From contig NC_044289.2 in NCBI RefSeq assembly GCF_004027225.2, positions 6,623,761 through 6,687,760 on the forward strand: 64,000 bases of DNA, written 5' to 3'. This DNA comes from Strigops habroptila (taxonomy: Eukaryota; Chordata; Aves; Psittaciformes; Psittacidae). A program made the position numbers and the translations under genes. Below, in pieces: positions 1 through 64,000 of this stretch (position 1 is the stretch's first letter; each line of letters starts with the position of its first letter). The notes below the pieces were generated by a model. It was not told where the DNA came from. It saw only the letters and a program-made list of their open reading frames with translations, and made no database searches.

Positions 1-3000
1 CCCAGGAAAACAGCTTTGATGAATATTTAAAGCATTTTGTAACACTGGAAGCAACAACGGGAATAGAGAAGCTGATTGTGCAGAAATAAAAGCCAGGCTA
101 CATCTAAAGGTTAGAAGGCAAATGTGCCAATGTCAAGCACTACATACCTTTTGGTTCTTGAACCTTATGGCTGTAGGAAAATCAACATTACAAAAAAACA
201 GTTACCTTTGAAATAGATCCTGTGTTTACTGGAAAAGCCTTATGTAAGTGTTAACAGGTCAGGTGAAATCCTACATACTGTACGCTTATGCTTAACACAT
301 TTCTAATAGGAAGAAGGCAACATGGGTGGACTGTAATGGCATTTTTACCATATAAAAGCATTTTTGTTTTGCCAGTGTAAATAGTTCCTTCCAGACAAGT
401 GCTACAAGTATGATTATTGCTACGAACACCACTCAGTAAAGAGGTCGAGAGTTCAGCTGGACCCTGGAGATCATACTTTTTTTCTTATGCTTTAAGGGAG
501 ACAGAATTCTGAATGTGCTGTACATGCTTCGGTTAACTGACCATCTGTACCCATCTCCAGATTTACTGATTCAGGATGATTCATATGGATATGAATACTG
601 TTTATGTAAAGAGAAACCTCTTATACATGAGTTTAAACTAGTATGTGCAAATGATTAGCAACCAACTGGCATTCTGCAATTAAAATAAGTAACTTGCTTT
701 TTAATCTTGTATTGTTCAGGTATTTGCACTGCAATAGCACTAAGGCAGTATCTGCTTATTTTGGGTGAAGCATAAATACTCTCTGCCCAGGAGATCTCAC
801 TGTTTAAGACACAACAAAACAAGGGTATGAATATCGGATCAAAAGACTGTAAGTTTGTAGAGGCTGCTCTGAATGTAGTAATAACCATTATTCACAAAAC
901 AAGTCACTTAGCTATTCTCATTTCTAGGCATTTTGTTATCTTGGAGATGTGAGGAAGACTAAGATTGAAGGTATCTCTACTGATAAGTATCAGGGACTAA
1001 ATAACCTGCTGCCCATGAAATGACTTTAAATATGCCCTTAAATTTTGTAGCCATTACTTGATTTCTTTGGATTTTTGAACTGAGAAGCTTGATTTGGGCT
1101 CCTCAGAAACTTTAGTACCATGCCAAGTTGTTATCTGAGCTAGAAAAAAATTGCAAGGGAAGCCACTGCTCTTCTGAACCCACCAACTAACTCCTTACTG
1201 CTGATTTTGCAAGGTTTAATGTGCACTTGCTGCATATCCACGTGGAAGCAGAATTTGAACTCCTTTGGGCTGTACATCTAACTCATTGATTTATTAGGAC
1301 AATGATTTAATAGTCTCATTCCCTGGTCATCCTATTAACTTCCAAGCAACGGTGCCTGTTTAGCTGTGCACAAAGAGCTGTTCTCAGAACTGTTTTCCTG
1401 ATTAAAGATTAACAGTGTGATAAAAGCAAGGAAACATGGGTATCCTTGGAGTTTGTTTCTTACATCAGCTGGGTTAAACCTTTACTATCTTTTCTCACTG
1501 TGTATCTTCACTTGGTGTTTGGCAATCAAATTCTGCACAACTCTAGCACGTTTCCTGCAGTTTAGTCAAAACAAGAGGAAAACTTTCTGCCTTTTAAACA
1601 CTTAACTCTTTGACCCTTGCACAAACAGCAGCAGAAACCTTTACTAACTAACTAAGGGGAGTTGTCTTTAAAACTTTCTTTGCTATCTCTCAGACTAAAG
1701 AGTATTCTGTAAAAACAGTGGAAGTCACTGAGGTGTAGTTAACTGTATAACCACACTAATGTCTTGTGAAATGGAAGAAGTAATGTGCTTCTCGGATAAA
1801 CATCTTTCTTCCAAACAGACTCAGGCACGCAAATCTGCTGTTTGCCACAAGCAGTGGTACATTACTGGATGGCAGAACTGTTTCTAAATATATCATAATG
1901 TTAGATGAAACGGTTAATAGATAAATTGCAATTATGGTTAATAATTTTTAGACCACTTCCCTGAGTTGTGTCTAAGCAATCAATTATCCCTGGTACTTTC
2001 AGCTCCAATAAGCCTACGTTAAATACACCCCCTTTTATATATCCCACATTTGTATGCTATTATGCCCTGTTTTTTTGGTCATGCTATATAATTATAATCA
2101 TTGACAGTACAGAGCAGGATTTTAAAAGCATAGGCAATACTTAAGAGCATTCAGCCTTCTAACTTCATATAAGTTGCTTTGGTTCTTTTACAAGATCCAC
2201 TCGTATTTAAAGAGATGATTTGCCTTTTCAGAGTCAAGATGAGCACTGGAGAGAGCAAAGCACAGCTCTCTCCGTTCCTTAAGCACAGCCCATATCTAGC
2301 TGATCATGCATAAATGGCCACAGTTCAACAAGCACTGTGCCTCTGAGACAGCTCTGCTGCTGGGTCTGAGGTCTGACTAGCTTTTATATGACTGGAGACA
2401 GGGAACAGGGACGTGTGTTCTCTTGGGTAGACAAGAAATCCAAGTCAGACCTGAATCCTTAATGACGTCTACTAGAATAAACTGCAGCTCCCACCTCAAA
2501 ACCAGAGGTCTGGGGGGGGGAAACCAAAAAGAAAGAAAGAAGAAAATATTTTAATAATATTCTTCTTTCCAAGTGATCAGTATCTTTTCTGAAATTCAGA
2601 CTCTGTAATTTCTCCTGAGAATCTTCCAGGTCAGCACTGAAACACTAAGTTAACTCTGAAGAGAATAACTGCAACTGAATCTGCAACTTTGAGTTGCTTA
2701 GAAGAGCACCCAAAAGAATATATTTATATATTTTTTTAATTTTGCTCATTAGCTGACAGGTTTTATTTATTTTTTTCAATTCAAGTTTTTGGTGATCTCT
2801 GAAGAAGTGCTCCACCTGTGTGAAAGTGGGACGCTAAAAGGACAAGTTGACAACAGTACCAGAAAGCACAGTGAAAAGATTTCAATCATTTAGTGACTAC
2901 AGCTTCATAAACTGAGCAATGTTTAAAGGAGCCCCATGAATTAGAGGATTTTAAAGGTATTCTCCCTTCCTCTGAAACAGGTGATGGTATTAAGGATGTT

Positions 3001-5979
3001 ATCTACTGTCATTATTAGTAGGGCAATATCTCACTGCAAAACAGGTGATGAAGGTAGCAATTGTCCCTGGTGTAAGAGCAAAAGGAAAGGGGTGTATGTT
3101 TTCAGACCAGTGTTAAGGCACTTAGATACCACCATGACAAGTGCAGTGTGAATACGACATATACTTGGAAACAAAAGTGAGACACTGTAGGAAAGTGAAA
3201 ATGGAAAACTTTCCAGATGCCAGGTGGAAAATTATATTAAAGCTGTCAAAATAAGTCACAACAAAGACTGGGTTTTCTCATAGACTAACACAGTCATGTT
3301 CTGGAGAAGAATGGGGTTTTCAACTACGAGATGGAATATCATAAAAGAGACAGTTATTAGCATTAGAGGTTAAATTGGGACTTACTTATTTTGGCTTTTT
3401 CAGCTTTGGTCTCTCCTGGGTTTTTTTTGGTTTTTTTTCTCTTTCAAGTGTACTGCAACAGTGCTGATATACTTGGAGTTTTGTGGACAGGTCAGAAATG
3501 TGTAAATAAACTGCACCTTATTGCTTCATATAGTTATCTATTCTGGGCCTAATTCCAAACCCACTTAAACTGATGGCAATCCTTCTGTTGGCATCAGAGG
3601 ACTGTAGTTTAGGACCTATAATAGGAAGATGGAGATGCAAAGCATACGCAGTAGAGGTTGGTTATACAGCCTCTGCAGTCATCCAAAGTGATTTTCTAAA
3701 ACACAGGAAGGAAATGAAACTGAAAACTGAACTACCTTCAAAGTCAAATATGCTTTATGTACATGGTAATGGAACTTTTAAAAAAGTCAGCTCCATCTAA
3801 AGAGCACTTAAGCATCTCAAATATTATAAGATGTTATTCAGATTTGAGACTGACAATCTGAACAGATAATCTAACATTTTACTCATTAAAAAAAGTCAGC
3901 TGCACTGTTTATATTTGGGTGGAAAAATGCAGATTGGAACAAAGTTTGCTGTGTTTCCTTAGTACAGCCAAGGGTAGAATCTTCTCTGCTGATTTAGGAT
4001 TTTAGTTGTCCATGTATTTACTTTCATGCACTGATAGAGTCTTACCAGTAATTTATCTGCTATTTTGTGGCTGATTTTTGGTTCGTTATGTAACATTACT
4101 TTTTAGCATAAGAGAATGTGCCTACATTAAATTCCTTACGTTCTTTATAAAATACTCCTAACAATAATTATGTTTACCCCCAAAATATGACTTATAAAAT
4201 AAAAAGGTCCTCTATTCTTTTCATGACAGATTTTTTTCATGCAGACTTGATCTGTTAGAAAGAAACAGAGCCTTTAGAGGAGTGGGTAGAAGCCCAGTTG
4301 CAGTTAGAGACAGATGATGCAGCAGGCAGTAGTGGTAACTGGAGACTGTATACACAATAGACCATAACGGCCATTATGGAGCTGTTAACTTCTATTGTGT
4401 CAAGGTGTAATTAGAAAGTGGTTGATCTTGCAGATTGCTGATCTAAGTGGTTCCTTTAAACTTAATGAAAATGAACTGAACTCTATATTTGAGTTCTAAA
4501 TCCTTCAAAATATTAGTTTATAATGGAAATAATGACAGACCTTTAACTGTAGCTGCATGGATGGTGCTGGTATTAATAATGCAAAAGTAGAAAGCAGGAC
4601 AGCTCTTGGATGCTGATGACTATTCAAGTGCAGAAAACCTCATTAAAATTTCCTAAAGGAGGGTATATTACTATAACAAGTTTCTTTCCTCAGTGCCCTT
4701 CAACTATCATAATTGCACAGTATACATAGCAACTTGAAAAGATTCAGAAATGTGTAAGAAGTATAATCTCTGGCTACAGTCACCAGCAGCATAATTATGT
4801 GAATATATTGCATATTCTGCATCCTGTTCTTTGGTTTTGAAAGCCCACAGACTCTGTAGATGATGAATAATGCGGTATCTAACTAAAATATCAGGCCTAA
4901 ATTGCTGGAATACATATTCAACCTTAAATAATTGCTTTGGTTTTGTGTTGATTCCAAGTAACGTAACAGTTATGACTAATTTGCAGTTATTATATGTAAA
5001 AATTTAATATTCTTTTTGCATTTAGGATTCTACAGATTTGTGGATAGGTGAAGTTATTGTTAAGGGTGTTTATCAGAGTTACAGGAACTTTCTGTCTCTG
5101 AAGATAAGGCCCAATAAAGTCAAGGACCTAAAATCAGGCTTGTTATGAGATTCGCTTATCAAGATATGAAAGTTTTCATTTTTCATTCTTAGAACTTGTT
5201 ACAGTGGCCCCACCAACGTACTTTTCATACTACATCCTTTGAAGTAATCAGAATCACTGGCTTTTCCAGTAGCACTATATAGCCCTGCTCTCTCAGGCAC
5301 CCACAACACAGAAATAGCAATGACCCTACCAAATTCAGAGGAAAAGAGAAGCGTGGCTCCTGGGAACCCAAAAATGTCAACTGTAACCAGAAACACAGCA
5401 TATAATACTGGCTTTGTCCAAAACACCACCTAGTCCAATGGTACAGCTAAACAGGCCAGCAGCATCTGTTGCTATTTTGTGCTATGGATATTTCACAAAG
5501 GCAAGTTTTAATGTGTTACTTAAACAGGCGAGAAAAGCCACGGATCGGTTAGGGGTTTTGTTTAAAGTTCAGTACATGGTTTAGCAGGATCTGGACCACG
5601 CTGAGCTACAGTCACTTTGCAATGTACTGTACTTTGCAACACACTGAACTAATATTTAGCGATAGAGCTCCAAATATGTCCTTTGCACTAGTGCATAGCA
5701 GAGTATTAACAGTAAGTGGGACTTACAAAATGTTTGACAGTTGGAAATTGCTAGTCTAGAAGGGTACACAAAATTAAACGTTAAGTCTCTCAAATCATAC
5801 AAGTTTACCTCAAAGACATTTTTACAATGTCTTTGGAGAACTCTTTTAAGTCTAAAACTTCTTGTTCTCATTGAATAACCAATCCTGGCCTAAAGTATAG
5901 CGTAATGATGCTTATGTATCGCTCTACTGCCTCTGCAAACCTACTTCAGCCAATTTTGTGAAACACTTCAGCTCCCAGG
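1..5979. other. Upstream intergenic DNA with no recognisable gene
   Basis: This is AT-rich sequence with only short, unconserved open frames on both strands; none resembles PCK1, the expected upstream neighbour in mammals. An imperfect inverted repeat lies at 2535-2569 beside a G-run at about 2513. The minus-strand 76-codon frame at 5199-5429 has no domain that I recognise. Confidence 0.7.
2535..2569. repeat. Imperfect inverted repeat (hairpin), 14-bp arms
   Basis: GAAAGAAGAAAATATT (2535-2550) pairs with AATATTCTTCTTTC (2556-2569) except for a two-base bulge, with a 5-base loop. The stem is purine-rich on one arm. It is too short for a microRNA precursor; function unknown. Confidence 0.75.
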
Positions 5980-6860
5980 GTACGCGATGCTGCAGCACCA
6001 GCAGCCAGCCCGCTCCTCAGCACCACTCCACTGACACGGCACCCAGGATGAAGTGTTTCCGCGAGAGAAACATGGGAAGTACTTCAAATATTTTGCAAGT
6101 GGAGAAACCAATTGAGCTCAGCACCGTGGTCTCCAGCCAAGTGGGAGCAGAAGGTTAAGGGCCTGCAATTAAGACCGAGACATCATCATCGAGGGCTCGA
6201 GTGTGACAAAATGGCAGGCTGCTGTGACAGGAGGCCTTGCTGCCTACCCGCCGCGCTTTCACACGGAGGAGATGGGCTCGTTGCTGAGCACCGGGCGTGG
6301 TCCTTGCACGGAGAGGCCGCAGAAGGTTCCTCCCTGTGCCTCCTGCGGAATTAACTGGTGCGGAACCAGCTCCCCGATAAGGGGGATGCTGCCCACGACC
6401 GGGGTTTCCCGTTGCGGCGGACGGGCCGGCTGCCCGCTGGGTGCGCGGGGCCGCCATGCCGAGGTGCACAGCAGGGAGGGGACCCTCGGCACACAGCCCC
6501 ATCTCCGCCCGAGGGAAACAGCGGGGCTCGCTCGCTCCAACGGGCCGCCGCGGCTGCCCGGGCGCCAGCCCGCACCCTGCCCGCCGCCGTTGGAGTGCAG
6601 CCGCGAGCGGGGGGCTGGAGGGCGGCGGCCGGGAGCTGGATTGGGGTGGGGAGAGATGGAAGGGGTGAGGGCCGGCCGGGAGGCTCCGGGGCTGTAGGTT
6701 GCAGTGAGGCGGCGGGAGGCGCAGGAGGTGGCAGGCGTGCGGTGGTGGACAGGGTGCGGGAGGGCAGCGGGCGAGCAGGCAGCGAGGCGTTCAAGGGCTG
6801 CAGCGTGAGGCAGGCCCAGGGCACAGTCTGAAAGGCTGTGAAGCTTCGTTCGGCAGTATA
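5980..6860 (+). promoter_or_regulatory. CTCFL: CpG-island promoter of CTCFL
   Basis: This is the only long GC- and CpG-rich block in an otherwise AT-rich window, densest from about 6240 to 6830. It lies directly upstream of the first coding exon, and I see no TATA box at a clear position. That is the usual architecture of a CpG-island promoter with dispersed start sites. The transcription start cannot be placed from sequence. Several open frames on both strands cover the island, including one of 344 codons on the minus strand at 6351-7385. They are expected in GC-rich DNA where stop codons are rare, and I do not call them genes. In mammals CTCFL is controlled by promoter methylation; whether that holds here is unknown. 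Confidence 0.75.
6456..6668 (+). other. Possible upstream ORF in the CTCFL leader
   Basis: An ATG in a near-ideal Kozak context (GCCGCCATGC) opens a 70-codon frame inside the CpG island and stops at 6666-6668, ahead of the coding start at 7001. Its predicted peptide is rich in Gly, Arg, Ala and Pro and has no recognisable domain, so it is unlikely to be a functional protein. If transcription starts upstream of it, it would be an upstream ORF that could reduce translation of CTCFL. A good splice donor (GGGGTGAGG, GT at 6665-6666) sits at its very end, so the leader may instead be spliced and the frame cut. I find no convincing downstream acceptor that would join it in frame to exon 1. Confidence 0.3.
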
Positions 6861-7000
6861 TCTGGCCTTACGGCTGCTGGAGCCTTTCACCAAAATAGGG
6901 GGTGTAGAGAAAAACAGGGGCTGAGAGGAGAGCGTGATGGGGAAAGGAAAACCCAAGTGAAGGAGAGGAGCAGTGCCAGTGACCACAGTGGGGACTAGAC

Positions 7001-7354
7001 ATGCAGACGGGGGCGAGTGTTCCCCCAGAGTGGTCCCTGTTTCCTGAAGAGGGTGAAAAGCACTTGCAGACCTTACAGACAGTGTGTCCATGCACAGAGG
7101 AGGACTCGGAGGGAATTTGCCAGATAAGCGCCCACCCGCAGAAGGGCATGGCCATGGCAGCACTGGCGGGGGCGGTTGTGCTGCAGCCGGTGCTGCACAA
7201 CGTGCCGGCAGGCATGGCTCTGAGCGTGCGGGACGGTGTCTGTGTGTTTTATGACTTAGGGCTGACACAGAGTAATGTTTTGCAAGAAGAAGGGCAAGCA
7301 AAGAGTTCAGAAAGCAAGCCAACAGAGAAACCACCAGACACACTACTGATTGAG
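7001..7354 (+). CDS. CTCFL: CTCFL coding exon 1, N-terminal region (residues 1-118)
   Basis: This exon encodes the start of the unstructured N-terminal region. The segment [13 protein letters not shown], about residues 16-28, aligns with the SEKYILTLQTV segment of mammalian CTCFL; that is the main evidence that it is coding. The ATG at 7001 is chosen because an in-frame stop lies at 6980-6982 and no pyrimidine-rich acceptor precedes it. The protein would then lack about 60 N-terminal residues compared with human. I end the exon at the strong donor GAG|GTACAAG (GT at 7355), phase 0, which joins correctly to exon 2. The alternative donor at 7389 would be phase 1 and create an immediate stop in exon 2. 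The 344-codon minus-strand frame over this exon is a shadow. Confidence 0.72.
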
Positions 7355-10300
7355 GTACAAGTTCTGGATGTGGTGAAGATGGCAATAGGTTAGGCGTTAG
7401 CTGGCAGTATCACTGATTCGGTTCTGACTTCAGTACTATTTTTCCTAGGCATTCAGATTTGTTGGACTGAAGTATCTAATCCTTTGTACAGCTTTTTAGA
7501 ATGTCATCCTGTGTTTGAAAATGCAGACTAAAAATTTGGCCTTTTTAGATGACTAATCAGTTGAAATTCAGACAAGTTTTTAATTCAGTTCACCAGTTTG
7601 GTGCCATTTTGTTTGACAGGCTAGATCTCTTAAGTAGTATTAGACAATTTCCCTTCTCCTGCAATGGTACAATACCACAGTCATTGTTAAAGCTGGATGT
7701 GTAATATGATCTCATTTGAAATGCATTTCATTAAAAGGACATGCAAACATTGGTATTTGTCCTGTGCTCGCTATTGGTTTTATAATAAAATAATTAATTT
7801 TTTCTTTTAAAACTCATGTGCTACCCTACATAATTTCTGAGGTATGGTCATATTTCAGTTTAATGCAAAAAGTATCACAACCTTGTTAATTGCCGTATGA
7901 CAAAGAAAGCATTGCAATTAGGCTGTAGAAGCCCTATGTTTGGTAAAAATTTGAGAACGTACTTTCTTGTTTTCTTTTGAAAGGTAAATGTACTGAAATT
8001 AAGTTGAACTTTTTTAAAAATGAGGACACAAGTTTCTTGTTCTCAGTGCTGTAATCTTAAAATGATGCTCTGAAATTTTATATAAAATTTTGAAGAGCTA
8101 GGGCTTAGTTATAGTGATTGTTCACTGTATGACATAATAGCTGTATGTTAAATACAGTTTGTTGCAGTTTTGTCTATCACATTTAAAGCTGAAAATCAGA
8201 ATTAATGAGTAGCTTGTATTTTATTGATTGCTCGGTTGTTTTGCCACTACCTTTGATTAGTGAAGTTGTAAAACCTTTTCTTTTTAAAATAGATTGACAG
8301 AGATAATGATGTAATTGCATTTGAAAGTAAGGTCCAGCAACTGAGCCCATCTGAAGTGGGGGGAGGAAAAGAACTTCTTTTCATTCTTGGGGAAACTAAG
8401 AGCTGGAGCTACAAAGCCAGTGATAATTTGTCAGACTCAAATGATGAAGGTAAAGAGCAGGAACATGCAACTCCATCAGAACAAATAGCTGTAAGAAATC
8501 CTGAGAATCCAAAATCTCAGATTTGTGCTCCACATCAGAAAAAAGGTAAAAAAGTTACCAATCCTTGTAGTTCACTTTTAGATAACACGTTAAGTTTGGT
8601 TTTGAAGCGAGGTTGAGATATTAAATATTCACAGTGTTAATTGTTAAGTTTAGATTAGGTTTCATCTTAACATTCTATGGAAATTTGGAAGAAGGCATAA
8701 TACCTTTCAGCCTTAAGTGATAAAAGATCTTGTTCAGGCTGATGTCATCTGCGCTGCGTTTAAGCGAGAGATTTTGGATGGCATTTAGAATTTAATGGTC
8801 TTCTGAACAGTATGTGGTATTTGAATCCTTCGGGGAGATTTCAAAGTTAATATTGTATAAATACCTTTGAATAAACCTAGTAACTTACTTAGTCTTTCTT
8901 AGTTCCCTCATTCAGCTTCAAAATGTGCTTGTTCGAGGGTTTATGGATGAGCTTAGAGTGGTTTCAAGTTGCTGGTTGAGGGTGGGCAAATATCAATGCG
9001 TGTCAGTAAAGTATCTCCCAGAACTTGAGTAAAAGTAACAGAAAAGTAATGGCTGATTTAAGATTTTAGGAACATAACAGTATGTTGCATAAGTTAAGGA
9101 CTGACTCAGAAGGGAATCATAAGCATCTGTTTCCCTAGAAACTGTGTGTGTGTACTGTAAAAGTTGGATGACATCAGAAATGTTGAAGAGTCTGTAAACG
9201 TGTGTCGTAGTATCTGGATATTAAGGTATCTTGGCTGAGGTTGTTTAAAGTACAGATATTGTACAAATTGTTAATGTCCCTTGTTTTAGTTGCTGCATTT
9301 ATAGGAAGCACATTTGAGCAGCTTTAACAGAGCTAACAATGTTGTTCTGTGTGGGCATGAATCCACAATGAATAAATAACCATAAAGTGTTTTTGTTTGC
9401 TGTTATTGAAGTGAAGTGTTAGCTGCATATCTCTGTGTGGTGTAAAGCATTGTATAAAATACATTTTGGTCTCAGCATGAAAATCATTACGAAGAGCGCA
9501 CTTGGAAGCTGAGACAACTGTTCTGGAAAGGCTCTTCAAATGTGACATATTTGCCATTTTGCAGTTTCATATCTTCTTCAAAACTGAAAATGTTGCACAT
9601 TCACTTTTAACTTATTAAACTCAAAAGAAATTAATTACTGCTATGCCATGAACTTGAACATGTTCTGTAATCCAGAAAGCATAACTTTATTCTTGGACTC
9701 AAGGAATTGATCTTTTTTTCTCAAATTCAACTAATAATTTTAAAAAGGCTTTTTACATCATGATCTTTTTTACATATAATTTATGGATTCAGGACTACCA
9801 GAAAGCTGAGACTAGCTTAACTTGTCATTTCCAAATCTTTGAACAAGCTTGCTTAGTACTAACATACAATTGTCATCAGGAGTGTGTTGCACAGGGTGTA
9901 ATTACCTTGATGAACCACATCTTATTGGTGCTATAAGGAGAGGAAGTTTCATCCTGTCTTGGAGGTGAGAGCTAGATTAGGAGTTAAGGTTACCTGGGAT
10001 TAGGTTCTAAACTGTATTGGTAATGCATGGCACTACTTTTTGGGCAAATCCCTTAAGTCTTGGATACAGTAATTTCTGTCTTGACAGTGTAATTTTTTTA
10101 TAATGTGTTTTTATGTAGAAGTATGAAGTAGTTTTACCAAACTAGAGGGACTATATTGAAATTGGTACTATTTTTTTAAGAAGTAAAGTCATCATTTTGT
10201 GGCTTATATGATCTAAATGTGTCTCTTCCCACAGGAGAAAAAGAAGTTTTCAGCTGTGATTTGTGCACATTCACCTCACTCAGAATATCAAGTCTTCATC

Positions 10301-13300
10301 GTCATGTGAAAACCCATTCTGATGAGAAATCTCATGTGTGTCACCTCTGCCTTAAGGCTTTTCGTACAGCTACTCTCCTGCATAACCATCTGAATGTACA
10401 TACAGGTATCTAACATGTGAAAAGACTTCGTTTTATATATTATCTACAAAATTGAATTAACATGCAAATGACTTTGTCTTAGGGCTGTATTCTGTGATCA
10501 TTTTGTGCTCTGATTTTCTTTGGAGTTCCATACTGAAAAGACATGGTCTATAGTTAGTAACTCTCTGTGCATGTATTCATTTATTTTGTTAAATACTATC
10601 CTAATAATTTTTGTTAACTGAATGTTGGCTTCAGTTGTGTCTGATTCCCGTGTGCGCAATAAAATTTTCTGTGATGTTTTCCCTTTGCTGTATAACCATA
10701 TGAAGCAAATGGATAAATTGTGTTTATAATAAACTTCTGGTGTACGTATATTGTGTATAAAATTCAGAATCTCAGAAAAAATTCTGGTAAAAAATTATGC
10801 ATGATAATTTAAGGCAGATCATACTGATGTGTTGATAAATAAGATTCTAAGAAATGGTATATTCTTACAGGGACCAGACCCTATAAATGCAGTGACTGTG
10901 ATATGGCATTTGTGACCAGGGGTGAGCTTTCACGACACAGGCGTTACAAGCATACCTTAGAAAAACCTTTCAAGTGTTCATTGTGTAAATATTCTAGTGT
11001 AGAAGTAAGTACAGCCTTTCTGGATCTTTTGGAAGGGTTTGTAAGCTTTCACATACTAAGATTTTAATACACTGTCAAGTTCTAACATTTTTGCATAGAT
11101 TTTAACGTTGAGAAGTTTCTGTGCATATATTGTACTGTCACGTATCGCCTTTTGTTACTGTCAGATTTCTCTATGAGATCAGCTCAATACAGTACAGAGG
11201 TACTTGCAGATGTCGAGTAACAGTATTGGTACTTGGCCTGGGATGCAGATGTACATATGCATTCTGAATTAGGAAGAATGGCCAAACTCGCACAATATTA
11301 TTAGCTTTTTAAAACCAGTTACATTTTAAGGGTGTTTTCTTCTTTGTTATACTAAAATTGCTGCTAGACAATGTATTTGTATTAATTTGATCATGCAGAA
11401 GCATCCTACAGAAGTCCTCCTGTATGCGCCATTCCATGTACTGTAGGACAAAACTGGCTGATGTCTAAAATGAAGTTCATGTGTTATGTTTATATGCTTG
11501 CTGATACTTGGTTTTTTTACAGGACTGAAATTTTTTTAATCTAGCAATAAAAAAGTTAGCGTCTGCCTAAGGATTCGCTGGGAAAAATAGGCTTTCAGTC
11601 ATGTACCTATGATTGAATCACAATCACAGTCACCTATGATTGAATCACTGTCACAGTTTAGTGGATATTCAGTATCTAAAGTTTTTATGTGCTGTGTCCA
11701 GATCTAGAGCTGCAAGCAAACCTGAACTTTATTCTACACCACTTATCTTATTAATTAGATCTTGGATAGCTTGCATCTTTTAAAAACCTTGACAGTTTAT
11801 ATTAAAGTATGAAAGTATCCCATTCTTTTCCTTGTTTTAGTTGTGTTCAGTAGTCGTTGTTGCAGAACTCTCACTGATATTGCTGTAAGCTTTACCTGAA
11901 TGAGGAGAGCTGAAGGAGCCCCCCAGTAATACCATGTATATGATTTTACTTCGGCATAGCAAAGATTGGCAATCATGTTTAATTTTATTTAAGTGAATAG
12001 TGTTGTAGATTTGAATGGATCTAGCAGAGAGTTCATTAAGTGTGTTTATAAATGTAGGAATTGGAACATTAGGTAACTCCTAATTTTAGCTTGGATACCT
12101 ACAGTATTTATATAGAATGTGTCAGAAAAACGGTATAAAAAAGTAGAATGAATTTGCAATTAAAGTGCTTCATTGGGACTTGGTGGTGAATAAAGACTTT
12201 GGTTAATGAGTTTGGTCTTTCATTTATTTTCCTGAGTATTTTCAAAGAATTTCATGTTTGATGTATCCAAGTAGCCTGAAAGTAGTGGATATCCACTTTA
12301 AAAATACTAGCTTTTATGTTCTTATGAAATTTCTCCTTTTGTTTATGTTGACACTAAATATGGAAGTAAGATCATCTGGGGAAAGAGCACACAAGTGTTA
12401 TCTAAAACCACAACAGACCGATTGTACGGGAAAAAAGGGATGGGTGGATGAGCGCTAATCCTGGGATTGATGGAATATTTTAAATTGCAATAGATGTGTA
12501 AAACTGCTTGTATTTTAATTGTTTGTGTGTCTAGTGTAAGTATTACTGCAGAAATGTTCTTGCTTTTATACTAGGCAAGCAAAATGAAACGACATGTTCG
12601 CTCACATACAGGAGAACGTCCTTATGCCTGTGAACTTTGCAGTTATGCTAGCAAAGATGCATACAAACTGAAAAGGCACATGATAACTCATTCAGGTAGG
12701 ACTCTGATGTAATGATCAAGTAGACTGAGTCAATTGCCAGTCTTGATGTAATTTTTGATGATATCATCAAATCTTTTTTTTTTTTATTATATTTATGAGA
12801 CTTTTAGGGAAGAAAGGCTAGAAAATTTCCCGCTTTCTCTTCTACCATTATCATTGGGTGCTGTTGAATCACTTTCATTATGATGTTGTTACAGCTGTAA
12901 ACTTTCTCCTTGCACATTTAAGGATAATTCTGCAATTTTGTACATTAAATATTCAAGACAGAATAGAAGATAATTAAAATAATTCCTGGTTAATAGTTTA
13001 GAATTTTAGTGGCTTTATGCTTCATCAGCTTGACTCACAGATTCTGGAAGCCAAGTTTTTGCATTCTAATCAGCTATGTAAACTTACATAACCTTGTTTA
13101 GCCTTTTGTGTGTTGTCCATTAACAGTAACATTTTCATTGGTCTGGAGACTGTTGCTGTTAGAACATGGATGTTGAGACCTGTGGCAATTTTGCATTTGT
13201 ATCAAATGAGTAGAGTTTCTAAGCATATGTTATTATAATACGTATTTTACAGGTGAAAAACCCTACGAATGTTATGTTTGCCAGGCCAAATTCACTCAAA

Positions 13301-16300
13301 GTGGTACCATGAAAATCCATATGTTACAGAAGCATGGAGAAAATGTGCCAAAATACAAGTGTCCACATTGTAGTGCCTTTATTGCACGAAAAAGTGACCT
13401 GGGTGAGTTTAAAGTAAAAAATTGAACTGTAAAGATAATTAGAGGTGAAATCTCTTTTCACTACTTACAATGATAGCAAATACATTACATATGACTTGAT
13501 ATCATTACAGAATATTTCTATAGGAAATATATTCCTTGTTTTACAGGTAAGTTCCTCCTGCAAGGAGATGTGGTGACATCTTGTGGTTGATGTGCTAATT
13601 TCTTTAATTTGGGTTTTTTGCTTGATGCTTGGTGGCATTGTGACCTGGTTTTCAGTAAGAAGGTACCTCACAAAAATACATGCCCAGATTGTAGTGAAGT
13701 TTTTCCTCAAAACCACAGAAAACAGTCAGATTTGTATTAAGCCATTTCAGTTCTCCCATTCTGTTTCTTTCCCAGCTCTAGTTAAAATGAATATATGCAT
13801 CTAGCTGTATGAGACACTAAAACAGATTGAATGTTTTGGTATATATGGGGTTTTTGCATATGCCAAATCAGCTTTTACCTTTTAATCTAAAATTGTACTA
13901 TATGTTTAGTTGCTGAGTGCATTGTCCTTGTAATTTAAAGAAATACATGTAATAGCATTAGTTAGTGAAGTGCAAGTTAAATTTTGACTTCATTGGTTCA
14001 TCAGACAATGGTTTTACTATGCCTCTAGTATTCAAAACTCTTAGAATTCTAAATCCTGTTGCATCAATATCAAAGATTATTTTGGGGCTGTATAACACTT
14101 ATGAAACATTAATGGTGGTACAATAAGTTCAAATGTCTCTTAGCTAGTTGGGATCTTTTCCCAGAGTGCAAAGAACAAACCACTGCATAAGTTCATCTTA
14201 ATTCTCTATGCAGAGGTTCAAACTGAAAGTATAAATTAAAATCATAATTGAGAACGTAAATTGAAATTTTTCTTCATACAAACCACAGTTCTTGAAATAC
14301 AAGCAATTTGCTGGGGATTTATATATGAAATTTTTGAATTACTCTTCTTTAGAACAATACTTGCTTCAAGTACTAGTAAAGTTGTCCCTATCCATGTATT
14401 TCATATGCAAATTCATCTTTTCTAGGAAGAAAAAGGTTTTGTACAGATGAGAATTTTATTAATAAATCAGTGATTTAGAATTATAGCATATTTACTGTAT
14501 TCGAGGCAATATAGCTGACCAATGTCAACAAAACCTGTATAAAATTTGAAGTTTACAGAAATAGATGAAACAGCTATATTAAAAAAATATTTAGACATAC
14601 AAAGATGTCTTTAGCATCTATTTGTATTTTCAAATAAAGATCCCATTGAAGTCTGTTAAGTATTTGAAGGTAGAAGTGTTATTTATATATATACAATCTC
14701 TTTGTTCATGTATTTTTGCACCTTCCCTTTTAATGTAAATGCATTTAATTGTAAATACTACTTTGGGTACTGGAATTTTTGGAAGGATTTGATTTGTTAA
14801 ATGATTTCCATGGAAATCAGTAAGAGTTAGGCTTATAACTGCTGAATCTCTCCATAAAATTACAACATCTTGCTGCAACTCAGTTAAACTTACTTGAAAA
14901 ATTGCTTATTTGGCAATTTTACTCCTATTGCAGAGAACACAAAGTTCTTTTTTGTGTATCTTCTACAATGTATGCATTACTCAGGGCTATGCACAGGGCA
15001 AGTCTTCTTCAAAATGGTGGAAATTAAAAATTTACCATTAAAATCACTTGTTTTGAATAACTGTTCAGGTGTCCACTTGCGAAATCTGCATTCCTACATG
15101 GCGGTAGCAATTAAATGCAGTTACTGTGAAGCTGTATTTCATGAGCGCTATGCTCTTATTCAGCACAAGAAGACTCATAGAAATGAAAAAAGATTCAAAT
15201 GTGATCAGTGCAGCTACGCATGTAAACAGGTATTCACTGTAAAAATATTGCTTACTCAGTTGAGAGTTTAGCAAGGTGGGGTTTTGGGGTTGTATTTAAT
15301 TTGAGATAAAAACTTCTGTGACTGCAGTCTAAAACGATGTAGTTATATTTATTTGCAAGATAAATAGTTCACAAATAAACAGTAAAATTGAAATGCTGTA
15401 AAGTCTGAGGCTATCTTCTTGATAAATCTTTTGCACATGAACTGCTTAGAAGTATAAAGTAACATAAATCACTTTCAGTGACATTGCGATAGGAACAAAC
15501 TGTAATATTTGAGCCTTAAATGTGATTTTCAGTAGTGTCACAAAATAAATTTGGTCTGAACTGTAAATTGTAGTTTAAAGAATACATTTAAGATAGCACT
15601 GCTTGGGCGTTGGTATGTTGGAATGTACCGTTGCCCATTCTGATGATGTTCTCTGCTAACTTTAATAAGGTTGAGAGGAAAACCGCTCACCTTCTCCAAG
15701 TCAGTGGGCAGTATCCCAGTGTGTTCTTCCGCATCTGCTTACAGTGGAGGATAATTAAGGAGTGTGCAACATCCTTGCACTCCTGTGTGTGCCTGTGTGG
15801 TTTTTTGAACTCTCAGAGCTGGATAGTTATGTTACAGGTATTTTCTTTGTTTCAGGAACAACATTTAATTGTACATAAACAAACCCATACTACGGAGAAG
15901 CCCTTCGCTTGCTTGTGCTGCAGCAAAACTTTTCAACAAAAGGAGCTTCTTACCCTTCACTCTAGGAAGCACCATGATTCTAATATTAAGCCTACAGTTT
16001 ATGAATGCCCTAAATGTGGTAAGGGCTGTTCACTCTGGGTAAGATACTTCCTTTTAAGGAATCTCAGTGGAGTTATCTTTAGCTAAGTATTGCAGATCAT
16101 ATTGTCAGAAAGTACTGAGAGTAAAAACTAGTGTACTGGCAGGAATGTTAATGCCTTAATGCTCAGCCAGCAAAACTTGTTTGGTTTTTTTCCCAAACCT
16201 TACATTGGGGGATTAATAAAGAACTTTATATTCCCCTTTAGGTAGAAAATATCTGCTACTTCATATTTTTAGGGTTGTTACTGGTTTGTAGAATTCAATA

Positions 16301-19300
16301 TTGAATGTTTAATACTCTACTCTTCTTAAAATGAATCAAAAGGCAGTGTGGAGGTACGAATTTTAAAAGAAATCAAAGAACTTGGAAGGATAATTGAAGT
16401 GAAATAGCGCTAGGACCAGTTCAGCAAGGAAAGTAAGAAATTATTATTCCCTTCAAAACCATATGCAGTTAGAACGTACCTCTGGTTTGAGGTAAACTGT
16501 GCACACTGCTGAAGTAAAAATAACCTTTTTTCCACATGCAGATTTTACATGTAAAACTTCATTGCTTATCCAGGAACAAGAAAAGTAGATATTTGATTTT
16601 ATACCCACCAAATAGAAGTGTTCCTTTAAACAGAATTTTAATGTGTATTTTGGAAGATCTTCAGGAGCTTTATGGAGGTTGTTAACTAAGTCAGCCTTTC
16701 ACTTAGCATTTCAGAATTTTTCTGTCAGAACCATATTTGTTTTTTCTGTGTGTGTTAAATTGCTTACATACATTAATATTTGATTCATATATTTATGCTT
16801 CATTATGCTAACAGGATAATATGCATAAGCATGCTGAAAATTGTGGATTGGTGAGGGCAAAACCTGCTACACCCAGAAAAAGAAGCAAGGGCAAAAATAA
16901 ACCCCATGAGAACCCAAAGCGTGTTAAGCAACAAGGTAATCAGCGAATAAGTTAGAATTTAATCATGTAAATTAGAATCAAGAATAAAAGGCTAAGACAG
17001 TGAATCTCCCTGCTGTTTAATTACTGTTTCACAATGAAGCTAATTTAAGTGCTAATAATGGAAGAATACTTCATTGTGTGTCAGAAATTCTCGCCATCTG
17101 ATTTGGGTCATTGCTCAGGTACCCATTCTGGGACTGTTGTTCCCCTGCTCCTGCAAATGTCTTCTTGTGCTCCCTGCGTAGCAATGCTTGCAAATGCAGT
17201 TTTCTTTCCTGTTTTACAAATTCCCTTTGCCTTTATAAATGAGGATGAAACACATCATTTACTGACTCAAGCCATAGTGAGTTTTCTTAATTTATAATCT
17301 ACTACTTTAATACAGACCAGATGGAAAACTTTCAAATCTTAGAACTCAGGTTAATCAAAAAAGATCTAGCACATTGTAACGAAGAAATTGTTCATCTTCT
17401 TTCTCTTCTACTTAGACCTGATAGTGATCAAATAATAAAAATACTACTGATTTAAATAGCTAGAGTCATTCTTCTGTCATACTGCAGAGGTGATCAGGCC
17501 AGTTTATAGAGCTCTTAGTTCAGAATGTCTGTGCAATCAGAAACTCATTTGTAATTACTTAGTGGTACTCATTGTGGGTAGGTCTTAAGCACTGAGCATT
17601 TATTCTGTAAACTTCAACATAAACCAAAGGATGGTCCATCATTTATCTCTTTCCTTCTCTCTTTTTTCTCTGCTTCCTCATCTTTTGTTGTTAGGTTAAG
17701 ATTCCCAGAAAGTGACTAAAGTTCAGCTTTTGGCAGGTTGTGATGGTAGATTACTTGGTCAGTTGATTGTCTCCACAGCAGTAAGTGGTGTGCCTTTGGT
17801 AATGCTAGTGCATTCCTGATAAAATAATTTGTTTTGTCTTATTTGCAACTCTAAAAACATAATAAGTTTTTGGGTTTTTAAATTCTCTTAAATAAACCTT
17901 AGCCTGTCACCACATATGTAGTGATATTCTATCAGTTTCACCGTAAAATTTAAATTTAACCCAGAGGAGGTGTCTACTCATAATTTCATTTATGTACATT
18001 TCTGTTGAATTAGACAAAGCACAATATACAATATTCAGGTCAGGGCATGGGCAAGAACCCTGTATCCTCATGCATCCTGCCTTCCCTTTGTGTCTTTGAT
18101 CTAATGCTGAATCTCTGTGCTGTTGCAGGGTGAGAGTTGGTTGTGTGTTTCTGAGGTCACCTTCAGGGCCACCAAGGCCAAAAAAATAGCTCTGCCTGAT
18201 AAGACTATCCTGTCATTTTTTGCCCTTCTGCTTCCCAGATGCTGTTTGAAATCCACAGTAGTCTCCTTGATAGGATTCTTCAGGTGATTTTTATGGAATA
18301 AAAGACAGGAATGGAGATACATCTAAGTCCTAGGTGTCCTGAAACCTTACATTTTGGCATATCATATTGTATCTACACTGATTTGTGGCTAATGACAGAT
18401 AAAATCTGACATAGTGAGAAGAAGAAACATTGGAGCTTTTCTGAATCTAATGAATATATATCAGCAGCTGAGTTTGCATTAGCATTGACACTTCTGTTTT
18501 CACTGGTAAGGCTGTAATGGTATGGTTAGAAGTGCTACAGCTGCAGTGTTTATGTTTTTGCAATAATTAGATTTTGCTGTTTATTAATATTTTGCTATGT
18601 GCAAACAATTTCTTTTTGGTATCTTGCAGATACCTTCATCTGGAAGCTTGATTTTGTGGAGCTAAGAAAATGTATCTTTAGATGTGATTCATGCAAATAC
18701 TGAGTCCATTAATTGACTCACACAAATATTAGAAATTTCTGTGCTTGTTCCAGAAGGTTTTTTCCCCAGAGTTGACATTTGCAAGTATATAGTTTACTTC
18801 TTGTACAGCTTGCAGGGACCTATGGGATCCTGTATGCGGCTTTACAAAAGATTACTTGTCTGATTGATGCTGTCAATGCTTTACTGTTACTAAAAATTAA
18901 AATACAAAATGCATGTATATGAGAATTAAATTTCCAGTTAAATAATGCTTAGTTTTCCCCTGATAAGAATGCTATGGGTACAACTCACTAACATGGCTTG
19001 TAATGTAACAGTCAACCTAAGATACATTTGTTCTCCAAATAAACCGTAGGATAAAAGATACGCTATTATTATATATTGTTAAATTTACTGAAATATTTAC
19101 TTGTCTTTCTGGTTAATCACCACAATGATTTTTTTGCTTGGATTTTCTTTTCAAACTTGACCTGGAATCATTCCAAGATTTCCCCGTTGGGAAAAGTCAA
19201 TATTGTGCCAGTAAGATCGTTCCTGTTTTAGATGGGATAGAAACAGCAACTCTGAGAACAGAAAATCGAAGTGATTTCTGAAATAGAGTCTCAACATGAT

Positions 19301-22300
19301 GGCCAAAACTGCATGAATAGGCTCTGGTCTTCCTTGTTTCACTGGTTGTAACTGAGCAGTTCAAAGTGTGTCCACTTAGGAAGCTAGAAGAGATGCTAGT
19401 TCAAAGCTGTTGAAGCCTTTCTGTGCTCATTTTGATTCCTATTGCAATTTCTACTGTGTAACCTAAATAACATTGCCAAAGGGTGGAAGTTACAGGGAAC
19501 CTTCACCTGTTTTATTGCATATATGTAATAACGGAATGACCAAAAAAAAAAACCAAACTAATTTCAGAGTAATTTGTGAAAAAGTAGATAGGTTTGTTTC
19601 ACCTTGCATTTAATTTTTCTTCCAGATTTGCTCACAAAATTGCATACAAACTGAAGCAAATTTATTCCTCAGTAGCTCTGTAGAATTGAGAGCTGCATGA
19701 ACGTCAGTCTATTTGTACTTTCCTGAGTTGAGCACCTGAAAGGCAATGATTTTTTTAATGCAAGGAACATTCACTAAGTCTCCTTTCTGCAAACACTCTG
19801 GTTTCAAATAGAATTCATGATGCTAAAATACATTTTTATTTTTCTAGACAAGTGCTGGGGTTTATGCCCAATACTTCTAGTAGTTGTTGAATGTTATTAG
19901 TTCCATTCTTTCCCAGTGGTTTTCAATAGGTGTAATGTCATTCTATTCAGAGGACTTCCTTTAGTTTTACATCAGCATGAAAAGTAGTGGCGGAAGCAGA
20001 TTTTGGCTTCTTGTTGGAGTATTAAGTTCCTGAAAGCTTTAGGGTATGGTTTCATGGCTAGATCACGCTGCCTGTCCTGTCTTTTTCCCCATGTCCTCGG
20101 CATAATTTTGTTTCTTCTCTCTTATTTCAGCTCTAGCAACTGTACAGCTGTGGGGTGCATTGGATCAGCATGCAGATCTAATTGGAAACTAATCTCTTGG
20201 TTTTGGTCAGATCAGTTAGCTGGACAGATGTAGAGCTGCATGACAAAAATGAAGCAGCAGCAGTGCGTGCTGGTGTCAGAAACATTCGCAGGACCACCCT
20301 TTCTGGGCATGCATAGCTTTCTGTTGCCTTAACCTGACTGTTTTTCAAGTGCAGGTAGTAGCAGTTTTCTTCCCCCCCTCTTTCCCTTTTAAATAGCCTC
20401 TTGCATGTGTTTCCATGTAAAATTGTGATCATTCATTTACCACTAGATCCAAAACACACCCATGACTTTGATTTTAATTAGGTCTTCAGTAAAGCGTACT
20501 TGTATTATATAGGAAAGCTGATGTTTATAGTACATTTAAGAGTCAGGGAAATTTTAATTGTCACCTACAATTCTCAACTGGCTTTTGAACTACTGGTTTT
20601 ACTGCTTAATTAATTACTATAGTTAGAGTAATTAGAGTAAGTACTATTGATTTTTATGATGAGTTACAATGATCACAGTTGCCATTTATGCACTGTTCCC
20701 TCATTTTTTGTCATCTATGATTAATACTTGGAAGCCTATTCATAAAATCTTAACTACTTTTAAAGTATTCATCTCTAATGCTGCTATTCTTATGTTTCAT
20801 TATAAGTAAGCAGTAGCATTACTACCATTTTTAATAATATTTCAACATATAACAAGTAAATAATTTTAAGTAAAATACTGAACCCTTATCCTAATTTCAA
20901 GATTAACATCTGTGTTTAACTTCATTATAAATATGGTACTGAATTCGACCAGTATGAAATGGTTTGGGGTTGCATGTAGCTATGTTTGCTAGTTATGCTG
21001 ATGTGGTTGGGGGTAGTGAATTCTGCTCTGTGCTGTACAGTCCGAGTGAACTGCAGTTTGACATCTAAATACTGGAACTTTTAACTTTTGCTACTTTGAA
21101 AAGTCTGTTAAAAATGAAAGCTTAGTTTTTGCCAGTTAATATAGTAAATTAACAACTTTATCCTATACTTGGTAACATGTCTGTCTATGTGCCTGTTTTA
21201 CTGGGATAACTTAAATTCAGCAGCTGTTCAGAAGCTCCAAACCATGCTTAGGAGCTTCAACTGTCTCACAGTGTCTGAACTATCTCTGTGCTCATGGCGA
21301 AGAGGTAAGGTTGTCAGTATTAGCGAGAGATATTTACTGTCTTACAGGAGTAAGTGATCCAATTTCAGAAGATACAGACCACTCTACACTAAAAGGCCTC
21401 ATCAAGACCTTAATCAGCTCAATCAAATATATAAACAGGAATTACCACTTTAGTAATAGAAACCACATTCAGTTTTGTAGCGCTCGTTTTTAGCAATCAC
21501 TGAGAAGTCAGTGTATTTGAATTTATCAAAATTTATTCCTTGGTTTTATGCATTGTGTTATTTAGATGTTTCATAAAGGTTAATAATTACTGGTTCTGCT
21601 TTCATAATGGTAATATTTATCCAGTTTTAGTAAGTTAATAATCTGTTTTGGCTGCCTTATCACAGGACTTAAGAATACTTTTGCCTGTGATAATTGCTTA
21701 AATAATATTGTTGACTTTATTCTTGTTGTGCTGTTTCCATTTGTGTCATAAATTCCAAGCAGCAGATTTCTTTGTTAAAATTAATTTTAGAAGTTGTATA
21801 AATTATCTGATCAATTTTCTGCATATACATTGTTCATTGGATTGTTGTTAATAACAAGCTGATTTTGTGCTGACACTTAAAAATCAGACTATTTGAAGTA
21901 AAATATGAATGTAATAATAAAAAATCTTCTTAACTCTGAACTTGCAAAGTGATTATTTAAGTAGGTGGAAGCTAGGAATGTGTCACTTTTTGGAAATCAA
22001 GAAGGACTGCTTTGACCTTTTCGGGAGTTATTTCTAGTGGTCGTATGTTTTTTAACCACAAACAGTGATGGTTCTTCATGATTAAGAATTTGCATCACTA
22101 TGGTTTCAGGTGTTTATTTTGCAAAGACAATTTAATGATGTTATTAATATATTTTAGACCAGTATGCATATATTAATATCTTTTAAAACAGCACATATTT
22201 GGAATAGATGCCATTTTTAAAATATTTTAACTTACTAATTGTTAAATATACAGGAATTATTAATGTCATGAAACAGAGAATACTCGAAATATTCTATAGT

Positions 22301-25300
22301 ATTCTCTAACAGTGCTCTTAGGTAACTCATTTATTTGGAGAAGCAGCTTTCTATGTAAGATGAAGCATGCATTCTGAGTTTCCCCTGCAAGCAGAAATTG
22401 TCTATGCTTTAAATAGTTAACGTCTGAGGAAAAGCAATGTCTGCACAGGCACACATACCGAGTAGAAAAAAGCAGAGAAAGAGTAATGACATGACTTTGG
22501 ATACATTTTTACTAATTGGGCTCTGTAATAGAACTGAGACCTGGAAGCACAGTACCCTCAATGATGCCAGTAAGTGGCATATGGTGATGCGAAAGTGAGA
22601 TTTGATGTATCGATTAGACTGAGTTGTCTTCTGAAACTTTGAAGAATTTTTCCACACAAATCCTAGAATCTTCCAAGGACATGAAGAAAAGCAGCTATTG
22701 TCAGCAGCAGGGCTGCAACGTGTGCTTGCATGATAGTGTTTAATTAAGCCTGGTGCCGAGATGACCGATAGCGGTAATTAGAGGAGCTTCCTGTAGATGG
22801 CAGTACACGTTCACATCCGTGCAAGAGGGCAGAAAAACAAATGATTGGTGTCATAGAATCCCAGACTGGTTTGGGCTGGAAGGGACCTTAAAGCTCATCC
22901 AGTTCCAACCCCTGCCACGGGCAGGGACACCTTCCACTAGAGCAGGTTGCTCCAAGCCCCTGTGTCCAACCTGGCCTTGAACACTGCCAGGGATGGGGCA
23001 GCCACAGCTTCTCTGGGCACCCTGTGCCAGCGCCTCAGCCACCCTCACAAGGAAGAACTTTCTAGATGTTGTCCAATTGGGTGTAATGTCTGATCTAAAT
23101 CTCCCCTCTTTCAGTTTAAAGCCATCACCCCGGTCCTATCACTACCTGTCCTTGTAAAAATGTGAAAGGTGCTTTGATTTTTTTTTTGTCTTAGTTTTGA
23201 CTTGTTACGCTATCCTGCTGATGATTTTGTGTATGGCAAGGCTAAATAAAAAGAGTTCTTTGTAGCTCTTTTTCCTGAGAGGACTAATAAGTCCTAGTGT
23301 TCACTACAAAGTGTAGTCATCACTGTCAGGGAAAGGATGGGGTGTGCATACCTTCTGCTGGATGCAACTGGCATTTGCTCCCAGTGAAGCTGACACAGCC
23401 TCAGCTGCATGGCCGGTACCTCCGCTTGCATTGACTGTGATGCCTCTTCAACCTGCACATGCCTTCACTGTGTTTGTCTGCTGCTCTGCCTTACTTGGCT
23501 GCATTGGCTCAATGGAAGGTCAGGTGAGTGCCACCACTGCAAGGGAGGTGTACTGAGTGTGCACTGGGGGCATGTTAATATATTTTCTGTTGCTGATAAA
23601 CCATTTTAACATCTCATGTAAAATTATTGTTTAATGATAAAGTAAGCAGTTTATCTAAGAAATCTTTAGTTACAGAGATTTTAGGGCTTTTAACAAGCAA
23701 CAGGTTAGACAAATTTTAAAAGTCCTTTAAGGTGGGGTGAAGTGTGGCACATAGGGCCATGGGGAGTGATCTGGTCCATAAGAGGGTGAGCTTGTCTTTT
23801 CTGTCTTCTAAAAGTTAAGCTTTGACACAACAGTGTGGAAATGGTACGCAGTCAGCATCACCACAAAGACTTGTTCTCTGCATGCAGAGATGCGTGCAGA
23901 CAAAGCACCAAAGCTTACGCTGCAAACAAAGCGTCCTATGCATGCTGCATATACAGCATCACCACGAAGGCTTGTTCTCTGCATGCTGTGATGTGAGTTT
24001 TTGCCATGCAATGATCTTTACTCATCATCTAAGCATTATTCTGGTAGAGTAGATGAGGAAGCTGGATTTCCATCTGATTTCCATTCTTGTGAATGTTCCA
24101 AGAAATTTTCTTGAACTGTCATCTTTAAGTTCCTGCCATCCTCTCCTTTGTATCCCAACTAATCTTTTTCCTGTCTTTCAAATCTTTTTGCTGATTACCA
24201 AGTTGGCATTAGGGAGACATGTCTGCTGTCTGTCAGTACATCTACTGAAGATCTTTGCCATGATTACTTTTTGTAAGTTAAAATCAATTTGTTATTCAAC
24301 AGTCTACAAGTAATACTGCAGAGATAACTAACACAAAGTTAACAGATGGGAATTTAATTTCTGTTCTTGTGAGGAAGCCTAGCTGTCTCTCAAACCATAG
24401 CTGTGTTGTTTCCATTGTACAGATGACAAAAATGATGCACAGACCAAAATTAATCTCTGATTTAATCCTTTTGCCTTCAGGAGCAGTGAAGCCCGCTGAT
24501 GATACAGTATGCTGCTGCTTATTACTAGGTTAATCTCACTGAACTAGAAATAGAAACCTCGGGTGTTGCAGCATGTAATGATTAAGTTTACATTAGCAGA
24601 AGGTGGTGAGCAAATGGTCAAGGACCAAATCACATTAAGGCAATGCTGTTAATCACTGCCAGAGACATTAAACTCAGAATTAAAACTGAAATAACATTTA
24701 TAACTTCTTAAAGGTCAGCACTTAAGATGATATGAAGGCACTATGGCAGCATGACTAACAGCCATGGGCAGGAGTGGTGGTATAGCATCTCATAAGGAGG
24801 ACACAGAGGGAGTTTCATCTGGTGGTAATTGGAAGGTTCATAAAGGAGACACAGACTCCATAGTCTTAAGTAGAAAGAGTAAAATGAATAATGTTTTCCT
24901 TCGTCACAAGGTCTTTCCCACTGGATGTAAGCTCACTTCAAGCGGTCACTAGTGGATGACTGAATTACAGCTGACAACGTTATATATGGCTGTAATTTCC
25001 ATTCACGCAGTTTTTAATATCTGTTTTTTGTTTTAAGACACAGAATGTGCATTTGAAAGCAATTTGCATTAATAGAGTATATCTTCAGACAAACATCATT
25101 CCCTGTTGTTGTGCTTTTAAACAGCCCAGCTATTGTTTGAAGTTAGTCACTGAAACAGCTGGACTCTGTCTGGCATTATGGGTGTATGATCGTTACAGAA
25201 TGGTAAAGAATTTTCTGACAGCTTTGGTTCAATATGTTTTGACTTTGAATTGGCAGTTGACAATGAAGAATTTAGTTTCTTTCTGCTTTGGTAATTGACT

Positions 25301-28300
25301 GTTTGAGTTACTGCTGTAAATGATTTTGTTTATTTTTAACTTTGGTGGTTTGTTGGGTTTTTTTTTCCCCAGATTCAGTTGGTTTTATCCCTGCCCTGTC
25401 CACATAACACAACACATAACATAACATAACATAACATAACATAACATTTGCAGCTAATGGGAGGAATGCAAAGGAGTGACATCGCTGCTTGCTTTGATAA
25501 GAAAGAGCCTTGCTTTTATTACCGACTAATCAAATGGGAGGTAGCAGCTAATGGTGATCATAACGAAGCCTTGGAACTGCCATCCTTTTTATGGAAGAAC
25601 TGCATGCTGAGAGAAATAAGCTATCCTCTCCTTAAGGCAATGGTGATTCTTTGTTGTTCTATTACAGTAACTCATCAGCTGTTTCACTGTGAAGTGAAAT
25701 TTACAAAACTTCACAGTAGTTATTTTCCCATCCTATTTTAAATGTCCCACTCTTTGAACTGAATTATTTATCCCTTCATCACTTATCATAACTAACTGTG
25801 AATTGAAATCACTTGGTTTTAAATGGGCTGTATCCTCCAGTCCATGCTCTCCGACAAAACGTTTGCAGGACTTTTATTTGAATAACAATTGTGTGATGAT
25901 AAATGTCATAATAGTGTTAACGTAAGACTATGCTCCATCTTTGCATAGGTGTAAGTTTATAGTAAATCCATTTAGTTCAGTGAACTAATTCCAGTTAGAT
26001 GGGAGCTGAGACAGTGGTCTCTTCCTTTTGGGACTAACTTTGAAGATTTGATTCATAACTGACAATTCCCATTCAGTGGTCTTCAGACCAAGATACTCAG
26101 CACCTTTAAGATTAGGCAATGCAGCTATGCTTTGCATATAACAAGATTTTTTTTCTCTGCTTTTCACAAAATTCCTAAGAGAAATGCAGAAGTGTGCGAG
26201 GATGCCTGCTGGCTTCATCTTGACAGGAGAACAGTATAGGAGTGAACTGCTGTTCATTCTGGGGCTTGCCACTCCATCTGGCAGATGCAGACCAGCTACA
26301 GGAGGTCGTATGTATGAGCAGGCAGGCTGCCCTAATAGTGGAGTTTCCTCTTTCTCAGAAGCAGATGATTGAATAGAAACAATACACTGCTTTCCCCATT
26401 TGATGATGAAGACTGACAGTTTTGTAGAAGATGAGTCAAAGGTTACTGATGAGAAGATCCATCCAGATAATTGCTGTAATTGCACCCCTGAGGATGCAGC
26501 TCCAATCACAAAGCATTAGGCAGTGATTCTGTTTGTAAATATATACTTGGCAGTGAACTTCATCCTATGCCTTAAATCAAGGAAGTTCCCTCATGAGATA
26601 TAAATGGTGAAAGTTCTCTTGACTTCTTAATTCAATCATGTTTTCTTCTGTCAGCAGGTAAATAGGAAATAGTCCCATTCTGAAACAGAGAAGTAGTTGT
26701 GATTTAAACATAAAATATCATTTAAATTAAATGGTGTTAAATCGTTTGCTGAATACACTAGCTGTTAGTTCACAGCAAATACCAATAAGGACCATGAATG
26801 AATGAACATACATAATTCATAATATTTAATTTGAAAGTGCATTTTTTTTACAATGACTGGTTCATTTTTCTTGAGTTTGTCCAGTGACTTCTTTACAATT
26901 TAATACAAAAAGCTTTTCTGTTGAAGAGTGAACAGTTACAGACAAGACAGAAGCAGATCTCTGCCACCCAAATTAGCTCTTTATTCTACCTTTCACAAAG
27001 GCACAGAAATCAGCAATGCTAAAGCATTGTAGGATGAGAACTCATAACTGGAATGAGGGGCAATGAAGCACATCAAATTTCTCAGCATATCACTAGTTGC
27101 TGTTAATGCCTCAACTATTATGAGCTAAAACTCGAAAATGAGTCTCAGAACAGCTATGTGGGCAAGTTTAGATATTATGGCTCTAGCTTTCTTAAATTTG
27201 TAAATGAGAGGAAGGTGAAACCATTTGGATTCCTAGAAAACACACAAGGTAATTTTTAAAGGTATTCATATGTCTCAAAATGCATTAAAATATAATGTAA
27301 CTTTCAGAAACACAGTGGTTCAGCCTGTGGCAGGGAGTGGGTGATGCTCTGGTACCCCAGTGGTGTGCTTCAGCCTGTTGTGAAGCAGCCTGAATTTGAG
27401 AAAGTGCTGTTTAATGGTATAGGACAAAGCTGCTTCATGCAACTTCCACTGAAATAATTGGTTAAAGATTAATTTTTAGTTTCAGAATTCCAGGTTGCTC
27501 TGTGGTTATTTATGAACCAGGAAAAGTCCCTCTAGGACTTTGAAAAAATAAGGTTCATGATCAAATCCTACTTTTAGAAACTGAAAATTTTGGGTGGTGT
27601 ATTTTAAGTGGCTCTGGCTTGAGAAATATATCTTGCCTGAACAACAGGCATAACTCTTGCTTAAATAAAGAAGTAACTTACGTAAGTCCTTGTGCTGCTG
27701 ATACATAAACCATTAGCAAAGGAGTGAGGAAGTGGTGAAATTTGTTCTATTCTAGCCCACGCTCCCTGGGACACGCATCTAGCCTGGGAATCAGCACAAA
27801 CTGGGCACATAAGTATATTTGTTTACATTTACCATAATGCTTTGCTGTTAGGAATGTCTTTTCCTTTTGAATATGACTCAGTTTTTTATGACTATGCACT
27901 TAGAAAGTCAATAGTATTGATCATTGACAGTGATCTGTTCCTTGCTGCATATACTTTTTAGATTAACTATCTGTTCCATGCTATATTCATGCCTACAGAA
28001 GATACAAAAATAATGACATCATTTTTATGCTTTTCTGTAGTGTTACAAAACAAAGCCTGTCTTGTGCTTCTTACAGGGTAGGACTAAAATCCGAAAGCTT
28101 TGTGGTTGCGTTTCTGAGTGAAACTAAGGAAATAAGTAACACCATTATCTGCAGGCACTTAGGGTTTAACTTTATGAAGAATAAGAAATCTTAAACAGAG
28201 TTTGTGCTCACTAAGGAGTTGAAATGGAAAGAGCTAACTCAAATCCAAAATTTAGGTTGTGGTTTTTACCTTAGACAACAGTGGTATGTCTGAATGGTTG

Positions 28301-28891
28301 GGTATATCACAGAATGCGTCCTCTTTTATAAGATTTCTTTGCCCATAGGTGAATTTTTCTTCTCCTTCTCTTTTTTTTTCTTTTTTTTTTATTCTTTATT
28401 TTTACCAGAGGTCCAAGGGATTGAAAGCAAAATGTTTATTTTTGAGAAAAGTTACAGTGTTCATTAATAGTCAAAACAACATAAAGAATCCTGATTAGCC
28501 AAGCATGAGTGAGGAAGGTGAGAATGTGTCCAACATTACGTATGATCCTGTTTATTAACAGCCATTTACATTCAGCGTTCAGGCTGTGTGTTCTGTATAC
28601 CAGTTTTCTATGGTTACCAGAAGCTGACTGAATAAGGAAGTGCAGGGGTAATCTTGTGCTGGTTTAAACAAAGACTTGTTCCTCTCCAATGCACTCCGGG
28701 GCTGGTTTGCATGTTGAGGCATGTTCCTTTCCTACCAACACAAAGGCAGGGGAAGAATACCATTTTCTGGAAACCACTTTAGCTGTTTTTAAGCTGCTGT
28801 TATTTCCTTCTTCATAGACCTTCCTGCTCAAACTCCAAGAAAGCGTGATAGGAAAGACAAGGGCCTGTCTCTAAAGTACATGGCAGCGTAG
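7001..28891 (+). CDS. CTCFL: CTCFL (BORIS) zinc-finger insulator-protein paralogue, spliced gene, 10-exon model
   Basis: This is the overall coding model for a CTCF-family nuclear DNA-binding protein. The exons are 7001-7354, 8293-8545, 10235-10405, 10871-11004, 12575-12695, 13253-13402, 15069-15229, 15856-16038, 16815-16935 and 28818-28891 (last one tentative). They join in frame with GT-AG introns to give 573 residues. Eleven zinc fingers run from about residue 208 to 519: ten C2H2 and a C2HC-type finger 11. Family knowledge: CTCFL arose from CTCF, binds largely the same DNA motif, and in therian mammals is germline-restricted. Assignment to CTCFL rather than CTCF rests on KHGENVPKY between fingers 6 and 7, YACKQ in finger 9, PTVYEC before finger 11, and a divergent N-terminus carrying TLQTV; CTCF has TENVAKF, YACRQ and a different N-terminus. 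The paralogue call is firm for exons 3-9. The N-terminal start and the last exon are less certain. Confidence 0.9.
7355..8292 (+). other. CTCFL: CTCFL intron 1 (938 bp)
   Basis: This is AT-rich sequence between two parts of the N-terminal region, bounded by GT at 7355 and AG at 8291-8292. It is full of stops in the coding frame and I see no repeat or RNA gene in it. The acceptor is T-rich (TTTTCTTTTTAAAATAG) and acceptable but not ideal. Confidence 0.7.
8293..8545 (+). CDS. CTCFL: CTCFL coding exon 2, acidic/polar N-terminal region (residues 119-202)
   Basis: This is a phase 0 exon of 253 bp that ends in phase 1 at the donor AAAAG|GTAAAA. It encodes a polar stretch with [13 protein letters not shown], about residues 142-154, followed by an Asp/Ser/Glu-rich patch and a short basic end (QKK) just before the zinc fingers. 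It corresponds to the mammalian CTCFL segment EQLFFVETMSGDE and the Lys-rich run leading into finger 1. The shared split glycine codon across the next junction (G|GA) fits exon 3 exactly. No domain is known in this part of the family; in CTCF the equivalent region mediates protein contacts, so its function here is unassigned. Confidence 0.85.
8546..10234 (+). other. CTCFL: CTCFL intron 2 (1689 bp)
   Basis: The intron is bounded by GT at 8546-8547 and a good acceptor, TCTCTTCCCACAG, ending at 10234. The content is AT-rich with no repeat or exon-like open frame that I can recognise on either strand. Confidence 0.85.
10235..10405 (+). CDS. CTCFL: CTCFL coding exon 3, zinc fingers 1 and 2
   Basis: This 171-bp exon starts and ends in phase 1 with a split glycine codon at each side. 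It encodes finger 1 (residues 208-230, starting FSCDLCTF) and finger 2 (residues 236-258, starting [10 protein letters not shown]). Both have intact C-x2-C and H-x3-H ligands. Finger 2 ends in LLHNHLNVH, close to LLRNHVNTH of mammalian CTCFL. Family knowledge: fingers 1 and 2 sit outside the core-binding set and touch flanking DNA or modulate binding. The linker between them is HSDEKSH, not the canonical TGEKP, as in the mammalian proteins. Confidence 0.95.
10871..11004 (+). CDS. CTCFL: CTCFL coding exon 4, zinc finger 3 and first half of finger 4
   Basis: This 134-bp exon has acceptor ATTCTTACAG and donor GAA|GTAAGT. Finger 3 (residues 264-287) reads [19 protein letters not shown]. The CTCF and CTCFL residues at helix positions -1, 2, 3 and 6 (T, G, E, R) are kept. 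Ser to Arg at position 1 and Val to Ser at position 5 are unusual for the family. The exon breaks inside finger 4 after the CKYSSVE segment, in phase 0, which is the same intron placement I expect from CTCF and mammalian CTCFL. This conserved split supports descent from the CTCF duplication rather than a retrocopy. Confidence 0.95.
11005..12574 (+). other. CTCFL: CTCFL intron 3 (1570 bp)
   Basis: The intron starts with the strong donor GTAAGTA and ends with TTTTATACTAG at 12574. Apart from a small 27-bp tandem duplication near 11605-11658 I see no gene, RNA or transposon remnant. A short open frame at 12258-12458 has no family resemblance. Confidence 0.9.
11605..11658. repeat. Two-copy 27-bp tandem duplication in intron 3
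   Basis: The unit beginning ACCTATGATTGAATCAC occurs twice head to tail (11605-11631 and 11632-11658), with only a few differences near the end of the unit. It is intronic and has no coding role. The high similarity suggests a fairly recent slippage or local duplication. Confidence 0.85.
12575..12695 (+). CDS. CTCFL: CTCFL coding exon 5, end of finger 4 and finger 5
   Basis: This 121-bp exon completes finger 4 with [11 protein letters not shown] (to residue 315) and encodes finger 5 (residues 321-343, [18 protein letters not shown]), joined by a canonical TGERP linker. Helix contact residues of finger 4 (E, S, K, R) and finger 5 (D, Y, K, R) match those of CTCF and mammalian CTCFL, which read the core of the CTCF motif. 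It starts in phase 0 and ends in phase 1 at TCAG|GTAGGA. Confidence 0.96.
12696..13252 (+). other. CTCFL: CTCFL intron 4 (557 bp)
   Basis: This is a short AT-rich intron with a T-run at about 12774-12786 and acceptor CGTATTTTACAG. Nothing else is recognisable in it. Confidence 0.92.
13253..13402 (+). CDS. CTCFL: CTCFL coding exon 6, zinc finger 6 and first part of finger 7
   Basis: This 150-bp exon runs phase 1 to phase 1. Finger 6 (residues 349-372) contains the core-reading helix QSGTMKIH, with Ile at position 6 as in mammalian CTCFL (CTCF has Met). The inter-finger segment KHGENVPKY is the CTCFL form; CTCF has TENVAKF. Finger 7 begins [14 protein letters not shown] (residues 381-394), with R, S, D at the specificity positions unchanged from CTCF. 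The exon ends at the strong donor G|GTGAGT, splitting the glycine codon of finger 7. Confidence 0.96.
13403..15068 (+). other. CTCFL: CTCFL intron 5 (1666 bp)
   Basis: The intron runs from GT at 13403 to the acceptor TAACTGTTCAG at 15068. It is AT-rich and contains a perfect 10-bp inverted repeat (14508-14517 with 14571-14580) that may be chance. Open frames here, including the one that runs through into exon 7 from 14894, are not conserved and I treat them as intronic. Confidence 0.9.
15069..15229 (+). CDS. CTCFL: CTCFL coding exon 7, end of finger 7, finger 8, first half of finger 9
   Basis: This 161-bp exon completes finger 7 with VHLRNLH (to residue 402). It then encodes finger 8 (residues 409-431, [17 protein letters not shown]) and the first half of finger 9 ([12 protein letters not shown], residues 437-448). 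HERYALIQH is identical to the family sequence, and YACKQ is the CTCFL-type form. It starts in phase 1 and ends in phase 0 at CAG|GTATTC, splitting finger 9 at the same place as the family introns. All zinc ligands are present. Confidence 0.96.
15230..15855 (+). other. CTCFL: CTCFL intron 6 (626 bp)
   Basis: The intron runs from GT at 15230 to the acceptor TTTTCTTTGTTTCAG at 15855. An open frame from 15610 runs through the acceptor into exon 8, but its intronic part has no zinc-finger pattern and is not coding. Confidence 0.92.
15856..16038 (+). CDS. CTCFL: CTCFL coding exon 8, end of finger 9, finger 10, start of finger 11
   Basis: This 183-bp exon runs phase 0 to phase 0. It completes finger 9 with [11 protein letters not shown] and encodes finger 10 (residues 465-488, [17 protein letters not shown]). 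It then starts finger 11 (from residue 497, [13 protein letters not shown]) after the CTCFL-like PTVYEC. The linker between fingers 9 and 10 reads TTEKP in place of canonical TGEKP. In finger 11 the conserved core Phe of the C-x2-C-x3-F pattern is Cys; mammalian CTCFL has GKGFSRW. The donor is TGG|GTAAGA. Confidence 0.96.
16039..16814 (+). other. CTCFL: CTCFL intron 7 (776 bp)
   Basis: The intron runs from GTAAGA at 16039 to the acceptor TATGCTAACAG at 16814, where TATGCTAAC also resembles a branch-point sequence close to the splice site. No other feature is seen. Confidence 0.92.
16815..16935 (+). CDS. CTCFL: CTCFL coding exon 9, end of finger 11 and basic tail
   Basis: This 121-bp exon completes the C2HC finger 11 with [10 protein letters not shown] (to residue 519). 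It then gives a strongly basic tail with [12 protein letters not shown] and NPKRVKQ, matching in character and position the RGRKRK/RTRKRK basic patch after finger 11 in CTCF and mammalian CTCFL. This patch probably serves nuclear localisation and non-specific DNA or RNA contact. The exon ends in phase 1 at CAAG|GTAATC. If this donor is not used, the frame reads six more codons and stops at 16953-16955. Confidence 0.93.
16936..16988 (+). promoter_or_regulatory. CTCFL: Possible alternative CTCFL 3' end with early stop and poly(A) signal
   Basis: Reading through the exon 9 donor adds NQRIS and a TAG stop at 16953-16955. A canonical AATAAA follows at 16983-16988, only 28 bases after the stop. That makes an intronic-polyadenylation isoform possible, giving a protein of 555 residues that keeps all fingers and the first basic patch. 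The downstream sequence is only moderately T-rich. Such a short 3' UTR would be unusual, and an AATAAA can occur by chance in AT-rich DNA. Confidence 0.35.
22790..22803 (+). promoter_or_regulatory. Candidate CTCF/CTCFL core motif
   Basis: The sequence CCTGTAGATGGCAG matches the CTCF core consensus CCASYAGRKGGCRS at 13 of 14 positions; the mismatch is T for A at position 3. It lies downstream of the CTCFL body and 48 bp before a CR1 insertion. A match this good is expected by chance now and then, so binding is only a possibility. Confidence 0.35.
22851..23160 (-). mobile_element. CR1 LINE 3' fragment, reverse orientation
   Basis: Read on the minus strand, this is the 3' end of a chicken-repeat-1 retrotransposon. 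It ends in the CR1 terminal sequence (seen here in reverse as TCATAGAATCCCAGACTGG) and carries the conserved CCTGCCCGTGGCAGGGG-like segment. It starts inside the element at a TTTTTACAAGGACAGG-type point. The copy is strongly 5'-truncated, as is usual for CR1, and has no coding capacity. An open frame over its left part at 22851-23048 is a shadow of the repeat. Confidence 0.93.
23854..23986. repeat. Two-copy 32-bp direct repeat around a 16-bp palindrome
   Basis: The 32-bp unit starting AGCATCACCACAAAGACTTG occurs at 23854-23885 and again at 23955-23986, with two mismatches. The first copy runs into a perfect 16-bp palindrome, TCTCTGCATGCAGAGA (23875-23890). GCATGC occurs repeatedly nearby. The origin is unknown; it may be a remnant of a tandem array. 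Confidence 0.8.
25416..25445. repeat. (ATAAC)n microsatellite
   Basis: Six perfect ATAAC pentamers, preceded from about 25401 by imperfect copies (CATAACACAACAC). This is a simple repeat with no other role that I can see. Confidence 0.95.
28355..28408 (+). other. Long polypyrimidine tract ending in a strong acceptor-like AG
   Basis: About 35 bases of almost pure T/C are followed by ATTCTTTATTTTTACCAG, with the AG at 28407-28408. It looks like a strong 3' splice site. Used as a CTCFL terminal exon in phase 1, it would add 19 residues before a stop, with no basic patch and no nearby poly(A) signal. It therefore competes with the acceptor at 28817 but is less convincing. It could also be just a degenerate T-rich simple repeat. 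Confidence 0.3.
28818..28891 (+). CDS. CTCFL: Candidate CTCFL coding exon 10, C-terminus (tentative)
   Basis: An excellent acceptor (TTATTTCCTTCTTCATAG) is followed by a frame in phase 1, exactly what exon 9 needs. It encodes 24 residues and stops at 28889-28891. The peptide contains [13 protein letters not shown], which resembles the [12 protein letters not shown] of exon 9 and the basic tails of the family. A canonical AATAAA follows the stop after 10 bases, with GT/T-rich sequence downstream, so all signs of a terminal exon occur together. Against it, the preceding intron would be about 11.9 kb, and the conserved C-terminal EM-x-L-x-x-MD motif of mammalian CTCF and CTCFL is absent. I found no better candidate between 16936 and 28817. 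Confidence 0.5.
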
Positions 28892-28901
28892 ATATTATAG
28901 T

Positions 28902-28907
28902 AATAAA
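28902..28907 (+). promoter_or_regulatory. CTCFL: Poly(A) signal AATAAA after candidate exon 10
   Basis: A canonical AATAAA starts 10 bases after the TAG stop of the candidate last exon. The stretch at about 28939-28980 is rich in T and TGTT, as expected for a downstream cleavage element. The implied 3' UTR would be only about 30-40 bases, which is very short. Confidence 0.45.
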
Positions 28908-28929
28908 GCTTTGCTCTAATATTGCAGTT

Positions 28930-30212
28930 TATTCAGTAAGGTTTCTTTTTTGTTCAGTTTTGTTCAGGTCATAGATTGCTATGGGACTTTTCGCACTGAT
29001 AAAGGCTGCAGTGTCAGAGACATAGTGGTTTGCATCGTATAACTCTCATGCAAGTATTAATTGCAACTCGTTTTTACCATTATTAAGTAAGTAGGTAGTA
29101 ACATAGTCATGAGAAGAATTGTGCCAACGTAGATTAGTACCTTTAGAATTTGATTAGTACAAATTTTTTATAGGTTTCAGACTCCACTTAGTACAGTAAA
29201 TGTAATCTGTAAAATTCAATGTTTCCCTGCTTACTTTGTAGGAATTCCTTTGAAATAATGAATGTGTAGTTCAGAATAGAATTTTACATTTTTTATATTA
29301 GTTCAATAACAGAACTATAGTCTGATATTATGGTTGTTTAGTTTATGCCTTTTGTCACTTATTCAACAACGCCTATAGCAGTACTTTGTGCCCACCATAG
29401 ATCTTGATAGTTACTTATAGTTCATTCAGTGTCTATGATTTACACTCTTGAAAGTCTCCCCAAAGCTTTTGCGTGTGAGAAACTAACAGACTCACGCCAA
29501 GCATATCTGTCACTACTAAAAGCTATTTGATGAGAGACTTGGAAAAAAGCTTCTTAAAATACAGTATAAGAGAACTGCAAAAATCAGAGTCTGTCTTCTT
29601 GAGACAACTGCTGCACAGGAGCTTTGGCAGCTGATTTTGCTGGGAGTGCTTTGGGTAGAAGACAAACATGGCCAAATTAGCCAGAACATTGGAAGTTCAG
29701 TCAAGGATACTGCCTTAAATAGTTCACCCAGAAAAGGACAAAGCTTTCTTAGGGCAGCCCCTTCAGAATTCTGATTGCAGTAACAATTTTTAATAAGTAG
29801 ATATCAAATATAATGATTTTTGTGTGGTTTTGTTTTCACAACAGATTATTGGAATGTTCTGAGGTCAAATCCAGCCCTCCTAACTATGAAAAACTCCCTA
29901 ATGCAAAAATATATAGCTGAGAGCAGACCTTGATTAATATCATTTTCCTATGCTAAGTTGTATTTTTTTCTATTCATGGCAATAGGTCACATAGCTGGAA
30001 AAAAAGGGTGATAACAAAATGCTAAGATTTAAAGGAAAACGTGTTCATTATTGGGCTTTTACTGTGCAATGGTGTTTACTTCTTGCCAAATACTTGCTGC
30101 TTGACCTTCTCTCGGCTATGGCAATATCGACCTAAAGACCTAAGAGTTCCTGTTGACAGGAGATTATCTTCTGAGGTAGGAATAAAATTCAATATTTACT
30201 TAGAAATATTTT
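28930..30212. other. Intergenic DNA downstream of candidate CTCFL exon 10
   Basis: AT-rich sequence with scattered short frames and no recognisable gene, repeat or RNA. Confidence 0.6.
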
Positions 30213-30541
30213 TCATAGAATCATAAAATACCAGGTTGGAAGGGACGTCATGGGACCTCAAGGGTAATTTGGTCCAAACTTTCATGGCAAAAAAAGTCTA
30301 GACAAGGTGTCCCAGCACCCTGTCCAGCTGACTCTTGAAAGTGTCTGATGTTGGGGAATCCACCACTTCCCTGGGGAGATTTATTCCAATGGCTGATTGT
30401 TCTCATTGTGAAAAATTTTCCTCTTGTGTCTAACCAGAATCTCCCCAGAAGTGACTTGTACCCATCACCCCACACATTTTCCATGTGATTGCTTGTGAAG
30501 AGGGTGTCTCCATCTTCTTCATAGCCACCCTTTTTACCCCT
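30213..30541 (-). mobile_element. CR1 LINE 3' fragment, reverse orientation, more diverged
   Basis: On the minus strand this is a CR1 tail ending in the CR1 terminal sequence (in reverse, CATAGAATCATAAAATACCA) with the adjoining CCAACCTGG-type region and the internal AGGAAAATTTTTCAC segment. It is more diverged from the common CR1 3' sequence than the copies at 22.9 and 38.4 kb, so it is probably an older insertion or a different subfamily. It is truncated and non-coding. The 98-codon minus-strand open frame at 30248-30544 is simply the degraded tail of the element's reading frame. Confidence 0.88.
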
Positions 30542-32508
30542 CAAATGTGACAGGGGGAAAATGGGGAGGAGAAAAATCAGTGTGCCTGATGCTGGGCATC
30601 CTTATTATTATGCTCTCTCAAGTGAAATGATCACCCAGCACCTGATCTTCTGGCTCAAATATTCCATGCTAGCTTGCCCCTGGTTCTCACATCTTTCCTG
30701 CAGCGCCACTATTACAGCCAGCGTAATATGTACCTGACACTGTGAATATTCAGCCTTTTGCTTGATCATTCCCGTTCTCTCATCTCAAATCCCTTCAGCT
30801 GCCACAAAAGCTTTTACGGGAGTTTCAGTCTCCAAAAATGCCATATGTGTGAGTGTGACCCCCCCATCTGTTAATTAACATTTGCAGGCACAGACCAGTT
30901 CCTAATCATGTGGATAGGCAGTGGCTATACTCAGCCCACTTGTATGAAAGAGTCCTTTTCAAATGTCAAAAGTAGACACAATTCTGTGGATCATTTGTTG
31001 CGACCCCTTTGCAAATGCAGCCCCTCACTGTGGTTTTATGTTGGTCTCCGCAAAGGGTTAACACGGGCTGTGCACAGCCAGTCCCCTCACTGCCTCTGCT
31101 AAAGAAACATTAATTATAGAGAGCCCTGAGGATTCAGAGCTAAAACAACTGAGCAGGATTGAAAACCAAGACAATAAAATAACTGGTTGGATTTGATCTC
31201 TAATAAATTACTATGTTCTGATGATAAAATTCAGCGAGAGTGTGACAGTCAGATGGGGAGGTTGGCAGCAGAAGTTTTAAAAATAAATAGTCTTAAATTG
31301 CAGGAAATTACAGCAAGCAGCTCCTTGGAGTTCTTTTTCTGGGTGCATTGTGTGTCTGAGAAGGCAGGCAGCCCGCTGGCAAGCTTCTGACCTTTTGTGT
31401 GTGAAATAAAATATGCAGGTGCAATAGTGTGAATGCACAACGGGTGACAGTGACTTTCAGCTGTGGGTCTGTGCGCTGAGGGCCCCACAGGGCTGCCAGG
31501 GGTGCTCCAGATTAGCTCCATTCAACTTGGGAAAAGGACAGTGCGAGGCTATGGCTGTAAAGGAATATGTGTTTCTTACATATACTCTCGTATTCAAAAT
31601 CTGTACATCAGCTGATGGAAGGCTTGTTTTAAATTATATTGCTGATAACTGATCTGGTTCTTGTATTGCCCTATTCATATTTGAGTCTGGAGTAACTCTT
31701 CTTTGGGTGGTTGAATTTAGCTCAATTACATTGCTGCAACCATGATCTACTCACAGTTCCTTTCTGAAAGGAAATCCATACCTGCATGGTATGGACAATT
31801 ACTACTTTTCAGTGTATTTGAAGAAAACCAGGGCAAATTTATATCAAGACATTCTAAAACTCCATTTACCATAGTAACTGAGAAGCTTGTAATCTTTTAC
31901 ATTATTTTCATCACAAAAAAGAAGCAACCTGTGAAACTGTGGAAGCATTAATGCCTTTTTTTGTGTGGTTTTGGAGCTGATGAAGTGGAAGACTGACTTT
32001 CTAGAGAAGTTTATGGGAAGAAAAAGCCATGCCCAGCTGTAGGATGGAGCATTTTTTCTCATTAAATCTTTGTCATGGCAAGCAAAATATAGGGATATTT
32101 TTGAGGGAAAAAAAGGGTTAGCTGTTATTCTGATGCTTCCTTGCTCTCCTTACAGTTTCACATGGGATTCTTTCTGCAAAGAGACTAAGTTTTGTGACAT
32201 TTTGCTTTGTAGCATCAGTGTTGTTTGGCCCATCCTGAATTGTCAGCTCTCTCTTTTCTATCTGAAGGATATCATGCTTTTTTTCCCCAAGGCAGGTTTT
32301 GAAGATTAAATTGTACCAAATAATTAAACGAATTTATTGCATAGCTTGTATTAATACACTCTGCACCCTAAAGAAACATTAGTTACTTGATTTTAATTGA
32401 TGTATGTCTAAAAAGAAAATACATTCTCAGATAAGCTGTTGTTAAAGACGTAAGCATTTTAGGGCCATGTGCTAGTTACTTAAATGAATTAATTTCATTA
32501 TTAATTTC

Positions 32509-32536
32509 ATTAATGATATAAGAATATATCATTAAT
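32509..32536. repeat. Perfect 12-bp inverted repeat with 4-base loop
   Basis: ATTAATGATATA (32509-32520) and TATATCATTAAT (32525-32536) are exact reverse complements separated by AGAA. The surrounding 80 bases contain many ATTA/TAAT cores, the usual homeodomain contact sequence. This could be a regulatory element or simply AT-rich DNA. Confidence 0.85.
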
Positions 32537-35500
32537 TGGTTATGGTTTCTAAAATTCTTTGCTTATACATTTCAGTCAAGTAGGATTTAAGCCTGATCCT
32601 GTAAAAGAAAGGGCAAATAATTATATTTTACATTGTTAATATAATAAGGCTTTCCAGCACTTCAGCAGAATGAGCATGAAGAATGCATTTTTAATGTATT
32701 CTTGTTTTAAAGGTGACTTGGGAAGCATTTTTGGAAGTTTTATTTATGACCCGAGGTAGTTCCTGTCTACAGGAGAATAGACAAACTCAGCTGGAGCAGG
32801 CTTTATTAGCATACCTTTTAATTTTGAATACCACAGTATGTTATTTTTAATAGTTCATAGTTTTTGCTTTATGAGGGCTTTTAATAGAACTATTTCTGAA
32901 ATAACGCCACAAATTACATGCGGAAAACCTTGCAGAGTGTACCATCTGTGGCTATCCTGGTTGTCAGAAGCAGATAACATAGGAGTTTAGAGGTGGACCA
33001 GGCAGTGCCTGAGCTGGTAGCTTCCAAGAGGTATGAAAATTTGATAAGGGCATGAAAAAGCACTGGTGAACTGTGGCAAGGTTCTGCACTGGGGTTTTGT
33101 TCTGGCTTTCTACACAATTTAGGAGTGACACCTCTTAATGTCTGCTTTTCTTTTTCACTTTTTTCTTGGGGGTCCTTTATACTTGCAAACCTATCTGAGC
33201 ATGCGTTGGGTTATATTCTAAGTTGCTAAAACAGCTAAGTAAATATGAATGAGAAATGGACAATTTTAAATGTAATAAAGGTGCTATAGATAGAAAGGTG
33301 ACAGTAACATTGGGAATATCGACACTGCAGTGGCTGTAGAAATGGGTGCTTTCAATTCTTCCTCCCTCTGCAACGGAAGTGTCAGAGTTCTGGGTCTCTC
33401 TGGAGAAAAGGAGTTGCCCCACTTGGATACTCAGTGTTTATCAGATCAATATCCATATAAACAAAACTGAAGAGTTCCAGTCATTCAGTTCTCAGAGTTC
33501 AATGTTGTTGTTACTGCTCCAGTGTTTGTCAGTTCTTCAGGCATGAAAAATCACTAGTTGCTACTGTGGGGAAAAAATCCCCGCCCTGTCCCACACACTT
33601 TCCCATCTTTGTAAATCATAAGGGATGTCATAAGGAACTTACACAGAGAATTATAAATGTAAAGTTTTGTCTACTGATAGATCACATTTAGAACCAATTT
33701 TAGATTCCATGTTCCTATCAAAATATTGCTTTCAATAATTAAAGGCTACATTTTTGGAAGCTTAAATAACCTATGTAGAGAAATTTGTATTCTTATCTAG
33801 GTTTTTCAGCTAAAACCAGTTCTAACTGTTATCTGCTGGTGGCACCATTACACCAGAAGAATTTCATATCCAAGTCTTAAACAGGAAAAATGACACAGAT
33901 AACACCTTTCAATCTGATTTTGGAGGGGGGGGTGGGAGAAATGTTTGTATTATTTCTTCATAGACTGATATCAGTTATACTGTTTGTCTTGTTGTCTGTC
34001 CTTCTCAACAACAGATGTTATTAAAACAGGTGATTGCAGCAGATTTTGGACTGAGCATGCCAACATGGGTCAAACAGTTAACAAGGAAAGGAAGAACAAA
34101 CACTCGTGGAGCTGGATGTAGACATTGAGACTTTTATATGCAGGTGACATTGCTGAAATCTGGTAAGAGCTGATGCCTTCTGGCTCTCGTGTCAAGACAG
34201 GACTCACTCACTCAGATCTAGCCGAGTTTCAGGGTTGATGATAGTCTACGCTGGTGAGCTTCAGAGAGGATCAGGGCAGACAAAGAACTGCAGCACTGTA
34301 TTGAATAAAAGCTCACAGCCAAAATAGCTGGAAAGACAGACACTAGCAGCTGGCAAACCTTTGCTTATCTCTACCCATATGTTAAAGTTGCTCACCTTCG
34401 AGCTTCAAGAGCTGTTAACTCTGAAAGCACCACTCACTCCCATCCCTGATGCTCTGAGCTGCTCAGTGCAGGCTTTAGACAGCAGCAGGGCCTGGACCCT
34501 GTCCTCACTAACAAAGCATCCTGTGAATGACATTTTGGTGCCATGGGGCCTTTGTGGGTAAGTTCTAAAGAAATGAGCCTAATAAGGAACCTAATGGTGA
34601 TGAAACAGGGAAGGAAATTCTCTGGCAGTGTCACCTAAAGTGGGTGACCCTTTATGCAATCATACCCTGTGTTTTTCCTGCATTAGGAGTATTTCTACAT
34701 TGAGTTTTATTTCCTTTTTTTTTTTTCTTTCAGGAATGTTGGCTTAATAAATCAAAAAACAATCTGGAACTTGGTTCATCTTTTGAATGGTGATGATTAT
34801 TCTCTGACACTTGGCTTTTCTAGTTGTTAGGTGGGTAAGAACAAGGCCATTAATCTTATATCTCCTCTCTAAATTTTGACAAGGGTTTGGTTTGTGGTAT
34901 GATCTATTGATAAAATGCTTCCTGGAAGCTCTTAATTTGCTACAGAATGACTGAACACAGGTACATTAGCTTTTGTCTGTGGGGTAACCGCATCCTTTGG
35001 TTTTTGTTGGCAGCTAAAATACAGCTGATTCTGTCTTTTTTTTTGCACAAGCTTATAGTTGTGTGAAAAAAATCTATGGATTAAAAACAAGACCTCATTT
35101 TTTAAACATATAGGTTGTGTTTGTACATGCAGATGGCTGCGGGGGGGGTGTTTTGTTTTTTATATAGTGAACACTGTACATTCACAATCTTTTAATACAA
35201 CTTACATCCATTCTATATGTAGTAGTTGCATATATGTATATTTTAGGCCTGTACCAAATCTTTCCGCTACCCCAAGTTTAATTTCTAAGGATGATACTGC
35301 TTGCTGCATTTGCCCTGTTGTTAAAGTTAGTGTGGGTTTAAATCATCCTCTGGCTTAGGAAATGCCAGCAGTGCTGCTTGTAGCATGGAGGGGGTATTCC
35401 AGGTAGACTTGCATTGTATTTTCTTGACTCTTCTCTACAGATTTACTGTTGGCCACTGCTGGAAGCAGGTTAGTGTGTGTGGTGGCTCCTCCTCCAGCTG

Positions 35501-36774
35501 GTGAAGTGCAGCAGTTGATAGTTAAACAGTTATTTTCTGTGTACTTTTTCAGAGAAATAGATTACAGAAAGTGTTTTGGATGTACAGTTTGCATGTGTTT
35601 GGTAGTTGCTAAGTTTCCTGAATCTGAATCTGCATTTTCTTTGTTTCTACATTCCCTTTCTGACTTGGACAAAAATTTTGAGGAATGAAAATGTCTGACT
35701 TAATACTTCCTGCTTTCTCTATTTCACTGAGCTTTTCCTAATCCTCCATGTATTTCCTAGACTTTTTCATCATTGATATCTATTGATACGTAACTGTATG
35801 AGTCAATTGTATACCACAGTACACACTGCAGTTTGGCTTCTCCTGTGGCTAGCAGAGGCAATCGCTTCCAGCACAGAGAGTGGTATTTCTCCATACAGGT
35901 GTCCTCTAACTTTAGTTTTTAGCTTAATGTTATGAAGATTGAAAACTTTCAGTAGTTACCTAAATTAATCTTTCTCCTCAAGAACACAGTGCTAATTAAA
36001 TGCACAATGGATTCTATTAATTCTGTTCTTACAAGGAACTAATTACTCTATTCTTCTTCCTTTACTCAAAAATGGGAGAATCACGCAATACTTCTGTCCA
36101 TTGTGAATATTCTTATCCATGGCACAAGATCCTATATGTTAGGATTAAACAAGAGAGAAAATGATGTAGTTTATAAATTATCTTATAAACTCGTTGCCCT
36201 CCTCATGGTTAATGTTGCTTTGTATTTGGGCAGAAGTAATTTGTGCAAGACACATTGCTTATAGGACAGTGCCTAAAAATATTTCCAAAGGTCATTGCGC
36301 ATCAGACAGAAGGCAGCACTTGTTCCAGCACTTGTTCGTTCTGAGAACTACAGGTCTTTGTTAATATTAATTGTGCATATTTTAAACAGGGCATGTTTTA
36401 AAAATACGCTGCACAAACATGCAGCGATGAGCATTTTGTAAGCCCTGCGACTGGATAATGGAGGTCAGTTCTTCACTGATGATTCGAGGCATAAATGTTT
36501 GCTGTTTTTATTAACCTCGAGGTTTGTGAATTAGAGCCATACTGTGCATATGCTTCCAGGAAAGCGGGGTATGCTTCCACGCTCACAGTTTCCAAAAATA
36601 CAAGTAGAATAAAAATAGTAACAAAGATGTATAAAGCACCAAGAAGATTCAGAGCTAATCATTTGCACAAACATTCACCATGATTGTGCTTATAATAGTA
36701 ACCATGTACACAGAACATGGGAAAAAATCTGCTGGGAGATCAAGGCCAGATTCCCTACGCGCCCAAAAGAGCCT

Positions 36775-36811
36775 GAGCTGCCGTGAGGAGGATTTGAGCT
36801 GCCGTAAGGAG
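36775..36811. repeat. Two-copy 16-bp repeat, period 21
   Basis: GAGCTGCCGTGAGGAG (36775-36790) recurs as GAGCTGCCGTAAGGAG (36796-36811), differing at one base. It lies in a GC-richer stretch and has no coding context that I can support. Confidence 0.8.
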
Positions 36812-38381
36812 ATGGACTTACAGGACAGCCTCCTGCTCCTCTCTGCCTGCCTTTATAGCTACTGGCCCAAGAATGCACCTGCCGGCAGGGCTCAGGCTCA
36901 CAGTGGGATTTGGTGCAGCTGCTGTCCCGGCCACCCCTGCTCCCTCGGGTGGTTCAAATAGCTCGCAGAAGGCAGAGGTGGCAGCGTGCTCCGTGGGTGG
37001 TGTGAGGATCCGGATGGGTTGTCCCCAGGGTGTTGTCTTCTTTCTGATGGGGGTGGTACAACTGGGAAAGGATGAAGCGAAATGGAAAACTTGCTCCCAA
37101 AATATGACACATGCATTCATCTTTTCTGACACCTCTTCTAGTGAGCTCAGATGAAATCAGAAGACATGGTTCTCTCTTCAGGTAGACATTATCTAAGAAT
37201 TATGCTTTTACTAAAAAACCCCCATGATTCTGAGATGTTTATATGTCTCCAGAGAAAAGGCTGCAATATTTGAAAGGCTGTATCAATGTTAAAGAAAGAA
37301 ACCCTAATGCCTGAACACCACTCCCATCAAGGCCATCTCTAGCATGCTTGGTTTGTTCTGTAATTTATCCTTAATAAGAAAATGTTGAGAAGTTCTGATT
37401 CTGGCTCTGCATCAAAGGCAGGGAAGCTGTACATGTACATCATTGTTTATAACGTGACACAGTGCTGCATGGCAATTTACAAAGCACATTGGTGTTGCTA
37501 ATGAGTATTATTCACACAGATTTAGGAGAAGAAGGAATGCGGGAAGAATGAAGTGTAGGGAAAGCGACAGCATTGCAAGCCTGGAGGGTGATGCTGTGTA
37601 GGTAAAGTCATTTCAGAGATTCTTTAAATGTTACATTTACAAAGATAAATATTAATTTTCTTTTCAAAGAAAGGTTGAGGTAGAACAGATGGGAGGGTTG
37701 CCTAGAAAATGATTAGCAAGGAAGTAATGTGCACATATGGACATTTCCTGCTTTTACATCAATTTTACTTTTTTTTTATTAATTTATGAAATAGCCTTGA
37801 GTGGAATAATTGTATTTATTAGTGTGGTATGAAGACAAGAATTTCCAGCATCTCAAAAGGGCTGTCTTGCACTGTACCTCTCATGTTGTATTTGACTACC
37901 CCATTTCATCTCTGCCTCACACACGCTTTTGTTTTTGAGAAAGCAAGATGCCATGATTTGAACAAAAATTGAACGGCATCTTTTACTTGTATTGTGTGCA
38001 ACCTTTTCCACCTAGAGAGGTTAAATGTGGGTAGGGCTTTGACCACCTTCCCGTGGTGGACAGTCATTGGTCCTGCCTGCCCAGGGCACAGGTTTCCGCT
38101 CTCTCTTCCTCCAAGCACAATTAAAATTCATCAGCTCATTCCTACTCTCCCTACCTGAGAATCAGATCCATGAAGCAGATTTGGAAGGGGAGGCCATTGA
38201 TAGATTGAAGGCCAAGGAATATCTTCCTCCCTGGTCCCTCCCAGTATCCATCCATGCAGTCCCTGCACTGTGCACTGGATGTCCTCCACCTCTCTGCTCC
38301 TGAGAGATCCCCTGGGTTTCCCTGTGAGAATCCCATTTTCCTCCCTGAGCATCCCCCTCCAAGCATCCTGTAGCTCTGCAT

Positions 38382-38782
38382 ATGGCTGAGAAAGTTGGGG
38401 CTGTTCAGCCTGGAGAAGAGAAGCTGTGTGGAGACCTCATAGCAGCCTTCCAGTATCTGAAGGGGGCTACAAGGATGCTGGGGAGGGACTCTTCATTAGG
38501 GACTGTAGTGATAGGACAAGGGGTAATGGGTTCAAGCTTGAACAGGGGAAGTTTAGATTAGATATAAGGAAGAAGTTCTTTACTGTGAGGGTGGTGAGGC
38601 ACTGGAATGGGTTGCCGAAGGAAGTTGTGAATGCTCCGTCCCTGGCAGTGTTCAAGGCCAGGATGGACAGAGCCTTGGGTGACATGGTTTAGTGTGAGGT
38701 GTCCCTGCCCATGGCAGGGGAGTTGGAACTAGATGATCTTAAGGTCCTTTCCAACCCTAACTATTCTGTGATTCTGTGATGT
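38382..38782 (+). mobile_element. CR1 LINE 3' fragment, forward orientation
   Basis: This is a well-preserved CR1 tail of about 400 bp on the + strand. It begins with GCTGAGAAAGTTGGGGCTG and contains GACCTCATAGCAGCCTTCCA, GGTGGTGAGGCACTGGAATG and TGCCCATGGCAGGGGAGTTG. It ends in the tandem octamer ATTCTGTGATTCTGTGAT that marks avian CR1 3' ends. It includes the last part of the ORF2 frame (88-codon frame at 38426-38692) but no complete reverse transcriptase or endonuclease, so it is dead. Confidence 0.95.
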
Positions 38783-41700
38783 TCTGCTGCCTTTTTTTCA
38801 AGTAGCATTTGAACATATGTTTTGTATGGAGATGCTGATAGACAGCAACATCTGCTGCTCCCAGCCAGCTCATACCCTCTTATTTGGATTGTAATTACTT
38901 CATTGGCTGTGATCTGTGTCCTGTGTTTGCCCACTGTCTGTTTCTGTCAGGTCTTCATCTTCCACAAACTACCCTTTATGTAGTGATGATAATTAAACCT
39001 CCCCTTCACCAGGCAGATCTGAGCAGGGCAAGAAGGGACCTACTTGTCCATGCAGCTACCAAAGAAGATGCAGCTTGTAATGATGCCTTAATCACCTGCC
39101 TCCTAGACAGTAGCTGGGACCACCTATTTGTTTCAAACAAGCTATTTCAGCAGCTGTCAGATGTGAATGGCTTTCAGCTGCTGACAACCTGTGCCCGATG
39201 CAAACCAGCAGACATGTCATGGAAATGCTAGTAAATATTCATGTGGGACTAACAAAAACAGTGCAAGTATGGTTGTCAGAGCTCTTAGGTCAGTATATTG
39301 CAGCCAGCCCTGCTGTGTTGGGTTGAGTGTGATGAATGCAGGGCAAATGTTTAGAAGTAATGTTGTTTTTACATTTGTGAGAAAAAAACCCACCAAAGGT
39401 AATGGGGTTGCAGGGGCATGTGAGTAAGAGCAGGATTAGTGCCACTGTGTAATGGAAGCAGTTCTAGGTCAGCATTATTGTCTGTTGCGGGTGATGCACT
39501 GAAACTTGCTACTGAAGGAAAGGGGTTGCTGAGTTTAATCATTCTGTTTGCATTTCTCTTCTGAACCTGTGTATGAATAATTGAAAGTTTCTCACCAGAT
39601 CTGTGCTAGATGCCTAAGGAACACAGGAACCCAGTGATTGAGTTCAGTGTTTTAGCTTTTAAATTAATTAACTGATTTCAAGAAAAGGAAAGTGTTTGTT
39701 TTGGTCAAGACTTGATAATTTCCCAGTGTTCTAGCACCCTCAAAGCTTTGACATCAAAATAAAAACATTGTGAATCAGTCTCTTTAGACTGTTTTACAAA
39801 TGAATTGTGTCAATGTGTCTGCATGGGATTATTGTTAAATGATTTTGTTTGTAATGTGCTTTTACTTTCTTCAGCAGATTCTGGATAGCTGTGCTGAGAG
39901 GGGATGTTCAGATTAAAGTACATGATGGGGTGACAAAGATTCTGTAACAACAGAGTTGATGGAAAAGGATTATGGTCCTTTTGAAACTCTTCCTTGGTGG
40001 GAACCTTGAAGGTATGTAAAAAGCCAGTGATACACATTTGCTCGTGTTTCTCTACCATATCAATAACTTGCAAGTAACATTCAAAATCTGAAAAATGTTT
40101 TTAATCAGTCTTCTGTAAAAGTAATCCATTTTGGGAAGACTACTAAAGCTGTCTTTATATATCCCTTACCTCTTACCTCTACTGCCCAGAGTGAAGTTTA
40201 CTGTTAAAATTCACTAAAAAGTTGCTGGGTTTAGGATAGCATAAAAATGTGCAGAGCTGGACAGGGATTGAGAGACCAACCCTGCAAGCTATTGGAACAC
40301 AACAATTCTGCGTATGAGAGCTTCAGTGGGAAAAAATAACACTGTGGTTCGACTGTGGTCTGATTCTCATTTTCACTGGCTCTGCTATATACTGCTGGGA
40401 ACGGGTAGGATTCAGTCTTGAGTGGGACTGACCACAAGAGATGTTTCTTGGGTACGTGCAAACAAGACAGACTCTATATAGGCATCTACTTCACCTAAAT
40501 CTGAATATTATGATAAATTAGTGGTGATACGTCAATTCCCTTGCGTAATTATCCACATAGACTGTATATGTATATTTTTGTGGCAAAGAGGTCTTGTGAA
40601 ATTATTTTAATACAGTGCTTCAGATAAAGGATATTTTAGTTAGAAATTGTTGTCATGATAGTTACACAAAAGGATTCAAATACTCTGTAGCTTGGTATGA
40701 ATAAAATATTAAAAGATACAGGTGTTGTTCATGAACCATCAAAGAGTTTTCTACTGCCACTGTGTTTTATTAAAATGAAAAGGAGAAAAGAAAAAAAAAC
40801 AGAACCATGTGCTAATCCTGTTCTTTGTTGCTTAAGGGAAATTTCGGTATAAAGTAGCAATTTCCATATCATTTGAATAGCAGTTGTAAGCTATTGATGT
40901 TTAAAGTAAAATGTGCAGCTACTATAATCAGCAAAACAGATGCAAATATCTTGTCTCTATTTAAATGTAGCTCCCTCCTTGCCTTCTCAATTAGATTTAG
41001 AGTGGAAAACTCAATCAGATAATTAAAAACATAGAAGCAATTCTTTCATTTCTTTCATAGTACTAGTTTGTTCAAGAGCAGGTTGGAGTGAGCTTGACTA
41101 GGTGAAACAGCAGCGTGAGGGATGGTCCCTGCAGCATCGCAGCCAGCAATCCTGTCCTGGGCTGCAGAAGGTGCCAGAGCCTGGACTGCTTCGGAGGTGG
41201 GAAAGGGACAGTCTCCTACCTGACACCCTGTTCGCTAACCCTCTTCTGGGGACAGGAATGGCCTTTTAGATCTGTTCATGCTTGGTGGCATCCTAGTGCA
41301 AGTCTCTGCACGTTTGTGTAAGTAAGTAAGCAACAACAAAAACGGCATTTAGCATTTAGATCCCAGAGCAGTGGTTTTGCTTGTGCTGGGTACAGGGTAG
41401 CAGGTTAGATAAAATCCCACTGAACAACCTGAGCTCTGCCATCCCAGGATTTGGGTGGCTGGAACCATTCCTCGGAGAGCTTTTTAACTCTAAAAAAAAG
41501 CCTGTAGTGGTATGAAGAAAAAGTTTACTTTATCCATTGTATTTCTAAATTAAACAATGAGCACAGGTCGATGGTGCTTTTCTGCTTGGTGTATCTGAGC
41601 TGCTGGTGTAATGACTAGAGCCAGCTAGGGTTTTTCATCAGAATAATTTCTGAGTGCAACTGCCCTTCTTGGGAAAGGGAAAACTTCTCAGGAAAAGACT

Positions 41701-44700
41701 TGGGTTTAATTTAAATTAAACTCCTGTTAGATAAATGAAATACATGACAGCTTGGCTATGCACCTGGGTTAAAGGATCTTATCAATTTCTGAAACATGAA
41801 ATAGATGAGGCCTCCCAAACACGCTGCTGCTGGGGTGAGAAGCCCTGCTTTACTTCTGAAACACCTTCCTGGAAAAAAAGACTGTATTTTTTTTAATTAG
41901 TATTTTTCCTAATCAGGTGGTGTCTTACAGAAAAGGATTTCCATCTTGTGGTCAGCTGTGGTACTAAAACATTCCTGGTAGGGTTTTTTGATAGGAAACC
42001 AAAATGCTTTTAATAAGAGTACAAATCTGCTGCAGTTCTTGTGAAGGTAAATGTTGAAGACCTCACAGTCTGCTTGCATCCGTACTTGGGCATGTCTACC
42101 TATTAGGAGGTAAAAATGTCTCATGGTTAGCTCCCTTTAGAAAGTCATCTTTGGGACACGACAGAATTGGAAAAGGAATAATATAAGCTATTCACAAGAG
42201 AATGTTCAATTTTGACAAATTATACAGTGTGTCAGGAGCTATGCACAGGAGTCCAAACTCAGAATTATTTGGAGCCTTAAAGGAAAGGAGGCAATTACTC
42301 CTGAACTTCTGGGAAATATTCTATCCAGAGCCAAATATTGTTGCTCGGATTGTTTTCTATTCCAGGATGACTCTTTGGCTTAGTACGACGTCATCATAAC
42401 TTCATGCAGATATTTGTTCTTCAGGACAGATTTTGAAACTCATGCTCTAATCTCGAAATAGTAAAATGCTGCAGGGTTAAGTGCTGGGGCTCATTGGAAA
42501 ATCCACTCACTTCAGTGGGAAAGATTTTTTAATGTATTAAAAACAAAACAAATTTGGAAAGGTCATTTTAAATATTAAGATCTGTGACTGGAGGGCAGAG
42601 CTGTGTGCGCTGGAGAAGTTTAGAGCTGCTGGCATGCAGGAACTAGTTAGGTTGTTTATCTGGTGCCCCTTAAATGACCGCTATTGTACAAGCCAAGAAA
42701 TACAGGTGAGGCTGTCAAAAAGGAATAATTTGATTATGTTTAATTATTATCTTATTTGTCCATTTGTCCATTTCTGCACCAGAGTTGCGCACTCTGATGC
42801 CACCACTGATTGCACTGAAGATATTCTGACTTCAGTGAGAGCAGGACCAGCCCTGAATATTTATGAGGAGAGTTAAATAAGATCTCAAAATTCTTACAGA
42901 TGCATGTAAGAACTTTATAAGTTCTTTTTATTTTGAGGTCTTGTAACTAAAGGAGATGTTCCGTGTGTTCCTTAGTGGGTGCCAAAAAACTTATTTTCAG
43001 AAGTGTTTGAGTCTCAGGGAAAGTCAATGACTGCTATATTTAATCTGCAGCTTATGCAGCTGCTGCTGAAATCAAACCATGTTCTTTTGTAAGAATAATA
43101 GGAAAAAAACACCAAAAAATCAGCATTTATGTGAAGAATTAGGAACTGTACATATGACTTACATGACACAGTAATGTACAACAAAACTGCCTGAGGTTGT
43201 GCTTTAAATGTTACTGTAAGGAGAGTAGAAAATCAGAAAAACTTGTGAGCTCTTTGCAGTATTTGGTAAATAGGTTCCAGAAAAGCTTGCTTCCAAAGTT
43301 TACACATGGGCCTTGTTCTATTCGTAACTGCAGTAGGTGGGAATTATTGCCGTTGTCTCTATTGAAACAAGATCCAGTTTATTTTTTTTCTTTTTATGTG
43401 GAAGTATAAATCTTGGACCTGAATCACAAGAACACTGAAGGAGGAAAATACTTTGTCTTTTTATTAAAAAAAAAAAACCTCAAACCCCAAAATAATCAGA
43501 CAGCTGGTTAGTTAAAAGCACTAAAAATTACTTGAGGAAAAGCTTCCTTAAATCAAGTATTTTGCTTTTAGATTTTCCTGCAGAGTGCTGTGCTTATACC
43601 ATTTATTTCAAGTGTGAGAACTTTATGTCTGATCAAACCATTAGCAACTCTCTGGGAAGCAAACAGCAAAGCACCGGCACTGCTCGGGGCCAGTGTGAAG
43701 AAATGGAGTTTCTACACTTTGCATTTTGTCACAGGAAGAGAGTGATGAGGAGAGACCAGAGAGGAGAGGGGCAGATACCTTGGCAATGAAGGGAGCAGCA
43801 CAGCCCTCCCAGGGTGGCTGCACAACAGCCGCTGGGGAAGGCAGGCTGCGCTCTCCAGGCCCTGGTGACTGAGCTTCAGCAGACAGTTGGGATGTGAATT
43901 ACACACCCAGCAGGCCAGGCTGGCTACAGTCCCTGGGTCCTTCTCCCATTTTAGACTATTCTGTGAATCGCAATATGTACATGAATGGGCTTTTTTTCTT
44001 TCAAAGTTTTGGGAGCTCATGCATGGTCCCTTGCCCGTGGTAAAGCCAAATTTGAGGGGCTCTGCTGAGCCTGCTGGTGAAGATGCTGGTTGAGGGATGC
44101 ACATCTTTTTTCTTCTATTTACTGGATTGCTTCCCTTCTCTGCTTTGAACTACTAATTACGTCCCTTGAAAAACTTTGCTTAATTTATCTAGTTCTTCGG
44201 ACCTGTAATGTTTCCTGGTGTGCTGTATTTGTGTTGGTGTTCTACTTGTCTGAAATTCATTGACAAATGTCCATTTGTATGTTTGGAGGTGAGGTTTGTG
44301 CACATGCTTGTGTTTCCATTTGAAAACGTTTGCCCTGCCCAAGTAACTGTAATACCTGTGTGAGCTGCCATGTATCCCGCAGTCCTAACAGTGGCTGAGC
44401 ACCATCCTCCCTGCTTTTGCCATTTCCAGCCTTGGAGAGGACTATTTTGTGCAAGTTTTCATTCCCACATCCTTATCTCTTCAACTGTGACCAGAGAAGT
44501 AGGTATGGGTGCTTCGGAGAGAGCTGGCTGACCAAATGGCCTGTTGTTTTTTCCCTTTCACTACCAGTTGCTAAGTTCCTAAGAAATGTCTGAAGGAAGC
44601 TGCCAAGCACAGTTTTGTGGTGTTATTTTCCATATAAATGGCTCTAGGGTCACCAGAGTGTGGCTTCAGAAGACAGAGGTAATTGCTCCCAAGGTCAGGA

Positions 44701-46361
44701 GCAGCGGGGAGGTATCCCAAGTGGGAACCAGCAGTGATTTTTAAACTAGGAGGCACTTGTGACGTGGGCTCTTCTGGGCATGGTCTAGGCAGGGACACAT
44801 TGTGGGGAGTTCCTTTTGCCTTGGAAGGGGCTCTCCTGGCTACGACTCTGTGTGGTTCCACTTGGGTATCACTCTATCGCTTGGGTAAGTGATAAGAGTT
44901 CATGATGAGCAGAGGTTTCACTCGCCCGAAACTTCAGTTGTTTCTGTGACCAAAACACAGTGTGTTTTTCAAATAGGTTTTATGTTTTGCAGTTCTAAGC
45001 TATGTATGAACGCTGTGACACCAGGCTGCCAGCTTCCAACAGCAGCATCCCAGAAATACTGGTTAATCACTAGTTTATTAGTTTATGGCCTTAGGCAAAC
45101 CTAAAATCATTAGCAGCCCATTTGTTGGGCTAATGACTCTTTTTGCTAGATGTATAATTTAATATATGGTAACTTTCATGCTTAATTATGCTCTTCAAAG
45201 CTCCTTTTGAAGGAATTTATTTTTCTGTATGCGTGTATATAACAGGGTTGGGAGCTGGCTGGCTTTGGTTGCATGCTACTCTCTTAAAATCTAGAGAGTT
45301 TATTTAAGAAGATTTTAATTTAGATCTGGGTATTTCCTCCTTTGCTGTTCTTTCAATATTTTTATCTCTGAATGCTTGAAAAATAACCAGTGATGAATTA
45401 ACAACATGTTTGAAGTGGCATCATTTTATGCCCCATTGTAGCTTGCTACATTGTTTTGGACAAGACGTAAACCCAAAGTCCTGATCAATAGGGCCATTGT
45501 GGGAGCAGGTTCAGATGAATGCAAGCTTGATCTCAGTGTCCTGGCCTTGTTCCAGCCGGTTCACATTTGACTCAACGGCCAAGTCCCACTTCTGTTCTCG
45601 GCTACCCTCAGTGGGAACAGAGACAGACCACTGTAAAGTGCTGCTAATCCCACGTGCCATTTGCATGCAGCACTTGTAAGCATTCTGGATCAGTTTGGGT
45701 GAAAAAGGCTATGCATGTAAGATGTTCTTCATCAGCATCCCATATCCAGTACTATATCAATGATAGAAGGTTATGACTTTGTCAATCGGATAATTTTTTT
45801 GAGCTAGGCAGCTGATTGAGAGGATAATAAAAATGAATCTGATTTTCTTTCTGTGAGCTCTAGTGTCCCCTTTATGGAGATTAAAAATTTCCCGGTACTG
45901 TTTTCAGTTCCACAGAGCAAGCAAAAGATAATCTCCTGCTTGGATATACTCACACTGTTGCGATCCACTAATAGGATCGCCATACAGTTTTGACTTAACA
46001 GGCACTGGGAGAGGATAATCCTGTTTATTCGGTCATCCAAAACACTGATGATCTGAGATAATCAGTGGGCTGAGAGCAGGAGAGGAGGAGGGGTGCGTGA
46101 GGTTCGACTGGTCAAATGCTCGGTGTTGGGGAATGGCTTGATCTCATTACTGCAGCCCCAACAGAGCTTGGAGAGAGTACGAAAACCTCCTTCATAACAC
46201 AAGCCATGGAGAAGCCAACCTGGTAAGATAATGGCCTTTTGCAGAGTCTGATCCAGATGTTGTGCTCCACAATTTTCAGTTGTTCTTTTGTGACTGATTT
46301 AATACAGAAAGACTCAGATAAGTGAGTGGCCACATGAGATACTTCATACAAAATGCTTTGT

Positions 46362-46375
46362 CTACCAGGTGGCAG
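46362..46375 (+). promoter_or_regulatory. Candidate CTCF/CTCFL core motif
   Basis: CTACCAGGTGGCAG matches the consensus CCASYAGRKGGCRS at 13 of 14 positions; the mismatch is T for C at position 2. It has the same forward orientation as the candidate at 22790. The evidence is motif only. Confidence 0.35.
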
Positions 46376-49300
46376 TCATTGCATTGTAAATGGATCATCT
46401 CCCCATATTCACATTTAGAAAGCTAGTATCTTGTGCTTGGATCCAAATTTGCTAAAAGTACAACTAGTGCTATTTTTGCTAGACATGAGACACTGATTTT
46501 ACATAGGACATTGAAATTGTATATGGCCACTGGATCTCTGTGAATGTGGGAGCACATTCTGCAAATCTCTTTCCAAAAAAGATAACCTGCAAGACATTTT
46601 CTCTAGTGATCTACAGATATGCCTTGAAACTGGGGTGCACAGAATCTCTTGGGAGGGCATGCTAGTGAGCTTTCTTTTTCTGTTGTTGTGATCACTAAAG
46701 TTTTCACGCTTCATATTATATCCTTATGACTTGCCCATTAATTTACTGGCTCGGGTTTCTGTGAAAGGCCCTATCTTCACTTCTATTTTATCTTAGCCAA
46801 TGTGCATATTTATCGGTCAATACTTTCCTATTGTAGATATTTTTGTATTCGTAACGTTAACTCTTACAGCTGACATTAGCCATGGATTAAATTCAACTAG
46901 CAATGTTGACTTGTAAACCGTATTCTGTGGTCTCTGAGCTGTCATAGTCCAGATGACAAGTTTATAGTTTGGGAAGCCAGTAGCAATGGCTGAGCAGTTG
47001 CTCACTAGTCTTTATAACCAATGCAGCGTAAGCTAGGTGCAACTCCTCACCATGGTGGACACTTGCAAATATTGAACACATGTAAAAGATTCATGGGACC
47101 CAGTACAATGCTTACTTTAATTAATATTTTACAAGATACTAGCTTTATTTAACTTTCCAAACGTGATATGGGGAGATGATCCAAAGGACAGAATGTTGCT
47201 CTGTAAAATTTATAGGCAGTCATGTTCTGTGCTTGTTTTTAGAAAGAAAAAATGAAAACAAATATGTATTTTTATCTTCTCTCCCTGCTCGCAGGTGTTC
47301 AGGGCCCTACAAGTGGCTCCTGTGGATTTCTGTGTGTGTATGTTGAATGATGAGCTCTGAAGGGTGGTGTTCTTGCTCTCCTGCCTTCCTCCCTCCCTTT
47401 GTATTCAAATGCAGTCAGTATTGCAGGGCTCTGGTCTTCCTGAAAGAGCTTTAGGACACCTTGTGCAGACAGCACCATGCTGTGCTACAGCTCTGGTGGG
47501 AGTGCACTGCATCACTTGCTGTCTGCTGTGTAGGCAAGCACTGAATGTGCCCCAACTATCAGACCCATCAGACTCAAGATTTAGCCATAATCCCCTGAAA
47601 AAAATGACATGTTTTGGGCAAGTAACACCAGAGTCTTTACTAGAGGTGGGCAGGGAAATGGAGGAGAATAGCAGTTGCAGATCTCTGGGGCTCTGTGGAC
47701 CTCTTCTAAAGAAACAGTAAAGGGTTTAACCAAGATTTACAAGCCTTCTGGCACTGGCTGTAAGTGGTTTTGTAAATACATGAAAAGTCTTGCAGGGTTG
47801 CACACTAGAAGTTACTGATGATGTTACTCAACGGGCTGGGAGGTTTTGCTGGTGCTACAACTTCCTGGATCAGCCCCCAGGGAGCAGTAAAGCGGCACCG
47901 GCTTCATTTGCTCCGAGTCGCACAGGACACAAGGGTGTCCCCTCTGCAAGCCGTTGCACCCTGCCTGGCTGCAGACCAGCCCCGTCCTTGGAGACTCTGG
48001 GCAGCCCATCTTGCTGGAGAGGACACTGTGGTGGTGGCTGCCTCTAATCTTCCTTCCACCCAGCAGGCCATGTGAGGACAGAGCAGCCAGTGATGCCTGT
48101 TCATCAGTGAGCAGTGCTGAGCTTCCCTGCAACGTGCCTGCCCAAAGGCTGCTGTTGACACAGAAAGCTGCTCTTGTGGCACCAGAATCAGCCTCTGGCT
48201 GGAGATAAGCTGGCTGAAGCTGACACCAGGTAGTGGTGGTAAAGATGTTGATCTGCGAATGCTGGGCTTCCAGGAGGTCCTCTCGAAGCTTCAGTGCTTT
48301 TTTCTTTCCCAACACTGTGGAAATCCAAACAGCCATGGCAGCAAAATGTTCCCCTAGAAAATTAGCCACAAGACTGTACTTCTGAAGTGGACTGCTGTGA
48401 TGAGTTTATTCCAGATTTCCATGCAGTTTTACTGGGAATTCATTGCACCTAAAAAGTCCAATCTACAGACCAATAAAAAAAAGTTTTCACCTGACAGAGG
48501 AGGCATCAAACCATCTACCTAGATGGTGGTCACACCATCCTTAGAAATTACTGTAACCAGGTACTTTCGCTTTGGTTATGTCTTAACAATCTGAGACACA
48601 CATTCATAGCCATGACCTCTTACAGCAATGACACAATGACCAACAAGGAGGAGGCTTGTGAGTGCACACGCAATGTGGAAACCACTGAGGAAAAACCATT
48701 ACTCAGTGCTTAGGTTTATATATAAATCTCCTTTTTACAAGTAGGAGTTCCTTTTGTAATTTTTCCAACCATAACTGTACATAAGCAAGCATTAGCAGAT
48801 CTTTTAAACTCATGAGCATTCTTCTGCAAGAGGGAAAAACTGGCCCATCATTACTCCTGTTTGTCGCATGCCTCAAAGAAGTGCCCGTTAGTGTGTGTCC
48901 AGCCCCTTTATATGAAACTGAGCAATGAAGACGCTGACAGCTTCTATTTGTCTATATTGAATCCTGCAGAGATGGCAGAGAAAACATCCAGCATTAATAA
49001 TAAAATAAACTCCTTTTGTTACATATAACAAAATATACCTTTACAATGATGAAAAGATTTGGGTTCCCTCCAGTATGGTTTTCTCTGCATGGCTGGGTTT
49101 TTGCATTTCTTTCAGCTTGCTCTTTGTAATCCATTTCCAGTTGGGTGTTTTTTTCTTTCCAAGTCTAACATATAGCCTGATGTTACAAATTTGGCCTGTG
49201 ACAGCTTGAGGACTATGTTTATTTGTTTAGACAAAGTCTCTTTCCTTCCAAGTCTATTTTAAATACCATGGAAACAGTCTCTTAGTCCTGAGGTTTTGTT

Positions 49301-52300
49301 TGTCATTGTTAGTTATTAAAAACGTTGCTCAAGGTCAGCAGTGACCCAACCATCCTTTGCAGGAGGCATCTTCCACAGTTCAGCGATGGCTTTGGGAAGT
49401 CATGAGGGGACAAGGGAGAGGAAGAGGAAGATCAAGAGATAAGAACTTTTTTCTAGATGATTTGAAAGGTTTCTTTTTCTTCTGAATGTGTATGGGCCCA
49501 AGTAACGCACAAGGCAAGAGCTGAAGGATAAACTCTGGCAGTGCTCAAGCCTGGCCCGGCCCCATGTCAAGGGACAAACTCTGGTGGTTTTTTTTTTTTC
49601 CCTGTCCTCACAGTTGGGAATGTGCCATGATTTAAAACCCCTGTAGCATTAACTGCCCCATTACACAAAGCAGAAAGCTGAGTGACTGACCTCATCTGCT
49701 AGAACAAGTGTTTTAATGCTGTCCAAAGTTCGAATCAATCAAAAGGTCAAACTTGTTTAAGGCAGTGAGTGATAAGAGAGGGGATGGCTCAGGAAGCTCA
49801 TTCCCAGCCATTGGAATAGAGCCAGCCTGGCTGCAGGAAAAACTCCAGATAGCACATACCCTGGAGAACAGTGACAGCTCAGAAATAGAGAGCTGAGTCT
49901 CCCCTTACTGGAGTCAGTGGCTGGAGGGAATTCCCGTCAAATGCAATAGAAGTATTTAGGGACTAGTGAATAAAAGGACCCTGGTGAATAGGACTTTAGG
50001 TAATTGTCCTGGCAAGGCTTGGTCAGAAGTCAAATCATGGTTTCTTTAGTTCAGTAGGTTTTCAGTCAGGTGTTGGAATGGACTGTTAGAGGAAAATGTG
50101 ATTTTCTAGCTGGAAGTTTTGTTCCTTTTGAAGAAGGAAAGACCAAGGTTACATTGGTAACTAAGTGTGCTCATAGCACAGCAGCTCTCTGAAATGGCAG
50201 ATCTCTGGTGGCATTTCCATCAGCATGGGCAGCATGGTGGATAGAGATGTGCAAAACTTCTGATCAGTAGGAAAAGTTTGAGGGCAGCTGATTCTATCTG
50301 ATGAAAGAGGACAGTTTATCCCCTTTGGGAGGGATGGGAAGGAAGAGGAAACTCTTACCTTGCTCAGCTGAGGCTGGAACAGACCTTTTTCCTGCACTAT
50401 CAAAGGCAGGTTTTCCCTTCCAGTGTTTTCTTCTGTGAGGGAGAGAACATGGTCTCTGTGGAAAACTTACCTTCTGGTGGTGTGTGGGGCTGCTCAGCAC
50501 CTGAAGCAGCTCTTTGGAAACTCTTTCCCCAGTTCAAACTGGTGGCTTTTCCAAGGATCTAATGGCTTTAGTTAAAACAAAGGAAAAAAAAGATAAGAGG
50601 GAGGGGAAGAGGGAGTGAGGTCTTCTTACAGTATGTTCCTGCCATTTGAATTATGATGGGGGACATTACTGGGGAGCTAGAAAGCCCATTAGCATCCATG
50701 GCACATGGCCATGCTTTCATGGGCTTGCAAGGGATGGATTTTTTTATATATACTTCTTCTTTTGTCAAAGGAAGCGTTCTCCGAGGGCCAACTACAGAAA
50801 AATTCCCTGGCCTTTTTGGCGGGATTCCCTGTTAGTTACACAGACAGGATTTTCTGTGCTCCAGCTCTGGTGTGTGACCCATGCTTTCAACACATCCAGG
50901 GCCAAATGAGGATCTTTTAACTCAGGGATGAATCTGACCAGTTTTCTTGTATAGAAAAGATGTAAATATTTCTATGGTGAAGAAAGGTAATACTCGGGAT
51001 AAGGAAGGGTGGCCCAGGCTGCTGGCCTGGCATTAAGAAGAAGGATGGGTTGAGAACCAAGCAACAGACCTGCTATATCACAAGGACCACCATTGCTTGT
51101 TAGATCTGATGGGAAGTGGGGGAAGGACCCCCAGACCTAGAGGGAGGCTACAGCAGTTTGGGGCTGCACTCGTGGATGAACAGCAACTCATTTGTGTTAT
51201 CATATCTGACTGAAACTAAATAACTGAAAGCAACATTGCTCCCTCCATGCTCAGTTCTGCAGAAGCACTAACACAGTGCAGACAACAGGCATTCTGTGGT
51301 GTCCTGGGCCTGTTTCTGTTGGTGATGGGCCTCTCAGCAGTGAGCAGTACACTGGCCCCAGGTTTGCCAAGCCAGTGGCCACTGCACAGTGGCTGCACGG
51401 CAAAACCGTTGGCATGGCGATAAGAAATGCAGGATCTCCCCTGGGAAGGCAGGAAGCATCACAGGCCTGGGATGCAGGTGAAGACCAGGTGAAAGTTCCC
51501 TGCAGACCAGTTCCAGATTGCTCAATCCAGGCAGGCATCTGCACATCCTCCAGCCTCAGAGGTTAGATCTGCTCTGCTTTTTACTAGCCTTCACCTTCAC
51601 TGCTGGCAAAACCAGAACGAGCAGCAACATTGCAATAGAGAATATTTTGTTGGGTTTTTTTCCTGAGCTCTGATTCATGAAACCAGATGTGTCTGTGCTT
51701 TTTTTGAGCTCATTTGAATGTATGCAATGGACTTCTAGCTTTGAAAAATCATCAGTTACCAGGTGTCTTTTAAATTGTAAACCTCTGTAGTCAGAGGTTA
51801 AAATTGTGTCAAAACAGTCACTGATAAGAATTCATATTATACTTCAAATACGCTATGATTTCCTCCAGCTCTTTCTCCTGAGAAGTTGTCTCATGGCAAT
51901 TTTATGGCTCACAAAAGATTTGCTACCCACCCATCGCTATAGTTTCAGTCACAGATTTACTGATAAATGCTTTTAATAATTAACAGTTGCAGTGTCTCTG
52001 TACCTCTGTCTGATAAGTATCTCATCTCTCTGACAGTAAAAAAAAAAAGACCTATTGTAACTGGAAGAGTCCTGAGGGCTGTGTGCTGGTGGAAGGTACC
52101 TGCAGCGGTATAGTCTGGGTCCAAGTGCAGATCTTCTCCTGTGACTGGAGTTGTTCATAAGCAGAGTTTTGCCCTAGACCCAATTTTGAGCTCTAGGTAG
52201 CTGGAGGAGCAGAGAGCAGAGTTCCTAAGGTAAAAAAGGGGTTTTGGCGCCATGTGGGGGGCTGGGAAGGAGCAGTGGAAGTCAAAAAGATGAGCAGGTT

Positions 52301-55300
52301 GGGCAGTGATTTTTCTTCTTAACCCAGCCCTCAAGGGTCTCATCCAGCCTCTGTGCTGTCTGCCAAAACCTCATACTGAGTGGCTATTTTGGGATAAAGC
52401 AACACCGAGCGTTACTTTGGAGATGTTTGGAGAGAGACTTAATAAAATCAGCTAATAAGGTTTGACATGCTGAAGATTAGAAAGAACCATTCCGAACATC
52501 TGCCCTGACCTCGGTGGTGGGAGGCTTAATGAAGACATGGGTGTCTTGGGGCTGGGATGTCTTCTCCTGGGATGGCTGGTGGGACATATCCCGCCGCCGT
52601 GCTGCACAAACAGCTCACCTCTTGTGAAGCCATGTCTGACCTGTGTGGGCAGACCACCAGGATAACTTGGCACTGGCTATTTGCCTTGAAAGAAGAAAAA
52701 TAAAGAGAAAAAAGCTGGCTCTGCGCTGTCGTGTGCTCATGCTGGGAGCAGCCAAGCTCTGCGTGCAGCTGGGGCTGGTAACTTCAGCAGTTGTCCCTGT
52801 GTAAATCATCCTGTCCCGGGATTGGAAGGTGCACGTGGTTGCACCGAGGGAGCACAAGAGCAGAGCCACAGCACTGCCCTCGCTGCTTGCAACAGGCACC
52901 ACTGCGAATTGCTCTGGGGCTTTAGCTTCTGCCTTTGTTCCCATGTTGGCTTTTTTTTTCCTTTTTTTTCCTTTCTCGTCATAGGACCAGCCCAGAATAG
53001 AACCACGAGATCAGTGTTTATCGCTTTCCAAATAATCTATACCCTGTTTTTAGTGCTGACGCTGTGTATGAAAGGCTATGTCACCGCTGCGCTCATGTTT
53101 CCATGTGACACTGAAGCTTACTGGTTTTTCCCATTTCATAACTAATAAGTGAAGTGAGCTTGACAGCCTTGGTTTCAGCTTTAGCCCCTTGGTTCCCATG
53201 TCACACATAGGCTTGGTTAGCAGCAAATTCTTGTCAGGAGAAGAGAATTACAGTTCAAGCTTGAAATGTACTAGCGTCCAGTGCAAAGTTTTAAATTCTT
53301 GACCAAAGTTAGATAAAGCTGGCTGAAAGTGTGACGTTTGAAATACACTATCTATTTATCTTCTCCTTCTGACCAAAAATACCTAGGGTGGAAGTATGTG
53401 CCTTATTTGCATCTAAGCAGAGAACAGTTGAGCTCCTCTAACGAGAAGAGTAAACAGAGCATTTTAAATATTCTCTTTCTTTAAATCTGTGCTATTCTCC
53501 CTATATGTGTATGTATTATTATATTAAAAAAGAAAAAAGAAAAATATGGTATGTATGTATACACACATCTTTAAAGAAAAAAGAATGATTGGTTTTCAAG
53601 GTGCATGAAAGCTTATTTAACTAGCAATGAGAAAACAATGTTAGCTCTCCCACAGTAGTCTTTAATAGCTCTGCATTCCAGCCTGAGTACAGATGGAGCT
53701 TTGATATTATCGCAGTTTTGCAGTGACTATGTGCTGTACATCCTGCTGCTAATCCTGTGGTGGGAATCAGCGCCTCTTAACACCTGGTGCCAAGACACAA
53801 CCATTTGCCTGAACCTGTCACAGATGATTTCAGCTACAGGATACGCAGCATCGTGGGCTGGATTTGGGCATATCCTGGCTCGGTAAGTCAACACCAGGCC
53901 CCTTCTCAGACTGGTGCTGTATGCTGAGATCCTCCTCATCTGAAATTGCTCCTCCACAGCTGCCGCTCTGGGCTGCCCTCCTGGGTAGCTTTCAGCTCAG
54001 CTATTTATCCAAGCTCCATTTTTCTATGTTCATTGGGGACTGCTCCTCCCCTCCAGGCACACAGAAAGAGGATTTGTTTTTCGACTATGGTTTAGTTATA
54101 GTTTCCAGCAGGATGAGCTGGATCTCACATCACCGCTTGGGCGAGGGAGGAACAGCATGTGAAATACAGCAGCTTCTGGGGCCAAAAGAGGAGCAAGTGC
54201 CTGGAGAGCTGTGAGCCCTGGGCTCTTCGCTGCAGCCCTGGGCCCCATCAGGGTGATGCTGTTTACTGAGCCTCCCTTCTGGCTGTGGCTGGGCAGGGAG
54301 CGCGAGTGCTCTAATAGCTGAAATCAGATGTAGAGTCCTGATGGTTTTGGTCTCTTTGCTAACTTTGGGCAACCAGATCGTGTTCTTTGAGAGTTTTCTG
54401 GAAGCTGAATGGAAGAATTGGTGGGGGCGTGCTTTTTGGTAATGGCTTGCTAAATTTATGGTTTAGATTTGAAGGTACCCTTAGCCTGACCTCTGCTACA
54501 TAGCATAAAGTATTGAATTTCATGCACTTAACTCCCACAGTTTATCGAAGAGCTGGCTGACCACAGTACTTCCCTAAGAAAAGAAATGCTATTAAATGCA
54601 GTCATTTCAGCATGCTAGAATTCCTAATTCTTATTCCTAAGAACATGCCAACAGCTAGGAGTCACATAGATTTTCAAGAAGGCTCTTGGACAAAGATCTC
54701 CTGACCAAGGCTCTCCCTGCCTTCCCCTTAACCCCATGTTTCTCCCCAGACTGCACTCTGCTGCTTGTCTCCTCTCCTGGTTGTGCTGGACGTTACAGAG
54801 ACATTAAATAAGTTAAAGGAGCAAAGGGGGAAGAGGTATCCATTTGGGGAATAAGAAAGCGGCAGGCTGAAAGTGGGGATCATTTAACCCAGCTCAGCAG
54901 CAATGGGTTAATCTGACCTTGCCCTACATTTGGGTGGGAAACTGTCAACTCAAAATAGGTATTTATTGTTCCACACAGATGTTTGCAATGATGTTTCTTT
55001 GCCTTGCAACAGTGCTGCAACACAAACCCTGTTGGGCTGGAGACTTCACCAGTGCAGAGCAAAAAGCTGTCCCTACCCCAAAAAGGTCTCAGACTCACAA
55101 GGTACTTACTTATCTTTATCCATTCATTTCCCTTTTTCTGTATTTTTTTTTTTCAGTACCCAGACTCAAATACAATTACAAATAAATGATTCCATGTAAC
55201 CTGAGATAGGGAGAACTGAGATAGACGTGTTGCCATCCGGCACTGACCTGCCTGGGATAATGGAAGATTGGGGGATTTGTGTGTAGGATGCACAGATTTG

Positions 55301-57618
55301 GAGAGCTGCAGCATGGCTTTTCTAAAGTGACACAGCCAAAGATATTCTAGAGATTATCCTCCAAAAATTCAATGGTCAAGGGCTTAATGACTTAAATAGC
55401 GGTCAAATGTCTGTTTACTATCAATCACTATTGCCAGTTGAACTGCATTAATGAAAGTTTCGTGATAAAAGCTGCCTTATCATCCAGAACTGAGATACCA
55501 GACTAATGAGCTCCTTCAAGGCTTGAAGAAATGCTCCTTTGGGCAGCAAAAGAGACGATGTGTCGCTTTCCTGAATTAGGCTGAGTCAAACGGATGGTCA
55601 GGCCCTCCAGAGAGAAACAATGTCTTTCACCTTTTGGTGTTAAAGGACTGTTTTTTCCATGTGTCAGGAAAGGTTCTGGCTGCCTTGCAAGAGTTTAGAG
55701 TCCAAGCAGACACACCTTGCTGGCCATTTGCAGTGGCCTGGGATGAAGGCCACCGCAGCAGCACAGGCAATGTCATTGCTACAGGGGTGGCACAGAGTGT
55801 TCACTGTACATCCCTCTGCACAACGCCCTACCTCCTTGGAGAAAATGGATTGAAAATTGTATTTAACATTGTTGATTACAATTATTCCAGATTTATTACC
55901 TGGTTTTTTGTTCACTGTTTGGCTGCCTGCTCCCCCTCCATCTGCCAGCCCTGTAATCCACCTCTTCTTATCTCGGCACAGTTTGCTCCACCTCTTGCTC
56001 ATTTTCATTTTATTGCCTAGCTAATCTCATCCTTCTGCTTTTCCTGACACTGTTCTCCCCTCCCCATCCGTGGAGATTAAATCACTGCTCCTTTTGTTTA
56101 ATGCCACTCAAAATTCCCTCATTCCACTCAGGCTTTGGGATGCTTCCAGGCACTTTTGCTGTTGTTGCACACATCCGTTTTCCTGGCACAAAAAGGCCCG
56201 TCAGCATCTGATGGAAGCGTTAGTGAGTCCTCGCTTCAACCAGTTCTCAGAGATGTCCTGAATCTGAAATGGAGCTTGGCTCAGCCTGAAACATGCACAG
56301 TGCAGCAAGAGGCAGCTGTATGTGTCTCGTCACCACAGGAACATCAGCAGGATGCTTAGGACATGTCTGCAGTGGTGTCAGAGCCTGGCACTGGAATATT
56401 AGTTGAGAAAAGTCTAGTTCAAAAGCATGGGCTAGAAAATCTCCAAGCTACCAAAATGTGAAGTTTTGGAAGTGGTTTCTCAGCTTAGTAGGTGATGTAT
56501 CAGTAATGTATCACATCATCCCTATTTACAGCACCTAGAGGCATGCCAGTATTTATGGCCTCAACAGTCTCTTGCTTTAGTTACTGCTGAGAGTTGCTGA
56601 GGATTTTAGGGTCAAAGTTGACACCAGCCTCCCTGCTGAAGGGTAATAAGTGCATCCTGGTTTGGGGTCACAACTGCAGATATGAGTGGGAACACTGGGT
56701 GTTTCAAGCCACGTGTTTCTGGCACCCTTTCTCCTTCCTGCAGCTCTGAACAGTGCTGGAGACTCTCTTGCCTATATTCCCTCCACCTGTGTGACTGTGC
56801 GAGTCCACTGACTTCAGTGCTGCTAATGGTAGTTCCAAACTGGAACAGCAGAGCCTGTAACCCCAGACAATGTCAGAATGCATTACAGCCGAGGGGCCAA
56901 GCCCATGGAAGGGACTCCTCGCAGCTGCCAGTCTGCTGTTCTTCCCTGCTGCAAGCAGCCGAGCATGTTTGCTGCCAGCAGTTGGATGAGAACAAGTCCT
57001 AAAGTCCTGCTTCAAATAAATCCCCCCTTTGAGTACATGGGCGAAACTCCTCTTTGTGAGGACCACTGCTGTTTGGCCCTAATCATTGAGTCTAGTTATT
57101 TTTAATCTGTTTGTTTTTTATCTCTTGCCTTAATTCTCAATTCGCAATGCCAACCATGATGCATTTGCTGTAACTCCCTTCACTACTTTTATCTGCCAGC
57201 ATGTTTTAAATAAGTTTAAAGAGTACAAGAGCTAAAAAAACAATCCAAACAGGCAGCTTAAGATAAAAGCCAGCAGCATGCGTTTAAAAATAGACTGGGC
57301 AGCCCTGCGAGAGGTGCCAAGTAAGTGGGTGCACAGGAGGTGAACAGCGCAGGCTGAAGAGGCTCTGTTTAAACAGAAGGTAAAAAAGGGGCAGGGGGAG
57401 CTGCGGTTCATTTTGTTCGCTTACGTGTTGCTCAGATAATGCAATGTATCTTCAGGCAGGTTCTAAAAATGGATGCAGCTCTTGGGTTTCACCGGGTGAC
57501 ACTCAGGCGGCAGCTCTCCTTCAGAGCCTCCTGCGGAGCGCCTGTGGGAGCAGCACAAGTGCATACCAGTGAAATGGCATTTGGTGTTTCAAAACCAGCA
57601 GCAATACTCAGGTCTCAG

Positions 57619-57646
57619 CACTGGCACTTTTGCACTGGCACTTTTG
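57619..57646. repeat. Perfect 14-bp tandem duplication
   Basis: CACTGGCACTTTTG occurs twice head to tail without a mismatch. It sits in non-coding DNA and looks like a recent slippage event. Confidence 0.9.
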
Positions 57647-58387
57647 CAGAAGACTTTTGCAGTGAAGAGTGTGCCTTTATGTTACACCAAGGTTCCTGAT
57701 GCAGAAAGGGCTGCCTGTAAATCCTCTTTCTTGCTGTGGCTGACCTGTGAAAACAGCAATTGTCTGACAGTGACAACGGCACTTAGTAACTCGGGATTAA
57801 AGTGTCCTATCCAGTGAGCAATTTTACAGAAGCAGATTTTAGGATTGAAGCAGGTTTAATACAACACAATTGTCTTGAAGGCCTCCTTGGCATGTTAATG
57901 GTGTTTCTATTTGCTCTAAATATACATAAGATGCTGAAGGGATGTGTTATCCTGAGCAGGGGATAAAAGGGACCAAGAAAAAGATTCAAAGATCTGGTCC
58001 AAACTCCACGCTATTGCACAATTGTGTGAGCCACTGGCTTCTCTAGGATAGGGCATCATCCCACTAGGGCTGCACTAGTCACCATTCCTCTCTCACTGCT
58101 CCAGGATGAGTGTTAGTGTCTTTATCTTTCTTCTTATCCTCTCTCCTGCCTAGTTGAGCTCAGCTCACGTGTGAGAAAGGATGAGTGTTTGTTAACCTTC
58201 AGTGGCTGCGGCAATGATCAACCAGCCCTTCCCTGCTCCCAAGGAGACTGTGTTTGAATTGGGCACATGTTACTCACTGTCATGGAGAATTCTGCATTTC
58301 TCGGCTAAATGAGTCTTCTCAGGCTGTCTCTGTTGTGTAAAGAGCAAATTCAGGGGAGAAAGGATAACAGTGCTCCTTGGCCAACGA

Positions 58388-58434
58388 TAGTTGTGTTAGT
58401 TGTGTTCTCAAGTTGGCAAGTAGTTGTGTTCTCA
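58388..58434. repeat. Repeated TAGTTGTGTTCTCA units
   Basis: TAGTTGTGTTCTCA occurs at 58397-58410 and 58421-58434, preceded by a partial copy TAGTTGTGT at 58388-58396. This is a short local duplication in non-coding DNA. Confidence 0.85.
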
Positions 58435-61400
58435 TAAAGAAGGCAGCAGAGAGTGAAGCCTTCCTCCTGGGAATAGAGTGTTCCCCTGTAGAGTTGGTGC
58501 CTGTTGGGTGAATTGTTGTCTACAAGATTAATTAGCTTAGAAAGGAGATAGAATACTTGGGAGTAATGAATCATAATGAGTTGTTATATTTGAGGAGCGA
58601 CAAGCTAAATTTATGCATGCTTTGGACTACTTGTTTTAGTCAGAATGGAAAATAGTGTAATGTACTTTTCTGTTTTGTTTTCATTTCTGGATGTTGGGAA
58701 GTAAATCACTGGTGGCTTGAGTTTGTGAGGTCTTGCAATTGTTGATTGCACAGTGTTTAATCTCTCTCTTGAGTTCTAGAGCTGGTCTAGGAGCGGCAAC
58801 TTCTCTGGAATCAATACATTTGCCCCTGCCTTCAACAAATGGGATTTTGACCCGTTCATGAGAAAACATGAAACTTTTATGCTAAAAGAGAAAAAAATGT
58901 TGTGTTGTCCTGATACTATGAGTGGTAGTGTTATATGGCAGCTCTGAGTGAGGTGTAGCACCCTCATCTAGGACAGTAGATTCACCTCCCGTACCAAGGT
59001 GAGTCAAGGGACCTATTGATAGCAAGACTCCATCAGATCCTTCAAGCTCCTGCTGTTCCCAGAAGAATCTCTGGAGGTTTTCTATGGAATTAGACCTGGC
59101 AAAAATAGCAATCTAAGGGATATACAGGCATTGTAACCCTTGAAATACCTGGGAAGTAATGATCAGCAAGCTACTCCTGGAAGATAGCTTCTGGAATCTA
59201 CAGAAGATGAAGGACACTATGAAAAAGATGATCTTTCTGAGAATTTGTTCTTAGTCCCCTTCAAGAATCATAACTCATCCATGGGTGAGCTGAAACCTGT
59301 CACAAGTTGCTGTGCTTGATTTGGGGTTTTTTGCTGTGGTACCAAGGTTCGACTGGTTCAAGGTTGGAGGAGCTGCAAACAGTAGGAGGATTTGAATTCA
59401 CAGCCTTTCTTTTGAATAGATCAGTGGTTCCAGGAGAGCGAGTGGGACTGCTGCAGCGTTCTTTGCTGGATTGATGCCTCTGGAAGCGTTTGGAGAGATT
59501 TGACAAATCTTTCTGTCTCTTGCAGGTTCACACTGCCGTTAGCCCAGTCATAACTGTGTGAGGCAGACCATTGTTTCTGTCACTGCTGGGAGAAGACATT
59601 TTTCTCATCACAGAACAAAGAGCACTTCGGGGTTCAAAGGCAAAAGGTACCAACTGACATTTAATATTGCTACTAATTATATGTCAAAAACTAATATAGG
59701 TTAGGGCTAAATTAGTGCATTTCTCCAGATGTTTTCACAGTTGCCCTGGCTGCAGCACAATGGGTTATGTTCTGAGCTGTTAGGTACTCATACTGGCCTT
59801 TCTCACCTCCACTGATGTGGTTGCTCCTAGCACGATCAGGTGCAGACTCCCACTTACTAAGTGCTATAAAAGGCATCACTCTGACACAAAGTGGAAAATT
59901 CTCCTTGGGGTGCAGAGCTCTTACAGGAGGCAGTCAGTGGGGGTGACTGCTTATAGACCTGGCCCCATGCTTTGAGATGTGAATTCATATACAGTATCTT
60001 CTGTGAAGGCAGCTATTGCTCCTGCCAAACTGCTCTGAAGACCCATACAATGATGTTAATTGTAAGCTACAAGCTGGCTCTTATCTTTGAATTGTTTTTC
60101 TCTAACAATTTTAAGAAGAGCTCAGTATGTTCTCAGTGGGAGCTGATAGATGCTGAGCACTTCTGAAATTCTGCCAACTTCATTCAGGTTCCTAAATGGA
60201 ACTGAGTGCTTTTGAACATATGATCCTGAGAGTACATTTTATAGCACTACAGCTCTGTCCATATCACTTCTTTCCTCTTTTACTCTCCCCATCATGCTCC
60301 CAGCAGTGAAAATAACACTAAGAGCACCAGGCTAGTCGAGGCTTGAGTGATGTCTCAGTTGTTATGTCAGCTCAAGCAACACTGAACAGAATTAAATGAC
60401 AGCAACAAAAAGGCGAGTGCCTGTCTGCATCCTGTCTGCAGTAGCATCCCCATCATCGCTACTGGCAGTACAGATATAATTGAGATGGGATTATATATGT
60501 ATGTATGTATTTGAAAACAGAAATGTAATGCAAACTCTGCCTTATTTTTCAGAGTTTTTCATCTTGTGTTTCAGGCTGTACTTGGCAATGCTCTAACTCA
60601 CTTTTAGGATTCAAATTTTCTCCTAAATAGATTCTTGGGGCAGATAAAAATGAGTATTTTTTAGCATTTGCAGGGCAGAGGAGGAGGGAACACTGACCTT
60701 TATCTGAAGCTTTTCCAATAGAGTTAGTGCATGGAAGGCATCTGTTTTGGTCCTGTAAGGCTGATATCCTCTCCTAGCAGACTTGGCAGTGAGTGGAAGA
60801 ACCACGTCAAAAATCTGGGGGGCCCATGTGCTGTGGACAAAAGTATGGCAATGACTTTCAACATGAGTGATTGGAGTGATGTTGGAGGGCTGGCTAAAAG
60901 CGATTAGTGTAGCGCTCCGGAATGTGGCGTTTCAATAGCCGCTCCAGAAGGATCTGCAGCCCCATTGACTTTTGCAGTGTCAGGAAAGAGCCCCTGCGCT
61001 CCGGCTTTTCCCAGTTTGAAAGGGTGAACATGCAGTGCAATATGCACAGCGATCACAGAGCTCCCTGCTTTGCTCCCCACATGCCTGCTGACTGTTTTCC
61101 TGGTGTTTTCCTTTGCTCCAGAGAAATCTGATGCCCCAGAGATTCATGTGGCCACCAGGTCCTCATGCATGGCCAGAAACCCCCTTGATAATCTTCATCA
61201 GTGTTAGGCCATAGTCTTGCTGTTTGTTTACCCTGGGCCAGAGCACTAAAAGCTGCCTTTGGGTGTGATCTGGCTGTTAGCTGTGCAGCCAGGTGGTATG
61301 TTGATGTGGGGTTTGGGTGTCTTGTTTCCACTGCTGCCTGGGTTTTGGTCTCTGGGAATGCACCCAGCAGGACTGAGCATGTGTCTGTGGCCACATTCAC

Positions 61401-61753
61401 TTGTTTCGTTTCCTTTTCTTTTCCTATATCGCTCCCCCACCTTCTGATTTCTAGGTAGATAAATCAAAGTGTGGAATCAATTATAATAAAGCTTGGTGGA
61501 ACGCCTCGCTGATGTGAACACTTACATTTTCAGTTGAGGTGGGAAAAGAATGTACTCATTCAAGCCCTCATCTAGGGCAGGGAATTCCCTAGCTTTTGTC
61601 TAAATATGGCATGCAAGAGCAGAGCACAGGCAACGCAATACTTCACTGAGTATTGTTTAAAAGGGTGCTTGGCACCGAGCAGCAAGTAGGATTCTTGTAA
61701 AAACATGGCACGAAGAGTTGTTTGACAGATTCTGACATAGCAAAGTCTTTACA

Positions 61754-61791
61754 AGAGGAGGAAAAAAAAAAAAAAGAAGGAAAAGAGAGAA
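61754..61791. repeat. Polypurine tract with 14-base A-run
   Basis: About 38 bases of almost pure purine, including 14 consecutive A at 61762-61775. It is not preceded by a recognisable retrotransposon or processed gene, so I treat it as a simple repeat. Confidence 0.85.
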
Positions 61792-61922
61792 ACTGCAGAG
61801 TACATGAAGCCAAAAGCACACTCTCTGCCTAGGAGGAATGCAGAATAAAAGGCACTTAGGACTGCGTCATACCCTGCATGATATGTGGGTCTGATCCTAT
61901 TAGTGATCAATGGCACTTAGTT

Positions 61923-61950
61923 AAAAACACACTCCTAAAAACACACTGCC
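61923..61950. repeat. Two-copy 14-bp tandem repeat
   Basis: AAAAACACACTCCT is followed directly by AAAAACACACTGCC. It is a small tandem duplication with no other context. Confidence 0.75.
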
Positions 61951-64000
61951 TGTTGTTGGTCATTCAGGAGAGGTGATGAAGTAATGAGAGCTGAGGAAGA
62001 AACTGCTATGGCTTGAACCCACCGACCAAAGTCTCTGTCACAGACTTTCCTGGTTGAAGGGCCCCATTCTCTGCTGTCCTGATTTGTTGCTGTGCAGTGT
62101 TTCACCCTGCAAGTAGTGGCATTTCACTAGCAGATCTTTGAACACAACACTCAGTACCAAGCAAGCCTGTGGTTTGGGTAGGTGTCTCCCTTTTTTGCAA
62201 AGCTTACACTGAGTTGTGGCTTTGAATACCTATTGCAGCAGTGAGCAACGATTCATGCCTAGAAGAAAACCCATCTCCCACTACCTCTGCCACATCTGGA
62301 GACACTGCGAGCACCTCAGAGCACAAAGGCATTTACACATCTCAGCAATGGAGATTGACTCTATTACTTACATCAGGCTGCGTAGCTCATACAGAGAAGG
62401 TCTCAGCTCAGCATCCATTTAAAGTGAAGCTCTCCCCTGAATTCACCTTGAATGCAGCATCCATACTTGATCACATCTAGAGCTTCCTCATGTCAGGGCC
62501 AAGACACTCTTCCCAGGTTGGTTGGTTAGATGGTTTCTTGCAATGTAAACTAGAATGGTAGTCTGTAATAAGCACCTAACCTCAGGCAGTTTTGTTGTTC
62601 CTGAAATGCAAAGACTAAATTGTGTTCTGCAATAGTATTTGCTTAAGGTGAGTCCATTAGCTGCTCTGCATGTGTACTAGTGTTACTGAAAGCTGTCTGG
62701 TATGGAATAGGAGCAAGAAGGTCTCTAATCTCCTCCTGTGCGCATCTTCCAGGGAAAGCAAAGGAAAGACCACCATATATTTTAATGTGTCGCCCATGAG
62801 CAAAGCAACAAAGTCCAAGAGTTTCTGGGTCATTTTAGCAAAGCTCAGGAGAGAGCAAGGCACAAGAGCACTCCCCCACCCTTTTTGAGCATTTCAGTTG
62901 ATGTTGCTAATTGTTGTGGACCTCCTGCAAATATTTCTGAAAGCAAATATTTGATGTCCCCATCCACTAGAAAATAAGTGTAAGAACTGACCGCCTGCCA
63001 CTCACCTGGGCATCTCCACAAAACTCAGCCAGGGCTGCGGATAAATAGCAACGACTGCGGAGCTTTTGTCATTAGCTTCTCTACGAACAAGAGCTGTGAT
63101 GGGAGAGCAAACAACACCTGCCTGGGAGGAACTGGGCTGAAAAGGGAGCGGAGGCTGGTGGGCAGAGGCTGTTTGTGCAGCTGTTGGTCTCCGGGGTGGG
63201 GCTGCTGGCAGAAGTGGGAGGAAGATGCTATCTCCGTCAGCCCATGCTAATGCCATGCTAATGCAAGAGGCAGAATGGATGAGTGCCCTGCTTCCTGTAC
63301 CCCAGCTAGTGATGGGTAGTGCTCCGCTGCGCTGGAAAGAGGCTGGAAAGTCTCTGGAGTGGACCTGCTCCTGGCTGCTGTGTGGGTCACACCAGAGGAT
63401 ACTTCACAGGGATGGACAGTCCCTTATCTGGCAGAGGAGGCAGATCATTCACTGCTCACGTCTCTACCCAAGGATGAATTTTACTAGGGAAACCAGTATC
63501 ACTTTGCCCTAACTGGGAAGCAGGGAAGATAGTATGTTCTTAATGAGCTCTGGCTGGGCGTATGTAGGGCCTCAATACCCAATGCCCTGAAAGTCATTTA
63601 CCCAAATGACTGCATTTGGGTGCTGGGTTTTTTCTTTATTTTCTGTTGGGTTTTGGGTTTTTTTTTTCTGTTTTTAGCCTTTTAAAAACAAACTTCGGAT
63701 TCATCACATGGAAATGATCTCATCGCATTACAGATTCGCTTTCCTGGGAAACTAAACTTCTGGTGTAATCATGGGAAAGTCTCACCTTCCCTTTTTAGTT
63801 TCCTTTAACCAAGTTTCTATTGAAATCAGCTTGGCAGGCTAACAACTCAGAAGCTAAGAGACAAAAGACAACTCTTCATTACTATTAGGATTTTTTTTAA
63901 TCTTATGATTTGTTTACCAATCTCATGATTTTGGGGAGATGGCAAGTGATTTTTGAATACTTAATGACATATATCTAAATCTATAGAGAAGGCAGGTCCC

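Follow-up and report, generated by a model that had tools for sequence, protein, structure and literature searches.

The question raised by this locus is whether a probable bird genome still carries a working CTCFL (BORIS) gene, and what such a copy would mean for the history of the gene in birds. The window, that is, the whole 64-kb stretch of DNA that was analysed, contains a readable gene on its forward strand. Judged from its sequence, this gene is a CTCFL orthologue that is very likely either still functional or was lost no more than a few million years ago (probability about 0.87).

CTCFL in Birds

The first-pass annotation assumed that only traces of CTCFL were left in chicken. It argued that an intact copy would demonstrate survival of the gene in some birds and would give a date for its loss elsewhere. 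The premise has a source, a 108-bp BORIS trace found in chicken in 2008 (PMC2515639), but it is outdated. Since 2018, CTCFL gene models have been available for birds such as Meleagris, Taeniopygia, Numida, Parus, Pseudopodoces, Sturnus and Ficedula (PMC5871936, section 3.4). These models have up to 10 zinc fingers; a tree places them among other CTCFL, and their synteny is conserved. The same paper reports the loss of CTCFL in chicken, yet also doubts it. A further study mentions in its introduction that bird orthologues have been identified, and counts chicken and frogs among the lineages with loss (PMC7471279).

Survival in birds was already documented by both papers. Since bird CTCFL has been reported, the copy in the window is one more unremarkable case, and it cannot be used to date the loss of the gene elsewhere. 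Among the papers listed by the literature searches, none was a later study dedicated to CTCFL in birds. Bird CTCFL is already known, and current understanding is little changed. What the locus adds is one full finger array, in keeping with the survival of CTCFL in some birds and with a chicken loss that is not common to all birds.

Gene Model

The gene model consists of nine exons within 7001-16935 on the forward strand. The exons, their GT-AG borders at all eight introns and their matching phases were reproduced as originally annotated. In the list below, tblastn refers to searches with human CTCFL. This human CTCFL sequence and that of human CTCF are provisional references.

6200..6999, no strand assigned: CpG island that probably covers the CTCFL promoter and 5' UTR (GC 0.66-0.77 and CpG observed/expected 0.68-0.83 over three 400-base steps)
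7001..7354, + strand: coding exon 1, N-terminal domain (open frame; in-frame stop upstream at 6980)
8293..8545, + strand: coding exon 2, remainder of the N-terminal domain (open frame)
10235..10405, + strand: coding exon 3, zinc fingers 1-2 (open frame; tblastn)
10871..11004, + strand: coding exon 4, finger 3 and the beginning of finger 4 (open frame; tblastn)
12575..12695, + strand: coding exon 5, remainder of finger 4 and finger 5 (open frame; tblastn)
13253..13402, + strand: coding exon 6, finger 6 and the beginning of finger 7 (open frame; tblastn)
15069..15229, + strand: coding exon 7, remainder of finger 7, finger 8 and the beginning of finger 9 (open frame; tblastn)
15856..16038, + strand: coding exon 8, remainder of finger 9, finger 10 and the beginning of finger 11 (open frame; tblastn)
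16815..16935, + strand: coding exon 9, remainder of finger 11 (C2HC) followed by a basic tail, ending in phase 1 without a stop (open frame)

The joined frame has 549 codons plus one base, with no stop and no frameshift. The in-frame stop at 6980 leaves the ATG at 7001 as the earliest start that exon 1 can have. Scored with a provisional weight table, the donors lie between the 86th and 99th percentile among the forward-strand GTs of the window, and the weakest is that of exon 1. Of the eight acceptors, one is preceded by a pyrimidine tract of average quality (54th percentile), namely the acceptor of exon 4. Exon 9 is also adjoined by GT on its 3' side, and its tblastn match to the human CTCFL reference is weak (E 1.3).

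Seven exons (3-9) encode the fingers. CTCF also has seven finger exons, and the borders of BORIS are identical to them (PMC2515639); the exact CTCF border positions compared with the exons of the window are provisional. A separate observation is a 27-base unit that occurs twice in an intron of the gene, at 11605-11657.

CTCFL Rather than CTCF

The best PDB match of the protein is CTCF (7w1m, E 9e-155). Over 312 finger residues, identity is 73.1% to the human CTCFL reference, compared with 68.6% to CTCF. Of the 81 finger sites that discriminate between CTCF and the CTCFL reference, 35 carry the CTCFL residue in the window, 21 that of CTCF and 25 neither. The CTCF fingers average 99.5% identity among vertebrate orthologues (PMC2515639), so CTCF can reasonably represent the ancestral sequence. 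Where the window and the human CTCFL reference both depart from CTCF, they share the same residue at 35 of 60 sites. Independent change would be expected to give about 4.8 shared residues in 60, and the maximum reached in 20,000 draws was 16.

The N-terminus points the same way. Against the N-terminus of the CTCFL reference, none of 1000 shuffles aligned as well, while 882 of 1000 did so against that of the CTCF reference. Exon 1 alone is matched by 7 of 1000 shuffles and exon 2 alone by 58 of 1000, which is weak. One 13-residue stretch of exon 1 is identical to the human CTCFL reference at 9 positions, with a tblastn E-value of 9.2 on its own. The motif of the interaction between CTCF and cohesin, YDF, is absent from CTCFL orthologues according to PMC7471279. 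It is likewise absent from the 549 codons. A YDL in exon 1 was considered as the cohesin motif of CTCF and rejected, as the F is missing and the CTCFL residues aligned with it are unrelated.

Taken together, the shared residues and the CTCFL-like N-terminus support the predicted identity of the gene as CTCFL, not CTCF, as the annotation had proposed. That the gene could instead be a diverged duplicate of CTCF itself is highly improbable. The 21 discriminating sites with the CTCF residue speak for such a duplicate, but the CTCFL residue at 35 of the 81 is far beyond chance agreement, and the N-terminus resembles CTCFL and not CTCF. The 68.6% finger identity to CTCF also stands against it, compared with the 99.5% average among vertebrate CTCF reported in PMC2515639.

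Zinc Fingers and Contact Residues

The gene encodes eleven zinc fingers, ten of the C2H2 type and a last one of the C2HC type, and the zinc ligands are in place at 44 of 44 positions. When the bases of the finger coding sequence (312 codons) were shuffled, none of 2000 shuffles stayed open. Pfam returned eight families, all of them zinc-finger models; two were below the curated cut-off, and none was specific to CTCF. A search for relatives of the finger region found none in viral contigs and ten pattern matches in genome contigs, none of which was confirmed.

The DNA-contact residues divide along the array. In fingers 1-8, all 32 positions carry the CTCF or the CTCFL residue. In fingers 9-11, 7 of 12 match neither CTCF nor the human CTCFL reference. 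CTCF and the human CTCFL reference are also unlike each other at contacts of fingers 9-11, which indicates that change there is tolerated. The finger cores show three substitutions: finger 4 has M for L, finger 9 has L for M, and finger 11 has C for F, which is the serious one.

The 3' End of the Gene

There is no stop codon within the nine exons, so the coding sequence is incomplete at 16935. Two ways of ending it are given here.

16936..16988, + strand: alternative end by unspliced read-through, with a stop at 16953-16955 and AATAAA at 16983 (translation; polyadenylation signal)
17316..17455, + strand: candidate for the terminal exon, in matching phase, with 46 amino acids before a TAA and an AATAAA at 17434 (chance-level support)

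The second, the closest of the attractive choices, is one of 46 in-phase candidates with an acceptor and an open reading frame between 16950 and 30000, and with that many candidates none stands out. It bears no resemblance to the C-terminus of the human CTCFL reference, the alignment being equalled by 701 of 1000 shuffles, or by 293 of 1000 when the tail of exon 9 is added. A search for C-terminal motifs in the three forward frames gave a single match, at 44147, which is irrelevant. The C-terminal domain of CTCFL is poorly conserved, with an average identity of 23.7% among orthologues (PMC2515639).

The first-pass annotation had called the gene apparently intact. This description holds for the open frame, for the eleven fingers, all encoded without a stop or frameshift, and for the complete set of ligands. 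It does not extend to the coding end.

Constraint or Recent Loss

The pattern of substitutions gives indirect signs of constraint on the protein. None of the 63 residues that differ from both references falls on a zinc ligand, an outcome that 100,000 random placements did not yield once. At sites where the two references are the same, 38 residues occur only in the window, and these are more conservative than random single-base changes (p 0.015). If a gene of this length were released, it should break within some 5-10 million years, at assumed rates of 1.5-3 mutations per thousand sites per million years and an assumed share of indels. The missing coding end, the weak exon 1 donor and the 21 of 81 sites with the CTCF residue count against a functional orthologue.

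A CTCFL gene that was inactivated recently could also retain an open frame. In such a gene the promoter, the terminal exon or splicing would have failed, and the C-terminal fingers would be drifting. The absence of a distinct terminal exon among the 46 candidates fits this account, as do the weak exon 1 donor and the confinement of contact changes to fingers 9-11. The F to C change in finger 11, together with those 7 changed contacts, could mean relaxation. Finger identity to human (73.1%) is lower than the average of 80.4% given for BORIS orthologues in PMC2515639, and gene loss has been reported in chicken (PMC7471279, PMC5871936). Weighing against inactivation are the 549 codons without a stop or frameshift, the 44 retained ligands and the CpG island that is present upstream. 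The changes in fingers 9-11 also have a parallel in the human CTCFL reference, which differs from CTCF at contacts of these fingers. A loss older than about 5-10 million years is unlikely at the assumed rates. Recent inactivation is on balance improbable.

Another account assigns different fates to the two parts of the protein. The CTCF/CTCFL recognition residues would be retained in fingers 1-8, whereas the remaining three fingers and the C-terminal domain would have been re-shaped or lost. Such a protein would bind the core motif and no longer read its upstream extension. This is a tentative proposal, and on present evidence an unlikely one. If true, the gene would encode a specialised competitor of CTCF, perhaps at a stage preceding the loss seen in chicken.

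Surroundings of the Gene

The neighbours expected for CTCFL are PCK1 and RBM38, one on either side, and also RAE1. No credible tblastn match to provisional sequences of human PCK1, RBM38 or RAE1 was found in the window, which covers 7 kb upstream and 47 kb downstream of the gene (best E 0.24, for RAE1). This result does not contradict the expected synteny. The synteny of CTCFL is described as conserved in birds (PMC5871936).

In the region 17456-64000, about 46 kb downstream, no gene was recognised by the three tblastn queries and by reading. The GC content there goes from about 0.35 to about 0.45 at the far end. Rfam, run at the gathering threshold, gave 0 families in the 64 kb.

Recognised repeats are sparse, with three CR1-like fragments in 64 kb by reading and one pair by self-comparison. 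The pair lies at 22851-23060 and 38573-38779, in opposite orientation and 79.7% identical. A readable open reading frame at 38390-38692 overlaps the region of the second fragment and resembles the 3' end of the CR1 reverse transcriptase frame. The third CR1-like stretch, at 30215-30600, was seen by eye; it is more diverged and has no match to the other two in the self-comparison. The CR1 tails have a bird-like form, and CR1 elements are also found in turtles and crocodiles. Based on the three fragments, a bird host is plausible. A turtle or crocodile origin, which would make the presence of CTCFL unremarkable on other grounds, is improbable in view of the few recognised repeats and the form of the tails. 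Other repeats are a 40-base direct repeat at 23853-23892 and 23954-23993, with copies 90% identical and about 100 bases apart, and an ACATA repeat of 6.8 copies at 25414-25447.

Proposed Function

Judged from its anatomy, the CTCFL of the window would be a CTCF-like DNA-binding factor. CTCF contacts its core motif mainly through fingers 3-7. The protein should read the CTCF core motif, given that the contacts in fingers 1-8 are those of CTCF or human CTCFL. It would occupy CTCF sites, or compete for them, without anchoring cohesin loops, because the 549 codons contain no YDF. Given the changes in fingers 9-11, the protein probably binds the upstream extension of CTCF sites differently. Contacts that stay constant in fingers 1-8 but not in fingers 9-11 point to a testable difference in how the upstream motif is read.

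Germ cells would be the most plausible place of action. Expression of CTCFL is confined to the testis in human and mouse and to the gonads in wallaby and cattle (PMC2515639), and it is strong in catshark testis (PMC7471279). BORIS is also expressed widely in platypus and bearded dragon, according to PMC2515639, which makes a role in germ cells a guess in the present case.

Comparison with Known Systems

The closest systems are the bird CTCFL models of PMC5871936, which represent the same gene and probably the same kind of host. They have up to 10 fingers, whereas eleven are readable here; this difference is drawn from the description of the models only.

CTCF (PDB 7w1m and others, and the human CTCF reference) shares the eleven-finger array, at 68.6% identity, and its contact residues in fingers 2-5, 7 and 8 are identical to those of the window. 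It differs in the N-terminus, where the score indicates no relationship (882 of 1000 shuffles equal it), and in the YDF that the 549 codons lack.

Compared with the human CTCFL reference, the N-terminus encoded in the window is shorter, 7 contacts in fingers 9-11 are changed, and the core of finger 11 has C in place of F. The human C-terminus is not recognisable in the gene of the window, where the candidate exon was compared. Both proteins are without YDF, the state reported for CTCFL orthologues in PMC7471279. They are also alike in having eleven fingers, an N-terminal domain that can be aligned and a finger identity of 73.1%.
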